From Myxococcus sp. (GTDB lineage: Bacteria > Myxococcota > Myxococcia > Myxococcales > Myxococcaceae): DNA of 64,000 bases. The position numbers and the translations under genes were made by a program. The notes below the pieces were generated by a model, which saw only the letters and a program-made list of their open reading frames with translations, did no database searches and was not told the origin of the DNA. The stretch lies in NCBI GenBank assembly GCA_014879945.1, contig JACSRE010000242.1, positions 62,001 through 126,000 on the forward strand, written 5' to 3'. Below, one piece after another: positions 1 through 64,000 of this stretch (position 1 is the stretch's first letter; the number at the start of each line of letters is the position of its first letter).

Positions 1-491
1 AGCACGGTGCCATCGACGCTCACCAGCGGCCCGCCCGAGAAGCCCGGGTGGTGCGCCGCGTCGGACTCGAGGTACCGATCGACGGTGCCGCCGCGCATGC
101 CCTTGAACGGCGTCTTGCTGGCGGCGCTGATGATGCCGCTGGTGGCGCGCACGGTCTGTCCGGGCCGCGCGAGCTTGAGCACCACCTGGCCCACCTTCGC
201 CGCGAGGCCCTCGTCGATCGCGACCGCCGGCAGCGCCTCCCGCACCTCGAGGAGCGCGAGGTCGGTGGACAGATCGCGCCCCTTCACCTTCGCCTGGTAC
301 GTGACGCCCTCGAGGCCGATCGTGAGCTCGTCGCGGAAGAGGCCGCGCGCGACCGTCACGACGCGGTGGGGAGAGATGACGAGCCCGCTGGTGGCCTGGC
401 GGCGTCCACCCTCGACGCGCACCACGCTCTTTCCGACCGACTCGACGACCGACGACAACGCCTCGGACAACTCGATGGCACTGACAGGCAT
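1..491 (-). CDS. Trypsin-like (S1C/HtrA-type) protease, catalytic His replaced, truncated by window edge
   Basis: The N-terminal 163 residues of a trypsin-fold serine protease are visible; the C-terminus lies beyond base 1. The fold is recognised by an HtrA-like beta-barrel pattern: a SGLVISP strand at residues 35-41, an Asp in STDLALLEV (D77) and the nucleophile motif GFSGGPL (S152). Where the family has the catalytic His (TNNHVV or TNFHVV), this protein reads TVARGL, so the His is Arg49. With Asp and Ser kept but His lost, the visible domain is probably not a normal protease and may act as a binding domain. No signal peptide is seen at the ATG at 491. An intact cytoplasmic-looking relative lies at 42528-43484. 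Fold assignment is confident; loss of activity is inference. Confidence 0.75.
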   Translation of the reverse strand, partial: MPVSAIELSEALSSVVESVGKSVVRVEGGRRQATSGLVISPHRVVTVARGLFRDELTIGLEGVTYQAKVKGRDLSTDLALLEVREALPAVAIDEGLAAKVGQVVLKLARPGQTVRATSGIISAASKTPFKGMRGGTVDRYLESDAAHHPGFSGGPLVSVDGTV

Positions 492-611
492 GCGTGCTTC
501 CTCGGGAGCTTCGGGGGAGTGGAAACGACTCCCGGGAAGCTACGCATGATGTCAGCCCTGCAAACCCGCTGAACGGCGTGGCTCCAGACCGTCCAGCGGG
601 GGCCTACGCCC

Positions 612-1235
612 TCACAGGTTGATGAGGCCGCTCCGGGCCGCGCGCACGACCGCCTCCACCCGCTTCTGCGCGTCCATCTTCTGCAGGATCGAGTTCACGT
701 GGAACTTCGCCGTGTGCTCGCTGATGGTGAGCTTCGCCGCGATCTGCTTGTTCGAGAGGCCCTCGGCCAGCAGGATCAGGACCTCGTGCTCGCGCGGCGT
801 CAGGTTGTCGTCGACCACCTTGCCCGCCTCGACCGTGGTGACGTGGGCTGCGGCGCCGAGCCAGCCGGGCTCGGTGACGGTGAGGCCCTTCTGGACCGCC
901 GCGATGGCGACCTCGAGCTTCGCCGCCGACGAATCGCGGGCGATGACGGCCTGCGCGCCGGCCGCCAGCGCTTCGGCGACCTGCTCCTTGAACGCGAGCG
1001 CCAACAGCGGGCGCTTGAGCTGCAGGTTCTTCATCTCGGCCAGCGCGTGGGCTGGGTTCCGGGTGACGTCGACGACGATCACGTCGGCCTGCGCGACGCG
1101 CGCAGCGATCTCGAGGTTGCTCTCGACCGGACTCAAGATGAAACGATCGGTCTGCTCGGCCAGAGACTCAACGAGGGCGTGGTCGGCCTGGACCACGACT
1201 CGCAACGGCATGATTTGGGGAGGTAGTCCGCGCAT
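612..1235 (-). CDS. LuxR/NarL-type transcriptional regulator with atypical receiver domain
   Basis: This is a 207-aa two-domain regulator. Residues 10-130 resemble a response-regulator receiver, with a candidate phospho-acceptor Asp56 in the strand VIVVD. The usual acidic pair after strand 1 is reduced to one Asp (QAD) and the conserved switch Lys is an Arg (VIARDSS), so conventional phosphorylation is uncertain. Residues 143-207 are a clear NarL/LuxR helix-turn-helix: LTPREHEVL, then SNKQIAAKL, then SEHTAKFHV. The ATG at 1235 was chosen because GGAG lies a few bases upstream, which gives a shorter N-terminus than the longest reading frame. No histidine kinase is adjacent. It is divergent from the lycopene cyclase gene across 241 bp, but a regulatory link is only a possibility. 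Confidence 0.85.
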   Translation of the reverse strand: MRGLPPQIMPLRVVVQADHALVESLAEQTDRFILSPVESNLEIAARVAQADVIVVDVTRNPAHALAEMKNLQLKRPLLALAFKEQVAEALAAGAQAVIARDSSAAKLEVAIAAVQKGLTVTEPGWLGAAAHVTTVEAGKVVDDNLTPREHEVLILLAEGLSNKQIAAKLTISEHTAKFHVNSILQKMDAQKRVEAVVRAARSGLINL

Positions 1236-1476
1236 GTTGTCTCCACGAGTAACGCACCTTGCCTGTTCAGCAAGGACCGCCGCCGCCGCCCGCCCTGTCC
1301 CTCGACTCGCCTTCAGAGAGTGAAATGCTCGACGGGGCGGTTTGGTTTCTCTTCTGGCGGCGGTCTTCACACTTCTTCAACCAGTCGCCACCCCTGGTGA
1401 TTCCCTGACGCCGGATCTTTCGGGGCGACGTCACTTCTCGTGGAGAACCTGAAGCGGGGCGCTTAGAGACCAGCAG

Positions 1477-2601
1477 GTGCTCGATCTGATCCTCGTCGGG
1501 GGAGGGCTGGCGAACGGCCTGCTGGCGTGGAGGCTGCTCCAGACGCGCCCCGAGGTGGCCTTCGTGGTGATCGAGGCGGGCCCGACGCTGGGCGGCAACC
1601 ACACCTGGAGCTTTCACGGCACCGACGTCACCAGGTCGCAGCTCGAGTGGCTGTGGGTGTTGGCCTCGAAGAGCTGGCCCTCGCACGACGTCATCTTCAA
1701 GACCGGCGAGCGACGAATCGGCGGCGGTTACCACTCCATCCGCAGCGAGGAGTTCCACTGGAAGCTCGCGCAGCAACTGAAGGACCGGCTGCGGCTGAAG
1801 ACGAAGGTCACCGCGCAGACCGCGACCAGCGTCACGCTCTCGACCGGCGAGACCCTCGAGGCGAAGGCGGTGATCGACGGGCGCGGGTTCTCGAGCGCGC
1901 CGGCGTGGCCATGCGGCTACCAGAAGTTCCTCGGCCTCGACGTCGAGCTCTCGGCACCGCACGGGCTCGAGGTGCCGCTGCTGATGGACGGGCGGGTGGA
2001 GCAGCACGGCGCGTTCCGCTTCGTCTACCTGCTGCCGTGGGACGCGAACCGGCTGCTGATCGAAGACACGTACTACGCCGACGACGCCACGCTCGATCTG
2101 CCGACGCTGCGGGCGCGCCTGACGGCGTACCTCTCGGAGCGCGGGTTGTCCGTGAAGGCCGTGCTTCGTGAAGAGAGCGCCGCGCTGCCGATCCCCCTGT
2201 CGGGTGAGGCGCCGGTCCTCGAGCGCCCGACGATCGGCGTCGCGGCGGGCCTGTTTCACGCCACCACCGGCTATTCCCTGCCCTTCGCGGTGTCGCTGGC
2301 CGACACGATCGCGGCGCTCCCGTCGTTCGAGGCGTCGGCGCTGACGGCGCTGCTCAACGAGATCGCCGCCGCGCACTGGGCCTCGCAGCGCTTCTTCCGG
2401 CTGCTCAACCGCATGCTCTTCCGCGGGGCGGAGCCCGACCAGCGCGTGCGCATCTTCGAGTCGTTCTATCGGCACGACGAGGAGCTGATCGCGCGCTTCT
2501 ACGCCGGCCGCCTCACGCGCTTCGACATCGTGAAGGTCCTCGCGCGCGGCGCGCCGACCGTGCCTGGGCCGCGTGCGTTTCGGGCCGCGATGGGGGCCTG
2601 A
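1477..2601 (+). CDS. crtY: Lycopene cyclase, CrtY type
   Basis: This 374-aa flavoprotein-like enzyme should cyclise the psi ends of lycopene into beta-ionone rings. The dinucleotide-binding motif VGGGLANGL opens the protein (residues 6-14), followed by an acidic strand end (VIEAG) and GGNHTWSFH, typical of bacterial CrtY/CrtL. A second family signature is VIDGRGF near residue 130. Length matches bacterial CrtY proteins (about 380 aa). The start is a GTG at 1477. No other carotenoid genes (crtE, crtB, crtI) lie nearby, so the gene sits apart from any pathway cluster. It ends two bases before the convergent aspartokinase stop. A related FAD-dependent oxidoreductase is the main alternative, but the GGNHTWSFH motif makes that less likely. 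Confidence 0.85.
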   Translation: MLDLILVGGGLANGLLAWRLLQTRPEVAFVVIEAGPTLGGNHTWSFHGTDVTRSQLEWLWVLASKSWPSHDVIFKTGERRIGGGYHSIRSEEFHWKLAQQLKDRLRLKTKVTAQTATSVTLSTGETLEAKAVIDGRGFSSAPAWPCGYQKFLGLDVELSAPHGLEVPLLMDGRVEQHGAFRFVYLLPWDANRLLIEDTYYADDATLDLPTLRARLTAYLSERGLSVKAVLREESAALPIPLSGEAPVLERPTIGVAAGLFHATTGYSLPFAVSLADTIAALPSFEASALTALLNEIAAAHWASQRFFRLLNRMLFRGAEPDQRVRIFESFYRHDEELIARFYAGRLTRFDIVKVLARGAPTVPGPRAFRAAMGA

Positions 2602-2603
2602 GG

Positions 2604-3761
<1,158 letters not shown>

Positions 3762-3877
3762 GTGGCCTCCGTGACGCGCGAGACGGGCGCGCTGTAGCGC
3801 AGTGCACCGGGCTCGCCAACGCAGCCTTTGGGGAATTGCGGCGCGCACAACCTTATAAAATCACTGAGATTTCTACG

Positions 3878-3906
3878 TTGACTTGGCTGATCGCCGACCG
3901 TTAAGT
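3878..3906 (+). promoter_or_regulatory. Weak sigma-70-like promoter candidate before the Gld-like ABC cluster
   Basis: TTGACT at 3878-3883 is a close match to a -35 box. It is followed by a 17-bp spacer and a poor -10-like TTAAGT at 3901-3906 (three of six matches). This stretch is unusually AT-rich for the window and lies in the gap between two divergent genes. The first gene starts at 3940 with GGAGGG ahead of it. The spacing is right, but the -10 match is weak. Confidence 0.3.
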
Positions 3907-3939
3907 GCGCCCGCTTTCGAAGACGGAGGGACACCCCGC

Positions 3940-4656
3940 ATGGCGATGATCGAGGTCGAGCGCCTCACCAAGAAGTACCGCGACCGGGTCGCGATCGACG
4001 CGCTCAGTTTCAGCATCGAGGCTGGGAAGATCGTCGGCTTCCTCGGGCCCAACGGCGCGGGCAAGTCGACGACGATGAAGATCCTCACCGGGTTCATGCC
4101 GGCGACCGAGGGCAAGGCGCGGGTGGCGGGCTTCGACGTGTTCGAGAAGCCGCTCGAGGCGAAGCGGCAGATCGGGTACCTGCCCGAGACGCCGCCGCTG
4201 TACCCCGAGCTGACCGTGCGCGGCTTCCTCAAGTTCGTCGCCGAGATCAAGGGCGTTCCCCGCAAGCAGGTGAAGAGCGAGATCGCGCGCGTCGCCGAAG
4301 GAACGGGCGTCACCAGTGAGCTCGACCGCCTCAACGCGGCGCTCTCGAAGGGCTACCGGCAGCGGGTGGGCATCGCGCAGGCGCTGATCGGCAACCCGAA
4401 GCTCCTCATCCTCGACGAGCCGACCGAGGGCCTCGACCCGCGGCAGCGCAACGAGGTGCTCCAGCTGATCAAGGGGCTCGCCGGGCAGCACACCGTGGTG
4501 CTCTCGACGCACATCCTCGCCGAGGTGAAGACCATCTGTGAGCAGGTGCTCATCATCCACCGCGGGAAGATCGTGGCCGATGACACGATGGCGGCGATCT
4601 CGGGCGGCCGAGAGAGCGGCCTCGAAGAGAAGTTCATCTCACTGACCGCCAACTGA
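3940..4656 (+). CDS. ABC transporter ATP-binding protein, GldA/NosF-like
   Basis: This 238-aa nucleotide-binding subunit of an ABC-2 type exporter has all the expected motifs: Walker A GPNGAGKST, a Q-loop region after the helical domain, a signature-like segment (LSKGYRQRVGIAQAL), Walker B LLILDEP, and the H-loop STHIL. The start at 3940 follows GGAGGG; a second ATG two codons later is possible. The permease gene follows after 18 bp, then two auxiliary membrane proteins. This order (ATPase, permease, GldG-like, DUF4340) is the Gld-type ABC arrangement first known from Bacteroidota gliding genes. The substrate is unknown, and a role in motility cannot be assumed from sequence. Confidence 0.9.
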   Translation: MAMIEVERLTKKYRDRVAIDALSFSIEAGKIVGFLGPNGAGKSTTMKILTGFMPATEGKARVAGFDVFEKPLEAKRQIGYLPETPPLYPELTVRGFLKFVAEIKGVPRKQVKSEIARVAEGTGVTSELDRLNAALSKGYRQRVGIAQALIGNPKLLILDEPTEGLDPRQRNEVLQLIKGLAGQHTVVLSTHILAEVKTICEQVLIIHRGKIVADDTMAAISGGRESGLEEKFISLTAN

Positions 4657-4674
4657 CCGGGAAAGGACCCTTCG

Positions 4675-5499
4675 ATGCGCAACATCCTCGCGATCGCCAA
4701 GAAGGAGATGACGGTCTACCTGACCACCCCCTGGGCGTGGATCGTCTTCACCTTCGTCAGCTTCGTCTCGTCGTTCTTCTTCATCGGCTACCTGGTGCGC
4801 TTCAAGGAGGCGCATGAGCAGATCCGGCTCCAGGGCGGGTGGGCTCAGGCGACGCCCGACGAGCAGTTCCTCCGAAACCTCACCGACGGCGTGGTGATGC
4901 CGCTGTTCTCGACGATGCTGGTGGTGCTGATGTTCGTGGTGCCGTTCCTCTCGGCGCGCCTGTTCGCCGAGGAGCGGCGCCAGAAGACCTTCGAGCTGCT
5001 GATGACGTCGCCGCTGACCAGCGTCGAGATCGTGCTGGGCAAGTACCTGGGCGGCCTGGTGATCATCGGGGCGACCGTGGCCGTCACGATGATCTACCCG
5101 CTGGTGCTGACGATGTTCGGCTCGTCGTTCTCGGCGACCACCTCTGAGAAGACCGCCACGCTCGAGTGGGTCACCGTGATGCTGGGCTTCGGCGCGCTCG
5201 TCGTCTGGGGCGCCACCCTGCTCGCCATCGGCACCTTCGTCTCGTCGCTGACCGAGTCGGTGATCGCCGCCGGGCTCATCACCTTCGCGCTCTGTCTGAT
5301 GTGGCTGGTGTTCCAGAGCGTGGCGCCCAACGCCGACGAGCCGTGGCGGAGCGTCATCGACCACCTCTCGATCGAGGCCCAGCTGCGCAACCCGCTGCGC
5401 GGCGTGTTCGACCTGAGGCCCGTGGTGTTCTTCTCGAGCGTGATCGCGACCTTCCTGGTGTTGACGCACCGGTCGGTCGAGTCGAGGCGGTGGGTCTGA
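4675..5499 (+). CDS. ABC-2 type permease, GldF-like
   Basis: This 274-aa integral membrane protein has about six hydrophobic segments. The first (about residues 17-42) is followed by a large polar loop, and later segments include VVMPLFSTMLVVLMFVVPF. The cytoplasmic motif RLFAEERRQKTFELLMTSP is typical of ABC-2/GldF permeases that couple to an ATPase. It sits directly after the ATPase gene. Its TGA overlaps the start of the next gene by one base, so the products are probably made together and form one inner-membrane complex. The transported substrate is not indicated. Confidence 0.88.
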   Translation: MRNILAIAKKEMTVYLTTPWAWIVFTFVSFVSSFFFIGYLVRFKEAHEQIRLQGGWAQATPDEQFLRNLTDGVVMPLFSTMLVVLMFVVPFLSARLFAEERRQKTFELLMTSPLTSVEIVLGKYLGGLVIIGATVAVTMIYPLVLTMFGSSFSATTSEKTATLEWVTVMLGFGALVVWGATLLAIGTFVSSLTESVIAAGLITFALCLMWLVFQSVAPNADEPWRSVIDHLSIEAQLRNPLRGVFDLRPVVFFSSVIATFLVLTHRSVESRRWV

Positions 5500-7073
5500 T
5501 GAAGACGCTCGGAAAAGTGGCCGGTGGCGTGGGCCTGCTCCTGACCCTCACGTCGGTCGTCACGCTCTTCGTCACCTCGGGGTCGTTCGTCGCGTTCGGC
5601 GTGAAGCTGGGCCTGGGGCTGGCGCTGCTGGTGCTGTGGGCGGCGACCAACTCCGAGAAGATCGCGACCTGGGCGCGGTCGGTCTTCTTCTTCTCGTCGT
5701 CGGCCGCGATCGGCGTCGTCTTCATCGCGCTGATGATCGGCGCCAACTTCATCGTCGCGCGCCGCAACAAGACGTGGGACCTGACCAACAAGAAGCTCTT
5801 CTCGCTCTCGCAGCAGACGCGCGACACGCTGAAGGACCTCAAGGCGCCGGTGAAGATCGTGATCTTCCTCACCCAGCCCTTGCCCGACAGCCTGGTCGAT
5901 CTCTTCCAGCGCTTCACCAAAGAGACCGACAAGCTCACCTGGGAGGTGAAGGACCCGCGCAAGACGCCCGCGCTGGTCGCGAAGTACAAGATCCGCGACG
6001 AGGACTTCGCGGCGGTGCTGGTGCGCAACCCCGATCAACCCAACGAGAGCAGCACCACCGCCAACCTGCCGAAGCTCGCCAACGCCGAAGAGGGCGAGGA
6101 GGAGTTCACCAACGCCCTCATCCGCCTCGAGCAGGTCGGCGAGCTGCGGGTGTACTTCCTGGAAGGGCACGGAGAGACGCCGCTCGAGGCGGCGCGCGGG
6201 CAGCTCCCCCAGGGCGCGCAGTCGCAGACGCTCGCGCGGGTGAAGGCGGCGTTCACCGACGAGGGCTACGTCTGCGAGTCGCTCAACCTCGCCAAGACCA
6301 ACGCCATCCCCCGAGACGCCTCGGTCGTCATCAGCGCCGGCGCGACCTCGGCCTACACCGAAGGCGAGAAGCGGCTGCTGGAGCAGTACCTCGACGAGGG
6401 CGGCCGCTTCGTCTACTTCGCCGAGGCCGACACCGAGCCGGGCCTCGACGCGCTGCTGGCGAAGTACGGCCTGCAGCTCGACAACGGCGTGATCGCCGAC
6501 CCGCGCGTCGACCCGCGGCAGCCCTACTTCATCGTCGCGCCCTTCTATGGCGATCACCCGACCGTCGCGCCCCTCAAGGCGAAGAAGCTCAACCTGCTCT
6601 TCGACTCGGCGCGCGGCATCTCGGTGCTGCGTGAAGGCACCCTGCCCGGCGTGACGGCCCTCAGCACCGTGCTGACGACGCCCGAGGCCTGGCTCGAGAC
6701 GAAGCCCGACGAGAACCCGAAGCTCGACCCCGGCGAGAAGGCAGGCCAGCTCGCGGTGGTGGCCGTCTCGACGCGTGACGTGAAGAGCGAGAACCAGCGC
6801 TTCGATCAAGCGCGCGTGGTGGCCTTCGGAGACTCCGACGTGTTGACCGGCCTCTTCGCCATCGAAGGGAACCGCAACCTGGTGCTGAACGTCATGGGCT
6901 GGGTGAGCAACCAGCCCAAGAAGCTCACCATTCGCCCACCCGACCGCGACATCTCGTCGCTCCAGGTCGACGCCGGCATGCTCAGCAACATCCGCCTGGT
7001 GGTGATGGACGTGCTGCCGATGTTGCTGATCGGCGTCGGCCTCACCGTGTGGCTGACGCGCCGCTCTCGTTGA
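5499..7073 (+). CDS. GldG-like ABC transporter auxiliary protein
   Basis: The 524-aa protein has two hydrophobic segments near the N-terminus (about residues 5-45 and 60-85), then the motif TWDLTNKKLFSLSQQT. That motif marks the GldG/ABC-transporter-auxiliary family (PF09822-like), as does the following KIVIFL. A long periplasmic domain runs to about residue 490, with the segment ELRVYFLEGHGE typical of the family, and one C-terminal transmembrane helix closes the protein (VLPMLLIGVGLTVWL). The start ATG at 5499 shares a base with the permease stop. Together with the neighbouring ATPase, permease and DUF4340 protein it probably forms a single envelope complex. Function beyond that is unknown. 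Confidence 0.87.
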   Translation: MKTLGKVAGGVGLLLTLTSVVTLFVTSGSFVAFGVKLGLGLALLVLWAATNSEKIATWARSVFFFSSSAAIGVVFIALMIGANFIVARRNKTWDLTNKKLFSLSQQTRDTLKDLKAPVKIVIFLTQPLPDSLVDLFQRFTKETDKLTWEVKDPRKTPALVAKYKIRDEDFAAVLVRNPDQPNESSTTANLPKLANAEEGEEEFTNALIRLEQVGELRVYFLEGHGETPLEAARGQLPQGAQSQTLARVKAAFTDEGYVCESLNLAKTNAIPRDASVVISAGATSAYTEGEKRLLEQYLDEGGRFVYFAEADTEPGLDALLAKYGLQLDNGVIADPRVDPRQPYFIVAPFYGDHPTVAPLKAKKLNLLFDSARGISVLREGTLPGVTALSTVLTTPEAWLETKPDENPKLDPGEKAGQLAVVAVSTRDVKSENQRFDQARVVAFGDSDVLTGLFAIEGNRNLVLNVMGWVSNQPKKLTIRPPDRDISSLQVDAGMLSNIRLVVMDVLPMLLIGVGLTVWLTRRSR

Positions 7074-7092
7074 CGCTCGCCGGAGTCACCGC

Positions 7093-8568
7093 ATGAACCA
7101 GATGCAGAAGACCCTCGTCGCGCTCGTCGGGCTGGTGGTCGTCGCCGCCGGCGTGGGGCTGTTCGCCTACAAGGGCGTCTACGAGAAAGACGAGAGAGCG
7201 GCTTCGAAGAAGGCCGATCAGGAGCGCCTCTTCGCGACCGGGGCCGAGCCAGGCCGCGGCCAGGACGCCGGGGCCGCGCGGATCGAGTTCACGAAGCTCA
7301 CGGTGAGCGCCGGCTCAGACACCACGGTGCTCGAGCGCGCGCCCGGCGAGCCGTGGCGCATCACCTCGCCGGTCAAGGCGCGGGTCGACCCGCTGGTGAT
7401 CGACGGGGTGGTGAGCCAACTGCAGACCGCGCGCTTCAAGACGACGCTCGAGGGCGAGGCCACCGACGCCGAGCTGAAGACCTACGGGCTCGATGCGCCT
7501 TCCTTCAGCGTCGTCGCCGAGGCCACCGTCGGAGGCCAGCCCCGCACCGTGAAGCTCGAGGGCGGCATCGAGAACCCCTTCGACGGCACCGTCTACATTC
7601 GTCGCGACGACAGCCGGGTCATCCACATGGCCGAAGGCGGCGTGCGCTGGTCGCTCGCCAAGACGACCTTCGATCTCCGCGAGAAGGACCTGTTCTCGAT
7701 CGACGAGCCGAAGCTGCAGCGGCTCGCGTTCAAGTCGAAGTCGAACGACTGGGAGCTGGTGCGCGGCGACGACAAGCTCTGGCGGCTGACCCGCCCCGAG
7801 GCGACGCTGGCCGACACCGTCACGGTGCAGGCCGTGCTGGGCAGCATTCGGGGGGAGCGCGCCCTCGCTTTTCCTGCCGACGCCACCGACGCGGCCCTCA
7901 AGGCGCTGGGCTTCGACGCGCCGCTTGCCACCGCCACCTTCGCGCTCTCGTCGGGCGAGGTGAAGATCACCCTCGCGACGCCTCCCCTCGACGCGGGCTC
8001 GGCGTTCTACGCGCTCCGCGAAGACGCCGACGGCCGGGTGCTGGCGCAGGTGAACGCCACCGCCCGAACCGCGTTCGATCGCAACGCCATGGAGCTGCGC
8101 GACAAGTCGCTGATGCCGTTCGCGCGGCAGCTGGTGACGAAGATCGTGATCTCGACGCCGGGGAGCCCCGAGGTGGTGGCCGAGCGGGAGTCAGCAGATG
8201 CCAGCATCGAGAGCTGGCGCGTGACGTCACCGAAGTCGGGGCCCGCGAAGGGCTATCGCATCGCCTCCACGCTGTGGACGCTCTCGGCCATCAAGGCGGG
8301 CAGCGTGGTGTTCGACCAATCCGACGCGAAGGTGCTCGAGACCTACAGCCTCGACGCGAAGAGCGCGCGCACCATTCGGCTCTTCGGGCCCGGCAATGTC
8401 GAGCTGGCCGCGCTGGTGCTGGGCAAGGAGCTCGTCGGAAAGAGCGGGAGCTCGTACGCCATGGGGGCCCGCAAGGCGATCGTCGAGATCGACAGCTCGC
8501 GGTTCAACGAGCTGCCCTGGAGCGCCGACGATCTGATCGACGCGCCCTCGCCAGACGCAGGGCCCTGA
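7093..8568 (+). CDS. DUF4340 family membrane-anchored protein
   Basis: The 491-aa protein has one N-terminal transmembrane helix (about residues 8-26) and a large repetitive extracytoplasmic region. The pattern of LKTYGLDAPSFSV and LKALGFDAPLATATF, with FDLREKDLFSID between, is typical of DUF4340 repeats. The gene starts 20 bp after the GldG-like gene with GGAG ahead of it, and it is the last gene of the four-gene cluster. It ends two bases before the convergent stop of the M48 peptidase. DUF4340 proteins regularly follow GldG-like genes, which suggests that they bind the complex on the outer face of the inner membrane. No enzymatic motif is seen. Confidence 0.8.
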   Translation: MNQMQKTLVALVGLVVVAAGVGLFAYKGVYEKDERAASKKADQERLFATGAEPGRGQDAGAARIEFTKLTVSAGSDTTVLERAPGEPWRITSPVKARVDPLVIDGVVSQLQTARFKTTLEGEATDAELKTYGLDAPSFSVVAEATVGGQPRTVKLEGGIENPFDGTVYIRRDDSRVIHMAEGGVRWSLAKTTFDLREKDLFSIDEPKLQRLAFKSKSNDWELVRGDDKLWRLTRPEATLADTVTVQAVLGSIRGERALAFPADATDAALKALGFDAPLATATFALSSGEVKITLATPPLDAGSAFYALREDADGRVLAQVNATARTAFDRNAMELRDKSLMPFARQLVTKIVISTPGSPEVVAERESADASIESWRVTSPKSGPAKGYRIASTLWTLSAIKAGSVVFDQSDAKVLETYSLDAKSARTIRLFGPGNVELAALVLGKELVGKSGSSYAMGARKAIVEIDSSRFNELPWSADDLIDAPSPDAGP

Positions 8569-8569
8569 T

Positions 8570-9373
8570 TCAGCTCTTCGGGATCCTGGCCTGAATGGCC
8601 TTGAGCGACGCGGCGCCGAGCTCGGTGCTCTGGTACCCGTTGGCCGCGATCTGCGCGTTGATCTTCTCGATGCGCTCGCTGTTGGCCGGGTGGGTCGAGA
8701 GGAACGTCAGGAACGCCGGCGCCTCACCCTGCGCCTGGAGCTTCTGGAAGAAGCTGGCGAGGCCCTGCGGCGCGTAGCCGGTCGCGTTCGCGTACTTCGC
8801 GCCGTACCGGTCGGCCTCGAGCTCCATGTCGCGGCCGTACGCCATGATGGTGCCCTTGCCCACCAGCGCCGCCGCGAGGAGCGCCACGTCTGCCGGATCT
8901 TTGCCCAGCGCCATCGCGCTCACCGTCTCGAGCCCCTTGGCGGCGACCAGCTGCCGCGCCGAGTGCCGCGCCACCACGTGGCCCAGCTCGTGGCCCAGCA
9001 CGCCCACCACCTCGGCCTCGTTCTCGGCGGCCAGCAGCAGGCCCGTGTAGACGTAGATGCGCCCCCCGGGCGTCGCGAAGGCGTTCACCGTCTTGGGGTC
9101 GTCGATCACGAAGTACTGCCACTTCACCCCGCCGCGGTCCTGCTCGGCCTGGGGCGTCAGCTTGTTCACCAGGCCGCCCACGTAGAAGCCCACGTCGGGG
9201 TTGTTGAGGAACTTCGTGTTCTCCTTCTTCAGCTCCTCGTGCACCTGAAAGCCGAGCTCGGTCTCCTGCGCGTCCGAGATCAGCGAGGCAGCCACGAGCT
9301 GCTCGGTCTGCGAGCGCTGCATCATGGTGCACGACGAGAGAACGGCGACGACGGCGAGCAGCGTAGAACGCAT
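8570..9373 (-). CDS. M48 family metallopeptidase lipoprotein
   Basis: This 267-aa zinc peptidase has a lipoprotein signal (hydrophobic stretch, then LSSC with Cys15), so it is probably anchored in the envelope. The zinc motif is HELGH (H128, E129, H132), and the third ligand lies in MELEADRYG downstream, the standard M48 arrangement. The segment NAFATPGGRIYVYTGLL is also typical of BepA/LoiP-type periplasmic M48 enzymes that act in outer-membrane protein quality control. The start at 9373 follows GGAGGGG. There is no TPR domain as in BepA, so it is closer to the short LoiP/YcaL form. The substrate is not indicated. Confidence 0.92.
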   Translation of the reverse strand: MRSTLLAVVAVLSSCTMMQRSQTEQLVAASLISDAQETELGFQVHEELKKENTKFLNNPDVGFYVGGLVNKLTPQAEQDRGGVKWQYFVIDDPKTVNAFATPGGRIYVYTGLLLAAENEAEVVGVLGHELGHVVARHSARQLVAAKGLETVSAMALGKDPADVALLAAALVGKGTIMAYGRDMELEADRYGAKYANATGYAPQGLASFFQKLQAQGEAPAFLTFLSTHPANSERIEKINAQIAANGYQSTELGAASLKAIQARIPKS

Positions 9374-9562
9374 GGGCAACCCCTCCAGTGAAGTCAGTGG
9401 CAGCGGGATTAACCCGCCCCTCGCGCCCGGCGCACCCATTTCAGTGCCACGCAAACGACGCAAGCCTTCAGAACTCGACCCCGTTTTCCGTTTTCAGGGC
9501 CCGCCGTGTCCATGCCTGCGAACCCGGACACACCGGGCACACACTGACAGGGAGAGACACCA

Positions 9563-10513
9563 ATGAAGCGACTGATGATGGCGGCAGCGGTGGTGGCGGG
9601 GTTGTCGATGCTGGGCTGCGGCGTGGACAAGGGCGAGCCGTTTCGAGAGGGCTTTCCGCAGCAAGAGACGGTGAAGCTCAACCTGCCCGAGAACAAGACG
9701 GCGCTCACCGGCGAGGGGCAGCGGCGCGACGGGCTCGAGGGGCAGATCGCCGAGTTCTACAAGCTGACGCGCGGGGTGACGACGCAGGTCAACGGCGCGG
9801 GCGCCGCCGTGCTGACGCTGGTGCAGAAGATCGCCGAGCACCGGCCGACCAGCGTGACGCAGAACGTGGCGGTCTGGGGCCCCCACACCGATGCGCTCTC
9901 GCCGAACACCTTCAAGTTCACCGTCACCATGACGGCGCAGAACGAGTTCACCTACCTCCTCGAGGCCAAGGGCAAGACCGAAGCCGACTCGAGGTACCGC
10001 GCCATCCTCTCTGGGTCGCACGTCTCGACCGGCCACAAGCTGGGCAGCGGCACCTTCCTCATCGACTTCGACAAGGCGAAAGAGCTGCCTGAGAACGACG
10101 GCAACGTCGGCGCCGCCACCTACGTGTACTCGAAGCTCACCGCGACGGCCGACGTGGCGATCGACGCCACCTTCCAGCGGGTGCGTGACGGCGAGACCGG
10201 CGGCCTGGTCGACGTGAACTACGGCTACCGCGAGCAGCCGGGCAACGGCGGCGAGTTCAAGTTCCGCATGAACAAGAACTGGGTCTCGGGCCCGGGCATC
10301 GAGGTGCTCACCGTCAAGAGCCGGTGGCAGCAGTCGGGCGCTGGCCGCAGCGACGCCCGCGCGACGGGCGGCGATCTGCCCGGCGTCGCCACCGCCTCGG
10401 AGTGCTGGGACTCGGGCTTCGCGTCGCGCTACCTCAACGCTTCGTTCGACCCCGGCCTCAACTACGGCCAGGAGTCGAGCTGCGCGTTCCCCACGGCCGA
10501 GTACGCGCCGTAA
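9563..10513 (+). CDS. Lipoprotein of unknown function, first of a paralogous pair
   Basis: I do not recognise this 316-aa protein. It begins with a lipoprotein signal (MLGC, Cys19) and contains no known domain. It shares a pattern with the lipoprotein at 13475-14419: TR followed by VNG/FNG, a hydrophobic helix-like stretch, PTS, WGP, and a final part with CW, GQES and a last Cys. The two therefore look like diverged copies flanking the sigma/caspase genes. It is preceded by a GGGAGAG ribosome-binding site and lies 10 bp upstream of the sigma-factor gene, so it is probably the first gene of the operon. The hairpin-like CCCGGACACACCGGG about 30 bp upstream of the start could be an operator, but this is weak. 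Confidence 0.75.
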   Translation: MKRLMMAAAVVAGLSMLGCGVDKGEPFREGFPQQETVKLNLPENKTALTGEGQRRDGLEGQIAEFYKLTRGVTTQVNGAGAAVLTLVQKIAEHRPTSVTQNVAVWGPHTDALSPNTFKFTVTMTAQNEFTYLLEAKGKTEADSRYRAILSGSHVSTGHKLGSGTFLIDFDKAKELPENDGNVGAATYVYSKLTATADVAIDATFQRVRDGETGGLVDVNYGYREQPGNGGEFKFRMNKNWVSGPGIEVLTVKSRWQQSGAGRSDARATGGDLPGVATASECWDSGFASRYLNASFDPGLNYGQESSCAFPTAEYAP

Positions 10514-10523
10514 CATCGACCCC

Positions 10524-11069
10524 ATGAGCCGCCCGGCGTTCGAGGTCATCGAAGGTGGCAGGAGCGCCGGGCGACCGTGGCTGAAGCAGCTGTATTCGAC
10601 GTACGGCGGCGCCGTGTACCAACGGTGCCGCTACCTGCTGAGAGACCCAGCCGCCGCCGAGGACGCCATGCAGGACGTGTTCGCCAGGGCGATGTTGAAC
10701 GAGCCGGGCTTTCGCGGCGAGGCGTCGCCGCTGACGTGGCTGATGAAGATCGCCACCAACCACTGCCTCAACGTGCTGCGAGAGAAGCGCGCCGCCTGGC
10801 ACGATCAGTACGAGTCGATGGAGCGCGTGAGGGGCGAAGCGCACGGCGGCCCCGGCACACTCGAGGCCCGCGATCTGGTGCGCCGGTGCCTGGCGCGGCT
10901 CGACGGCGAGACGCAGGCCGCCGTCATTCACTACTGGGTCGACGATCTGACGCTCGAAGAGGTCGCCGGGCTGTTGGGCCGCTCGGTGCCGACGATTCGA
11001 AAACGACTCAACGCGTTCACCGAGGCGACGGGCCAGGCGATGCGTGAAGGCGACGGAGGTCTCTCGTGA
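10524..11069 (+). CDS. ECF-type RNA polymerase sigma factor
   Basis: The 181-aa protein has the two-domain layout of an extracytoplasmic-function sigma factor. Region 2 is at about residues 25-95, with AAEDAMQDVFARA and LTWLMKIATNHCLN, which contact core polymerase and the -10 element. Region 4 is at about residues 115-170, with LTLEEVAGLLGRSVPTIRKRLN as the -35-binding helix-turn-helix. Its stop overlaps the GTG start of the anti-sigma gene (GTGA), the classical arrangement for co-synthesis. Target promoters cannot be read from the sequence, but autoregulation of this operon is the usual expectation. Confidence 0.93.
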   Translation: MSRPAFEVIEGGRSAGRPWLKQLYSTYGGAVYQRCRYLLRDPAAAEDAMQDVFARAMLNEPGFRGEASPLTWLMKIATNHCLNVLREKRAAWHDQYESMERVRGEAHGGPGTLEARDLVRRCLARLDGETQAAVIHYWVDDLTLEEVAGLLGRSVPTIRKRLNAFTEATGQAMREGDGGLS

Positions 11070-11839
11070 GCGCGACGGCAGTGAAGCACCCGGGCCAGCT
11101 GACCCTTCGCCGGCTGCACGCGGGTGAGGCCGTGGGCGATGAGGTGACGGCGCACGCGCAGCAGTGCGAGGCGTGCCGCGCGGCGCTGGCCTCGTTCGCG
11201 ACCGAGCAGCAGCAGTTCGAGCAGCAGATCTCGTTCGACCGGTTCGCAGCGGGCGTGGAGCGGGCTGCGCGCGAGGCCGCGAAGCCAGGCGCGCCCCGTC
11301 GCCACTGGCCGCAGGTCGTGCTGGCGCTCGCCGCGAGCCTGGGCCTGATCGCCGGCGCGCAGCTGGTGCTCTCCCAAGTCGAACCCGAGGGGTCCTTCAA
11401 CCGGGTCAAGGGCGGCGCGTCGGTCTCGGTGGTGGTCGCCGGCTCGGGCCCGCAGCGCGCGGCCTCGCCAGACGGCGCGGTCGCCGAGGCCCTGGCCGCC
11501 GGCGAGCGGGTGCGCGTCGGCATCGCGCCGGGGCCGTGGAAGTACGCGCTGGTGGTGAGCATCGACGACGCGGGCGAGATCACCCCCATCTACGTCGACA
11601 ACGGCCGCAGCCTCACGATCGGGGCCGGGCAGGAGACCCAGTGGCTCCCCGAGAGCCTGGAGTTCACCGGCAAGGGCCTGGAGCGGGTGGTGGTGCTCCT
11701 CTCGGCCGCGCCCCTCACCCTCGACCAGGTCGCCGCGCCGCTGCGGCTGGCCTTCGACGACGCGCGCGGCGATCTCACGAAGCTCGGCAGTCTCCCGTTG
11801 CCTGGAGAGCAGTTCCACCGCACGTTCCTCAAGCCGTGA
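11066..11839 (+). CDS. Zinc-finger anti-sigma factor with DUF4384-like periplasmic domain
   Basis: This 257-aa protein begins with a zinc-binding anti-sigma domain of the H-x3-C-x2-C form (H30, C34, C37). A single transmembrane helix (about residues 83-104) follows, then a periplasmic domain of about 140 residues. That domain has the pattern VRVGIAPGPWKYALVVSID, then GEITPIYVDNG and the stretch GLERVVVLLS, which I recognise as similar to DUF4384 modules often linked to caspase-like proteins. The N-terminus should bind the ECF sigma factor in the cytoplasm while the C-terminus senses an envelope signal. It starts with GTG inside the sigma-factor stop and ends in a GTGA overlap with the caspase gene. 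Confidence 0.85.
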   Translation: MSATAVKHPGQLTLRRLHAGEAVGDEVTAHAQQCEACRAALASFATEQQQFEQQISFDRFAAGVERAAREAAKPGAPRRHWPQVVLALAASLGLIAGAQLVLSQVEPEGSFNRVKGGASVSVVVAGSGPQRAASPDGAVAEALAAGERVRVGIAPGPWKYALVVSIDDAGEITPIYVDNGRSLTIGAGQETQWLPESLEFTGKGLERVVVLLSAAPLTLDQVAAPLRLAFDDARGDLTKLGSLPLPGEQFHRTFLKP

Positions 11840-13470
11840 CCTCTTCCCTGCCACCGTCGCCGATCGCGCGTCAGCTGCTGCTGGCGTGCCTGGTCGCGTC
11901 GAGCGCGGGAGCCCAGGAAGCCCCGACCGGGCCGCTGCGCCGGTTCGCCCTCTTCGTCGGCAACAACGAAGGCGGCGAGGGCACCCGGCCGCTCCTCTAC
12001 GCCGCCGACGACGCCAGGCGCATGCACGAGGTGATGGTGCGGCTCGGCGGCACCGCGCCGGCCGACGCGCTGCTGCTGCTCAACGACTCCGCGGACGACG
12101 TGCTGACCGCGCTGTCCGAGCTCGAGCGCCGCGCCCGCGACGCCCGCGCGCGCGGCGATCGCACCTCGCTGTTCTTCTACTACTCGGGGCACGCCAAAGA
12201 GGGCGCGCTCCGGCTGGGCGTGACGAAGCTGCCCATGGAGTCGGTGAAGGCGCGCCTGGCGCAGGGGCCCACCGACATGCGCGTGGCGGTGTTCGACGCC
12301 TGCCGCTCGGGCGCGCTCACCCGCACCAAGGGCGTGCGGAAGGCGCCGGCGTTCGAGGTCGAGACCGACGCCACCCGCGCCGCGAAGGGCCTGGTGATCC
12401 TCACCTCGAGCGCGTCCGACGAAGACTCTCAGGAGTCTGACGCGATCGGCGCGAGCTACTTCTCGTACCACCTGGCCAGCGGGCTGTTGGGCAGCGCCGA
12501 TCAGAGCGGCGACGGCCGGGTGAGCCTCGCCGAGGCGTACGCCTACGCCTACGAGCGCACGGTGGCCTCGACGGCCGACAGCGCCGCGGGCGCGCAGCAC
12601 CCCACCTTCAGCTTCGATCTCGCGGGCAACGGCGACCTGATGCTGACCGACGTGGCGCAGCGCAACGAGGGCCTCCGCATTCCGGCGAGCGCGCCGCCCG
12701 GCACCTACTTCCTCATCGACAAGCGGGGCGTGGTGGTCGCGGAGCTGGTCAAGAGCGAGGCCGAGCGCATGATCGCGCTCCCGGCGGGTGCGTACACCGT
12801 CAAGCGCCGCCTCACCGATCGGCTCCGGGTCGGCGAGGTGAACGTCAGCGACGGGCAGATCACCACCCTCGACGAGGGCGCCTTGCGGAACGCGAAGTTC
12901 TCTGACGACCCGGTGAAGGGCACCGGCCTGACGACGGTGTACTCGCGCCACTGGAGCATCTCGGCGACCGGGCAGTACCAGGCGATCTTCGACGCGCCGA
13001 CGAACGCGGGCGGGCTGTTCCCCTCGGCGCCGATGGTGGGCGGCGAGGCCACCGTGCACAACTTCTTCGGCCGCGGCTTCGCCTGGAGCTTCGACGGCCA
13101 GTACGGCTGGTCGGCGGGCGTGGTGAACAGCGCGCGCCTGGGCACGCCGGCCGGCTATCGCTACTCGCTCGTCACCGTGGGCAGCTCGCTCTTCTACGAG
13201 TGGAACGAAGAGGGCACGTGGGTGCCCTTCCTCGGCGCGCGCCTGGGCTTGAGCCTGATGAACCGCGAGTTCGAGGAGCCGCTCTTCCCGCGCCAGAGCT
13301 TCACCACCATGAGCCCGGGCGTGGTGGCCGGCCTCAAGTACCGCCTGGGCCGGAGCTTCGGGCTCGTGGCCCGCGGCCGCGTGCACTACCTGCTCTACAA
13401 CGTCGACGAGACCCGCAGCCTGGGCTTCGCCGAGGTGGGGCTGCTGCTCAACTACGAGTTCCGGGACTGA
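11836..13470 (+). CDS. Secreted caspase-like (C14) peptidase with beta-rich C-terminal domain
   Basis: The 544-aa protein starts at a GTG overlapping the anti-sigma stop. It has a Sec signal peptide (about residues 1-26, cleavage near AGA/QEA). A caspase/metacaspase-like domain follows (about residues 35-260), with catalytic His119 in YYSGH and Cys156 in VFDACRSG. An EF-hand-like acidic loop, DQSGDGRVSLAEA, lies near residue 222. A middle domain (about 275-350) contains DKRGVVV and PAGAYTVKRR and resembles carrier or PEGA-type beta modules. Residues 365-544 consist of alternating aromatic/hydrophobic strands ending NYEFRD, which suggests an outer-membrane beta-barrel or beta-sandwich. A caspase fold joined to a possible barrel, encoded with a sigma/anti-sigma pair, is unusual. 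Confidence 0.85.
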   Translation: MTSSLPPSPIARQLLLACLVASSAGAQEAPTGPLRRFALFVGNNEGGEGTRPLLYAADDARRMHEVMVRLGGTAPADALLLLNDSADDVLTALSELERRARDARARGDRTSLFFYYSGHAKEGALRLGVTKLPMESVKARLAQGPTDMRVAVFDACRSGALTRTKGVRKAPAFEVETDATRAAKGLVILTSSASDEDSQESDAIGASYFSYHLASGLLGSADQSGDGRVSLAEAYAYAYERTVASTADSAAGAQHPTFSFDLAGNGDLMLTDVAQRNEGLRIPASAPPGTYFLIDKRGVVVAELVKSEAERMIALPAGAYTVKRRLTDRLRVGEVNVSDGQITTLDEGALRNAKFSDDPVKGTGLTTVYSRHWSISATGQYQAIFDAPTNAGGLFPSAPMVGGEATVHNFFGRGFAWSFDGQYGWSAGVVNSARLGTPAGYRYSLVTVGSSLFYEWNEEGTWVPFLGARLGLSLMNREFEEPLFPRQSFTTMSPGVVAGLKYRLGRSFGLVARGRVHYLLYNVDETRSLGFAEVGLLLNYEFRD

Positions 13471-13474
13471 CGCC

Positions 13475-14419
13475 ATGAGACACCTTCTCCTCCTCCTCTG
13501 CGTGCTGGACGTCACCGCGTGCGGCGGCTCCTGGTCGAACCGCGATCTCGAGTTCGTCGCGGCGCTGCCGTCGCGCGCAGCCCTGGCCTCGAACCTCCCC
13601 ACCTCGGGCAGCAGCGCCCAGCCGCTGTCGTCTCGTCGAGATGGGCTCAACGCCGGAGAGCCCTCGCAGGCGTACGCCGACACCAGGAAGGCGAACGCCG
13701 ACTTCAACGGGCTCCTCGACTTCTTCCTCGGGGTGCTCGACTCGGTGCGCGCGGTGCCGCCCACCAGCCGCTCGGGAGAGTCGCGCACCTGGGGCCCGTT
13801 CGTCGCGAAGGACAACCCGGGCTTCGAGTTTCAGCTGATCATCGCCCTCGTCAGCACCGACCCGCGTGACACCTACGCGTGGAAGCTCCAGGCCCGGCGG
13901 CTCGGCACGCCCACCTTCTTCGACGTGGTGAAGGGGGCCTTCCAGGCCTCGGCCGAGACGGTGCGCAAGGGCATGGGGCAGATCGAGGTGCCGGTGAAGG
14001 ACTTCCGCGACCAGCTGCAGGTGGACAGCACCTTCAAGGGCATCGACTCGATCAGCCTGGGCTACTTCACCGCCGGCTTCCCGACGACCTCGACGCTGGC
14101 GTTCACCTTCACCCCCGGCAACACGAGCGGGTTCTCGTCGCTCGGGTACGCCGCCAGGCGCGCCGAAGACGGCTCCGGCGCGATGGGGTTCTCGCTGAAG
14201 TCGGCCGACGCGAACATCAGCCGGCTCGATCTGGTGAGCAAGTGGCGCGCGGACGGCGCGGGGGTGACGGTCTCGACGGTGGGCGAAGGCAACTACCGAG
14301 GGGCGACGCGCGTAGAGTGCTGGAACACGGCCTTCAAGGTGACGTACTTCAAGGAGAGCTGGCCCGGCGGCCAGGAGTCGGGCGCTCAGGCCGACTGCGT
14401 GTCGGTCGAAGGGCTGTGA
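13475..14419 (+). CDS. Lipoprotein of unknown function, second of a paralogous pair
   Basis: This is a 314-aa lipoprotein (VTAC, Cys16) without a known domain. It starts five bases after the caspase gene and should belong to the same operon. Its central region (TR, FNG, a hydrophobic stretch, PTS, TWGP, FEFQL) and its end (VECW, GGQES, final Cys) match the pattern of the lipoprotein at 9563-10513, although overall identity is low. The shared cysteines suggest a common disulphide-stabilised fold. Its last 34 bases overlap the end of the convergent PAP2 gene. Function is unknown. The position suggests that it works with the caspase protein in the envelope. Confidence 0.75.
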   Translation: MRHLLLLLCVLDVTACGGSWSNRDLEFVAALPSRAALASNLPTSGSSAQPLSSRRDGLNAGEPSQAYADTRKANADFNGLLDFFLGVLDSVRAVPPTSRSGESRTWGPFVAKDNPGFEFQLIIALVSTDPRDTYAWKLQARRLGTPTFFDVVKGAFQASAETVRKGMGQIEVPVKDFRDQLQVDSTFKGIDSISLGYFTAGFPTTSTLAFTFTPGNTSGFSSLGYAARRAEDGSGAMGFSLKSADANISRLDLVSKWRADGAGVTVSTVGEGNYRGATRVECWNTAFKVTYFKESWPGGQESGAQADCVSVEGL

Positions 14420-15540
14420 TTGAGCCGCTTCGCCACCACGATCGTCACCGCCGCCAACCCCAGGCCCGCCAGCACGTCGACGACGTAGTGGTAGCGCAGG
14501 TACACGCACGCCAGCGGCATCGACGCGACGATCGGCAGCACCCACCAGAAGAGCCGCCTGACGTGCCGCCACGCCGCCCAGCCCAACAACACCGTGCAGC
14601 AGGTGTGCATGCTGGGGAAGCAGTCCCAGGTGATGCGGGTGGCGTCCATCATCGCCTCCTTCACCGAGGCGAGCAGGTAGAGATCGAGCGAGACGTCGAA
14701 GCTGCGCGTCAGCACCGGGCCCTTCACGGGCACCAGCGAGTACGAGACGTAGCCGACGAGGAGGGCCGCGCCGAGGGCGAAGGCCGCCTCTCGCAGCGCG
14801 GGCCGGCCGCCGAACATGAAGACCGCCCCGAGCACCAACGGGAACAGCACCGCGTAGAACGAGTACGCGAAGGCCAGCCACTCGGACAGCGGCCGCCAGA
14901 TGACTGACTCCAGCAGCTCGAGCGGATCGTGGCCGAGGAAGAGCGCTCGATCGATCGAGGCCATCAGCGTGTCGCGCTCCTCACCCAGCTTTCCGCCGAC
15001 GACTGCGTCCATCCACGCGTAGGCCGAGAGGATGAAGAGGAGCGGCGCCCAGTCGCGCAGCGTCGAGAAGAACGCGCCCCCCTGCCCTCGCAGGAACCGT
15101 CGCAGGTCGAACGCGTCGTGGCGTTTGAGCTCCAGGCCCACCGCCAGCCAGAGCAGCAACGTCGGCAGGCCCACGCCCACCACCCGCAGGAAGACCGTCG
15201 CCACCATGGGAATGAGCTGGGCCGTGCGGGCCTTCGAGAGCTCGGCCCAGAGCGTCGGGGTCGAGAACGCCAGGAGCGCCGCGATCACCAGGGGGAGCGC
15301 CGCGAACAGGAAAGCCCGGGCGTGCGCCCGCTGGCGCCGCTGCGCCCCTTCACGCCACGGCAGCGCCGCCAGCTCCCGCGCCAGCGACACCGCGCCCACC
15401 AGCCCGAGCGCGAAGAACACCGACACCGTGCGCAGGCCCGCCAGCTGGCGGTACTCGAGGAAGACGGCCGGCCCCACTCGCACCAGCACGAAGGCGCTGA
15501 AGGCGAGCACCGCCCACTCGATTGGTCGAAGCGCGCGCAT
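14386..15540 (-). CDS. PAP2 superfamily membrane protein (inositolphosphorylceramide synthase-like)
   Basis: This 384-aa polytopic membrane protein has about eight hydrophobic segments. Its C-terminal half has the PAP2 active-site motifs: KGPVL, then DCFPSMHT (catalytic His within SxxH), then YLRYHYVVDVLAG (C3 motif with His and Asp). The spacing is that of PAP2_3/aureobasidin-resistance enzymes, which transfer or remove lipid head-group phosphates. Whether the substrate is a sphingolipid, phosphatidate or undecaprenyl-type lipid cannot be decided. A GTG one codon upstream (15543) is an alternative start. The 3' end overlaps the convergent lipoprotein gene by 34 bases. Confidence 0.85.
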   Translation of the reverse strand: MRALRPIEWAVLAFSAFVLVRVGPAVFLEYRQLAGLRTVSVFFALGLVGAVSLARELAALPWREGAQRRQRAHARAFLFAALPLVIAALLAFSTPTLWAELSKARTAQLIPMVATVFLRVVGVGLPTLLLWLAVGLELKRHDAFDLRRFLRGQGGAFFSTLRDWAPLLFILSAYAWMDAVVGGKLGEERDTLMASIDRALFLGHDPLELLESVIWRPLSEWLAFAYSFYAVLFPLVLGAVFMFGGRPALREAAFALGAALLVGYVSYSLVPVKGPVLTRSFDVSLDLYLLASVKEAMMDATRITWDCFPSMHTCCTVLLGWAAWRHVRRLFWWVLPIVASMPLACVYLRYHYVVDVLAGLGLAAVTIVVAKRLNHSPSTDTQSA

Positions 15541-15626
15541 CACCGGTCGCGCTGTCGTAGCCGATGCAGGAGCCTCCGACGACTTTCCATCGACGGCGCG
15601 GTGCAGACGGTGTTCGCTCGCGCCCG

Positions 15627-18104
15627 ATGCGGCGCCTGGGCTTCCTCATGTTCGTGGTCTCCGGCGCGGCCGGGCTGGTGTTCGAGGTGGCGCTCCAGCG
15701 CTCGTTGACCCGCGCCTTCGGGGTGTCGGCGCTGGCGACCTCGACGGTGCTGGCCGCGTGGATGGCGGGGCTGGCGCTGGGCGCCCTGCTCTTTGGGCGG
15801 CTGGCCGACCGAACGAAGTCTCCGCTGCGGCTCTACGCCTGGCTCGAGGTGGGCATCGCGCTGTGCGCCGCGGCCATGCCCTTCGTGGTGCCGCTGGCGA
15901 TCGACGGCTTCGCGTCACTGGCGCGCGGGCGCACGCTCGACGACCCCCTGGTGCGCATCGGGCTCTTCGTGATGGCCTTCGGCATCACCCTGGTGCCGAC
16001 GCTGCTGATGGGCGGCACCCTGCCGCCGGTCGCGCGGGCGCTGGCCTCGAAGAGCGAGCTGGCCCGCGGCGACGGCGAGATCGCGCGGCTCTACACGGCG
16101 AACGTCCTGGGCGCGGCCATCGGCGCGACGCTGGGCTCCTACGTCTTCCTCCCCGGCATCGGGCTGTCGGCCTCGATGTGGCTGGGCGCGGCCTTCAACG
16201 TCGGCGCTGCGGCGCTGGGCTTCTGGCTGGCGACGCGGGTGCCGGTCCCCCCCGCGGTCGAGCCCACCTCGACGGCGGCGCGGGCGCCCTTCTCGCTCCT
16301 GGCGCTCGCAGCCTGGAGCGGCCTGGCCACCTTCGTCGCCGAGGTCACCTGGTTCCACCTGCTGGGCGCGGTCATCGGCACCAGCGCCTACGCCTTCGGC
16401 TTGATGCTCGCGCTCTTCCTGGTCGCGTTGACGCTCGGCTCGGCGTGGGTGGCGCGGCAGCCCGAGGCGAAGGTCGACCCGGCGATGCTGGGCAAGGTGC
16501 AGGCGGTGATCGCGCTGTCGATGGTGGTGACGCTCCCGCTCTGGGACAAGTCGAGCGCGCTCTTCGTGGTGGCGGGCAACTTCGTCTCGAGCTTCGCGGG
16601 GCGAGAGGTGGTGCGCGCGGTGGTGGCGGCCCAGCTCATCGTCATCCCCGCGGCGGTGTTGGGCACCGTCTACCCCCTCACCCTTCGCCTCGGGGCGCGC
16701 ACCGGGAGCATCGGCCAGTCGATCGGCGGGCTGGCGGCGGCGAACACCCTCGGCGCGATCGCCGGCTCCCTGCTGACCGGCTACGTGCTGCTCCCGGCGC
16801 TCGGCTCGCGCGGCACCATCCTGGTGGTGGTGGGCGGCTGCGTCGGGCTGGCGCTGCTGCTGGCCGACACGCGCGCGCGGCTGATGGCGGGCGCGGCGGC
16901 GGTGCTCGCCCTCGTGCTGCCGGCGTGGAGCCTCTCGTCGCTGGCGTCGGGCGCGAACGTCTACTTCACCGAGACGCCGTACTACCACTCGCAGGTGGAG
17001 TGGGCCCGCGAGTCGGTCAGCTCGGGCATCACCAGCGTGGTGCGCCACCCGAAGTCGCAGAAGCTCACCCTCCTCACCAACGGCAAGTTCCAGGGCAACG
17101 AGAGCGGCGAGGTGCAGGCCCAGCGGGCCTACGCCCAGGTGCCGCTGCTGGCGATTCGCAACTTCGGGCGCGGGCTGTTGATCGGCGTCGGCACCGGCTG
17201 CTCCCTGGGCACGCTCGCGGCGCACCCGTTCGAGTCCATCGACGCGGTGGAGCTCTCCAGCGACATCCTCGAGGCGGCGCGCACGTACTTCGGCTCGGTG
17301 AACGAAGGCGTCTTGAGCGGCAACCCGAAGGTGAAGGTGCACCTCGCCGACGGGCGGAACTTCCTGCTCCTCTCGGAGCAGCAGTACGACTTCGTCACGC
17401 TCCAGCTCTCGAGCATCTGGTTCGCGGGCACGGCCGATCTCTACAACCGCGACTTCTATGCGCTGCTCAAGCGCCGGCTGGCGAAGGGCGCGGTGGTGCA
17501 GCAGTGGGTGCAGCTGCACCACATGACGCGGCGCGATCTCGCGGTGATCGCCGCGACGCTGAAGAGCGAGTTTCCCCACGTGATGTTGTTCTTCCGCGGC
17601 AACCAGGGGCTCCTGCTGGCCTCGATGGAGCCGTTCGTCTTCGACGCGAAGGAGCTCGACCGGCGCGGCGCGCTCTTGCGTGGCACGGTGGCGACGCGCG
17701 ACCTGCCGGCCGAAGACCTGCTGGTGCTGACCGGCAACGTGCTGCTCGACGAGGCAGGCGTGGAGCGCTTCGTCGAAGAGGAGGCCCGTCGATGGGGGCG
17801 CAGCGGCGCGCAGCTGATCTCGACCGACGACAACCTCTACCTCGAGTTCTCCACGCCCCGCGCGAACGCCGACGAGTCGCTGATGCAAGAGGCGCTGGTG
17901 GAGTCGCTGGGCGAGCTGCGGGCGGCGTCGCTCCCGCTGACGGGCCTGGACACCGATGAGGAGCGGCTTCGCGCCCAGGTGGCGTTCTTGATCGGGCGAG
18001 GCCGGCTGGACGACGCCCGCGCGCTGCTGCCGTCACCGGCTCCCCCGGCGTTGGAGGGGTTGTCGGCCTGGCTGGCCGCGCAGCCGGCACCGTCAACGAA
18101 CTGA
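15627..18104 (+). CDS. Membrane-embedded spermidine synthase-like fusion protein
   Basis: The 825-aa protein joins a membrane domain of many helices (about residues 1-440, opening with FVVSGAAGLVFEVALQRSLTRAFG) to a soluble methyltransferase-fold domain. The soluble part (about residues 450-670) has GLLIGVGTGCSLGTLAAHP as the nucleotide motif, an acidic strand end in VELSSDILEAAR, then LADGRNFLLL and NRDFYALLKRRL. This is the spermidine-synthase pattern found in many Myxococcota as a fused transporter-like/SpeE protein. The C-terminal part (about 680-825) is helical. The actual substrate of such fusions is not established, and the aminopropyl-transfer role is inference. ATG at 15627 was chosen because the hydrophobic segment begins there; an ATG at 15564 is possible. 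Confidence 0.82.
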   Translation: MRRLGFLMFVVSGAAGLVFEVALQRSLTRAFGVSALATSTVLAAWMAGLALGALLFGRLADRTKSPLRLYAWLEVGIALCAAAMPFVVPLAIDGFASLARGRTLDDPLVRIGLFVMAFGITLVPTLLMGGTLPPVARALASKSELARGDGEIARLYTANVLGAAIGATLGSYVFLPGIGLSASMWLGAAFNVGAAALGFWLATRVPVPPAVEPTSTAARAPFSLLALAAWSGLATFVAEVTWFHLLGAVIGTSAYAFGLMLALFLVALTLGSAWVARQPEAKVDPAMLGKVQAVIALSMVVTLPLWDKSSALFVVAGNFVSSFAGREVVRAVVAAQLIVIPAAVLGTVYPLTLRLGARTGSIGQSIGGLAAANTLGAIAGSLLTGYVLLPALGSRGTILVVVGGCVGLALLLADTRARLMAGAAAVLALVLPAWSLSSLASGANVYFTETPYYHSQVEWARESVSSGITSVVRHPKSQKLTLLTNGKFQGNESGEVQAQRAYAQVPLLAIRNFGRGLLIGVGTGCSLGTLAAHPFESIDAVELSSDILEAARTYFGSVNEGVLSGNPKVKVHLADGRNFLLLSEQQYDFVTLQLSSIWFAGTADLYNRDFYALLKRRLAKGAVVQQWVQLHHMTRRDLAVIAATLKSEFPHVMLFFRGNQGLLLASMEPFVFDAKELDRRGALLRGTVATRDLPAEDLLVLTGNVLLDEAGVERFVEEEARRWGRSGAQLISTDDNLYLEFSTPRANADESLMQEALVESLGELRAASLPLTGLDTDEERLRAQVAFLIGRGRLDDARALLPSPAPPALEGLSAWLAAQPAPSTN

Positions 18105-18106
18105 CG

Positions 18107-18523
18107 TCACCCGGCCCTGCGGTACCAGAGCAGCGAGGCCACCTCGTCGAGCGCCTTGTCCTCGGTGCGCTCGGCCTCGCGGCGCTGCTCGTCACGGCGC
18201 GTCTCGGCCACCCGGCGCACCACCTCGGCCTGCTGGTGGGCAGAGGTGTACACGACGCGCACCTTCGAGACCTCGGCCTGCACGCGCTCTGCTTCCTTCT
18301 GGGCGCGGCGGGCGTCGGCGAGGGCGCGCACGTGGGCGCTCTCGGCCAGCTCCCACGTCGCCGCGTCGCCCGGCTTCCGCTGATCCTTCAACGCGGCCAG
18401 CCTGAGGGCCTCGGCGCGCTCCAACGCCACCTTCGCCTGGTTCTCGGCCTCCACCACCTTCAGCAGCGCCTTCTCTTCGGCGCGCTCCCTCACCTGAACC
18501 ACCGCATCGAGTCGCGTACGCAT
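18107..18523 (-). CDS. fliJ: Flagellar export protein FliJ
   Basis: This 138-aa, almost entirely helical, highly charged coiled-coil protein has the FliJ opening pattern (RLDAVVQVRERAEEKAL) and the family length (about 140-150 aa). FliJ is a central-stalk-like component of the flagellar type III ATPase that interacts with FliI and FlhA. Here it is alone on the minus strand, separated from any fliI or fliH gene, and diverges from the flgF operon. No good ribosome-binding site is visible before the ATG at 18523. Short coiled-coil proteins are easily misassigned, so position next to flagellar genes contributes to the call. Confidence 0.72.
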   Translation of the reverse strand: MRTRLDAVVQVRERAEEKALLKVVEAENQAKVALERAEALRLAALKDQRKPGDAATWELAESAHVRALADARRAQKEAERVQAEVSKVRVVYTSAHQQAEVVRRVAETRRDEQRREAERTEDKALDEVASLLWYRRAG

Positions 18524-18544
18524 CGCCGGCCGGTGATTGCAGGC

Positions 18545-18705
18545 CGCGCGCCCTTCTCAACCGGCTGATTCGTCGACGTCGCCCGTGGGTCAACGCCGCC
18601 CACCCGGGTGAGGCTGACCTGTCAGCAACCCGACAAGCCGGCAGCTCCTGCCCGGCAGAAACAGCCCGCAGGCGGCCGCGGCCGGCAGGGCCCGCCGAGC
18701 GCTGG
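18545..18705. other. Hairpin-rich intergenic region between fliJ and flgF
   Basis: This stretch between divergent fliJ and flgF holds several short inverted repeats. One is GTGGG/CCCAC near 18570-18600. Another is an extended hairpin around 18605-18630 (GGGT-GCTGAC/GTCAGC-ACCC), followed by GCCGGCA/TGCCCGGC. It lies directly upstream of the sigma-54 site, so enhancer-binding sites for an NtrC-type activator would be expected here. I could not match it to any known riboswitch consensus. Confidence 0.4.
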
Positions 18706-18721
18706 TGGCACACGCGCTGCT
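18706..18721 (+). promoter_or_regulatory. Sigma-54 (RpoN) promoter for the flgF operon
   Basis: TGGCACACGCGCTGCT matches the sigma-54 consensus TGGCAC-N5-TTGCW with one mismatch. The GG and GC dinucleotides are present with the required spacing (-24/-12 type). The transcription start would fall near 18732, only about a dozen bases before the flgF ATG at 18745, with the AGGAG ribosome-binding site at 18734-18738. RpoN control of rod and ring genes is common in hierarchically regulated flagellar systems. Confidence 0.65.
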
Positions 18722-18744
18722 CAGGGTGCCTGCAGGAGCGTCAC

Positions 18745-19455
18745 ATGTCCGACGGAATCTACGTGAGCATGAATGGAGCGGCGGCCCGCATGGCGCAGCT
18801 CGAGTCCGTCTCGGACAACCTCGCCAACATCAACACGCCTGGCTTCAAGGCCGAGCGGCCCGCGTTCGAGGCCTTCCTGGCGAGGGCGGCCGGGGCCGAC
18901 TCGCCGCAGGTCTACACCTCGGCGGTGCAGACCAACCTCGACCTCTCGACCGGGGCGGTGGTGCACTCCGGAGACCCGATGGACGTGCTGCCCTCGGGCA
19001 AGGCGTTCCTCGCGGTGAAGCTGGGAGACGGCCTCGCCTTCACCCGCAACGGCCGCGTGCAGCTCGACGCCAGCGGCGCGCTCAAGGTGAACGGACAGCC
19101 GGTGGTCGACGTGGACGGGCAGCCCATCATCGCGCCGCCCCAGACGGCGGTGCGGGTTGAGCCCAACGGCACCGTCTACGCCAACAACAACCGCATCGCG
19201 CAGCTGGGCCTCTTCGAGCTCCACGGCAACGTCGACCGCGTCTCGCCGACGCTGCTGCGGCCCCAGTCGCCCGAGGCCGTCACCACCTCGAGCGAGACCC
19301 TGAAGCTGGGCCAATTCGAGATCGGCAACTCGAGCGCGCTCGAGGCCGCGGTGCAGATGGTCTCGGCCCAGCGCAGCTTCGACACCTCGATGCAGGCGCT
19401 GCAGACGTACCGACGGCTCGATGAAAAGGCCGTCGAACTCGGTCGTATCCGCTGA
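18745..19455 (+). CDS. flgF: Flagellar basal-body rod protein FlgF
   Basis: This 236-aa proximal-rod protein has the rod/hook N-terminal motif AQLESVSDNLANINTPGFKAE (residues 13-33, split by the usual ANINTPGFK core). It ends with the matching C-terminal heptad region (QMVSAQRSFDTSMQALQ), which forms the coiled-coil of axial proteins. It is shorter than FlgG and is followed 13 bp later by flgG, the standard flgF-flgG order. It is probably translated from the first transcript of the sigma-54 promoter immediately upstream. Confidence 0.92.
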   Translation: MSDGIYVSMNGAAARMAQLESVSDNLANINTPGFKAERPAFEAFLARAAGADSPQVYTSAVQTNLDLSTGAVVHSGDPMDVLPSGKAFLAVKLGDGLAFTRNGRVQLDASGALKVNGQPVVDVDGQPIIAPPQTAVRVEPNGTVYANNNRIAQLGLFELHGNVDRVSPTLLRPQSPEAVTTSSETLKLGQFEIGNSSALEAAVQMVSAQRSFDTSMQALQTYRRLDEKAVELGRIR

Positions 19456-19468
19456 AGGAGAACCACTC

Positions 19469-20254
19469 GTGATCCGCTCTCTCTACACCGCCGCGACCGG
19501 CATGGACGCGCAGCAGACCAAGATGGACACCATCGCCAACAACCTGGCGAACGCAAGCACCACGGGGTTCAAGAAGTCGCGCGCCGACTTCGAAGACCTG
19601 ATGAGCGAGACCATTCGCGCGCCCCAGCAGATCGACCCCCGGGGCGGCACCCAGCCCGCGCCGCTCCAGGTCGGCATGGGGGTTCGCACGGTGTCCACGA
19701 CCCGCAGCTTCTCGCAGGGCGAGGCGGTGCAGACCGGCAACCCGCTCGACGTGGCGATCGAGGGCACGGGCTTCTTCCGCATCCAGCGCCCCAACGGCGA
19801 GTACGCCTACACGCGCGCCGGCGCCTTCCGCGTCGACGCCGACGGCCGCCTCGTCACGCAGCGCGGCGAGCTGGTCGACCCGCAGATCACCGTGCCCAAA
19901 GAGGCCCAGGGCATCACCATCGCGACCGACGGCACCGTCTCGGCGCAGGTGCCGGGCCGGGTCGACGCGACCGAGCTGGGGCGCCTGGAGCTGTCGATGT
20001 TCCAGAACCCGGCGGGCCTCGAGGCCATCGGCGGCAACCTCTTCGTCGAGACCGCCTCGAGCGGGAACCCGACCTTCGCGCGACCGGGTGAGCAGGGCCT
20101 GGGCGCGCTGAGCCAGGGCTTCCTCGAGACCTCGAACGTGAAGGCCGTCGAAGAGATGGTGGCGATGATCTCGACCCAGCGCTCGTACGAGCTGAACTCG
20201 AAGGTCATCCAGACCGCCGATCAGATGCTCCAGCGCCTCACCAACGTGCGGTGA
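19469..20254 (+). CDS. flgG: Flagellar distal rod protein FlgG
   Basis: This 261-aa protein has exactly the length usual for FlgG. It begins IRSLYTAATGMDAQQ and has the axial motif TIANNLANASTTGFKKSRADFEDL. It ends EEMVAMISTQRSYELNSKVIQTADQM, the conserved C-terminal signature of the distal rod. The GTG at 19469 was chosen because AAGGAG precedes it at correct distance and because the family begins at this point. FlgG forms the distal rod crossing the peptidoglycan and the P and L rings, whose genes follow. Confidence 0.97.
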   Translation: MIRSLYTAATGMDAQQTKMDTIANNLANASTTGFKKSRADFEDLMSETIRAPQQIDPRGGTQPAPLQVGMGVRTVSTTRSFSQGEAVQTGNPLDVAIEGTGFFRIQRPNGEYAYTRAGAFRVDADGRLVTQRGELVDPQITVPKEAQGITIATDGTVSAQVPGRVDATELGRLELSMFQNPAGLEAIGGNLFVETASSGNPTFARPGEQGLGALSQGFLETSNVKAVEEMVAMISTQRSYELNSKVIQTADQMLQRLTNVR

Positions 20255-20258
20255 CGCC

Positions 20259-20843
20259 ATGATCGCGCTCCTTGCCCTGACGCTGGCTGCCGTGCCGACG
20301 CCGCTGAGCGACGCGCTCGCCCTCGCGGCGCCCGAGGGCACGCGCGTCGAGATCACCGCCTGGAGCGCGCCGGCGTGCCAGGCCACCCACTTCGAGCCCC
20401 AGCCGATCGACGGCTCGGGGCGCGTAGCGGTGCGGGCGAGCGGGCGCGGTTGCGCCGTCTGGGGCTGGGCGACGGTGCGCGTCTTCACCACCCAGGCGGT
20501 GGCGACGAGAGACCTCGAGGCCGGCGCGTCGCTCGAGGGCGCGGTTCGCCTCGAGGAGCGCGAGTGGCTGCGCGGAGCTCAGGCGGCGCCACGGCTCGAG
20601 GGGGCCACGGCCAGCCGTCGGCTCCGCGCCGGCGTGGTGCTGCGCGACACGGACCTGCGCTTCGGCCCGGCGCCGGGCACGCAGGTCACCGTTCGCCTCA
20701 CCGTCAACGCCATCAGCATCGAGCAGCGCGGCACCATCATCGCGTGCGGCCAGCGGGTATGTGCCTCGCTGTCGACGGGCAAGCGGGTCGCGGGCGTGTT
20801 CCGCGACGGCGTGCTCGTCACCAACCTCGAGGGGGGAACATGA
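20259..20843 (+). CDS. flgA: Flagellar P-ring assembly chaperone FlgA
   Basis: The 194-aa protein has a short N-terminal signal-like segment and a C-terminal SAF domain. That domain is marked by VATRDLEAGASLEGAVRLEER, then ASRRLRAGVVLRDTDLRFGP and TVNAISIEQRGT, ending with the FlgA pattern of GKRVAGVFRDG. FlgA is the periplasmic chaperone that guides FlgI into the P ring. It lies between flgG and flgH, and its stop overlaps the flgH start (ATGA), so translation is coupled. The N-terminal half is poorly conserved, as in other FlgA proteins. Confidence 0.88.
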   Translation: MIALLALTLAAVPTPLSDALALAAPEGTRVEITAWSAPACQATHFEPQPIDGSGRVAVRASGRGCAVWGWATVRVFTTQAVATRDLEAGASLEGAVRLEEREWLRGAQAAPRLEGATASRRLRAGVVLRDTDLRFGPAPGTQVTVRLTVNAISIEQRGTIIACGQRVCASLSTGKRVAGVFRDGVLVTNLEGGT

Positions 20844-21529
20844 GCCGCGCCCTGGCTGCCCTCGCCCTGCTCGCCCTCTCTGCGTGCAGCGTGCCGCACA
20901 TCGACGCCTACGTCCCCCGGCAGCGTAACTACGACGTGGTGACGCCGAAGAGCGCCACCGCCGAGGCCGACAACTCGGGCGGGCTGTGGAGGCCCGACGC
21001 GAAGAACGCGGCCCTCTACTCCGACTACCGCGCCTTCCGGGAGCAGGACCTGGTGGTGGTGCGCGTCGAAGAGATGGCCGACGCGCGTCGGAGCGCCGAC
21101 ACCCGGCTCAACCGGGACAGCGAGATGACGCTGGCGCTCCAGGCCTTCCTCCGGGCCGCGGGCACCACGGTGAACGCCGGGCCCCAGCTCGACGGCACGG
21201 TGAGCGCCAAGACGGGCTCCGACTTCAACGCCGACGGGCGCACCGGCCGCACCGAGCGCCTCACCGCCACCGTGCCCGCCATCGTCAAGAAGGTGCTGCC
21301 CAACGGTAACCTCTTCATCGAGGGCCACCGCGTGGTGCTGGTCAACAGCGAGGAGCAGCATTTCTACATCTCGGGCGTGGTGCGGCCGATCGACATCACC
21401 CAGGACAACTCGGTGCGCAGCTCCTACGTCGCCGACGCCGAGATCGAGTTCACCGGGCGCGGCGTGCTCTCGGACAACCAGAAGCCGGGCCTGCTGACCC
21501 GCTTCTTCAACTGGATCTGGCCCCTGTGA
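20840..21529 (+). CDS. flgH: Flagellar L-ring lipoprotein FlgH
   Basis: This 229-aa lipoprotein (LSAC, Cys16) has the FlgH signatures. They are GGLWRPDAKNAALYSDYRA near the N-terminus, DLVVVRVEE, then LTATVPAIVKKVLPNGNLFIEGHR, VNSEEQHFYISGVVRPIDI, and a C-terminus ending in an aromatic segment (FFNWIWPL). It forms the outer-membrane bushing around the rod. The ATG at 20840 overlaps the flgA stop. Its stop shares a base with the flgI start. Confidence 0.96.
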   Translation: MSRALAALALLALSACSVPHIDAYVPRQRNYDVVTPKSATAEADNSGGLWRPDAKNAALYSDYRAFREQDLVVVRVEEMADARRSADTRLNRDSEMTLALQAFLRAAGTTVNAGPQLDGTVSAKTGSDFNADGRTGRTERLTATVPAIVKKVLPNGNLFIEGHRVVLVNSEEQHFYISGVVRPIDITQDNSVRSSYVADAEIEFTGRGVLSDNQKPGLLTRFFNWIWPL

Positions 21530-22611
21530 TGCGAACGCTCGCGCTGCTCATCGTCATCGCCTCGTCGTCGGCCCTCGCGGGCAAGGCGCGCCTGAAGGAG
21601 CTCACCGACGTCCAGGGCTTTCGTGAGAACGCGCTGGTCGGCTACGGGCTCGTCGTCGGCCTCACCAACACCGGCGACACCGAGCAGGTGCTCTTCACCA
21701 TGCAGTCGATGTCGGGCCTGTTGGGCCGGCTCGGCGTGCGCATCGACCCCCGCGACATTCGCTCGCGCAACGTGGCGGCGGTGATGGTCACGGGCAAGCT
21801 GCCCACCTTCTCGCGCACCGGCGCGACGATCGACGTCACCGTCAGCGCCATGGGCAACGCGCGCTCGCTCCAGGGCGGCACCCTGCTCTTCACGCCGCTC
21901 GCCGGCGCCGACGGCGTCGTCTACGCGGTCGGCCAGGGCCCGGTGCAGGTGGGCGGCTTCGACGTGCAGGCGGCCTACGCGTCGGTGCGCAAGAACAGCC
22001 CGGCCAGCGGCACGGTGCCGGGCGGCGCCACCGTCGAGAAGTCCGTCGTCCCCAACCTGGGCACGGGCCCGCTGACGCTGCGGCTGCGGCGCCCCGACTT
22101 CACCAACGCCTCGCGCATCGCGGCGGGGGTGAACGCCGCGCTGGGAGGCGCCGGCGCGAAGGCTCTCGACGCGGCGGCCGTGGAGGTCGCCGTGCCCGCG
22201 GGCCAGAGCCCGACCGAGCTGCTCGCCCAGCTCGAGGCCATCGAGATCGAGGCCGACAGCCGCGCCAAGGTGGTGGTGAGCGAGCGCACCGGCACGGTGG
22301 TGCTGGGTGAGACGGTGCGGCTGCGCCCGGCGGCGGTCGCGCATGGCGGCCTGCGGGTCTCGATTCAGACGTCGTTCGGCGTGTCGCAGCCTGGCGCCTT
22401 CGCGACCGGCGGCCAGACGGTGGTGGCCCCGAGCCAGGCCGTCGACGCGAAGGAGGACGAGAAGTCGGCGGTGAAGGTGCCCAAGGCCAGCACGGTGGAC
22501 GAGCTGGTGACGGCGCTCAACGCGATCGGCGCGCCGCCGCGCGATCTCATCGCCATCCTCCAGGCCCTCAAGGCCGCGGGCGCGCTCGACGCCGACATCG
22601 AGGTGCTCTGA
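21529..22611 (+). CDS. flgI: Flagellar P-ring protein FlgI
   Basis: This 360-aa secreted protein has a signal peptide (about residues 1-17) and the FlgI core: LKELTDVQGFRENALVGYGLVVGLTNTGD in segments, then SRNVAAVMVTGKLP, and GGTLLFTPLAGADG with VYAVGQGPVQVGG. It ends with the conserved VDELVTALNAIGAPPRDLIAILQALKAAGAL region. It forms the periplasmic P ring. A GTG one codon upstream (21526) could also start translation. It shares a base with the flgH stop and with the following flgJ-type gene. Confidence 0.97.
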   Translation: MRTLALLIVIASSSALAGKARLKELTDVQGFRENALVGYGLVVGLTNTGDTEQVLFTMQSMSGLLGRLGVRIDPRDIRSRNVAAVMVTGKLPTFSRTGATIDVTVSAMGNARSLQGGTLLFTPLAGADGVVYAVGQGPVQVGGFDVQAAYASVRKNSPASGTVPGGATVEKSVVPNLGTGPLTLRLRRPDFTNASRIAAGVNAALGGAGAKALDAAAVEVAVPAGQSPTELLAQLEAIEIEADSRAKVVVSERTGTVVLGETVRLRPAAVAHGGLRVSIQTSFGVSQPGAFATGGQTVVAPSQAVDAKEDEKSAVKVPKASTVDELVTALNAIGAPPRDLIAILQALKAAGALDADIEVL

Positions 22612-23261
22612 TGAAGATCGACGAGGCGGCGATTCAGCTCGAGAGCGTGTTGGTCAAGCAGCTGCTCCACAGCTCGGGCGTCTTCAAGGGCACCGACTCG
22701 GCGGGCAGCGCCCACGCCTTCGATCTGTTCGCCGAGTCGTTGGCAGACGCCGTCGCCAAGAGCGGCGGCATGGGGCTGGCGAAGCTGATGACGGCGGGGC
22801 AACCCGACGCGGCGCGGCCTCCTGAGCCCTCGCACCACGAGGCGGCCGGCCAGGGGTTCAGCAAGATCTCCTCGGGCTTCGGCCAGCGAATCGACCCCAT
22901 TCACCACCAGGCGTCGATGCACACCGGCGTCGACCTCCCCGCCACCGAAGGAACGCCCATTCCCGCGGCCAGGGCCGGGACGGTGGTGTTCGCAGGTGAG
23001 CGTGGAGGCTACGGGAACGCCGTGGAGCTCCAGCATGACGACGGGACAACCACCTTGTACGCCCACGCGAGCGAGGTGCTGGTGACCCGGGGCCAATTCG
23101 TACCCGCTGGCCAGCCGGTCGCGACGGTTGGCCAAACGGGCAGAAGTACAGGCCCTCACCTCCACCTCGAGGTGCGACAGGGTGGTCACGCGATCGATCC
23201 GCTGCGGGCCCTTAAGACCTACCGGCTTGGTGCCGATGACTTGAGCGGAGAGACCCCATGA
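22611..23261 (+). CDS. flgJ: FlgJ-type rod-binding domain fused to M23 (LytM) peptidase
   Basis: This 216-aa protein has an N-terminal FlgJ rod-binding domain (about residues 4-62: AAIQLESVLVKQLL, FAESLADAVAKSGGMGLAKLM). In place of the usual glucosaminidase it has a C-terminal M23 metalloendopeptidase domain. The zinc motifs are complete: H104 and D108 in MHTGVDLP, and H183/H185 in GPHLHLEV. A conserved YAHAS precedes the last motif. There is no signal peptide, as expected if it is exported through the flagellar system. It would cleave peptidoglycan cross-links so that the rod can pass. It sits between flgI and flgM, where flgJ normally is, and overlaps both neighbours. Confidence 0.92.
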   Translation: MKIDEAAIQLESVLVKQLLHSSGVFKGTDSAGSAHAFDLFAESLADAVAKSGGMGLAKLMTAGQPDAARPPEPSHHEAAGQGFSKISSGFGQRIDPIHHQASMHTGVDLPATEGTPIPAARAGTVVFAGERGGYGNAVELQHDDGTTTLYAHASEVLVTRGQFVPAGQPVATVGQTGRSTGPHLHLEVRQGGHAIDPLRALKTYRLGADDLSGETP

Positions 23262-23554
23262 AAGTTTCCGACCAGAAGACCGGGCAGATCGTTCCGCTTT
23301 CAGCGCAGCGCACCGCCACTGCACCCGAGCCGGCCGTCGCAGCCGGTCCGGCAGAGAAGGTCTCGGTCACGAAGTCCACCGAGGTCGATCTGACGGCCGC
23401 GCAGAGCGTCGCCTCGAGCGGCCGCGCGCAGCGGCTGCAAGAGGTCATCAACGCCGTGAAGAGCGGGCAGTACTACCCGTCGCCGCAGCAGATCGCCAAC
23501 CAGCTCGTCTCGCAGGCCGAGATCGAAGCGAAGTTGCGCAGCCTGTTGAAGTGA
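23258..23554 (+). CDS. flgM: Anti-sigma-28 factor FlgM
   Basis: The 98-aa protein has the FlgM layout of a disordered N-terminal half and a C-terminal sigma-binding helix region. The latter (VDLTAAQ, then RLQEVINAVKSGQYYPSPQQIANQLV) has the VNxIK-like and Y-P-x-x-x-I-A pattern of the family. It should hold FliA inactive until it is exported by the hook-basal body. Consistent with that, a strong sigma-28 site lies before the flagellin gene at 28305-28331. Its start overlaps the previous stop by ATGA. Confidence 0.92.
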   Translation: MKVSDQKTGQIVPLSAQRTATAPEPAVAAGPAEKVSVTKSTEVDLTAAQSVASSGRAQRLQEVINAVKSGQYYPSPQQIANQLVSQAEIEAKLRSLLK

Positions 23555-23573
23555 CGCGCGCGGAAGGCGCCAC

Positions 23574-24044
23574 ATGCCATTGGAAGCAGCCATCTCGCTG
23601 TCGCTGCAACTTCGAGACGCTCTCGCGGCCGAGGTGAAGCGGTCGCGCACCGCGCGCGGCGTGCTGAAGGCGATGCAGGTCGAGGCGCTGCTGCTGCAGG
23701 CCTCGGAGCGCGACGCCTTCAACCAGACGTCCGGTCAGCTGTCCGACGCCATCGCCCAGGCCCTCGGAGAGGTCGCCGCGGCGCACGATCAGCGCGACGT
23801 CACCCTGGAGCAGCTCATCGCGTGGTACCCGTTCGAGGCTGCGCAGCTCGGCGCCGTCTTCGGCGAGGTGCGCGCGCTCACCAACGCCCTCAAGGAGCTC
23901 GACCTCTTCAACCAGGCGCTCGCCGAGCGCGCCCTCACCTTCGTCCGCGCGTACGTCTCGCACCTCGCGCCCCGCCCTGCGGCCTACGGCCGGCGCGGCG
24001 CGCTGGTCGCCACCGAGGCCTCGACCCACTCGGAGCACGCATGA
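23574..24044 (+). CDS. flgN: FlgN-type flagellar export chaperone
   Basis: This 156-aa helical protein lies between flgM and flgK, the standard position of FlgN, the cytoplasmic chaperone for hook-filament junction proteins FlgK and FlgL. The sequence is charged and alpha-helical, with the central segment KAMQVEALLLQASERDAF. The family is poorly conserved, so the call rests mainly on gene order, size and helical content. Its stop overlaps the flgK start (ATGA), consistent with a chaperone made together with its client. Confidence 0.75.
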   Translation: MPLEAAISLSLQLRDALAAEVKRSRTARGVLKAMQVEALLLQASERDAFNQTSGQLSDAIAQALGEVAAAHDQRDVTLEQLIAWYPFEAAQLGAVFGEVRALTNALKELDLFNQALAERALTFVRAYVSHLAPRPAAYGRRGALVATEASTHSEHA

Positions 24045-25435
24045 GCGGCCTCCTCTCGGTCCTCCGCCAGGGCGCGATGAGCCTGCAGGCCCAACAGGCC
24101 TACTCGTCGACCGTCGCGCACAACCTCTCGAACGTGAACACGGCGGGCTTCTCGAGGCAGCGCGCCGAGCTGGCCGCGGTGAGCCCCGCCGATCAGATCG
24201 GCAACTCGTTCATCGGGCGTGGCGCGGTGCTGCAGTCGATCACCCAGGCCCGCGACCGCTTCGTCGAGCAGCAGATGCCGATCGCCGCGGGCATGGAGCG
24301 CCAGTCGACCACCGAGGCGCAGCTCCTCCAGGGCGTGAGCGCGCTCAACCCCGACGCCGGCCTCACCGACGCCCTCTCGAACTTCTACGGCCAGCTGCGG
24401 GCCCTGGCGCAGAACCCGGCCAGCGCCAACATTCGCGAGGCCGCGGCGGCCGCCGCCACCCGCCTGGCCATCAGCTTCAACCAGACCGCCACGGCGCTCG
24501 ACAGCGCGCGCGCCGGCGTCGACTCGCGGCTCTCGGGGCAGCTGCCCGAGCTGAACGAGGCGCTGCAGCAGGTGGCCAGGCTGAACTCGCAGATCCGCCA
24601 GGCCTCGATCAACGGCGGCCGGCCCAACGATCTGCTCGACGCCCGGCAGCGCCTGGTGGACCGCGTGTCCGAGCTCACCGGCGCCCGGCCCATTCCCAAC
24701 GACGCCGGCGACGCCAACCTCACGCTGCCCTCGGGCGTCTCGCTCGTGCAGGGTGACCGCGCGAGCGCGCTGTCGGCCCTGCCCGATCTCTCGAACGGGG
24801 GCCGGCTCGCGCTGTGGATCACCCCGCCGGGAGCGACGACGGCCGGGCTGCTCGGCCAGCCCCCCGGAGGCGAGCTCGGCGGAATGCTTGCTGCGCGTGA
24901 CGGGGCGTTGCGCACGGCCCAGACGCGCGTCGACCAGCTCGCCTTCGACTTCGGCAACGCCATCAACGCCGTGTCGCAGACCGGCTTCGCGCTCGACGGC
25001 TCCACGGGCCGCGCGCTGTTCACCGTCGCCGCCACCGCCACGGGCGCCGCCCGGACCATCTCGGTCGACGCGGCCATCGCGGCCAACGTCTCGCTGCTCC
25101 CAGCCGCCGGCGCCGCGGGCGCCCCAGGCGACGGCACCATCGCGCAGGCCCTCATCAACACCGAGTCCCAGCTCCTCAGCTCGGGGCGGAGCGCCGAGGC
25201 CGAGCTGGCGAGCATCACCGCCGGCTACGGCGCCACCACCTCGCGGGTGATGGCGAAGAGCGAGGGCGATCAGGCGGTGCTGACGAACCTGACCGCGCTC
25301 CGCCAGTCGGTCTCGGGCGTCTCGATCGACGAGGAGCTGGTCAACATGCAGCGCTCGCAGCGGGCCTACGAGGCCGTCAGCCGCGTCATCAAGACGGCCG
25401 ACCAGATGCTCGAGACGTTGTTGTCGTTGCGTTGA
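24041..25435 (+). CDS. flgK: Hook-filament junction protein FlgK (HAP1)
   Basis: The 464-aa protein has the N-terminal axial motif TVAHNLSNVNTAGFSRQRAEL and the C-terminal region GVSIDEELVNMQRSQRAYEAVSRVIKTADQMLETLL, both highly characteristic of FlgK. The helical inner part (QLLQGVSALNPDAGLTDALSNFYGQLRALAQNPASA in segments) is also typical. It forms the first junction zone between hook and filament. The middle domain is shorter than in enterobacterial FlgK (about 550 aa). It starts at 24041, overlapping flgN, and is followed 13 bp later by flgL. Confidence 0.95.
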   Translation: MSGLLSVLRQGAMSLQAQQAYSSTVAHNLSNVNTAGFSRQRAELAAVSPADQIGNSFIGRGAVLQSITQARDRFVEQQMPIAAGMERQSTTEAQLLQGVSALNPDAGLTDALSNFYGQLRALAQNPASANIREAAAAAATRLAISFNQTATALDSARAGVDSRLSGQLPELNEALQQVARLNSQIRQASINGGRPNDLLDARQRLVDRVSELTGARPIPNDAGDANLTLPSGVSLVQGDRASALSALPDLSNGGRLALWITPPGATTAGLLGQPPGGELGGMLAARDGALRTAQTRVDQLAFDFGNAINAVSQTGFALDGSTGRALFTVAATATGAARTISVDAAIAANVSLLPAAGAAGAPGDGTIAQALINTESQLLSSGRSAEAELASITAGYGATTSRVMAKSEGDQAVLTNLTALRQSVSGVSIDEELVNMQRSQRAYEAVSRVIKTADQMLETLLSLR

Positions 25436-25448
25436 GGGGAGCAGACCG

Positions 25449-26330
25449 ATGCGAGTCACCGACGGCTACATGTACGACCTGGCGAACCGCCGGTTGATGC
25501 GCTCCCGGAGCGAGAGCGTCGTCAGCGGCGATCAGGTGTCTTCGGGCAAGCGCGTGCAGGCCCCGTGGGACGACGCGGCCGCCGCGGGCCTCATCACCAC
25601 CTTCGCGCAGGGCAAGGTGCGCCAGACGGCCCTGATGACGGCGGCCAACCGCGCCAGTGAAGAGCTCGGGGTGGTCGATGGCGCCTTTGACCACGCGATC
25701 ACCAACCTCACCCGCGCGCGCGAGCTGGCGGTGCAGCTCTCCAACGACACCTACAGCGCCGCCGACCGCGCCAACGCGGCCGCCGAGGTGACCCAGATCT
25801 TCGGCTCGCTGGTTTCGCAGCTGAACCTGCGGTTCGGCGATCGGTACGTCTTCGGGGGCACGCGCGACCAGACGCCCCCCTTCGCCGCCAACGGGGCCTA
25901 CCTGGGCGACACCAACATCCGCCGGGTCGAGATCGCGCCTGGCGTGCTCCAGGACGCGTCGATTCGCGCCGACGCGGCCTTCACGGGCGCGGGCGGCGGC
26001 GTCGACGTGCTGACCTCGCTGACGAGCTTCGCCACGGCCTTGAGCACCAACGACACCACCGGAATCCGCGCGGCGATTCAGGCCCTCGCCGACGGCACCT
26101 CGCAGCTGACGGCCGCTCACTCGCGGGTCGGGGCGATGATGAACGTCTTCGACACCGCCTCGAGCACCGCGCGGCTCAACGCCGACGCGGCGACCGACGC
26201 CCGCTCCGGCCTCGAAGACATCGACATCTTCGACGCCAGCAGTCGCTTCGCGGCGGCCGAGCGCGCGCTCGAGGCGACCATGTCGGCGTCGGCCCGATCG
26301 TTCAAACTCTCGCTGCTCGACAGGCTCTAG
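25449..26330 (+). CDS. flgL: Hook-filament junction protein FlgL (HAP3)
   Basis: This 293-aa flagellin-like junction protein has the N-terminal pattern VTDGYMYDLANRRLMRSRSE and QVSSGKRVQAPWDDAAAAGLI. It also has a central FGDRYVFGGTRDQTPPF, the FlgL signature, and ends with the helical coiled-coil pattern ALEATMSASARSFKLSLLDRL. The length is typical. It follows flgK by 13 bp and forms the second junction ring beneath the flagellin filament. Confidence 0.93.
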   Translation: MRVTDGYMYDLANRRLMRSRSESVVSGDQVSSGKRVQAPWDDAAAAGLITTFAQGKVRQTALMTAANRASEELGVVDGAFDHAITNLTRARELAVQLSNDTYSAADRANAAAEVTQIFGSLVSQLNLRFGDRYVFGGTRDQTPPFAANGAYLGDTNIRRVEIAPGVLQDASIRADAAFTGAGGGVDVLTSLTSFATALSTNDTTGIRAAIQALADGTSQLTAAHSRVGAMMNVFDTASSTARLNADAATDARSGLEDIDIFDASSRFAAAERALEATMSASARSFKLSLLDRL

Positions 26331-26345
26331 CCACCAGGTGTCGTG

Positions 26346-28307
26346 ATGAGTCGGTCGAGGGCAACCCGAGCCCCCACGCACCACCCGCTGGCGCCCTTCT
26401 TCAGGCGCCGGCTCGCGCACCTGCTGCGGCTGATGACGCCCGCCGAGCGCGCGCTGGTGCGGCTGATGCCCGTGCTGCTGGGCGGGCGGTTTCGGCGGCC
26501 TGGCTACGACAAGGAGCCGCCCGGCGTGGTGCGGATGCCGCGCCGCCGCCGCTGGGGCCTGGCCTGCGAGGCGGTCGATCTGCCGCCCCCGCTCGGCTTC
26601 ACCGCCTCGCGGCCCCTGGTGCGCTCGGTGATCGTCTCGCCGCAGGCCCACGGCTGGGACGTGTTCATCATCGCGCCGGCGGCGTCAGGACACGATGAGC
26701 ACCGACGCCTCGACGAGCGCGTGCAGGTGGTTCGACAGCTCTGCGACCGACGAGCCCCGACGCTCAACGTGATCGTCACCGCCGGCCCTCTGAGCGCCGA
26801 GCAGCTGTTCTTCGGGGGCCTGGCGGCGGGCGAGGTGCCAGAGCTCCCCACGGACGCGGCCTTCGACCCGGCCCAGGTCGTTCGGCAGGCGCCCAGCCCG
26901 CTCTCCCGCGCGCTGGCGTTGACGCTCGCGCCACAGCAGCCGTTCTCGCGGCTGATGCCTGGCATGGCCCTGGCGTCGCCCGAGCGGTTCGCCGCGGCGG
27001 CGTCGAGCGACGACCGCCTGTTTCCACTGGTGCAGCAGCTCTCCATCGAGCCCGGCATCGTCGAGCTCGAGCTGGCCTCGCGCGTCATTCGGCACGCGGC
27101 GCGCCGGCAGTGGCGTGGGCTGACGGGCGCGGCGCGAAGGGAGATCGGGGCCGAGCTGAAGCGCTCGGTGATGGGGGCGCGCATCGTGCCCGCGCTGAGG
27201 CCCATGCTCGAGCGGCTGATCGATCGCTGCGCACCGTCAGAGGTGCAGGACGGGAACACCTGGCGGCTGCAGCTCGACGATCACACCATCCTCTCGGCGC
27301 CGACCCTCGACGCGCTGCGGGCGCGCGCCTTGACCGAGTCGCCGCGGCTCTGTGTGGCCCAGGGAGAATGGCGGCGGGCGCGCGCGCTGATCGAGAACCG
27401 AACCCCGCGGACGCTGCTGGTGATCGAGCCCGGGTTCATCAAGCACCTGGCGCTGACGGTGGGCCCGACCGGGCGGCTGCGCGCCCGCAGGCTGACGACC
27501 GAGGCCTGCCTCCGGCTGGCGCTCTCGCTGCGCTGCGAGAGGCGGGGCGTCGAGGTGTCGGTGCGGCCTGGCGCGAGCCCGCTGGTGGTCTCGCGGCTCT
27601 CGCAGATCGCCTCGGCCGAGGTGCCTCCGGGCGCGGCGTTCGGCGTCGAGCGCGGCTCCCGCCTGTTGCTGGCGATGGGGCGGCAGATTCGCGACCTGTC
27701 CTTCCTCACCGCGATGTCCCGCCCGAGGGCGATGACGCTGCTCCCCGAGCACGCGGAGTGGACTCCGGCGCTCAGGGCGCCGCGCGCGCTGGGTGGCCGG
27801 CCGACCGTGCGGTGCACCCTCTTCGCCAACGAGCAGAGCGCCCGTGCCCTCTTCGTGGACCAGGCGCAGGCGCTGCTCGTCGAGACGCTGAAGCAGAGCG
27901 AGATGTCAGCGTGGATCGCCGACACCCGTGCGCTCCTCGAGAAGGCCGGCTACGCGCTCGATCTCTCGATCAGCCCCTCGCTTGAGCCGCTGGCCGGCCG
28001 GGTGCCGTCGCAAGACGTCGAGCCGGTCGAGCTGGCCGTCGAGGTCGACGCCGAGGGGCGCACCACCATCACCCTCGGCGACGAGTCCTTCGGCGCCAAT
28101 CAACCGCTGGGCTGGAGGGCGCTGGCCGAGACGGTGTTCTCGCACTGGCCGCCGGGGGTGCGCGGGCGCGTCGTGGTCGTCTCGATCGCCTCGAAGCGCC
28201 AGGCGCCTGGCGGCACGGCCCTGGAGTCGTTGGCGTTGCGGGCGCGGGTGCTGCGTCGCCTGTCGGCCCACCTCGACTCCCTCGCTCGCCACCTCGAGGC
28301 TGCTTAA
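26346..28307 (+). CDS. Large protein of unknown function in the flagellar operon
   Basis: I do not recognise this 653-aa protein. It has no signal peptide and no convincing membrane helix, so it is probably cytoplasmic. It is Arg- and Leu-rich, with mixed helix/strand character: a segment around LVRSVIVSPQAHGWDVFIIAP (about residues 98-118), a helical centre, and a C-terminus rich in hydrophobic strands (GVRGRVVVVSIASKRQ). The gene lies 15 bp after flgL and ends in a TAA inside the -35 element of the flagellin promoter. It may be involved in flagellar assembly, export or flagellin processing, but nothing in its sequence shows which. A GTG one codon upstream is an alternative start. Confidence 0.7.
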   Translation: MSRSRATRAPTHHPLAPFFRRRLAHLLRLMTPAERALVRLMPVLLGGRFRRPGYDKEPPGVVRMPRRRRWGLACEAVDLPPPLGFTASRPLVRSVIVSPQAHGWDVFIIAPAASGHDEHRRLDERVQVVRQLCDRRAPTLNVIVTAGPLSAEQLFFGGLAAGEVPELPTDAAFDPAQVVRQAPSPLSRALALTLAPQQPFSRLMPGMALASPERFAAAASSDDRLFPLVQQLSIEPGIVELELASRVIRHAARRQWRGLTGAARREIGAELKRSVMGARIVPALRPMLERLIDRCAPSEVQDGNTWRLQLDDHTILSAPTLDALRARALTESPRLCVAQGEWRRARALIENRTPRTLLVIEPGFIKHLALTVGPTGRLRARRLTTEACLRLALSLRCERRGVEVSVRPGASPLVVSRLSQIASAEVPPGAAFGVERGSRLLLAMGRQIRDLSFLTAMSRPRAMTLLPEHAEWTPALRAPRALGGRPTVRCTLFANEQSARALFVDQAQALLVETLKQSEMSAWIADTRALLEKAGYALDLSISPSLEPLAGRVPSQDVEPVELAVEVDAEGRTTITLGDESFGANQPLGWRALAETVFSHWPPGVRGRVVVVSIASKRQAPGGTALESLALRARVLRRLSAHLDSLARHLEAA

Positions 28308-28331
28308 GGCCGGGCCGGGCCGTGCCGAATC
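28305..28331 (+). promoter_or_regulatory. Sigma-28 (FliA) promoter of the flagellin gene
   Basis: TAAG at 28305-28308, a spacer of exactly 15 bp and GCCGAATC at 28324-28331 match the sigma-28 consensus TAAA-N15-GCCGATAA closely. The TAA of the -35 box is the stop codon of the preceding gene. The predicted transcription start (about 28338) leaves a leader of about 50 nt before the flagellin ATG at 28390, with AGGAG as its ribosome-binding site. The presence of flgM in the same locus supports FliA control. Confidence 0.72.
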
Positions 28332-28389
28332 ACTCTGTGAGAGCGGCAAGAACCCCCCGCCTCACCAACCAAACAACTCAGGAGAGGCA

Positions 28390-29214
28390 ATGTCTTTCAC
28401 CATCCGCAGCAACATCGCATCGCTCAACGCCCAGCGTAACCTGTTCAACACCAACGCCATGCAGGGTGACAGCTTCAGCAAGCTGTCGAGCGGCTTCCGC
28501 ATCACCAAGGCCGGCGACGACGCGGCGGGCCTCGGCATCAGCAACAACCTTCAGGCCCAGGTGCGCAGCTTCAACCAGGCCAACCGCAACGCGCAGGACG
28601 CGCAGTCGCTCATCCAGGCGGCGGAAGGCGGCCTGAACCAGACGACCGAGCTGCTGACCCGCATGCGTGAGCTCGCGATGCAGTCGGCCTCGTCAGGCGT
28701 CGGCAACACGGAGCGCGGCTACATCCAGACCGAGAACTCGGCGCTCATCACGGAAATCACGCGCATCGCGAACGCCGCTGAGTACAACGGCACCGCGCTG
28801 CTGAACTCGGCCACCTCGCTCACCTTCCAGGTCGGCATCCGCGACGTGGCCGCCAACGACCGCATCGCCGTCACCACGGTTGACGCCACCGCCGCGACCC
28901 TCGGCGTCGACGCGCTCGACTTCTCGACCCAGGCCGGCTCGCAGGCCGCGCTGGCCACCATCGACGCGGCGCTGAACACCGTGTCGAGCTCGCGCGCCAC
29001 CTTCGGCGCCGCCGGCAACCGGCTCGCGTCGGTGGTGCAGACGATTCAGTCCTCGTCCGAGTCGCTGGCCGCCGCGAACAGCCGCATCCGCGACGTCGAC
29101 GTGGCCGAAGAGACCAGCAAGCTCGCCCGCACCCAGGTGATGCAGCAGGCCGGCGTCTCGGTGCTCGCGCAGGCCAACCAGTCGCCGCAGGTCGCCCTCA
29201 AGCTCCTCGGCTAA
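28390..29214 (+). CDS. fliC: Flagellin (filament protein)
   Basis: This 274-aa flagellin has the conserved D0/D1 domains at both ends: SNIASLNAQRNLFNT and LSSGFRITKAGDDAAGLGISNNL at the N-terminus, and SRIRDVDVAEETSKLARTQVM followed by VSVLAQANQSPQVALKLL at the C-terminus. The variable centre (about residues 140-200) is very short, giving a compact filament protein without the large surface D2/D3 domains. The start was chosen for AGGAG upstream and family alignment. It is flanked by a sigma-28 promoter and by two hairpins. Only one flagellin gene is seen in the window. Confidence 0.98.
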   Translation: MSFTIRSNIASLNAQRNLFNTNAMQGDSFSKLSSGFRITKAGDDAAGLGISNNLQAQVRSFNQANRNAQDAQSLIQAAEGGLNQTTELLTRMRELAMQSASSGVGNTERGYIQTENSALITEITRIANAAEYNGTALLNSATSLTFQVGIRDVAANDRIAVTTVDATAATLGVDALDFSTQAGSQAALATIDAALNTVSSSRATFGAAGNRLASVVQTIQSSSESLAAANSRIRDVDVAEETSKLARTQVMQQAGVSVLAQANQSPQVALKLLG

Positions 29215-29232
29215 TTCTGCCGGGCCGAGCTG

Positions 29233-29254
29233 GAGCCCCGGTGCCCCGGGGCTC
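29233..29254 (+). terminator. GC-rich hairpin directly after the flagellin gene
   Basis: GAGCCCCGG at 29233-29241 and CCGGGGCTC at 29246-29254 form a perfect 9-bp stem with a 4-base loop (TGCC), starting 18 bases after the flagellin stop codon. It is not followed by a T-run, so it may protect the 3' end or slow polymerase rather than terminate alone. Confidence 0.5.
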
Positions 29255-29291
29255 TCCTCGGGCGACGACGACCAAGACCGCTTCGTCGCGC

Positions 29292-29325
29292 AGAGCCCCA
29301 GAGACCTCGGGGCTCTCGTCGTTTT
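29292..29325 (+). terminator. Intrinsic terminator after the flagellin gene
   Basis: AGAGCCCC (29292-29299) and GGGGCTCT (29309-29316) form a perfect 8-bp stem with a 9-base loop. It is followed by CGTCG and TTTT at 29322-29325. This is the better terminator candidate of two neighbouring hairpins with nearly the same stem sequence. Confidence 0.6.
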
Positions 29326-29356
29326 CGGGCCCCTGCGAACGGCCCTTGCAGGAGCC

Positions 29357-29375
29357 CGCGTGAACCTCTCACGCG
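29357..29375. promoter_or_regulatory. Palindrome upstream of fliD (possible operator)
   Basis: CGCGTGA at 29357-29363 and TCACGCG at 29369-29375 form a perfect 7-bp inverted repeat with a 5-base spacer, centred about 34 bp before the fliD start. No recognised promoter is seen between the flagellin terminator and fliD. The palindrome could bind a dimeric regulator or fold in RNA. Confidence 0.3.
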
Positions 29376-29399
29376 TCACAGATGCGACAGGAGCAGACC

Positions 29400-30752
29400 A
29401 TGACGACCACCCCCAGCTTCAGGGCCTCTGGACTCTCCTCGGGGCTCGACACCACCTCGATCGTCAACGAGCTGGTGCGCATCGAGGGCCGCACCGTCGA
29501 CCTCGCGAAGAGCCAGCAGAGCGCGTACCGCTCGCAGGTCTCTGCGGTTGGAGAGATCATCTCGAAGCTGAGCGCGCTGCGCACGGCGGTGTCGGGGCTG
29601 TCGACCTCGGGCATTCTCGGCGTGACGGCCGAGGGCACCACGACGGGCTTCAGCGCGAGCCCCAGCTCGAGCGCGGCGAGCGGGCGGTACTCGGTGCAGG
29701 TCGATCAGCTCGCCCAGGCGGCGCGCATGCGGAGCGCGGCCTTCACCTCGGCCTCGAGCGAGCTGCGCGGCGGCACGCTCGACATCGCGATCGACGGCAC
29801 CACCACCAGCGTCACCATCGACGATGGCATGACGCTCACGCAGGCGGCAGACCGGCTCAACCGCTCGGGGCTGGCGCTGAGCGCGACGGTGCTCGAGACG
29901 AACGGGCAGGCGTACCTGAGCATCACCCGGCGAGACACGGGCTTCGAGCCCGGCCAGGCCCCCTCGAGCGCGCTCACCATCACCGAGAACTCGACCGGCT
30001 CGCTGGGCCAGCCGCTGGGCGCCGTCACGGTGCAGAGCGCGGCCAACTCGAGGGTGACGGTCGACGGCCTGCAGTTCGAGCGGCGCAGCAACGTGGTGGG
30101 CGACGTGGTGCCGGGCACGACCCTCACCCTGAAGAAGACGACCGCGTCGCCTGAGGATCTGCTGCTGTCGACGAGCGCGCCCGAGACCCAGAAGACGCTC
30201 CAGAAGTTCATCGACAGCTACAACGACGTGATGAAGCTGGTGCGCAAGAACACCGCCATCGCCGAGCTCACCGATCGCACCAAGACGCTGGGCGGCGACC
30301 CCGCGATCCGCAGCCTGCAGACGGCGCTCCAGAGCCTGGTCGTCAGTGAGGCGAACCCCGGCAGCGCGGTGCGCACCCTGGCCGACGTCGGGGTGGTGAC
30401 CGGCAGCGACGGCACGCTGAGCATCAACACGACGAGGCTCGAGAAGGCCATCGCCACCGACGCCGGCGCCGTCAACGCCCTCTTCCAGGCGGCCACCACG
30501 GGTATTGCCGCGGCGACGAGCTCGCTGGTCGATCGCTACACCAACGGCTCCGACAGCATTCTGGTGGCGCGCCAGAGCGGCATCAACCGATCGATCCGAA
30601 CGATGGACGATCGCATCAATGATCTGCAGCGGCGTGTCGATGCTTATCGGGAGAAGTTGGTGAAGCAGTTCACCGCCATGGAAAAGGTCGTCGGCGGCTT
30701 CAAGAGCATCGGTAATTTCCTCACCTCGCTCGAGAAACGGGAATCACAATGA
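29400..30752 (+). CDS. fliD: Filament cap protein FliD (HAP2)
   Basis: This 450-aa cap protein has the FliD N-terminal region SGLSSGLDTTSIVNELVRIE and the central FliD_C features SATVLETNGQAYLSITRRDTG in segments. The C-terminal part has LQKFIDSYNDVMKLVRKNT and ends in a coiled-coil helix (RTMDDRINDLQRRVDAYREKLVKQFTAMEKV). FliD caps the filament and promotes flagellin folding. It starts at an ATG with AGGAG upstream, and its stop overlaps fliS (ATGA). Length is at the lower end of the family. Confidence 0.95.
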   Translation: MTTTPSFRASGLSSGLDTTSIVNELVRIEGRTVDLAKSQQSAYRSQVSAVGEIISKLSALRTAVSGLSTSGILGVTAEGTTTGFSASPSSSAASGRYSVQVDQLAQAARMRSAAFTSASSELRGGTLDIAIDGTTTSVTIDDGMTLTQAADRLNRSGLALSATVLETNGQAYLSITRRDTGFEPGQAPSSALTITENSTGSLGQPLGAVTVQSAANSRVTVDGLQFERRSNVVGDVVPGTTLTLKKTTASPEDLLLSTSAPETQKTLQKFIDSYNDVMKLVRKNTAIAELTDRTKTLGGDPAIRSLQTALQSLVVSEANPGSAVRTLADVGVVTGSDGTLSINTTRLEKAIATDAGAVNALFQAATTGIAAATSSLVDRYTNGSDSILVARQSGINRSIRTMDDRINDLQRRVDAYREKLVKQFTAMEKVVGGFKSIGNFLTSLEKRESQ

Positions 30753-31129
30753 ACGCGGCGCGGGCGTACGCCAGACAGTCGAGCGAGACGGCATCGAAGG
30801 AGCGGCTGATGGTGCTCCTGTTCGAGGCGGCGCTCCGGCACATGCGGGTGGCGGCAGGCCACCTCGAGGCGAAGCAGCCCTCGGCGGCGTTGCCCCTGCT
30901 CACCAAGGCCTCCGACATCGTCACCGAGCTCGCCGGCTCGCTCGACACCCAGGCCTCGCCCGAGCTGGGAGAGACGCTCGGCCACATCTACCTCTTCGTC
31001 GCCCAGCGGCTCGCGACCGCAGCCTTCTCGAAAGACGCCGCCACCGTCCGCGAAGCCGAGCGGGCGTTCGCGCCGGTGGTCGAGGGGTTTCAGCAGGCGG
31101 TGGCCAGCCTGGGCGGAGAGGCCCGGTGA
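30749..31129 (+). CDS. fliS: Flagellin export chaperone FliS
   Basis: The 126-aa helical protein has the FliS pattern AYARQSSETASKERLMVLLFEAALRHMRVA (in segments), with the conserved LVVMLYDGA-like part here as LMVLLFEAA, and has the usual length. FliS binds the C-terminus of flagellin and prevents its premature polymerisation. It overlaps fliD at its start and the next small gene at its stop, so fliD, fliS and the two downstream genes are translationally coupled. Confidence 0.9.
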   Translation: MNAARAYARQSSETASKERLMVLLFEAALRHMRVAAGHLEAKQPSAALPLLTKASDIVTELAGSLDTQASPELGETLGHIYLFVAQRLATAAFSKDAATVREAERAFAPVVEGFQQAVASLGGEAR

Positions 31130-31395
31130 AGCCCGCCCACGATCACCTGGTGGCGAAGCTCGAGGCCATGCGGGCCTCGCTCGACGCCGGCGACGCCGAG
31201 GCGGTCGCGCTGATGATGGATGACGCCGTGGCGTCGTTCGGGCGCACCATCGACCCCTTCGGCGACCCCCGGGTGACGGCGCTCTTCCAGGAGTGTCAGG
31301 AGAAGGCCACGCGCCTGCTGGCGAGCCTGCATCGCTCGGTCGACTCGCACGCGACGTCTCGGCGCGCGGCGACGGCGTACGGGAGCGAGCGGTGA
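31126..31395 (+). CDS. Small helical protein downstream of fliS (FliT-like position)
   Basis: This 89-aa protein is predicted to be helical and acidic. It starts at a GTG overlapping the fliS stop (GTGA) and ends inside the GTG start of the glycosyltransferase gene. The position matches that of fliT, the chaperone for FliD, in fliD-fliS-fliT operons. Sequence similarity to FliT is not evident by eye, so only a tentative role as a flagellar chaperone or adaptor can be suggested. Overlapping starts and stops support it being a real gene. Confidence 0.65.
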   Translation: MKPAHDHLVAKLEAMRASLDAGDAEAVALMMDDAVASFGRTIDPFGDPRVTALFQECQEKATRLLASLHRSVDSHATSRRAATAYGSER

Positions 31396-32972
31396 ACGCC
31401 ACCGTCAGCATCGCCCTGATCGTGCGCGACGAGGCCGAGATGGTTCCCGGCTTCCTCGAGTCGGTGCGCGGGCTGTGGGACGAGCTGATCGTGGTCGACA
31501 CCGGCTCGACCGACGGCACGCCCGAGCTGTTCGCCTCGGCTGGCGCCCGCATCTTCCATCACCAGTGGACCGACGACTTCGCGGCGGCGCGCAACGTCGC
31601 GCTCGAGCAGACCACCTGCGACTGGGTGTTGGTGCTCGACGCCGACGAGCGGGTGTCGCCCGAGTTCATCAGGGCCTTCCTCTCGAAGTGCGATGACGAG
31701 GCCGTCGGCGCCCTGGCGCTGAAGATCTCGAGCGTCATGCCATACGGGCACCGGCGAGAGGCCTGGGTGCTCCGGGCGTTTCGGCGCGACGACGAAGTGA
31801 AGTACCGCCACGCGGTGCGCGAAGACTGCTCGAGCGGGGTCGCGCGCATGTTGGCCCGCACCCAGCGCGGCATCGAGCGGGTGGAGGCCCCCATCAACCA
31901 CCTGGGCTACGTACGCACCCGGGACGCCGCGAGCGCGAAGAAGCAGCGGGAGCTCGAGCTGCTCGAGAAGCGCCTCGCCGCCGACCCGAACGACCTCTAC
32001 AGCCACCTCAAGGTGTTGGAGCTGGCGCGCTTCTGGCGCGACAGCGTGCTGTGGAATGAGGCGGCGAAGCGCGCCGTCGCCAGACTCGACGAGGCCGGGT
32101 CCGACGCGGTGCACGGGAGGTCCTGGGGTGGCGAGCTGATCGCGCTCATCGCCGAGGGCCTCTTCCGCGCCGACGGCGAGGCTGGGCTCTTGTTCCTCGA
32201 GCGCTGGGAGCCGTTCCTGGTGCCTGGCGCGCCCTTCTTCTTCCGCCGCGCCCAGCACGAAGAGGCGCGCGGCGACCTCGTGGCGGCCTCCCGTGACTTC
32301 TCGCGCTGCCTCGAGCTGGGGGAGCTGCTCGGCGACCAACTGTTGACCGGCGTTCGGCCTCGCCTGGGCCTGGCGCGCCTGGCGCTGATGAGCGGGCGGC
32401 CGCGTGAGGCGCTCCAGCACGTCGACGAAGCGCTCGAGGTGCAGCCCCGAGATCCCGAGGCGTTGGTCGCCGCCGCAGCGCTGCGGCTCCAGCTCGACGG
32501 CGCCGAGCACCTCGCTGCGTGGGTGGCCGCGCACGAGGTACGCCACGGCGCCTCGCCCGAGGTGGCCTGGGCAGTCGGGGATGCTGCGCTCACCCTGGGC
32601 AAGGTGGCGTCCGCGATCGCGCCGCTCCGACGAGCTGCGGGCGTGCCTCCCGCTGGCCCGGCCGCGCTGCGGCTCGCGCAAGCGCTCCTGGCCGACGGGC
32701 AGCTCCAGGCCGCGGAGACCCTGACGCGCTCGCTCCTCAAGGCAGAACCCGAGGCCGGGCTGGGTGTGCTGGTCTTCGACCTGCTCTCTGGGCAGGACAC
32801 CGAGCTCGAGCTCGAGCTGACCCCCGAGACCGCGAGCGCGTCGATGCGGCACTGGGTCGACGCGCTGCTGCGCTCCGGCAACGTCGAGTGGCTCACCACG
32901 CTCCAGCGCAACTCGGCGGCGGTCGGCGAGGCGTTTCCCTGGCTGAACGACTACCTGCGCCGCGCCAGCTGA
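31392..32972 (+). CDS. Family 2 glycosyltransferase with TPR-like C-terminal domain
   Basis: The 526-aa protein begins with a GT2 catalytic domain (residues 1-230): SIALIVRDEAEMVPGFLESV, then ELIVVDTGSTDGT, FAAARNVALEQ and the DxD-type motif LVLDADERVSPEF. The rest is a helical TPR-like solenoid (about residues 280-526; for instance SGRPREALQHVDEALEVQPRDPEALVAAA). This architecture belongs to GT2-TPR proteins. As the last gene of the fliD-fliS operon, overlapping the preceding gene, it is a good candidate for flagellin glycosylation, but the acceptor and sugar are unknown. Confidence 0.85.
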   Translation: MNATVSIALIVRDEAEMVPGFLESVRGLWDELIVVDTGSTDGTPELFASAGARIFHHQWTDDFAAARNVALEQTTCDWVLVLDADERVSPEFIRAFLSKCDDEAVGALALKISSVMPYGHRREAWVLRAFRRDDEVKYRHAVREDCSSGVARMLARTQRGIERVEAPINHLGYVRTRDAASAKKQRELELLEKRLAADPNDLYSHLKVLELARFWRDSVLWNEAAKRAVARLDEAGSDAVHGRSWGGELIALIAEGLFRADGEAGLLFLERWEPFLVPGAPFFFRRAQHEEARGDLVAASRDFSRCLELGELLGDQLLTGVRPRLGLARLALMSGRPREALQHVDEALEVQPRDPEALVAAAALRLQLDGAEHLAAWVAAHEVRHGASPEVAWAVGDAALTLGKVASAIAPLRRAAGVPPAGPAALRLAQALLADGQLQAAETLTRSLLKAEPEAGLGVLVFDLLSGQDTELELELTPETASASMRHWVDALLRSGNVEWLTTLQRNSAAVGEAFPWLNDYLRRAS

Positions 32973-32975
32973 GGC

Positions 32976-33639
32976 TCACTTCCCGCACAGCGCAGCCACG
33001 GCGGCGCGAGCGTCGCCAAGGAGCGCCACGAACGCCCAGATCACCAACGGCACCGCGAGCACCTCGTCGTGCACGCCCCAGAGGAGCTCCGGCCGCACGT
33101 TGGGGCTGAGCCCGACGATGAGCGCCCACGCGAGCGAGAGCAGCGGGCCGAGCCCGAGCTTCCTGCCAGCGGCGACGAGGCCCGCGAGGCTCGCCGAGAA
33201 CGCCGTCGCCTGAACCAGCAGCAGCGCGAGCGGCGGCGCGACCCCGAGCCACGCCAGCGCCCCCGGCACGTACAAGCACGGGCGCGAAGTGGTGGAGCAG
33301 GAAGTTGATCGGCGCTGGCCCGAGCAGCGAGGTGGTGGGGACTCCGGTCGTCGCGACGCCGTGAACGCACTGCGTGAACAGCGCGAAGTCCACCCCCATG
33401 CGGCCGGCGAGCACCCGGCTCCAGCCGTGGGCGAAGGAGACGAGAGGCAGCGCGATCGGCAGGCCCGCGAAGGCCGCCGTGGCCCATCCCTGGGGGGGGG
33501 CCGGGCCACGCCTCCGGCTCACCACCACGCCCAGCACGACGACGCCCCCCAGCAGTACGCGCGAGAGATCCTCCGCGAAGAAGCCGAGGCCCCAGACGAG
33601 GCAGGCGGACACCGCCCCTGCGCAGAGGAGGCGATTCAT
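32976..33639 (-). pseudogene. Frameshifted, truncated DUF2079-like membrane protein
   Basis: Two minus-strand frames together encode one membrane protein. The first (33639 down to about 33274, 122 codons) reads MNRLLCAGAVSACL to HHFAPVL. The second (from about 33272, 98 codons) continues YVPGALAWLGVAPPL and ends ARAAVAALCGK. A single extra base in the AA at 33274-33275 explains the shift. The segment VDFALFTQCVHG, then LLHHFAPVL, matches the pattern VDFSIFDWMLQ, then VHSSFILLL, of the intact DUF2079 protein at 39431-40978. The joined product is only about 220 aa, against 515 aa for the intact copy, so it also seems truncated. The start overlaps the GT22 stop (ATGA). A sequencing error at 33274 cannot be excluded. 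Confidence 0.7.
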
Positions 33640-35042
33640 CGCTCGAACCAGGCCGCTTCGCCGACGGTTTCGACCGCGCGAAAGCCCGCCGCCAACAGCG
33701 TCTGGCGGGCGGGCTCGAAGGGCTCCAGCAGGATCGCCCGGTCGATCGACTCGTCGGCGATCGCGCGCGCGAAGCAGGCGTCCGTGCCGTCTGCCGTGCA
33801 CCACCGGTGTGACGTCGTGGGCCGGGCATCGTCCTCAAACCGCATCAGGTTGGAGCCGCCGGCGAAGAAGCTCCCGCCCGTACCCCAGAGGCCCGCCTGC
33901 ACGATGAGCAGCCCCGAGCCCTCGCGCTGCGCGCGCGCAGTCAGCCGAATCAGCTCCGAGCCCCTGGGCCGCAGGCCGTCGGGCACGAGCGCCGCGCTCA
34001 GGAGCGTCACCAGCAGCACCGTCGAGCCGATGACGACCGGCCGGAGACTGAGCCTCGACGCCACCCAGATGAAGGACGGCGCGGCCACCATCAGGAGCAC
34101 GAGCGTCGCCGGGTAGAGGAAGCGCTCCTCCTTGTGCGGCACGGCGATGATCGACAAGAGGTAGCCGCTCGACGCGAGCAGCGGCAGCGCTGCGCGGAGC
34201 TCGGCCCGCCAGCGCCAGGCAATCACGCTCGGCACGACCGCGAAGACCCCGAACGCGGGGAGGTACGCCCACCAGGGGCTGCGCCCGAAGCCGCCGGCCT
34301 TGCCCTTGAGGAGGTTGAAGTCGGTGTACTCGAGCAGCGAGTGCCACCAGCCGCCCAGGTGCGGGGCCTCGAGCGTCTGGCCCCAGGTGAGCGCGTCCAG
34401 CGCGCCGAGCGCCAGCGCGACGCCTCCCCCGCCGAGGACGAGCGGCAGCAACCACCTCGAGCGCTTCACCGCCAGCCAGACCAACGTCACCACGATGAAC
34501 GGCGCGGACCCGTAGCGCGCCACCTCGGCGAGCCCGAAGAGCGCCCCGCTGACGAGCGCGGCGCGCCGACCTTCGACGTCGGCGGCCTCGAGGCGCTCGA
34601 AGGCGATCACGAGGAAGGCAGCCGAGAGCGACTCACTCAGCGTTCGGCAGGCGAAGAGCAGGACGACGGGCGACGCGCCCACGAGGGCGATGGACCAACG
34701 CGCCAGCGGCGCCCCGAGCCGCCGTGAGGCGAAGCGAGACACCGCCTGCAGCGCCGCGAAGTGAAGCGCCAACGATGGAAGCGCGATCAGCCCGCGTCGC
34801 GCCCACACGTCGTCGAGGCCCAGCACGGCCCCCAGCCGCAGCAGGCCCGCCAGCACGCCGGGGAACGCCCAGTTCCGCAGGCCGACGTCCCACTCCCAGG
34901 CCTTGACGCCGAACCCGAACGCCAACCGGTTCGCCGGCTCGAGCGCCTGGAAGATCTCGTCGGGGTGAATGAGCCCGGGCTGAAGCACGAAGCACGCGCC
35001 CGCGAGGAGCACCAGGGCGCTGACCGCGAGGTTCCGCAGCAC
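33636..35042 (-). CDS. GT22-like (ALG9/PIG-B type) mannosyltransferase
   Basis: The 468-aa polytopic membrane protein has the hallmark motifs of family GT22: HPDEIFQ at residues 26-32 with WEW and LRNWAFPG soon after, and HKEERFLYP near residue 303. These enzymes use polyprenyl-phosphate sugars to elongate glycolipids; the eukaryotic members build N-glycan precursors and GPI anchors. About ten hydrophobic segments are present, followed by a soluble C-terminal segment. It starts at a GTG with AGGAG upstream, 18 bp after ffh, and its stop overlaps the next (frameshifted) gene. The substrate is not known. Confidence 0.85.
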   Translation of the reverse strand: MLRNLAVSALVLLAGACFVLQPGLIHPDEIFQALEPANRLAFGFGVKAWEWDVGLRNWAFPGVLAGLLRLGAVLGLDDVWARRGLIALPSLALHFAALQAVSRFASRRLGAPLARWSIALVGASPVVLLFACRTLSESLSAAFLVIAFERLEAADVEGRRAALVSGALFGLAEVARYGSAPFIVVTLVWLAVKRSRWLLPLVLGGGGVALALGALDALTWGQTLEAPHLGGWWHSLLEYTDFNLLKGKAGGFGRSPWWAYLPAFGVFAVVPSVIAWRWRAELRAALPLLASSGYLLSIIAVPHKEERFLYPATLVLLMVAAPSFIWVASRLSLRPVVIGSTVLLVTLLSAALVPDGLRPRGSELIRLTARAQREGSGLLIVQAGLWGTGGSFFAGGSNLMRFEDDARPTTSHRWCTADGTDACFARAIADESIDRAILLEPFEPARQTLLAAGFRAVETVGEAAWFER

Positions 35043-35060
35043 CGAGGCTCCTGGCGGCGC

Positions 35061-36707
<1,647 letters not shown>

Positions 36708-36730
36708 GGGGCGTGCGGTATACCCACATG

Positions 36731-36814
36731 GCACGAGTGGCGAAACTGGTAGACGCAGCGGACTTAAAATCTGCAGGCCGGAAGGCCGTACGGGTTCAAG
36801 CCCCGTCTCGTGCA
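36731..36814 (+). tRNA. tRNA-Leu (anticodon UAA)
   Basis: An 84-nt cloverleaf can be drawn: acceptor stem GCACGAG/CTCGTGC, D-arm with GGTAGACGC, and anticodon stem GCGGA/TCTGC with the loop CTTAAAA, giving anticodon TAA. It has a variable arm (GGCCGGAAGGCC) of the class II type and a T-arm with GGTTCAAGCC. The CCA end is not encoded. It is on the opposite strand to the divergent ffh gene. Confidence 0.95.
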
Positions 36815-36815
36815 A

Positions 36816-36843
36816 AGCGCCCCCTTTCGGTGGGGTAGGCGCT
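36816..36843 (+). terminator. Hairpin after tRNA-Leu
   Basis: AGCGCC (36816-36821) pairs with GGCGCT (36838-36843), and CCCC pairs with GGGG inside, leaving a small CGGT-type loop. It begins two bases after the tRNA and is a likely processing or termination structure, although no T-run follows. Confidence 0.5.
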
Positions 36844-36919
36844 GACCTGTCGGCCCTCGGCGACCCGGAGCGAACAAGACCCAATGTTGCCCGGCGCGCG
36901 CTGCCGTTAGGCCTTCGTC

Positions 36920-38023
36920 GTGGCCTCCAAGTCCGTCGCGACCTTCATCTCCCGCCCCTCGCCCACGCCGCTGAACCCGCGCGGCCTGCCCACCGAGGGC
37001 CCGCGGGAGACCCTGCCCATCGCCTTCGAAGACGACGTCGCGACCGCGCGCTTCGCCGACATGGAGGCCTTCGCCCGCCTCTGGGCCCACGCCGTCACCG
37101 ACGGCGCGCTCAAGGTGCCCTCGCCGATCGAGAAGCGCTTCGACTCGCCCGTCGGGTGCACGCTGGTGATCGGCGACGATCGGTTCCCGGCGCAGCGGCT
37201 GCGAATCGTCGACGACTCGCGCGCGGTCGTCGAGCTGATGCCCTCGCCTGCCCTGCTGACCTGCATCGCGCGGCACGCTCGCGAGCACCACGCGGGCCGG
37301 CCCGTGCAGCAGCCCGCGGGCGTCGCGCGGAAGGCCGAGCGCTTCGAGACCGCCCTCGACGTGCAGTTCGCCGACGTGCCGCACCTGGCCGCGCGCTACG
37401 CCGCCGACATCTCGCGCGGAGGGATGTTCGTCGCGTGCAAGCCCCAGCCAGAGCTTCACCAGAAGTTGCCCCTGCGCATGCGGCTGCCCACGGGCCAGCA
37501 GCTCGAGATCCCCGTGGTGGTGGTGCACCGCATCACCAGCGGGGCCGAGCCCGGGGTCGGCGTGCAGTTCGTCGGCACCGGCGAGGCCGTGCACGCCGCC
37601 ATCCAGGAGCTGCTGCAGTCGTACGAGCGGCGGCGCCCCAGGGTGTTGGTGATCGACGACGAGGCGATCTGGCGCACCACCATCGCGCGCGCGCTCGAGC
37701 CCATGGGCGTTGACGTGGTGACCGCCAATGACGGGCGCGAGGGCCTCAACAAGCTGACCGATCTGCTCTTCGATCTCGATCTGGTGGTGCTCGATCTGCA
37801 CATGCCGCACATCGACGGGCGCGGCCTGCTCGAGCGGGTGCGCCGTCACGGCAACGAGACCGGCCTGCGCTTGTTCCTCTTCTCTGCCGCCGGGCCCGAC
37901 GAGCTGCGCGCGCTGGGCGAAGAGGCGCTCGCCAACGCCATCTTCTCGAAGCTCGACCCCATCGACGTGCTGATGAAGCGGCTGGCCCACGAGCTGGGCA
38001 AGCCGCCCCCCGATCTCCGCTGA
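36920..38023 (+). CDS. PilZ domain protein with C-terminal receiver domain
   Basis: The 367-aa protein has an unassigned N-terminal part (about residues 1-130), then a PilZ-like domain (about 135-235) of the myxobacterial type. That domain has RYAADISRGGMFVAC and EIPVVVVHRIT, and GVGVQFVG at its end. A response-regulator receiver domain (about 240-360) follows, with VLVIDDE, VVLDLHMPHIDG (phospho-acceptor Asp) and LFLFSA. The canonical RxxxR c-di-GMP motif is not obvious, so binding of the second messenger is uncertain. It starts with GTG. Such proteins link phosphorylation with PilZ-mediated control of motility or secretion; the target is not shown. Confidence 0.82.
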   Translation: MASKSVATFISRPSPTPLNPRGLPTEGPRETLPIAFEDDVATARFADMEAFARLWAHAVTDGALKVPSPIEKRFDSPVGCTLVIGDDRFPAQRLRIVDDSRAVVELMPSPALLTCIARHAREHHAGRPVQQPAGVARKAERFETALDVQFADVPHLAARYAADISRGGMFVACKPQPELHQKLPLRMRLPTGQQLEIPVVVVHRITSGAEPGVGVQFVGTGEAVHAAIQELLQSYERRRPRVLVIDDEAIWRTTIARALEPMGVDVVTANDGREGLNKLTDLLFDLDLVVLDLHMPHIDGRGLLERVRRHGNETGLRLFLFSAAGPDELRALGEEALANAIFSKLDPIDVLMKRLAHELGKPPPDLR

Positions 38024-39316
38024 TCAGAGCGCCGTCGAGCGGAACAGCACGAACACCTGCCCGGTGGTGTTGGTGTTGATCGCGTAGAGGGTGTTGCCGA
38101 CCAGCGTCACCTGGTTCGCCGAGGGCGGGTACATGCCGGCCAGCAGCGGCAGGGGCACCTCGAGCTGGCGAATGCCCGCGCCGCCGAACGAGGTGTCGAC
38201 CGCGCCCGCCGCCGAGAACCGGGCCACCGAGGCGAACATGCCGACGGCCTGGGTGACGATCACGATGCGCCCGTCGGACATCACCTCGAGGCCGAAGGTC
38301 GAGGTCTGTTGGTTGTCGAAGGGCGCCATCACGACGCCGCCCGTGCCGAAGGCGGCGTCGAGCTGGCCGTCGGCGGTGTAGCGAACCAGCTTGATCGTCC
38401 ACGAAGCCAAGGAGCCGTCGCGGACCGAGCCCGACAGGAGCAGCGCGCCGCTGGGCAGCGCCTTGAAGCTGTTGGCGAAGCCGCCGGGGCTGGTGGCGAC
38501 GCCGGCGGTGCCGAACGTGGCGTCGAGCGCGCCGTCGTCCTGGTAGCGGGCCACGATGAAGTCGTCGCCGCCGCCCACCAGCACCTTCAGCCCCTGAAAG
38601 ACGATGCCGCGCGCGTCTTCGTTCTTGCCGAAGTCAGCCTGAACGCCCATCGCTCCACCGAACGAGGGGTCGAACGCGCCGTCGGCCGAGAAGCGCGCGA
38701 TGCCGAAGTTGGTTCCGTTGGTGCCGGGCATGCCGCGGGTGACGAAGCCCGCCGCGTAGAGCTTGCCGTCGCTGCGGGCGGCGAGCGCGTGGGCCGGGCC
38801 TCCGAAGCCCAGCACGACCTGCGCGCGCCCCTCCGTCCCGAAGGTGGGATCGACCACGCCGTCGGCCGAGAACCGGGCGAGCCCAAAGAAGCCCGACATG
38901 TCACCTTGCGACTGCACCGTTCCGCCGACGACGATCTTGTCGCCCTGCAGCAGCAGCGCGTACGCCGTGTCGGTCTTCTGCTCGATGACGAAGCCCGCGT
39001 CGGCGACCACCGGGTTGATGTAGGGGGGCCACGAGAGCGTCACCTTGCCGTTGGCGCCGAACGAGGTGTCGACCCCGCCGTCAGCAAAGAGGCGGCCCAC
39101 CTGAAAGTCGCTGTCGCCGCCACCCTTGAGATCTCCGCCCGCCACGAGGAACTTGCCGTGCTGCGCGAGCACGGCGTTCCCGGTGCCCGTCAGCCGCGTA
39201 GGCGTCGCGCCGCCGTCGACGACCGCCCCTGCGTCGGTGGTCGGCCCGCCGTCGGTGCTGGAAGCGCCGGGGTCGCAGGCAGTGAGCGTGAACAGCGTCA
39301 GGAGGGCGAGGCGCAT
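38024..39316 (-). CDS. Delta-60 repeat lipoprotein
   Basis: This is a 430-aa lipoprotein (LTAC, Cys14). It contains six or more repeats with the pattern ARFSADGxxDxxFGxxG (for example VARYQDDGALDATFGTAG and VRYTADGQLDAAFGTGG), known as delta-60 repeats. Such repeats form a beta-propeller-like fold. A Gly/Asp/Ala-rich linker follows the lipid Cys. It is probably on the cell surface or in the periplasm. Repeats diverge in their linkers but keep the DG-DxxFG core. The function of the family is unknown. Confidence 0.88.
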   Translation of the reverse strand: MRLALLTLFTLTACDPGASSTDGGPTTDAGAVVDGGATPTRLTGTGNAVLAQHGKFLVAGGDLKGGGDSDFQVGRLFADGGVDTSFGANGKVTLSWPPYINPVVADAGFVIEQKTDTAYALLLQGDKIVVGGTVQSQGDMSGFFGLARFSADGVVDPTFGTEGRAQVVLGFGGPAHALAARSDGKLYAAGFVTRGMPGTNGTNFGIARFSADGAFDPSFGGAMGVQADFGKNEDARGIVFQGLKVLVGGGDDFIVARYQDDGALDATFGTAGVATSPGGFANSFKALPSGALLLSGSVRDGSLASWTIKLVRYTADGQLDAAFGTGGVVMAPFDNQQTSTFGLEVMSDGRIVIVTQAVGMFASVARFSAAGAVDTSFGGAGIRQLEVPLPLLAGMYPPSANQVTLVGNTLYAINTNTTGQVFVLFRSTAL

Positions 39317-39430
39317 GGTGGCTCCAGGTTCTGCAAGCTCGCCACCACCCGGAAAGCGGTGCGAGTTCGCGGGGGTCGGCGGGAGCGGGTGTAACAGACT
39401 GCGGTCGCTGTGACCGGCTCGGTCACGGCG

Positions 39431-40978
39431 TCAGGGCGCGGGGCCGATCAGCAGGAACCCGCCCTCGAGCGCGCGCGACGGGTACTTCGCCTGCCACTCC
39501 TGCACCGCCGCGAGGAAGACGTGGGGCTCGTAGGGCAGCAGATCCATGCCCGGGTGCACCAGCGACACCGCGCCTCTGCGGCGCAAGCACTCGAGATCGG
39601 ACAGCGGCTCGAGCTTTCGCGAGTAGCCCAGGTGCGGGAGCAGCGACGTCTGCACGCACACCACGGGCGCCGCGCTCGCCTGCGTCCACGCGCGCTGCAG
39701 CTGCCGATGGACCTCGGGCTGCACCGGCACGGCTCTCGGGTACGCGCTCCCCAGGCTGGTGAAGAGGCCGAACGCGACCAACACCGCCCCCTCCCCCCAC
39801 TTCGCCGCGCGCGACGAGCGCCAGACGGCCCACACGTCGAGCACCCCGAAGGCCGCGAAGGCCAGCAACGGCAGCGCGTAGTAGCCGCCGAACTCCCGCA
39901 TCATCTCGTAGTTCGCCGCGCCCAACAGCAGCACCGTCGGCAGCAGCCCGCCCACCGCGCGCACGGAACGAAACGGGAGCAACAGCAGCGGCACGAAGAA
40001 GGCCCACCAGCGTGAGGCGGCCACCTTCGCGACCACCAGCCAGGGGTGCGTCAGCATCGCCCACACGATCGTCTTCGGGGTGGTGCCGAAGTCGCTCCAG
40101 AACGACCAGTACGTCGGCTGCGTGCGCCCGGTGAGCCGGGGCTGCAGCAGGCCGACGTAGAGCGCCAACCACCCGAGCGAGACGACGGTGATCGCCAGGG
40201 CCTGCCGCCAACGCCAGCGCTCGACGGCCGTCGCCGCGATCACGAAGCCCAGGAGGAAGAGCACGGAGTCCTCCTTGGTGCACAGCAGCGCCACCAGCGA
40301 GAGGCCGACGATCTCGTCGTTGCGCTCGACCCACCCCACCAGGAACCAGAGCGTCAGCAGCGGCAACAACAGCTCGGGCCGGAACCCGCCGTGGAGCGAC
40401 CGCCCCATCCACGCGTTCGACACCCAGAGCAGCACCGCCGCCAGCTCCAGCGCCCCGTGGGGCCCACCGCACGCCAGCCGCACCAGCCGCCGCAGGGGAA
40501 AGACGCCGAGCCAGACCACCAGCGGCCCGCTCACCACCAGCCACAGCGGTGACTCGAGCAGCTCGTGCAGCGGCACCCAGAGCAGGAGGATGAAGCTCGA
40601 GTGCACACCGAAGTGGTTCACGTCGTAGATCGGCGAGTAGCCGAACCGGCCGTGGTGCGTGCTCTGGAGCATCCAGTCGAAGATGCTGAAGTCGACGCCG
40701 TTGACCCGGAAGGCGAAGAACCAGGTCAGCCCCACCGCCTGCAGCCAGACGAAGCTCGCGCCCAGCAGCCAGCGCCACGCGCGGGGATCAGGCGCCAGGG
40801 TGAAGTCCGCAGGGCGCTTCCACCACCCGACGACCAGCAACGCCGAGATCGCCAGCTGCGGGTAGTGGAACGAGGCCGCGTCGCCCACCAGCGGGCCGAG
40901 CGCCGCCGCCGCCACCATGGCCACGGCCGCCACCACGCACAGCCTGGAAGGTGAGAGCCACCGCGAGTCCACGGGCAC
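39431..40978 (-). CDS. DUF2079 family membrane protein
   Basis: This 515-aa polytopic protein has about eleven hydrophobic segments. The pattern FRVNGVDFSIFDWMLQSTHHGRFG, then VNHFGVHSSFILLLWVPLHEL, followed by the segment RSLHGGFRPELLLPLLTLWFL, is typical of DUF2079. That family resembles glycosyltransferase family C/dolichyl-phosphate-mannose-type membrane transferases. It may use lipid-linked sugars, but no experiment is known to me. It lies 114 bp from the next gene on the same strand. A second, broken copy is at 32976-33639. Confidence 0.75.
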   Translation of the reverse strand: MPVDSRWLSPSRLCVVAAVAMVAAAALGPLVGDAASFHYPQLAISALLVVGWWKRPADFTLAPDPRAWRWLLGASFVWLQAVGLTWFFAFRVNGVDFSIFDWMLQSTHHGRFGYSPIYDVNHFGVHSSFILLLWVPLHELLESPLWLVVSGPLVVWLGVFPLRRLVRLACGGPHGALELAAVLLWVSNAWMGRSLHGGFRPELLLPLLTLWFLVGWVERNDEIVGLSLVALLCTKEDSVLFLLGFVIAATAVERWRWRQALAITVVSLGWLALYVGLLQPRLTGRTQPTYWSFWSDFGTTPKTIVWAMLTHPWLVVAKVAASRWWAFFVPLLLLPFRSVRAVGGLLPTVLLLGAANYEMMREFGGYYALPLLAFAAFGVLDVWAVWRSSRAAKWGEGAVLVAFGLFTSLGSAYPRAVPVQPEVHRQLQRAWTQASAAPVVCVQTSLLPHLGYSRKLEPLSDLECLRRRGAVSLVHPGMDLLPYEPHVFLAAVQEWQAKYPSRALEGGFLLIGPAP

Positions 40979-41052
40979 CGGTCGTCACCTGAAACGCCCA
41001 CGAGGGCAAGCGTGGGCTGCACCGCGACGCCTGAGCGGTTACGTAGGGCCGC

Positions 41053-41307
41053 ATGAAGCCCGTCACCGTCTACACCACCGACTACTGCCCCTACTGCCGC
41101 CAGGCCGAGCGCTTCTTCACCGAGAAGCAGGTGCCGTTTCAGAGCATCGACGTCACCCACGACGACGCCATGCGCGCGAAGCTGGTCGAGCTCAGCGGCC
41201 AGCGAACGGTGCCCCAGATCTTCATCGGCGAACGGTCGATCGGCGGGTACTCCGACCTGGTGGCGTTGCACCAAAAAGGGGCACTCATGCCCCTGCTCGA
41301 GGGGTGA
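41053..41307 (+). CDS. grxC: Glutaredoxin
   Basis: The 84-aa protein is a monothiol/dithiol-type glutaredoxin with the dithiol active site C12-P-Y-C15, the cis-Pro segment TVPQIFIG and the GSH-binding GGYSDLVAL. It would reduce protein-glutathione disulphides in the cytoplasm. It stands alone on the plus strand, divergent from the DUF2079 gene. The size and spacing are those of bacterial GrxC. Confidence 0.95.
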   Translation: MKPVTVYTTDYCPYCRQAERFFTEKQVPFQSIDVTHDDAMRAKLVELSGQRTVPQIFIGERSIGGYSDLVALHQKGALMPLLEG

Positions 41308-41420
41308 GCCAAGGCCCCGAAGCGTCGTTCAAGACGCTGATTTTACGACGTTTTCAGGCATTAGGAGATGTCACATCCAAGGGGTGTCGACCGGCCGATC
41401 AACCATGTTACTCAGAGGGT

Positions 41421-41531
41421 GAGTGCCGGCCCGTTCGCGGTCCTCCCGACACAAGATTCGTGGTGCTCTCTGGGGCCCCGAGGACGTGCTCGAGTGAGGA
41501 AAGCGGAACAGGCCGGCACTCGGTTTTTTTT
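41421..41531 (+). terminator. Long-range hairpin followed by T8 before a lipoprotein gene (candidate attenuator)
   Basis: GAGTGCCGGCC at 41421-41431 is perfectly complementary to GGCCGGCACTC at 41511-41521. The 79 bases between can form an inner stem (GTCCTC 41440-41445 with GAGGAC 41480-41485) and a GGGGCCCC self-pair. Eight T residues follow two bases later (41524-41531), and the ribosome-binding site of the gene at 41543 starts immediately after. The surrounding 235-bp region is AT-richer than the rest of the window. This could be a conditional terminator or a structured leader; it could also simply end transcripts from glutaredoxin. Confidence 0.5.
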
Positions 41532-41542
41532 CGGGAGGCGGA

Positions 41543-42526
41543 ATGAAGCGCGGGCTCGTCGTGGCGGCGGCGATGGCGTGGGTGTGTGGGTGTTCGGGGC
41601 TCTCGAAGGTGGTGAAGGCGCCACCCCAGCCGCTCGAGCTGACCACGGTGTTCGTCTACCCGGTCGCCCTCAGCGGCGCCGAGAAGTCGGCGGCCCGCGT
41701 CTTCGAGCTGTCGCAGCGCAGCCTCGATCGCGCGGTGGCAGAGGCCGGGGACAAGCTCGCGTTCTACGGGCCCACCGAGTTCAAGGTGACCAAGCCCGAG
41801 GTGGACAACGCGTGGGTGGCCAGCGACGCCATCCCCGTGCTGCTGAAGGCCGGCTCGCGGCCCGAGCAGGGCGCGGTGCTGCGGGTGTCGATCGAGCGCC
41901 GGGTCGCCAGCTCGTCGATGCAGACCGAGTCAACGAAGGGACAGCGCCAGGGCGCGACCGCGTCTGAAGAGACGACCTGGCTGGTGCGCGGCGAGCTGCT
42001 GCACCCGTCGTCTTCCACTGCGCTCATCGAGCTGTCGGGCCAGGTGACGGTCGACCCGTTCCAGGTGCCCCCGCCCGAGGCCGAGTGGGACCCTGCGCCG
42101 CAGTTGACCGGGCTGCTGGAGACGATCGTCGCGGGCGTCGCGCGTCACGCCGCCGGTCACGCGGTCAGCCGCCCGGTCAGCGCCGCCAGCGCGGTGGTGT
42201 TCGCCGCCACGCCGGCGTCGGCCCAGTGGCTGGGCGCCGAAGAGGACGGCGGCGATGCGCTCCAGCGCGAGATCGTGCTGCAGAACCGGGCCCGCCTGAT
42301 GGCGCCGGGGGTGACCGAGCTTCAGGCGGTGGCGTTGGCGAAGCGCCCGCCTGGCGCGGCGGTGGTGGTGGGCGACGGGAAGCTCCAGCCGGGTGACGTG
42401 GTGCTCACCGTCGACGGCGCGCCTGCCCTGCCCCACGCGCTGGCCCGGGTGCGCTTCAAGGGCGCGCCAGCGGAGCTCGAGGTCAAGCGCGCGACCGGCG
42501 CGACCGAGCCGCTGGTCTGGCCGTGA
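41543..42526 (+). CDS. Lipoprotein of unknown function with PDZ-like C-terminus
   Basis: The 327-aa protein has a lipoprotein signal (VCGC, Cys17). The middle (about residues 35-230) has no recognised domain but shows alternating strands (TTVFVYPVALSG, AVLRVSIERRVA, VRGELLHPSSSTALIELSG). The C-terminal 60 residues have a PDZ-like pattern (GDGKLQPGDVVLTVDGAPALPHAL), with later strand ELEVKRATG. The start follows GGGAGG. A structured T-rich leader precedes it. It ends two bases before the convergent protease gene. No function can be given. Confidence 0.7.
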   Translation: MKRGLVVAAAMAWVCGCSGLSKVVKAPPQPLELTTVFVYPVALSGAEKSAARVFELSQRSLDRAVAEAGDKLAFYGPTEFKVTKPEVDNAWVASDAIPVLLKAGSRPEQGAVLRVSIERRVASSSMQTESTKGQRQGATASEETTWLVRGELLHPSSSTALIELSGQVTVDPFQVPPPEAEWDPAPQLTGLLETIVAGVARHAAGHAVSRPVSAASAVVFAATPASAQWLGAEEDGGDALQREIVLQNRARLMAPGVTELQAVALAKRPPGAAVVVGDGKLQPGDVVLTVDGAPALPHALARVRFKGAPAELEVKRATGATEPLVWP

Positions 42527-42527
42527 G

Positions 42528-43484
42528 TCAGTTGAGGAGCGTCGGCTTGCCGGTCGGGTTGGCGACGCCCAGCCCGAGCCGCGCCCGCATGAACTTCTCG
42601 ATCACCGTCAGCAGCCCGTCGAAGGTGTCGCGCATCGCCCAGGCCTGGTGATCGACGTCCATCAGCCCGCCGGCGCGCTTGAGGCCGTCTCGGAGCGCCG
42701 TCTGCACGCCGGGGCAGTCAGAGCGGGTGTCGATCAGCTGCCGCGCCGCGTGCTGGTAGAGCCGGAAGCACTTCTCGATGTCGCCGTCGTTGTAGGCGGG
42801 CGCGCCCTGCTCAATCGCCGACGCGATGGCGCGCGTGGTGGCCTCGAGCCCCGCGAGGTTCGAGCCGTCGAGCAAGGTGAGCGGGTGCTGCGGCACCTGG
42901 CGTGACGGGCCTCGGCGGGGCCGGCTCAACGAGGTGAGCGGGAGCTGTTGGTTCAGCGGCATCAACGGCTCGACGTGCTTCCACGGCACGCCCAGCGCCA
43001 CCACCCCGTCGTCGCTCTCGGCCATCGTCACCACGCCGAGCACCGCTCCGTCGGCGCCGACCAGCGGGCTGCCCGAGGCGTCAGGGGGAATCGGGCCTTC
43101 GAGCGTGTAGACGGTCAGGCCCGGGCCCACCACCTGCGCAGGGCCCAGCGTGGCCTCGACCCACCGCAGGCGATCTTCGCTGGCCACCAGGCCGAAGACG
43201 AAGATGGTCTGGCCCTCGGTCGAGAGCTTCACCCCGCCCGGCCGCACCGGCGACGCGTCGAGCAGGCCGACGTCGAGCACCGCGAGATCGCGCTTCAGAT
43301 CGACCGCGCACACCGCCTGCACCGGCAGCGTTCGCCCGTCGGCCAGGTGCGCGGTGATCTCCTTCTCGTTCGCCACCACGTGGAAGTTGGTGACGATGCG
43401 CCCGTTGGGCGCGACGAACCCCAGGCCGTAGGCGCGCTCGAGCTCGAGCACCACCACTGCGCTGGCAGCGTCGAGGGGGATCAT
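42528..43484 (-). CDS. Trypsin-like serine protease, intact catalytic triad
   Basis: This 318-aa protein has an HtrA-like catalytic domain (residues 1-165) with His35 in TNFHVV, Asp66 in KRDLAVLDV and Ser137 in PDASGSPLV. The pocket motif differs slightly from the usual GNSGGP. There is no PDZ domain; the C-terminal 130 residues are helical and unassigned. No signal peptide is visible, so a cytoplasmic location is possible. The start at 43484 is preceded by GAGGAG. It is divergent from the Nudix gene by 72 bp. The protein at 1-491 is related but has lost the His. Confidence 0.83.
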   Translation of the reverse strand: MIPLDAASAVVVLELERAYGLGFVAPNGRIVTNFHVVANEKEITAHLADGRTLPVQAVCAVDLKRDLAVLDVGLLDASPVRPGGVKLSTEGQTIFVFGLVASEDRLRWVEATLGPAQVVGPGLTVYTLEGPIPPDASGSPLVGADGAVLGVVTMAESDDGVVALGVPWKHVEPLMPLNQQLPLTSLSRPRRGPSRQVPQHPLTLLDGSNLAGLEATTRAIASAIEQGAPAYNDGDIEKCFRLYQHAARQLIDTRSDCPGVQTALRDGLKRAGGLMDVDHQAWAMRDTFDGLLTVIEKFMRARLGLGVANPTGKPTLLN

Positions 43485-43556
43485 CGGCACTGGCTCCTCT
43501 CGAGGTGAGGCATCGACCACTCCACGCACGACGCGGCCTCGTGCGATACCCGCGCC

Positions 43557-44123
43557 ATGCCCGAACCACGCCCGTGGAACCTGCTCCGGACCCGCGCTGA
43601 GAAGGACTTTCGCATCTTCACGGCCCAAACGCTCGACGTCACCGCCCCACTGGATGGAGCCGAGTACGTCCGCACGGTGCTCCGATGTCCTGACTGGGTC
43701 AACGTGATCGCGCTCACCACCGAACAGCGCGTCGTCCTGGTGCGGCAGTTCCGCTTCGGCACCTGGTCGAACACCCTCGAGATCCCCGGCGGCATGGTGG
43801 ACCCAGAAGAACGAGACCCCCAGGCCGCGGCCCTGCGCGAGCTGGAAGAGGAGACCGGGTACGTTCCAGGCGCAGTGGAATGGCTGGGCACCTCGCTTCC
43901 GAACCCGGCCATCCAGACCAACCGGCTGCACTCCTACCTCGCCCGCGACTGCCGAAAGGTGCACGACGGCCACCAGGACGGCAGCGAAGACATCGAGGTG
44001 GTGCTCGCCGAGCGCGAGGCCATCGGGGCGCTGGTGAAGCGCGGTGAGATCTCACACGCGCTGGTGCTGGCGGCGTTCCTCTTCGACGCCCTGGGCCCGG
44101 GCGCGCTGCTCAGTCGGCGCTGA
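43557..44123 (+). CDS. Nudix hydrolase (ADP-ribose pyrophosphatase-like)
   Basis: This 188-aa hydrolase has a complete Nudix box, [24 protein letters not shown], which binds Mg2+ and cleaves nucleoside diphosphates linked to another moiety. The preceding [21 protein letters not shown] is typical of the ADP-ribose or NDP-sugar pyrophosphatase subgroup. The last 14 bases overlap the convergent WD40 gene. The substrate cannot be fixed from motifs alone. Confidence 0.92.
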
Positions 44124-45060
44124 GCTTGAACAGCTTCACGGTGCCGGTGTCACCCGCGGCGACCCAGGCGCCGTCAGGAGACAGCGCCACCTTCACCTGC
44201 TGCTGAACGGGGAACGTCTTGACGATCGTGCCCTGGGTGAGATCCCACACCCGCACTACGCGATCGGCCGCCGAGGTCACCAGCCGCTTGCCGTCGTTCG
44301 AGATCACCACCGAGACCAGCTCGTTGGTCTGCCGCTTCTCGGGCATCAGCGCGTCGGGCGCGGGCGGCGTCAGCGTGCTCGTCACCTTGCCCGTCTTGCG
44401 GTCCCACACCCGAACCTCAGGCGCGCTCGGGCTCCAGGTCACGAGCGTCGAGCCGTCGCGTGAGACCACCACCACCGGTGACTGCGTGTCGGTCGACACC
44501 GGCTGTCGCAGCTTGCCGCTCTTGAGCTCGACCGTCTTGAAGAAGTGATCGGAGGTCGCCACGATCGCCTCTTTCCCGTCAGGCAGCATGCCCACCGAGT
44601 TGGCGCGCAGGCTGTAGAGCTTCTTGCCGTCCTTGAGCGAGTACAGGCCCCCGTTGCCGTTGAAGCCGGTCACCATCAACCGCGCGCCGGCGGGGTCGAA
44701 GGCCACCTGCGAGAGCGTGTCGGGGTGCACCAGGGTCTGGGCGACGGTGCCGGCCGGCAGCTCGATCACCCGCACCTCGAAGGACGAGTCGGCGATGGCC
44801 AGGCGCTTGCCGTCGGCCGAGAAGACGATCGAGATGGGCTGCTCGCGGGAACCCTCGATGGTCTGGAGCACCGCGCCGGTCTCGAGGCTCCACAGGCGCA
44901 CGGTCTTGTCGCGGCTGCCCGAAGCGATCGTCTTGCCATCGGGGCTGAACGCCACCGCCGTCACCACGTCGGTGTGCCCGCGAAGGACGGCGGGGCTCCC
45001 CGGCACGAGGGGATCGACGGGGATCGCGGCCAGCGCGAGCGAGAGCAACAGAGCCGTCAC
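44110..45060 (-). CDS. WD40 repeat protein (secreted)
   Basis: The 316-aa protein starts at a GTG with GGAGGAA upstream and has a short signal peptide ([14 protein letters not shown]). It contains about seven WD40-like repeats: [32 protein letters not shown] is the clearest, then [32 protein letters not shown], and [12 protein letters not shown]. They should form a beta-propeller that binds partner proteins. The GTG overlaps the moaC stop (GTGA), so the two are translated together although they are functionally unrelated as far as known. Confidence 0.88.
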
Positions 45061-45530
45061 GTCTTCCTCCTCGACTTCAACTTCGCCTGGGCCTGATCGG
45101 CCCGCGTCCACACGCCAGAGCGACCGCCGCTCTTGTGCTCGAGCTGCACCGCCTCGATGACCATGCCGCGGTCGGTGGACTTCAACATGTCGTAGACCGT
45201 GAGCGCCGCCGCCGAGACCGCCGTGAGCGCCTCCATCTCGACGCCGGTACGCTCCACTGTCTTCACGGTGACCTTGATGTCCACCCCCACCGACCCGACC
45301 GAGAGGTCGACCTCGACCCCCGAGAGGCTGATGGGGTGGCAGAGGGGCACGAGGTCGGGCGTCTTCTTCGCGCCCATGATCGCCGCCACCCGCGCCGCAG
45401 CCAGCACGTCACCCTTCTCGACGGTGCGCTCTCGAATCGCGGTCAGCGCCTGGCTCGACATGCGCAGCCGGCCCCGCGCCACTGCGACCCGCTCCGTCTT
45501 CGCCTTCGCGCCCACGTCCACCATCTTCAT
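45057..45530 (-). CDS. moaC: Cyclic pyranopterin monophosphate synthase MoaC
   Basis: MoaC converts (8S)-3',8-cyclo-7,8-dihydroguanosine 5'-triphosphate to cyclic pyranopterin monophosphate in molybdenum cofactor synthesis. The 157-aa protein has all signatures: MVDVG at the N-terminus, [49 protein letters not shown] and the C-terminal KSGGRSG. The start at 45530 follows AGGAG. It is unusual in being coupled to a WD40 gene rather than to other moa genes; no other Mo-cofactor genes are in the window. Confidence 0.97.
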
Positions 45531-45604
45531 CGGTGCTCCTTCGAGGAGGCCCAACGCCCGGGGCACGATGAACACCAAACGCGCCCCGGACAAAAGGGCG
45601 CTGA

Positions 45605-45629
45605 AAACAGGGCAGAAAACACCCTGTTT
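45605..45629 (-). terminator. Intrinsic terminator of the M2 peptidase gene
   Basis: On the minus strand AAACAGGG and CCCTGTTT form a perfect 8-bp stem with a 9-base loop. The stem ends in T residues and is followed by one more T. It lies 31 bases after the peptidase stop and in front of moaC, so it should separate the two transcripts. Confidence 0.65.
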
Positions 45630-45659
45630 CCGAACCTTTGGGAGTCGACGCGAGGCGAC

Positions 45660-47588
45660 TTAGCGGGCGGCGGGGGCTTCCCAGCCGCAGCGCTGGCCCT
45701 TGTTCTGCTCGGCCAGCCACGCCTGGAGGGGCGCGAAGTAGTCGACGAGGGCCGAGGCATCCATCTCGCGCTGGCCCGTCATCACCTCGAGCGCGTCGGG
45801 CCAGGGCTTCGACGCGCCGAGCTCGAGCATGGCCTTGAGCTTCGCGCCTGCGGCCTTGTTGCCATAGACGCTGCAGGTGTGGAGCGGCCCCTGGTGGCCC
45901 GCCGCCTGGCACATCGCGCGGTGGAACTGGAACTGGAGGATGCGCGCGAGGAAGTACCGCATGTACGGGACGTTCGCGGGGATGTGGTACTTCGCGCCCG
46001 GGTCGAAGAAGTCTTCGCCGCGCGCGCCCTTCGCCGGCGCGATGCCCTGGTACTTCAGCCGCAGCGCCCACCAGTGCTGGTTGTATTGCGCAGGCGGCAC
46101 GCGGCCGCTGAACACGTCCCACCGCCACTGATCGATCATTCGGCCGAACGGCAGGAAGGCGATCTTCTCGAGCGCGTCCTTCATCTGCACGTTGATGACG
46201 CCCTTGTCGTCTTTGGGCAGCGTGGTGATGAGGCCGAGGTCCTTCAGGTACTGCGGCGTGATCGACAGGGTCAGCGCGTCGCCGATGGCCTCGTGGAAGC
46301 CGTCGTTGGCGCCCTGCTGGAAGAGCACCGGCTTCTGCCAGTACTGCATGAAGTAGTAGTTGTGCCCCAGCTCGTGGTGGACGGTGATCAGGTCCTCCTC
46401 GTCGAGTTTCACGCACATCTTGATGCGCAGGTCGTTCGAGAAGGTCACGTCCCACGCGCTGGCGTGACAGACCACCTCACGGTCCTGCGGCTTCTTGAAC
46501 TGGCTGCGCTCCCAGAAGGTGGCCGGGAGCGGGTCGAAGCCGAGCGAGGTGAAGAACTTCTCGCCGATGCGCACCAGGCCGACCTCGTCGAGCTTCCTGG
46601 CCTTCTGGAGCTTCTGCAGGCCCGCCGTCACGTCGAGGCTGGGCTGGCCGGCGTAGGGCTCGACCATCGGGTAGACGTTCGACCACTCCTGCGCCCACAT
46701 GTTGCCCAGGAGGTGCGCGGGGATCGGGCCCGAGGCCGAGACCTTGTCGGCGCCGTACTTCTTCGAGAGCTTGCCGCGCACGTAGCAGTGGAGCTGATCG
46801 TAGAGCGGCTTGACCTGGTTCCACAGGCGGTCGGTCTCGGTCTCGAACTGCGCGGGCGTCATGTCGTACGAGCTGCGCCACAGCTCTCCGAGATCCTTCG
46901 AGCCGATCTCCTTCGCGCCCTGGTTCGAGAGCTCGACGAGCCGGGTGTAGAGGGGCCGCATCTCCTTCGAGGTCTCGTGCCAGCCGCGCCAGGCCTCGTA
47001 CTGCTCGTCGTAGCTGGGGGCCTTCTTCTCAGAGACCTTCTGGAGCACCGCCGAGAGCGCGCTCAGATCTTTGCAGCGCTTCTTGTCGGCCTCGGCGTCT
47101 TTGCCGGGCGCGTAGCCCTCACCGCACCACTTGCCCTTGCCGTAGAGGCCCTCGAGCTTCGCGGCGGTGTTCGCCAGCTCGGTGCGCAGCGCCGCGTCTG
47201 ACGGCGCGGGGAGCGACTGCGAGGTCGACAGCAGCAGCAGCAGGCGCTCGGTCTCGGGGTCGAGCTTGGTGCCCTTGTACGCCTGGGCCTTCTTGATGGC
47301 CTGGCCGAGGTAGGCCATGGCGTCTTCGTTCATCGCCGCCGCGTTCCGCTCGGTGTCGTCGGTGATGTAGGTCGCCTTGATCCACTCGGCCGTCGAGCTG
47401 CGCACCCACAGGCGCTTCAGATCGACCTCGACGGTGGCGGCGAACGCCTTCGCCTCGGCCGCCTTCTTCGCGTCGACCTTCTTCTCTTCGGCCTTCTTCT
47501 CTTCGGCCTTCGCGACCGGAGCCGGTTGACGGTTGGGGGGCGGCATGTTGCCGGCCACCAGGGCGCACAGCGTCAGGATGGGGAGCAT
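45660..47588 (-). CDS. Peptidyl-dipeptidase, angiotensin-converting enzyme (M2) family
   Basis: This 642-aa zinc peptidase removes C-terminal dipeptides. It has the zinc motif HHELGH (H405, E406, H409) and the third ligand Glu433 in FHEAIGD, 27 residues after the catalytic Glu as in mammalian ACE. The C-terminal part has [16 protein letters not shown], also typical. An N-terminal hydrophobic segment suggests secretion (the region after it is rich in Lys, Glu and Ala with an EEKKAEEKK repeat). Bacterial ACE-like proteins are single-domain and of this length. The physiological substrate is unknown. It ends the minus-strand series starting at accA. Confidence 0.95.
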
Positions 47589-47597
47589 GCCGCCGCT

Positions 47598-49436
47598 CTA
47601 TGGCAGCTTGGCGAGCGAATCGAGGGCCACGGTGTGCTCGACCAGCTTCCCCGGCGCGACCTCGATGGTGACCGTTCGCACGGTGCCGTCGGCCTCTTTC
47701 AACTGGAAGGTGTGGCTGCCCGCCGGCACCCACGAGACGAGGGGCGTCTGGCCGATGGCCTGCCCCATGAAGACGACCGACACCGGGCGGTCGCTGCTCA
47801 GCGAGAGCCGCCCCAGCGCGCCGCCCTCGGGCTTCTTCATGGTGGCGTAGAGGAACACGCCGCCGCCCGCGCCAAGGATCAGCGCCAGCAGCGCGGCGAT
47901 GACGACCGGAGCGCGCGAGGGCTCGCTGCGTCGCCCGGCGGCCCGCCTCGCCGGGTCGGTCGAGACGCTCTGAAGCTCGCGCAGCGACTTGCGCTGCCCC
48001 TCGAACACCCGGGTGCTCTCCTCTTTGCCGTCAAGGTCGCCAAAGAGCTCGTCGTTCAAGCTCGCCTGCGGCGGGGGCGTGCCCTGGCGCGCCTTGGTCG
48101 GCGACGACGGCGTGGCGGGCTTCGCGGGCTGGGGCACCGGCGTCACCTGACGGCCGGGGCTCCCGGGCACGGTGGGCAGCCCGAGCCTCGAGGCCTTCGG
48201 CTCGACCGGCATCGGCGGGGCCCGTGCGCTCACCACCTCCGGAGCCTCACCCGTCGGCCCGGCCTGCTCGCGCTCGCTCATGATCTTCCGCGCCTGGTTG
48301 CGCAGCTCGGCGACGGCAGGGCCTGACTCGATCAGCGTTCGCACCGGAGAGTCGCCCAGCGCAGGCCCCGGGGTCGGCCCCAGCGGGCGCTGCACCATCA
48401 CCGTGCGCCCTTCAGAGGGCTCCTGCATCGCGGCGTGCTGATCGGTCGAGCCCGCCACCTCGCGGGGCACGCGCGTGAGCAGCTTCTCCATGTTGCGCAG
48501 GCGCTCGGCGAAGCGCTCCTTCACCATCTCGGCGCAGCGCTCCTTCGCCCAGGCGGTCGAGCCGGCGGCGAGTGACAGCTCACGAATCAGATCGACGGCC
48601 GACTGGTAGCGCTTGTCGCGGTTGCGCTCGAGCGCCTTCATCACCACCGTGTCGAGCGCCCTGGGCACGCGCCGGTTCACCTTCGACGGCAGCGGAATCT
48701 CGGACTCGTACACCGCCGCCATCTCGGCGCCCGCGTTCCCACGCAGGAAGAGGCGTTGGCCGGTCAGCAGCTCGTGAAAGATGATGCCGAGCGAGAAGAG
48801 ATCGCTGCGCGGATCGAGATCTTTGCCCACCGCCTGCTCCGGCGACATGTACGCGGTGGTGCCGCGCACCATGCCCGCCACGGTGCGCCGCTGCGCGCCC
48901 ATCGCCCGCGCGATGCCGAAGTCGAGCATCTTCGTGGCGCCGTCGAAGCCCGTCATGATGTTCCGGGGCGTGACGTCGCGGTGCACGATCGGCTGCGCCT
49001 GCCCGCGAGCGTCTTTGTGCAGGTGCGCGTGCGCCAGCCCTTGCGCGGCCTCACGAACCGCAGCCAGCGCGAAGCCCAACGGCACCGGCTCGCTCTGCTT
49101 CGTCCACGCCTCGACGATCTCTTCGAGGTTCGCGCCCTGAATGAACTCGATCACCATCAGCACGTCTTCGCCGGCGCGCTCGAGATCGACGACCTGCGCG
49201 ACGTTGGCGTGCGAGAGCGTGGCGGTGACGCGGGCCTCGTCGAGCAGCATCTGCAGCGCGACGGGGTCTTCGCGCTGCTCCGGCAGAATGTTCTTCAGCA
49301 CCACCGGACGATTGGCAAAAGGCCCCGTACGGGCAAAGCCGAGGAAGATCTCCGCCATGCCTCCAACGGCCAGGCGGCAGAGCACCTCGTACTTCCCGTA
49401 GCTTCGACCCGTGAATTCGTCGGGAGCCAGCTTCAT
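47598..49436 (-). CDS. Hanks-type Ser/Thr protein kinase, membrane-anchored
   Basis: The 612-aa protein has an N-terminal kinase domain (residues 10-300) with the Gly loop VGGMAEIFLG, Lys48, VHRDVTPRN (Asp154), DFG (172-174) and MSPEQ. A long Pro/Ala-rich linker follows, with PTPGPALGDSP and RKSLRELQSVS. A single membrane helix (about 510-531) leads into an extracytoplasmic PEGA-like domain (GRLSLSSDRPVSVVFMGQAIGQTPL, then VPAGSHTF). HRDVTPRN has Thr in place of the usual Lys, as often in myxobacterial kinases. The ATG at 49436 overlaps the beta-propeller gene stop (ATGA). Confidence 0.95.
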   Translation of the reverse strand: MKLAPDEFTGRSYGKYEVLCRLAVGGMAEIFLGFARTGPFANRPVVLKNILPEQREDPVALQMLLDEARVTATLSHANVAQVVDLERAGEDVLMVIEFIQGANLEEIVEAWTKQSEPVPLGFALAAVREAAQGLAHAHLHKDARGQAQPIVHRDVTPRNIMTGFDGATKMLDFGIARAMGAQRRTVAGMVRGTTAYMSPEQAVGKDLDPRSDLFSLGIIFHELLTGQRLFLRGNAGAEMAAVYESEIPLPSKVNRRVPRALDTVVMKALERNRDKRYQSAVDLIRELSLAAGSTAWAKERCAEMVKERFAERLRNMEKLLTRVPREVAGSTDQHAAMQEPSEGRTVMVQRPLGPTPGPALGDSPVRTLIESGPAVAELRNQARKIMSEREQAGPTGEAPEVVSARAPPMPVEPKASRLGLPTVPGSPGRQVTPVPQPAKPATPSSPTKARQGTPPPQASLNDELFGDLDGKEESTRVFEGQRKSLRELQSVSTDPARRAAGRRSEPSRAPVVIAALLALILGAGGGVFLYATMKKPEGGALGRLSLSSDRPVSVVFMGQAIGQTPLVSWVPAGSHTFQLKEADGTVRTVTIEVAPGKLVEHTVALDSLAKLP

Positions 49437-50659
49437 CGGCCCCCTGACTCTACTCTCCTGCGCCGCCTGAGGAAGAAGACGAGCACCGCCAGGTGGGCAG
49501 CGCCCGCGCCGGCCTCACACCCCGACCTCATCGTCACCGGCCTGGGCGGCTCGCCACAGGCTGCAACATGTTCGGGTGGAAGGCCCAGCTCCGAGCGCTC
49601 CACCGGCCAGCGGGCCTCACACCGCGAGGCCGACGGCGACCCGGCTGGACAGGCGATGGGCCCCGAGATGCGATCCCACGTCAGCAGCGGCTCCACGGGC
49701 GCGCCTGCGATGGCCAGCGAATAGCCGTCGGTCTGGGGCCGGCCGCACACCAGCGTCTGCGCCCCCACCCGGCTCACGCACGCCCGCTCCTTCGGGCTGG
49801 GGAGCAGCGAGAACGACAGCCCCTCGGGCGAGGCGAACACACGGTCACCCACCGAGACCCACCAGTGATCGCCGTCCTGCGCGAGGCTCGTCACCCTTCC
49901 CTCGGCCTGCAACACGACCGAGAAGGTGCGGCCGGCGTCGAGGCTCCGCAGCAGCGTCGAGCGCACCGGCGTCACCGCGTCGTCGGTCACCGACGCGAAG
50001 ATCAGCTCGGGGTCGGTCGCAGAGACGCCGTGCACCGTGAAGACGCTGCCGGGCGCCAGGAGCTGCGGGACGTCGAGGTGGGTGAACGTCTGGGCGCCGT
50101 CGTCGCTGATCGACAGGCGCGCGCGGCGGGGCTCGAAGTACCAGCTCGAGGCGTAGACGCGCTGGGGCCGAGACGGCGCGACCTTCACCGCGCTGAAGAA
50201 AGCGAGCGCTTCGCGCAGCGGCGTCCACCTGAAGGTGCGGCCGTCGTCCTCCGAGACCGCCAGGCCGTTGGTGGCGCCGAATTTCCCGGTGGCGACGTAG
50301 AGCCTCCCGTCGGAGAACGCGAAGTCGGCGGGCCCGGCCTCTTGAAAGAAGGGCTCCCTGGTGAAGGAGCAGCCCCGATCGCGGCTCACCGAGAGGCCCG
50401 AGAGCGCGCCGGCGAAGAGGGTGCCCGAGGGCGCGACGAACCACACCGGCTGCTCCCGGGCGCCCAGCTCGAGCTGATCGGGGCAGACCCACTGCCAGGT
50501 GCAGCGGTCCTCGGTGACGAGCAGGCCGAAGGTGGTGCTGGCGACCAGGCCGCCGGGCGCGAACGGGCTGGCCGACACGCTCAAGGTCTGCGGCGGCGTC
50601 CCGTGGGCCAGGGCGCCCTGCCCAACCAGCACGAGGACGAGCGTGACCGCGTTACGCAC
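49433..50659 (-). CDS. Secreted beta-propeller (BNR/sortilin-like) protein with MYXO-CTERM-like end
   Basis: The 408-aa protein has a signal peptide (AVTLVLVLVGQGALA) and repeated segments of the sialidase/sortilin-repeat type: SRDRGCSFTREP, SEDDGRTFRWTP, SDDGAQTFTHL and SLDAGRTFSVV. These are Asp-box motifs of a beta-propeller. The C-terminus has GCEAGAGAAHLAVLVFFLRRRRR, that is, a Cys, hydrophobic segment and Arg cluster similar to MYXO-CTERM sorting signals. It starts at a GTG overlapping the cmk stop by 8 bases and ends overlapping the kinase start. The target is unknown; it is probably on the cell surface. Confidence 0.8.
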   Translation of the reverse strand: MRNAVTLVLVLVGQGALAHGTPPQTLSVSASPFAPGGLVASTTFGLLVTEDRCTWQWVCPDQLELGAREQPVWFVAPSGTLFAGALSGLSVSRDRGCSFTREPFFQEAGPADFAFSDGRLYVATGKFGATNGLAVSEDDGRTFRWTPLREALAFFSAVKVAPSRPQRVYASSWYFEPRRARLSISDDGAQTFTHLDVPQLLAPGSVFTVHGVSATDPELIFASVTDDAVTPVRSTLLRSLDAGRTFSVVLQAEGRVTSLAQDGDHWWVSVGDRVFASPEGLSFSLLPSPKERACVSRVGAQTLVCGRPQTDGYSLAIAGAPVEPLLTWDRISGPIACPAGSPSASRCEARWPVERSELGLPPEHVAACGEPPRPVTMRSGCEAGAGAAHLAVLVFFLRRRRRVESGGR

Positions 50660-51335
50660 GCCGCCGACTCTGCACCAGATCTTCGATCTGCTGCACCACC
50701 TCGGACAGCGGGAGCTCGGTGGAGTCGATCTGCACGGCGTCGGCGGCCGGCTTGAGCGGCGCCACCTCACGCTGCGAGTCCTCTTTGTCGCGCCGGTTCT
50801 GCTCGTCGAGCACCTGATCGATCGGCTTCTCGGTGCCCTTCTGGAAGAGCTCCTCGAAGCGCCGGTGGGCGCGGATCTCGGGGTTGGCGAAGAGGAAGAC
50901 CTTCACGTCGGCGTCGGGGAAGACGACGGTGCCGATGTCGCGCCCCTCGAGGATCGCGCCGTGCGTGGCCGAGAGCGCCAGCCGCCGCTGCACCTCGAGC
51001 AGGTGGTTGCGCACCACGGGCCGGCTCGACACCGACGAGGCCGCCAGCGAGATCTCGGGCGTGCGAATGGCCTCTGACACGTCTTCGCCTTCGATGAAGA
51101 CGCGGTTGATCTCGCCCTCGACGTGAAACGAGACCGTGAGCTTGCCCAGCAGCCCCTCGAGCCTGGCGTCATCGTCGAGCGCGATGCCCTGGCGGCGGGC
51201 CTCGAGCGCCACGCAGCGGTAGATCGCGCCGGTGTCGACGAGGGTGAAGTCAAGCCGCCTGGCGAGGATCTTCGAGACGGTCGACTTGCCCGCGCCGGCA
51301 GGGCCGTCGATGGCGACGATGAGCGGCCGCGTCAT
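50652..51335 (-). CDS. cmk: Cytidylate kinase
   Basis: This 227-aa enzyme phosphorylates CMP and dCMP. It carries the P-loop GPAGAGKST (residues 11-19), VDTGAIYRC, the nucleotide-binding RDIGTVVFPDADVK and the C-terminal RRDKEDSQREVAPL. Length matches bacterial Cmk. It follows accA by 4 bp on the minus strand and overlaps the next gene, so it is in an operon with accA, the beta-propeller and the kinase. In many bacteria cmk is followed by rpsA; here it is not. Confidence 0.96.
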   Translation of the reverse strand: MTRPLIVAIDGPAGAGKSTVSKILARRLDFTLVDTGAIYRCVALEARRQGIALDDDARLEGLLGKLTVSFHVEGEINRVFIEGEDVSEAIRTPEISLAASSVSSRPVVRNHLLEVQRRLALSATHGAILEGRDIGTVVFPDADVKVFLFANPEIRAHRRFEELFQKGTEKPIDQVLDEQNRRDKEDSQREVAPLKPAADAVQIDSTELPLSEVVQQIEDLVQSRRRA

Positions 51336-51339
51336 CTCG

Positions 51340-52305
<966 letters not shown>

Positions 52306-52373
52306 GGTGCGTTCGATTTCGCGCGGAACGGCGCCTTCGGCAAGCGCTCGTTGACGAGACCTCGAACGACGAA

Positions 52374-52404
52374 GCGCCGGCCCTCCTGCGTGGAGGACCG
52401 GCGC
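52374..52404 (-). terminator. Strong hairpin terminator after sucD
   Basis: On the minus strand GCGCCGGTCCTCC and GGAGGGCCGGCGC form a 13-bp stem (one G-U pair) with a 5-base loop. It lies about 30 bases after the sucD stop and before accA. The following sequence TTCGTCGTTCG is only moderately T-rich. Confidence 0.62.
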
Positions 52405-52435
52405 CCGTTGGGGTTGCAGACGGCTCAGGCGAAGC

Positions 52436-53329
52436 TCAGGCCTTCATGCCCTTGCGCTTCATGGCTTCCTGGAGCGTGGTGCCGAGCTCCGAGGGCGACG
52501 CGGCCATCACGTAGCCGGCGGCGCTCATGGCCTTCACCTTCTCGGCGGCGGTGCCCTTGCCCCCGGCGATGATCGCGCCGGCGTGGCCCATGCGCTTGCC
52601 CGGAGGCGCGCTGGCGCCCGCGATGAAGCCGGCGATGGGCTTCTTGAAGTTCGCCTGCACCCAGGCCGCGGCCTCTTCTTCCGCGCTGCCGCCGATCTCG
52701 CCGATCATGATCACCGCGTCGGTCTCGGGGTCGTCGTTGAAGAGCTTGAGCACGTCGATGAAGTTGGTGCCGTTGACGGGGTCGCCGCCGATGCCGACGG
52801 CGGTGGACTGCCCGAGGCCGAGGCTGGTGAGCTGAAACACCGCCTCGTAGGTGAGCGTGCCGGAGCGCGACACCACGCCGATGCGGCCGGGCTTGTGGAT
52901 GTGGCCGGGCATGATGCCGATCTTGCACTTGCCGCCGGGGGTGATGACGCCGGGGCAGTTCGGGCCGATGAGGCGCGTGCCGGTGCCCTGGAGGTAGCGC
53001 TTGGCCTTCACCATGTCGTTCACCGGAATGCCCTCGGTGATGGTGATGACGAGCGGCATCTTGGCCTCGGCCGCTTCCATGATCGAGTCGGCGGCGAACG
53101 GCGGCGGCACGAAGACGACCGAGGCGTTGGCGCCGGTGGCCTTCATGGCCTGCTCGACGGTGTCGAAGATGGGCACCTTGCCCTCGAACAGCTGGCCACC
53201 CTTGCCGGGCGTGACGCCGGCGACGAGGTTGGTGCCGTACTCCATGCACTGCTTGGCGTGGAACGAGCCGGCCGAGCCGGTGATGCCCTGAACGAGGAGG
53301 CGGGTCTCTGCGTTGACGAGAATGCTCAT
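52436..53329 (-). CDS. sucD: Succinate-CoA ligase (ADP-forming) subunit alpha
   Basis: This 297-aa subunit contains [31 protein letters not shown], the CoA-binding GPNCPGVI, and the active-site His in [17 protein letters not shown]. It forms a heterotetramer with SucC and makes ATP from succinyl-CoA. The ATG at 53329 is preceded by an AGGA-like site; the much longer open frame upstream is the shadow of sucC. It follows sucC by 14 bp. Confidence 0.97.
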
Positions 53330-53343
53330 GGTCGAAAGTCCTT

Positions 53344-54507
53344 TCAGCTCTTCAGCGCGGCGACGGCCTTCTCGGCCGCCTGGCGGAGGTTGTCTGCTGG
53401 CGTGATCTTCAGGCCAGAGTTCGCGAGAATCTTCTTCCCCAGCTCGACGTTGGTGCCCTCGAGGCGCACCACCAGGGGGATCTTCAGCTGCACCTCTTTG
53501 GCCGCCGCGACGATGCCCTCGGCGATGACGTCGCACTTCATGATGCCGCCGAAGATGTTCACCAGCACCGCCTTCACGGCGGGATCGGCGAGGATCAGCT
53601 TGAACGCGGCCGTCACCTTCTCTTTCGTCGCGCCGCCGCCCACGTCGAGGAAGTTGGCCGGCTCCCCGCCGACGAGCTTGATGGTGTCCATCGTCGCCAT
53701 GGCGAGGCCGGCGCCGTTCACCATGCAGCCGATGTTGCCCGACAGCGCGATGTAGGCGAGGTCGAACTCCTTGGCCTTGGCCTCGCGCTCGTCCTCTTCG
53801 GCGATGTCGCGCATCTCGACGACTTCCTTCTGACGGTAGAGCGCGTTGTCGTCGAAGGTCATCTTCGAGTCGAGGGCGAGAATCGAGCCGTCCTTCAGGC
53901 GCACCAGCGGGTTGATCTCGGCGAGCGCGGCGTCGGTCTCCATGTACGCGCGGTAGAGCGCGGTGCAGAACTTCACGAAGGCGTTGACCGAGTCGCCCGA
54001 GAGGCCGAGGCCGTAGGCGAGCTTGCGGCCCTGGAACGGCTGGAAGCCGACGGCCGGGTCGACGGCCTCGCGCAGGATCTTCTCGGGGTGCTTCTCGGCG
54101 ACCTCTTCGATCTCCACGCCGCCCTCGGTCGAGGCCATGAAGGTGATGCGGCTGGTGGCGCGGTCGAGGGTGACGCCGAGGTAGAACTCCTTGTCGATGT
54201 CGAGGCCCTCCTCGATGTACAGCGTCTGCACCTTCTGGCCCTCGGGCCCGGTCTGCACGGTCTTGAGCATCATGCCGAGGATCTGCGAGGCGATCGTCCG
54301 GGCCTCGGCGGGGCTCTTGGCGAGCTTCACGCCGCCGCCCTTGCCGCGACCGCCGGCGTGGATCTGCGCCTTGACGACGGTGACCTTGGTGCCGAGCTCC
54401 TTCGCGGCCTTCTCGGCGTCGTCGGCCGAGCGCACCACGATGCCGCGCGGCACGGGGACTCCGTACTTCTTGAAGATCTGCTTGCCCTGATACTCGTGGA
54501 TTTTCAT
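53344..54507 (-). CDS. sucC: Succinate-CoA ligase (ADP-forming) subunit beta
   Basis: The 387-aa subunit has the ATP-grasp fold: [38 protein letters not shown], and the C-terminal [13 protein letters not shown] and [16 protein letters not shown] motifs. Length is typical. It starts with GGAG upstream and is the first gene of sucCD. The divergent neighbour starts 128 bp away. It acts in the TCA cycle with the succinate dehydrogenase encoded at 57050-60440. Confidence 0.98.
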
Positions 54508-54635
54508 GTCGACTCCTGGCCGTGATGTGGGGCTCGTGAAACGCGCGCGTTCGTACCGGCGAAACGGACGAATGTCTGCAAGTTCGTGGGCCGTCGCGCC
54601 TTCCGGCGGCCGCTGCTTTCGAAGACACTGGGCCG

Positions 54636-55607
54636 ATGAACTTCTCAGCGAGTGAGTTTACGCGCGCGCTCACGGGCGCTCGCGATGCGCTCGACCGGCT
54701 GCTCGTACACGCCGACGCGCTCGCGGAGCAGGGCGACGCGCTGGGCTCGTTGATCAGCCTCCAGGCGAGCCCGAACAAGGCCGACAGCCTGCTGGAGCTC
54801 GAGCTCACCACGAAGCTCCAGAGGTCGTTCGGTCTCGCGACGCGCGACCTCCAGGCGATGTCGTTCGAATGGCGGCTGGGCTTCGTCGACACCCTCACCG
54901 TCACGGCGCAACGATCGGACGAACGAAACGCGCCCGCGCTGGGGCAGGTGTTGGCCAGCCCGGCGTGCCGGTTCCTCCGCCACCTGAAGATCCAGACCAC
55001 GCGTGATGCGTCGTGGCTGGCCGAGGTCCCCGGGTTGGACGGGCTCGAGCTGCTGACCCGCCTCACCTGTACGCACGGCCTGGCCACGTTCGGGCAGGTG
55101 AGCAAGCGGCTGACGCGCCTGCGCCATCTCACGTTGGGCACGACCCGATTGAAGGCGCGGGCGCTGAAACTGCCGCTCCACGGGCTCGAGCTCATCAACG
55201 ACACGGGAGGACCGAGCCCGGCCGCCGCCGATCTGCACGCGCTCTTCGCGGCTCCACCCTGGACCGAGCTCGAGCACCTCAAGCTGCAGGACGTGCAGCT
55301 CGACGTGACGCAGGTGCTCGAGAACAACCCCCTCACCTCACTCGACCTGAGCGACGCGGGAGCGCTCGAGGCGCTCGCCCAGTCGCCGCACCTCTCGAAG
55401 CTCAAGAAGCTCACCATCAGGAGCTTCGATGGGCTCGGCCCGCTGCTGGCGTGTCGTGCGCGGCTGGCGGGCGCCTCGCTTCACCTCGTGCGCGGCACCT
55501 GTGCTCCGGCTGAGCTGAACGCGCTGCGCGCCAGCTTGAAGCAGGTGACCTGGGCAGATCTGCACGGGCCCGTCGGTGAAGGCGGCTTCGCGATGAAGCT
55601 GCGCTGA
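54636..55607 (+). CDS. Leucine-rich-repeat-like protein with repeat-companion domain
   Basis: The 323-aa protein starts with a segment that resembles the repeat-companion domain (TIGR02996), with [22 protein letters not shown] at about residues 22-43. Irregular leucine-rich repeats follow ([43 protein letters not shown]). Such proteins are frequent in myxobacteria and their role is unknown. No signal peptide is seen, so it is probably cytoplasmic. It is convergent with the MFS gene, 43 bp apart. Confidence 0.75.
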
Positions 55608-55650
55608 GCACGCCACGGCTGGCGTTGGGCCGACCGCACCCAGACCGCTT

Positions 55651-56871
55651 TCACCGCGGTCGAAACGACCGCGAGACCACCGCGCTGAGCACCTGACTGG
55701 CGCCCGCGACCGCGAAGACGGCGCTGTATGCCGCCGGCCGGTCGAAGCCTGACGACAACGCGATGGCGGCCACTGCTCCGGCGACGAGGTTGCCGACGAA
55801 CATGCCGAAGGTGCCCGCGGCGTTCATCAGCCCCATCGCAGACGCCCGCGCCTCAACGGGCACCGCGCGGCTCACCAGCGACAGGCTCGGCCCGTAGATC
55901 GCCGCCGAGGCCACGCCGCCCACCGCCAGCACCACCGGAATCCACCTCGCGTCGAGCGCCAGCAGCGAGAAGAACATCATGCCGTACACCATCGCGCCCG
56001 CCGAGATCAGCGTGTACCGGTTCACCCGGTCCCCTACCCTCGTCAGCGGCAACGTCGCGAGCGCGAACGTCACCAGGAAGATCGTGAACCACCGGCTCAC
56101 CGTGCCGTCGGGCACCTGGAGCACGTGAAAGGCGAACAGCTGGAGCGTCACGGTGAAGGCGCCCACCGAGAAGCGCTCGAGCCCCACCACCACCACCGGC
56201 AGCCGCACGCCCGCGCTCTTCCACACCGCGCGCCCCGACATGGCCGACGACAGGCCATCGGGGAGCACCACCAACGACGAGAGGCCCGCGAGCACGCCCA
56301 CGCCGCCGCCCACCAGCAGTGGGAGCGCCGGATCGTTCCGCCCGAGGATCGCGCCGAGCGGAATGCCCACCACCAGCGCCATGATCACCGCGCTCCCGAC
56401 CAGGCCGGTCGCCGCCGAGCCCCCGTGGCGCCCACGCGCCGCGCCCATGAGGATCGACACCGCGCCCACGCTCGCCGCGCCCTGCACGAAGCGCAGCCCC
56501 AGCATCACCGCCAGCGGCGGCTTCAGCGCCACCAGGGCGATCATCACCCCGTCGAGCACCGCCAGGCCGCCCGCCAACACCCGCCGGCGGCCCAGGCGGT
56601 CGGCCCACACCGCCAACGCCGGCCCCACCAGACACGCGCCCAGCAGGTTCACCGCCATGAAGGCGTGAAACACCCACTCCTGCCCGGGCCACCCCGAGGC
56701 CACCAGCGGGCGAATGACGGGGATCACCACCGTCGCCGGCATCATCGCCGCCATCACCGTCAGCGCGATGGGCGTCGCGAAGCGCACCTCGCGCCGCAGC
56801 GAGACCGGCGCGGGGCACTCGAGCGGCTTGCCGTCCGTGCCCAGCTCGCTGGTGCCTGCCTCACCGCCCAT
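55651..56871 (-). CDS. MFS transporter
   Basis: This 406-aa protein has about twelve hydrophobic segments. The loop motif WADRLGRRRVL after TM2 is the MFS signature (GX3DRXGRR type). A polar N-terminus of about 30 residues precedes the first helix. It resembles drug/solute exporters of the DHA1 group, but no substrate is indicated. Downstream is the convergent LRR-like gene; the start is divergent from sdhC by 178 bp. Confidence 0.88.
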   Translation of the reverse strand: MGGEAGTSELGTDGKPLECPAPVSLRREVRFATPIALTVMAAMMPATVVIPVIRPLVASGWPGQEWVFHAFMAVNLLGACLVGPALAVWADRLGRRRVLAGGLAVLDGVMIALVALKPPLAVMLGLRFVQGAASVGAVSILMGAARGRHGGSAATGLVGSAVIMALVVGIPLGAILGRNDPALPLLVGGGVGVLAGLSSLVVLPDGLSSAMSGRAVWKSAGVRLPVVVVGLERFSVGAFTVTLQLFAFHVLQVPDGTVSRWFTIFLVTFALATLPLTRVGDRVNRYTLISAGAMVYGMMFFSLLALDARWIPVVLAVGGVASAAIYGPSLSLVSRAVPVEARASAMGLMNAAGTFGMFVGNLVAGAVAAIALSSGFDRPAAYSAVFAVAGASQVLSAVVSRSFRPR

Positions 56872-57049
56872 GGCTTCTCATATGGGGCAAGACCCCTCGC
56901 GACAACCCGCTGTGCATCACCAGCGCTCACAGGTCGGGGTGATTTTGCTGTTGCTCGGCCCGCGCTCCATGGAAGAGGAGCGTGGCTGATGCTCGCGGCC
57001 GTGGGTATGAACTCCTCGGTCAATCGTTTGGGAATCAAAGGAGACGTGC

Positions 57050-57765
57050 ATGTCCGATGCGGCGGAGCTGAAAGCGGGCCAGGGAGAAGACCTCGTGGGC
57101 TCGCTCGTGAAGTTCGCGATGAGCTCGGTGGGGTCGAAGGTCGTCATGGCCGCCACCGGCCTGGGGCTGTGGGTCTTCATCATGGGCCACCTCGCCGGCA
57201 ACCTGCTCGCCTTCGTGGGCCGTGACGCGTTCAACGCCTACGCCGCGACGCTCAAGGGCAACCCGGTGCTGCTGTGGGGCGCGCGGTCGGCGCTCTTCCT
57301 GGCCATTCCCCTGCACTTCTACTTCGCCGTGCGCAGCACCGCCCTCAACAAGGCCGCGCGCCCGGTCGCCTACGCCTACGAGAACAAGACGCCGGCCTCG
57401 ATGGCCTCGAAGACGATGATCCTCTCGGGGCTCGTGATCGCCGCCTTCTTCGCCTACCACATCGCCCACTTCACCCTGCGCGTGGTCAGCGTCACCGACA
57501 GCCTGGGGCCCGGCGGCGCCTTCAGCCCCTACGACATGCTGATTCAGGGCTTCAAGAACCCGCTGATCGCCGGCTTCTACATCGTCGGCCAGCTGCTGTT
57601 GGCCTCGCACCTCTCGCACGGCATCTACTCGCTGTTCCAGCACCTCGGCCTCTGGGGCAAGCGCTGGACGCCGTGGCTCAAGAACATGTCGGTCGTCGTG
57701 GGCTACGGCCTGTGCGCGGCCTTCATCAGCATTCCCGTCGCCGTCCTCGCAGGAATCATCAAGCC

Positions 57766-57769
<4 letters not shown>
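57050..57769 (+). CDS. sdhC: Succinate dehydrogenase cytochrome b subunit
   Basis: This 239-aa membrane anchor has five hydrophobic helices and several conserved His residues in or near them ([36 protein letters not shown]), which should bind two haems. This is the single-subunit cytochrome b558-like anchor, as in Bacillus and many Deltaproteobacteria, in place of the SdhC/SdhD pair. GGAGA lies upstream of ATG 57050. Its stop overlaps sdhA (ATGA). It passes electrons to quinone. Confidence 0.93.
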
Positions 57770-59675
<1,906 letters not shown>

Positions 59676-59679
<4 letters not shown>

Positions 59680-60440
59680 GCAACGAGAAACTGATGAAGC
59701 TGAAGCTGCACGTGTGGCGCCAGCCGAACAAGAACGCGCCCGGCCAGATGAAGGAGTACCTGGCCGACGACGTGAACCCGCACATGTCGTTCCTCGAGAT
59801 GCTCGACGTGGTGAACAACAGGCTCGTCGAGAAGGGCGAGGAGCCCATCGCCTTCGATCACGACTGCCGCGAGGGCATCTGCGGCATGTGCTCGATGGTG
59901 ATCAACGGCAAGCCGCACGGCGGCCACAAGGGCGTCACCGCGTGCCAGCTGCACATGCGCCACTTCAACGACGGCGATGAGATCTACATCGAGCCGTGGC
60001 GGGCCAGCGCCTTCCCGGTGGTGAAGGACCTGGTGGTCGACCGCAGCGCCTTCGATCGCATCATCGCCTCGGGCGGCTTCGTGTCGGTCAGCACCGGCGG
60101 CACGCCCGACGCCAACGCCCTGCCCGTGCCCAAGGTCAACGCCGACCTCGCGATGGACGCGGCGGCCTGCATCGGCTGCGGCGCCTGCGTGGCGGCCTGC
60201 AAGAACGCCTCGGCGATGCTCTTCGTCTCGGCGAAGGTCTCGCACCTGGCGCACCTGCCCCAGGGCCAGCCCGAGCGGTACGAGCGGGTGCAGAACATGG
60301 CCCGCCAGATGGACGCCGAGGGCTTCGGCACCTGCACCAACCTCTCGCAGTGCGAGGCGGCGTGCCCCAAGCTGATCCCCACGCGGGTGATCGCCGAGTT
60401 CAACCGCGATCTGATCAAGGCCAACCTCAAGGGCAGCTGA
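59676..60440 (+). CDS. sdhB: Succinate dehydrogenase iron-sulfur subunit
   Basis: The 254-aa subunit carries the three clusters of the enzyme: [12 protein letters not shown] and the later Cys (2Fe-2S), [12 protein letters not shown] (4Fe-4S) and the C-terminal [12 protein letters not shown] (3Fe-4S). The start is a GTG overlapping the sdhA stop. It passes electrons from FAD to the haem/quinone subunit. It is the last gene of the sdhCAB operon. Confidence 0.97.
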
Positions 60441-60489
60441 CGGCCGCAGACACCTTGCACATCGAAGGGGCGCGACGGGTTTACACCGC

Positions 60490-62163
60490 ATGCGCCCCTT
60501 GCTCGTCGCCACGCTGACCCTCGCCCTGTTTGCCTGCCCGAGACCCGAAGCCGAAGTCGGCCCGCAAGGGCCGGCCGGCGAACGTGGGGCCATGGGCGAG
60601 CGCGGCCCCGAGGGCGCGCGCGGCGCTCCAGGTGAGGTTGGCCTGGTGGGCCCCGCTGGTCCACAGGGGCCGGCCGGCGTGGACGGCGCGCGCGGCGACG
60701 TGGGCCCGACAGGCCCGACCGGCCCGCAGGGCGCACAAGGACCGCAGGGGCCTGCGGGGCCGGCGGGACCGCAAGGGCTCCAGGGCCCGGCCGGCGCGGT
60801 GCTGGTGATCGACGGCGGCGTGGTGACCGGCCCGGCAGGCGCGAGCGTGGTCGTCACGCCCATCGCGCCGGGCACCGCCCCCTGCACCACCGGCGGGGTG
60901 CGCATCACCCAGCTCAGCGACGGCGGCATCAGCAACGTCTGCAACGGCGCGGTGGGCCCCATCGGGCTGCAGGGCATCGCGGGGCCGCAGGGGCCCGTCG
61001 GCGCGACGGGCGCCTCGATCTCCGCGTCGGCGCTGAGCCCGTTGAGCCCCCAGTGCCCCACCGGTGGCGTGCTGGTGTGGTTGCCCGACGGCGGCGCGCT
61101 CCCCGTCTGCAACGGCTCGACGGGCCCGACCGGTCCACAGGGGGCCATGGGCCCGATGGGCCTGACCGGCGCCACCGGAGCCGCCGGCCCGATGGGGAGC
61201 CCCGGCCCGCAGGGGGCGATCGGTCCCATGGGCCCCGCTGGCCCGACCGGCCCGGTGGGCCCCATGGGGAGCGTCGGGCCGCAGGGCCCCAGTGGGCCCG
61301 CGGGCGCGCCGGGTATGGCTGGCCCCGCCGGCCCTGCAGGTCCGGTGGGCGCGACTGGCGCGCAGGGGCCCGCTGGACCGCAAGGCGCTCCCGGCCCCGC
61401 CGGTCCTCCGGGAGCGACCGGGCCTGCCGGCCCCGCCGGACCGGTCGGCCCCGCGCTCTACCTCGATGGCGGCCTCGCCTTCCCCAATGACACGCCCACC
61501 TTCGCCGGCTTCACCTCGGCGACCTACACCGGGAGCCTCGACGGCGTGGTGGGCGCCAACCAGAAGTGTCACGCCGAGTTCCCCGGGTCGGCGCTGTGCA
61601 CCATCGCCGACTTCGACCGGTCGAACCCGCTGGTGGCCCCCACCGCGCTCGGCGCGTGGATCGACTCCGACCGCGCCACCTCGGGCGCTCGCAACCGCAG
61701 CTCGTGCGGCGGCTGGACGATCGGCACCACCGCCGACTACGGCACCAACCTCAACGCCACCGGCGTCTTCGTCGGCCAGGTGTACTGCAACAACATCAAG
61801 CCCCTCGCCTGCTGCCGCGCGCCGACCAGCAGCGTCTTTCGCGGCTTCACCAGCGCCCTCCGCACCGGCAACCTCGGCGGGGTGATCGGCGCCAACCAGC
61901 TGTGCCACTCGGAGTTCCCCGGCTCGTCGCTCTGCACCATCGCCGACTACGATCGCGCCAACCCCCTCGTCGCCCCGGGCGGCACCGGCGCCTGGATTGA
62001 CTCCGACCGCGCGGTGTCAGGGGCCCGGAGCCGCAGCTCGTGTGGCAACTGGACGGTCGGCACCACCGCCGACTACGGCACCAACCTCAACCAGCACGGG
62101 TTCTTCACCGGGCAGGTGTACTGCAACGCCTCGAAACCGGTGGCCTGCTGCCAGAGCCGCTGA
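60490..62163 (+). CDS. Collagen-like lipoprotein with duplicated C-terminal domain
   Basis: The 557-aa lipoprotein (LFAC) has two long Gly-X-Y collagen-like stretches (about residues 22-100 and 208-325). Between and around them are short Cys-containing modules ([15 protein letters not shown] to CNG, and [14 protein letters not shown] to CNG). The C-terminal 215 residues are two tandem copies of a Cys-rich domain of about 100 aa ([26 protein letters not shown] and [26 protein letters not shown], each ending with a CC pair). The domain resembles extracellular ligand-binding modules. It is probably an elongated surface fibre. No ribosome-binding site is obvious. Confidence 0.85.
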
Positions 62164-62238
62164 AGCCGTTGGTCCCCACTCGTCAGCCAGCACCGGCTGC
62201 GCTATGGGCTCCTCGTCTTCTCGACTTCAAGGAGTCCC

Positions 62239-63201
62239 ATGCGCGTCATCGTCACCGGCAGCCTCGCTTACGACTACATCATGAACTTCCCGGGGAAGTT
62301 CTCGGACCACATCCTCCCGGACAAGGTCCACATGCTGACGGTGAGCTTCCTGGTCGACTCCATGAAGCGCCTGCGCGGCGGCACCGCCGGCAACATCGCC
62401 TACAACCTGGCCATGCTGGGCGCGAAGACCTCGATCGTCTCGGCCGCCGGCCAGGACTTCGTGGACTACCGCGAGTCGCTCGAGAAGATCGGCGTCGACA
62501 CCCGGGGCGTGAAGCAGGTCGGCAACGAGTTCACCGCCAGCTGCTTCATCAACACCGACATGTCGAACAACCAGATCGTGGCGTTCTACCCGGGCGCGGT
62601 GGTGCACGCGCGTGAGGTGACGCTCGAGTCGATCGGCCTGACGAAGGACGACTGGGCCCTCATCTCGCCCACCGATCCCGAGTCGATGATGCGCCACATG
62701 CAGGAGTGCCGCCGCATCGGCGCGAAGTACATCTTCGACCCGGGCAAGCAGACGCCGCGCCTCGACAAGCAGCAGATCCTCTCGGGCCTCGACGGCTGCG
62801 CCGCGCTCATCGGCAACGACTACGAGTTCGCCATGATGGCCAAGATGACCAACATGACGGAGCAGCAGCTGATCGACGCCGCGCCCCTCACCATCATGAC
62901 CCGCGGCGAGCAGGGCAGCCGCATCTACCAGCGCGGCAAGCCGGTGCTCGAGGTGCCCATCGCGAAGGTGACGAACGTCGTCGACCCCACGGGCGCCGGC
63001 GATGCGTACCTGGCGGGCCTGGCCTTCGGCCTCTCGAAGAACCTGCCCCTCGCGGTCACCGGGCGGGTCGCGGCCCTCGCGGCCACCTACGCCATCGAGC
63101 TCAAGGGCTGCCAGGAGCACGCCTTCACCAGGCCGGCCTTCCTCTCGCGCTACGTCGAGTCGTTCGGCGCCTCGGCCGAGCTCGCCGCCGCCCTCGGCTG
63201 A
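62239..63201 (+). CDS. PfkB family sugar/nucleoside kinase
   Basis: The 320-aa kinase has the PfkB signatures: RGGTAGNIAYNLAMLG near residue 46 and DPTGAGDAYLAGLAFGL near residue 248 (the catalytic Asp is in GAGD). It resembles adenosine kinase/ribokinase members by the LAYDYIMNFPGKF opening. It may phosphorylate adenosine, ribose or a related substrate, which is not decided by sequence. It is separated from the collagen-like gene by 75 bp and followed by a strong hairpin. Confidence 0.9.
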   Translation: MRVIVTGSLAYDYIMNFPGKFSDHILPDKVHMLTVSFLVDSMKRLRGGTAGNIAYNLAMLGAKTSIVSAAGQDFVDYRESLEKIGVDTRGVKQVGNEFTASCFINTDMSNNQIVAFYPGAVVHAREVTLESIGLTKDDWALISPTDPESMMRHMQECRRIGAKYIFDPGKQTPRLDKQQILSGLDGCAALIGNDYEFAMMAKMTNMTEQQLIDAAPLTIMTRGEQGSRIYQRGKPVLEVPIAKVTNVVDPTGAGDAYLAGLAFGLSKNLPLAVTGRVAALAATYAIELKGCQEHAFTRPAFLSRYVESFGASAELAAALG

Positions 63202-63225
63202 CGCACCTTTCAGTACGTCGTCGCC

Positions 63226-63259
63226 CAACGCCCTCTCGCCTCGCTGCGTGAGGGCGTTG
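63226..63259 (+). terminator. Hairpin terminator after the PfkB kinase gene
   Basis: CAACGCCCTC (63226-63235) and GAGGGCGTTG (63250-63259) form a perfect 10-bp stem with a 14-base loop, 25 bases after the stop codon. The sequence after it is TG-rich (TGTTGTGC) but lacks a long T-run, so it is a likely, not certain, terminator. Confidence 0.6.
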
Positions 63260-63336
63260 TGTTGTGCGTCGATCGCTTCCGCTACAGTCGCAAATCTTCA
63301 CTCGGCCACCCCTGTGGCCGACCGGGAGGAACTTCC

Positions 63337-64000
63337 GTGATCCATGCCTCGAGGTTCGCCGCGCTGGCGACCGCCCTGCTCCTCGTCGGTTGCTCGGAAG
63401 AGTCCATCTCGCGGCAGCGGGTGTCGAAGGCGGCCCAGGCCATCGTGGGGCAAGACGGCGCGTTCACCGTCAACGGCGTGGTGCAGCTCAACGAGTACAC
63501 CGCGCTCGCCGCGAACGCGGCCGTCGGCGCGACGACGCTGCAGGTGACGAGCGCCGCGCAGCTCGACAGCGCCCAGTTCGGGCCGCTCGCGGCGGGCAAC
63601 CTGATCATGATCTACCAGGCGCAGGGCGCGGCCATCGACGCGACCGACGCCACCTACGGGGCGGTCACCGCGCTCAACGGCGCCGGCCTGCACGAGATGG
63701 TCGAGGTCGCGTCGGTCGCCGGCAACACCATCACCATCGGCAACGGCTGCGCGGGCCTGCGCAACGCGTACTCGGCGGCGGGCCGGACGCAGGTCGTCCG
63801 GGTGCCGCAGTTCACCACCCTCACCGTCTCGTCGACCGGCACCGTCACCGCGCTCCCGTGGGACGGCCAGCGCGGCGGCATCGTGGCGCTGCACGTGCGC
63901 GACACCCTCACGCTCCAGGGCACCATCGACGTGGCGGGCCTGGGCTTCCGCGGCGGCGCCACCGACAACCAGACGGCCGCGGTGGCCACCGACGTCACGG
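63337..64000 (+). CDS. AgmC-like surface lipoprotein (start only)
   Basis: The first 221 codons are visible; the gene continues past the window end. The start is a GTG with GGAGGA upstream, and the protein has a lipoprotein signal (LVGC). The mature part, with VVQLNEYTALAANAAVGATTLQVTS, MIYQAQGAAIDATDATYGAVTALNGAGLHEMVEVASV and VVRVPQFTTLTV, then GLGFRGGAT, is similar to the N-terminal region of AgmC-like adventurous-gliding proteins of myxobacteria. The overall function of such proteins is poorly defined. Name is based on recollection of family pattern, not on a search. Confidence 0.72.
   Translation, partial: MIHASRFAALATALLLVGCSEESISRQRVSKAAQAIVGQDGAFTVNGVVQLNEYTALAANAAVGATTLQVTSAAQLDSAQFGPLAAGNLIMIYQAQGAAIDATDATYGAVTALNGAGLHEMVEVASVAGNTITIGNGCAGLRNAYSAAGRTQVVRVPQFTTLTVSSTGTVTALPWDGQRGGIVALHVRDTLTLQGTIDVAGLGFRGGATDNQTAAVATDVT

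Follow-up and report, generated by a model that had tools for sequence, protein, structure and literature searches.

A conserved myxobacterial operon setting an ECF sigma factor, a membrane anti-sigma factor and a caspase-like protease between two lipoproteins: a candidate envelope signalling relay

The window analysed here, a 64,000-nucleotide stretch of a Myxococcus sp. contig, contains five tightly packed genes at 9563-14419, all on the + strand. They encode a lipoprotein (lip1, 9563..10513, 316 aa), an ECF sigma factor (10524..11069, 181 aa), a membrane anti-sigma factor (11066..11839, 257 aa, GTG start), a caspase-like protease with a predicted C-terminal outer-membrane barrel (11836..13470, 544 aa, GTG start) and a second lipoprotein (lip2, 13475..14419, 314 aa). 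Successive genes are separated by 10 bp, joined by two 4-bp GTGA overlaps and separated again by 4 bp. The initial annotation of this DNA had described the same five co-directional genes and both overlaps; its first gap of 10 bp was right, and its second, given as 5 bp, is 4 bp.

In profile searches, the sigma factor scored 72.9 bits against TIGR02937 (sigma70-ECF; cut-off 42.9, E = 2.3e-20), and its regions 2 (Sigma70_r2, PF04542) and 4 (Sigma70_r4_2, PF08281) both exceeded curated cut-offs, placing it among the ECF sigma factors. The anti-sigma factor has the layout of the ZAS family, with an HxxxCxxC zinc motif (H30-C37, 11153..11176, +) ahead of a single transmembrane helix (residues ~82-103) and a periplasmic DUF4384-like domain. 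C34 and C37 are present in 32/32 orthologues and H30 in 31/32. No Pfam model matched the window protein itself, DUF4384 (PF14326) included at E up to 0.1; zf-HC2 and DUF4384 were each matched by 20/32 orthologues, the latter with a best E of 7.7e-6. The 4-bp overlap of the two genes and their conserved pairing suggest that this protein binds and inhibits the adjacent sigma factor. The genome also encodes M50 site-2-type proteases.

The fourth gene product belongs to the Peptidase C14/orthocaspase group on the basis of its caspase domain (PF00656, 44.9 bits versus a cut-off of 21.4, E = 1.5e-11) and its His-Cys dyad. Counted from the GTG start at 11836, the catalytic residues are His119 (12190..12192, +) and Cys156 (12301..12303, +), as first annotated; both are present in 44/44 orthologues, in which Asp154 is also invariant. 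The predicted structure (pLDDT 83, pTM 0.66) combines a caspase domain with a middle domain of beta structure and eight C-terminal strands. Its N-terminal part matches caspase-7 (Foldseek, 1.3e-4, TMt 0.64), and the strands at residues 372-542 (12949..13461, +) form in the model an 8-stranded antiparallel barrel of the OmpA/NspA fold, matching OmpA (E = 1e-9) and NspA (2.6e-8, TMt 0.79). Support at the sequence level comes from an NspA match of 6e-4 and, in an orthologue, from OMP_b-brl (1.3e-6). The beta-rich C-terminus noted at the outset, and read there as a caspase-barrel fusion, is thus an 8-stranded barrel in the model. An even-stranded barrel puts both of its ends in the periplasm, so the protease should face the periplasm. 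The caspase should accordingly be anchored in the outer membrane by its modelled barrel, with its protease part in the periplasm, rather than secreted as the initial annotation had it. An acidic, EF-hand-like loop (D222-E233, 12499..12534, +), with D222, D226 and E233 conserved in 44/44 orthologues, may bind calcium; an EF-hand profile matched weakly in one orthologue. Orthocaspases and prokaryotic caspases cut after basic residues, according to the accessible part of one source (PMC6426788).

Both flanking proteins carry a lipobox (SMLGC in lip1 and DVTAC in lip2) whose cysteine is invariant in either family, identifying them as lipoproteins. C281, W282 and C307 of lip1 are also invariant. 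In a FastTree phylogeny, a single branch (support 99) separates the 54 lipoproteins encoded upstream from the 67 encoded downstream. The two are therefore ancient paralogues, each fixed at its own end of the operon, and the proposal that paralogous lipoproteins bracket the unit holds, with sister clades fully separated by operon position. Comparisons of lip1 and lip2 with Pfam gave chance-level matches only, and the lip1 model, although well predicted (pLDDT 88.5, pTM 0.82), found no match in the PDB at E ≤ 0.001 in a fold search. The lipoproteins probably watch over the caspase at the outer membrane, a role that is our guess. A K-G dipeptide considered as a candidate shared feature of the lipoproteins (K23-G24 in the window lip1) is not conserved. 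Solo lip1-type genes without a caspase occur at L089, L093, L107, L126 and L147; those of L089 and L093, which come from small genomes, adjoin a different sigma factor gene.

The five genes are one real conserved unit. Among 83 DNA stretches taken around lipoprotein matches, the five-gene order is kept in 46/56 orthologous loci with complete coverage (55 loci in all), with median gaps along the order lip-sigma-anti-sigma-caspase-lip of 25, -4, 14 and 10 bp. Homologues of lip2 are present in 101/144 related genomes, and named carriers of the unit include Archangium, Corallococcus, Myxococcus, Pyxidicoccus, Hyalangium, Citreicoccus and Anaeromyxobacter. The genes that flank the operon (an M48 peptidase and PAP2) are rare to absent outside the genus, whereas the five genes persist there, which points to selection on the unit and not to recent shared descent of the segment. 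The genes thus stay together while their neighbours change, and homologues of the caspase and lipoproteins are not regularly found apart, as the idea of a single unit predicted. Exceptions to the order are some loci without lip1 and one (L085) without the sigma/anti-sigma pair. In this genus the operon adjoins a divergent M48-type metallopeptidase lipoprotein gene (8570-9463, -), and at some loci missing lip1 or the sigma pair (L103, L085) an M48-type gene is the immediate neighbour of those that remain.

The core of sigma factor, anti-sigma factor and caspase also occurs outside this unit, and the genome holds several paralogous triads. It has eight caspase matches; apart from that of the window operon, five adjoin sigma and anti-sigma genes and one is 5 kb from its sigma pair. 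The lipoprotein-operon caspases cluster together, separately from these paralogues (SH-aLRT 91), and the lipoprotein pair is the sole feature special to this orthologous group of triads. Several paralogous caspases end in a C-terminal beta-rich region and others in transmembrane helices. Among the triads of the genus (L148-L162), most caspases have C-terminal beta-rich regions, with transmembrane helices in L149 and L158; orphan caspases of ~420 aa in L152, L160 and L161 have no K-G in linker or tether. A further triad, with R-A-K-G in both partners, lies on a Spirochaetales-labelled metagenome contig (L241:8053-11253).

A predicted ECF-type promoter, TTTCCGTTT-N12-GTGTCCAT (9485..9513, +), lies 50 bp before lip1 and is conserved upstream of lip1. 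Its consensus, TTTCYGTTT-N12-GTGTC, is present exactly in 44/56 Myxococcaceae-type upstream regions and within one mismatch in 51/56, compared with 0 in shuffles. Across 76 genomes of the family, the T form of the motif has 52 exact sites versus 1 for the reversed pattern. By our count the operon accounts for 35 of these 52 sites, so that genome-wide the motif is almost exclusive to it. The majority of the remaining sites (L308-L321 and L352-L356) precede genes for exported proteins or lipoproteins by 20-70 bp, with pectinacetylesterase-like lipoproteins and a PSCyt-type (DUF1588) exported protein recurring among them, and could represent a small regulon. In the genome analysed here, two one-mismatch sites (C116:63331-63356 and C192:14652-14677) likewise precede genes of this kind. 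Anaeromyxobacter-side loci do not share the Myxococcaceae consensus, with 3-6 mismatches in most. We expect the sigma factor of the unit to drive the operon promoter, in line with the initial suggestion that this factor drives the genes of the unit.

The anti-sigma factor and the caspase share a conserved motif ending in K-G. In the anti-sigma factor, R113-V-K115-G116 (11402..11413, +) lies in the stalk ~10 residues outside the transmembrane helix and is a putative site-1 cleavage site (K|G). The stalk is otherwise variable, and at this motif R is found in 32/32 orthologues, K in 32/32 and G in 31/32. In the caspase, R163-T-K165-G166 (12322..12333, +), a putative autoprocessing site, lies in the p20/p10 linker just after the catalytic Cys, with R, K and G each conserved in 44/44 orthologues and with linker residues 158-181 disordered in the model (pLDDT <50). 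A second caspase site, K361-G362 (12916..12921, +), lies in the tether that links the barrel to the caspase half and could serve for self-release; both residues are conserved in 44/44 orthologues beside a variable, gappy tether, with pLDDT <50 at 364-368. Conservation extends to the paralogous triads, as scored on 180 caspase/anti-sigma pairs (effective n about 59). No anti-sigma columns are more conserved than G116 (98%) and K115 (90%), compared with 80% for the zinc Cys (weighted values), and in the caspases G166 (100%) and K165 (90%) come near the catalytic H and C (100%). The presence of K or R at the putative sites in most lineages is consistent with cleavage after Arg or Lys.

The two partners also covary in part. 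Where a lineage has R-G in its caspase, the stalk has R-G too, as does the tether in the L007 lineage. K/R type agrees between partners in 13/14 caspase clusters with K or R in both (permutation p = 0.034), a score taken on the first [KR]G in the stalk, which miscalls some rows, and in which only two lineages are of R type. Chance alone would place a [KR]G dipeptide in many stalks (7/15 expected in shuffles), so the argument rests on the fixed, conserved aligned position and not on presence alone. Other zf-HC2 anti-sigma factors in the genus have [KR]G in 2/10 cases, one of them in an R-type caspase triad. Where no caspase is encoded in the surrounding DNA (14-19 kb; 8 kb for L538), the K of the anti-sigma motif is lost in 3/5 lineages, in one of them partly: four related genomes (L539-L542) have no K-G, the sister genomes L536 and L537 have Q-G or R-G, and L538 has T-G. 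Relatives of these anti-sigma factors that do have a caspase retain K-G. Several loci count against a cleavage model, namely L534 and L535, which keep K-G without a caspase; L455, L458, L460 and L463, from one lineage, with K-G in the caspase and M-G or R-G in the stalk; L172, with K-S; and L154, whose caspase has no K-G even though its anti-sigma factor does. Overall, the matching motifs suggest that the caspase frees itself and cuts the anti-sigma factor.

On balance we favour a reading of the operon as an envelope-to-nucleoid signalling system, in which the caspase would act as the site-1 protease that releases the sigma factor after cutting itself from the outer membrane. In this scheme, the anti-sigma factor would retain the ECF sigma factor at the inner membrane. 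The caspase would meanwhile sit as a periplasmic zymogen that its barrel fixes to the outer membrane, until activated by an envelope signal such as, perhaps, an influx of calcium or some change affecting the lipoproteins. Once active, it would cut its p20/p10 linker at R-x-K|G and its barrel tether at K|G. The tether cut would let the protease leave the outer membrane, which answers the main objection on physical grounds, namely that an outer-membrane protease can hardly reach a site beside the inner membrane. The freed caspase would then cleave the R-x-K|G motif of the anti-sigma factor, close to the periplasmic face of the inner membrane. After a site-2 protease had finished release, the sigma factor would turn on its own operon from TTTCYGTTT-N12-GTGTCCAT, together with a few exported-protein genes in some genomes. 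We infer these cleavages and their order from the motifs; most simply, a single kind of K|G cleavage site would serve three purposes, namely caspase maturation, release from the outer membrane and the anti-sigma cut. The broader proposal, that a self-freed caspase relays a signal through the periplasm by cutting the anti-sigma factor at the same K|G (or R|G) motif throughout a triad family whose K/R types change together, spanning Myxococcota and at least one spirochaete-labelled genome, is more tentative, and we would not be surprised to see it fail.

The strongest rival makes the caspase an effector only. Ordinary site-1 and site-2 proteases would free the sigma factor, which would then drive a caspase and lipoproteins that remodel or degrade envelope proteins, much as first annotated, with sigma release leading to protease production. 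The promoter before lip1 and the packed genes do make the caspase and lipoproteins expected products of the sigma factor, and that half of the earlier idea stands; the shared R-x-K-G and K-G motifs suggest that the caspase also acts upstream and is not only a product. The existence of caspase-less sigma/anti-sigma pairs means that caspase-free release is possible. This account leaves unexplained why the motif of the caspase linker and tether is the most conserved element of the anti-sigma factor, why K/R type tracks between partners and why the motif is lost in three of the five caspase-less lineages; nor need products of a sigma factor accompany the anti-sigma factor in every paralogous triad. 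We regard it as unlikely, if still a serious contender.

A different use of the same residues is that the stalk R-x-K-G is a docking or inhibitory pseudo-substrate through which the anti-sigma factor keeps the protease inactive. Binding would fit the sequence data as well as cutting does, but the same motif occurs in flexible caspase linkers, where cutting is its usual meaning, and docking needs no K-G in the barrel tether, which makes this reading improbable. It is very improbable that K-G merely marks the structural start of the DUF4384 fold, unrelated to the caspase. The dipeptide does lie ~24 residues before the Pfam DUF4384 start in nearly all anti-sigma factors, but two DUF4384 proteins of another type, not anti-sigma factors, have no K-G (L475, L484), three of the five caspase-less lineages lost the motif and kept the domain, and the identical caspase motif would have to be a coincidence. 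That the lipoproteins and caspase are an ordinary neighbourhood with no common function, as loci without lip1 or the sigma pair and solo lip1 homologues might suggest, is scarcely credible when the five-gene order persists over several families as neighbours change and the caspases with lipoproteins form one clade.

The favoured relay would work like DegS-RseA-RpoE, in which a periplasmic protease cuts a membrane anti-sigma factor and site-2 cleavage follows. Given the conserved putative site-1 motif and the M50 proteases, the unit is a candidate for RseA-type regulated intramembrane proteolysis. DegS is an inner-membrane serine protease, whereas here a caspase-fold cysteine protease is fused to a predicted outer-membrane barrel. 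Operons of sigma-70 factors and metacaspases have been predicted in M. xanthus (4/5 metacaspases), Anaeromyxobacter, Haliangium, Sorangium, Ralstonia and Fibrobacter (Asplund-Samuelsson et al. 2012, PMC3501461). As in this unit, the predicted operons in the accessible part of that source combine a sigma gene with one for a caspase homologue; the same part describes no anti-sigma factor, barrel, lipoproteins, promoter, shared cleavage-like motifs or mechanism. In Craspase/DiCASP (type III-E CRISPR Csx29-Csx30-CASP-sigma), an inhibitor of an ECF-type sigma factor is cleaved by a protease of the caspase family, and the sigma factor is presumed to be set free and to act at its own locus (PMC10028731). 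Cleavage of the inhibitor there illustrates how a protease of this family is able to control a sigma factor of ECF type, but that system is cytosolic and RNA-activated and uses a TPR-CHAT protease, whereas here the caspase has a signal peptide and barrel and the anti-sigma factor is membrane-bound. None of the five genes is a type III-E CRISPR gene (TPR-CHAT, Csx30 or Cas7-11), which sets the unit outside that class. Sigma factors of the ECF54 group, for which control by neighbouring CHAT or other proteases has been predicted (PMC8999054), resemble this one in being encoded with caspase-family protease domains but have no anti-sigma factor, whereas the sigma factor of this unit has a membrane-bound one.

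We found no open-access literature joining metacaspases and anti-sigma cleavage. The initial annotation had held that caspases near sigma factors are known and that a fusion bracketed by lipoproteins is unfamiliar; such operons have in outline been known since 2012, at least from the accessible part of PMC3501461, and the lipoprotein-bracketed form was not found in the literature. As far as could be checked, what is new here is that five-gene form, together with the tether to the barrel, the nearly private promoter and the motifs that match between protease and anti-sigma factor. Few functions have been established for secreted bacterial caspases. If the relay holds true, a large caspase family would gain a defined substrate, the neighbouring anti-sigma factor, with a predicted cut site; an outer-membrane protein would have a route for signalling to the inner membrane; and caspase-type proteolysis would be tied to transcription control in multicellular, predatory bacteria.

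We note that the operon is decaying in three genomes (G039, G057 and G074; L303-L305) of the genus of G045, in which lip1-sigma is a short fused remnant, the anti-sigma gene is intact, the caspase is truncated and the promoter is retained.
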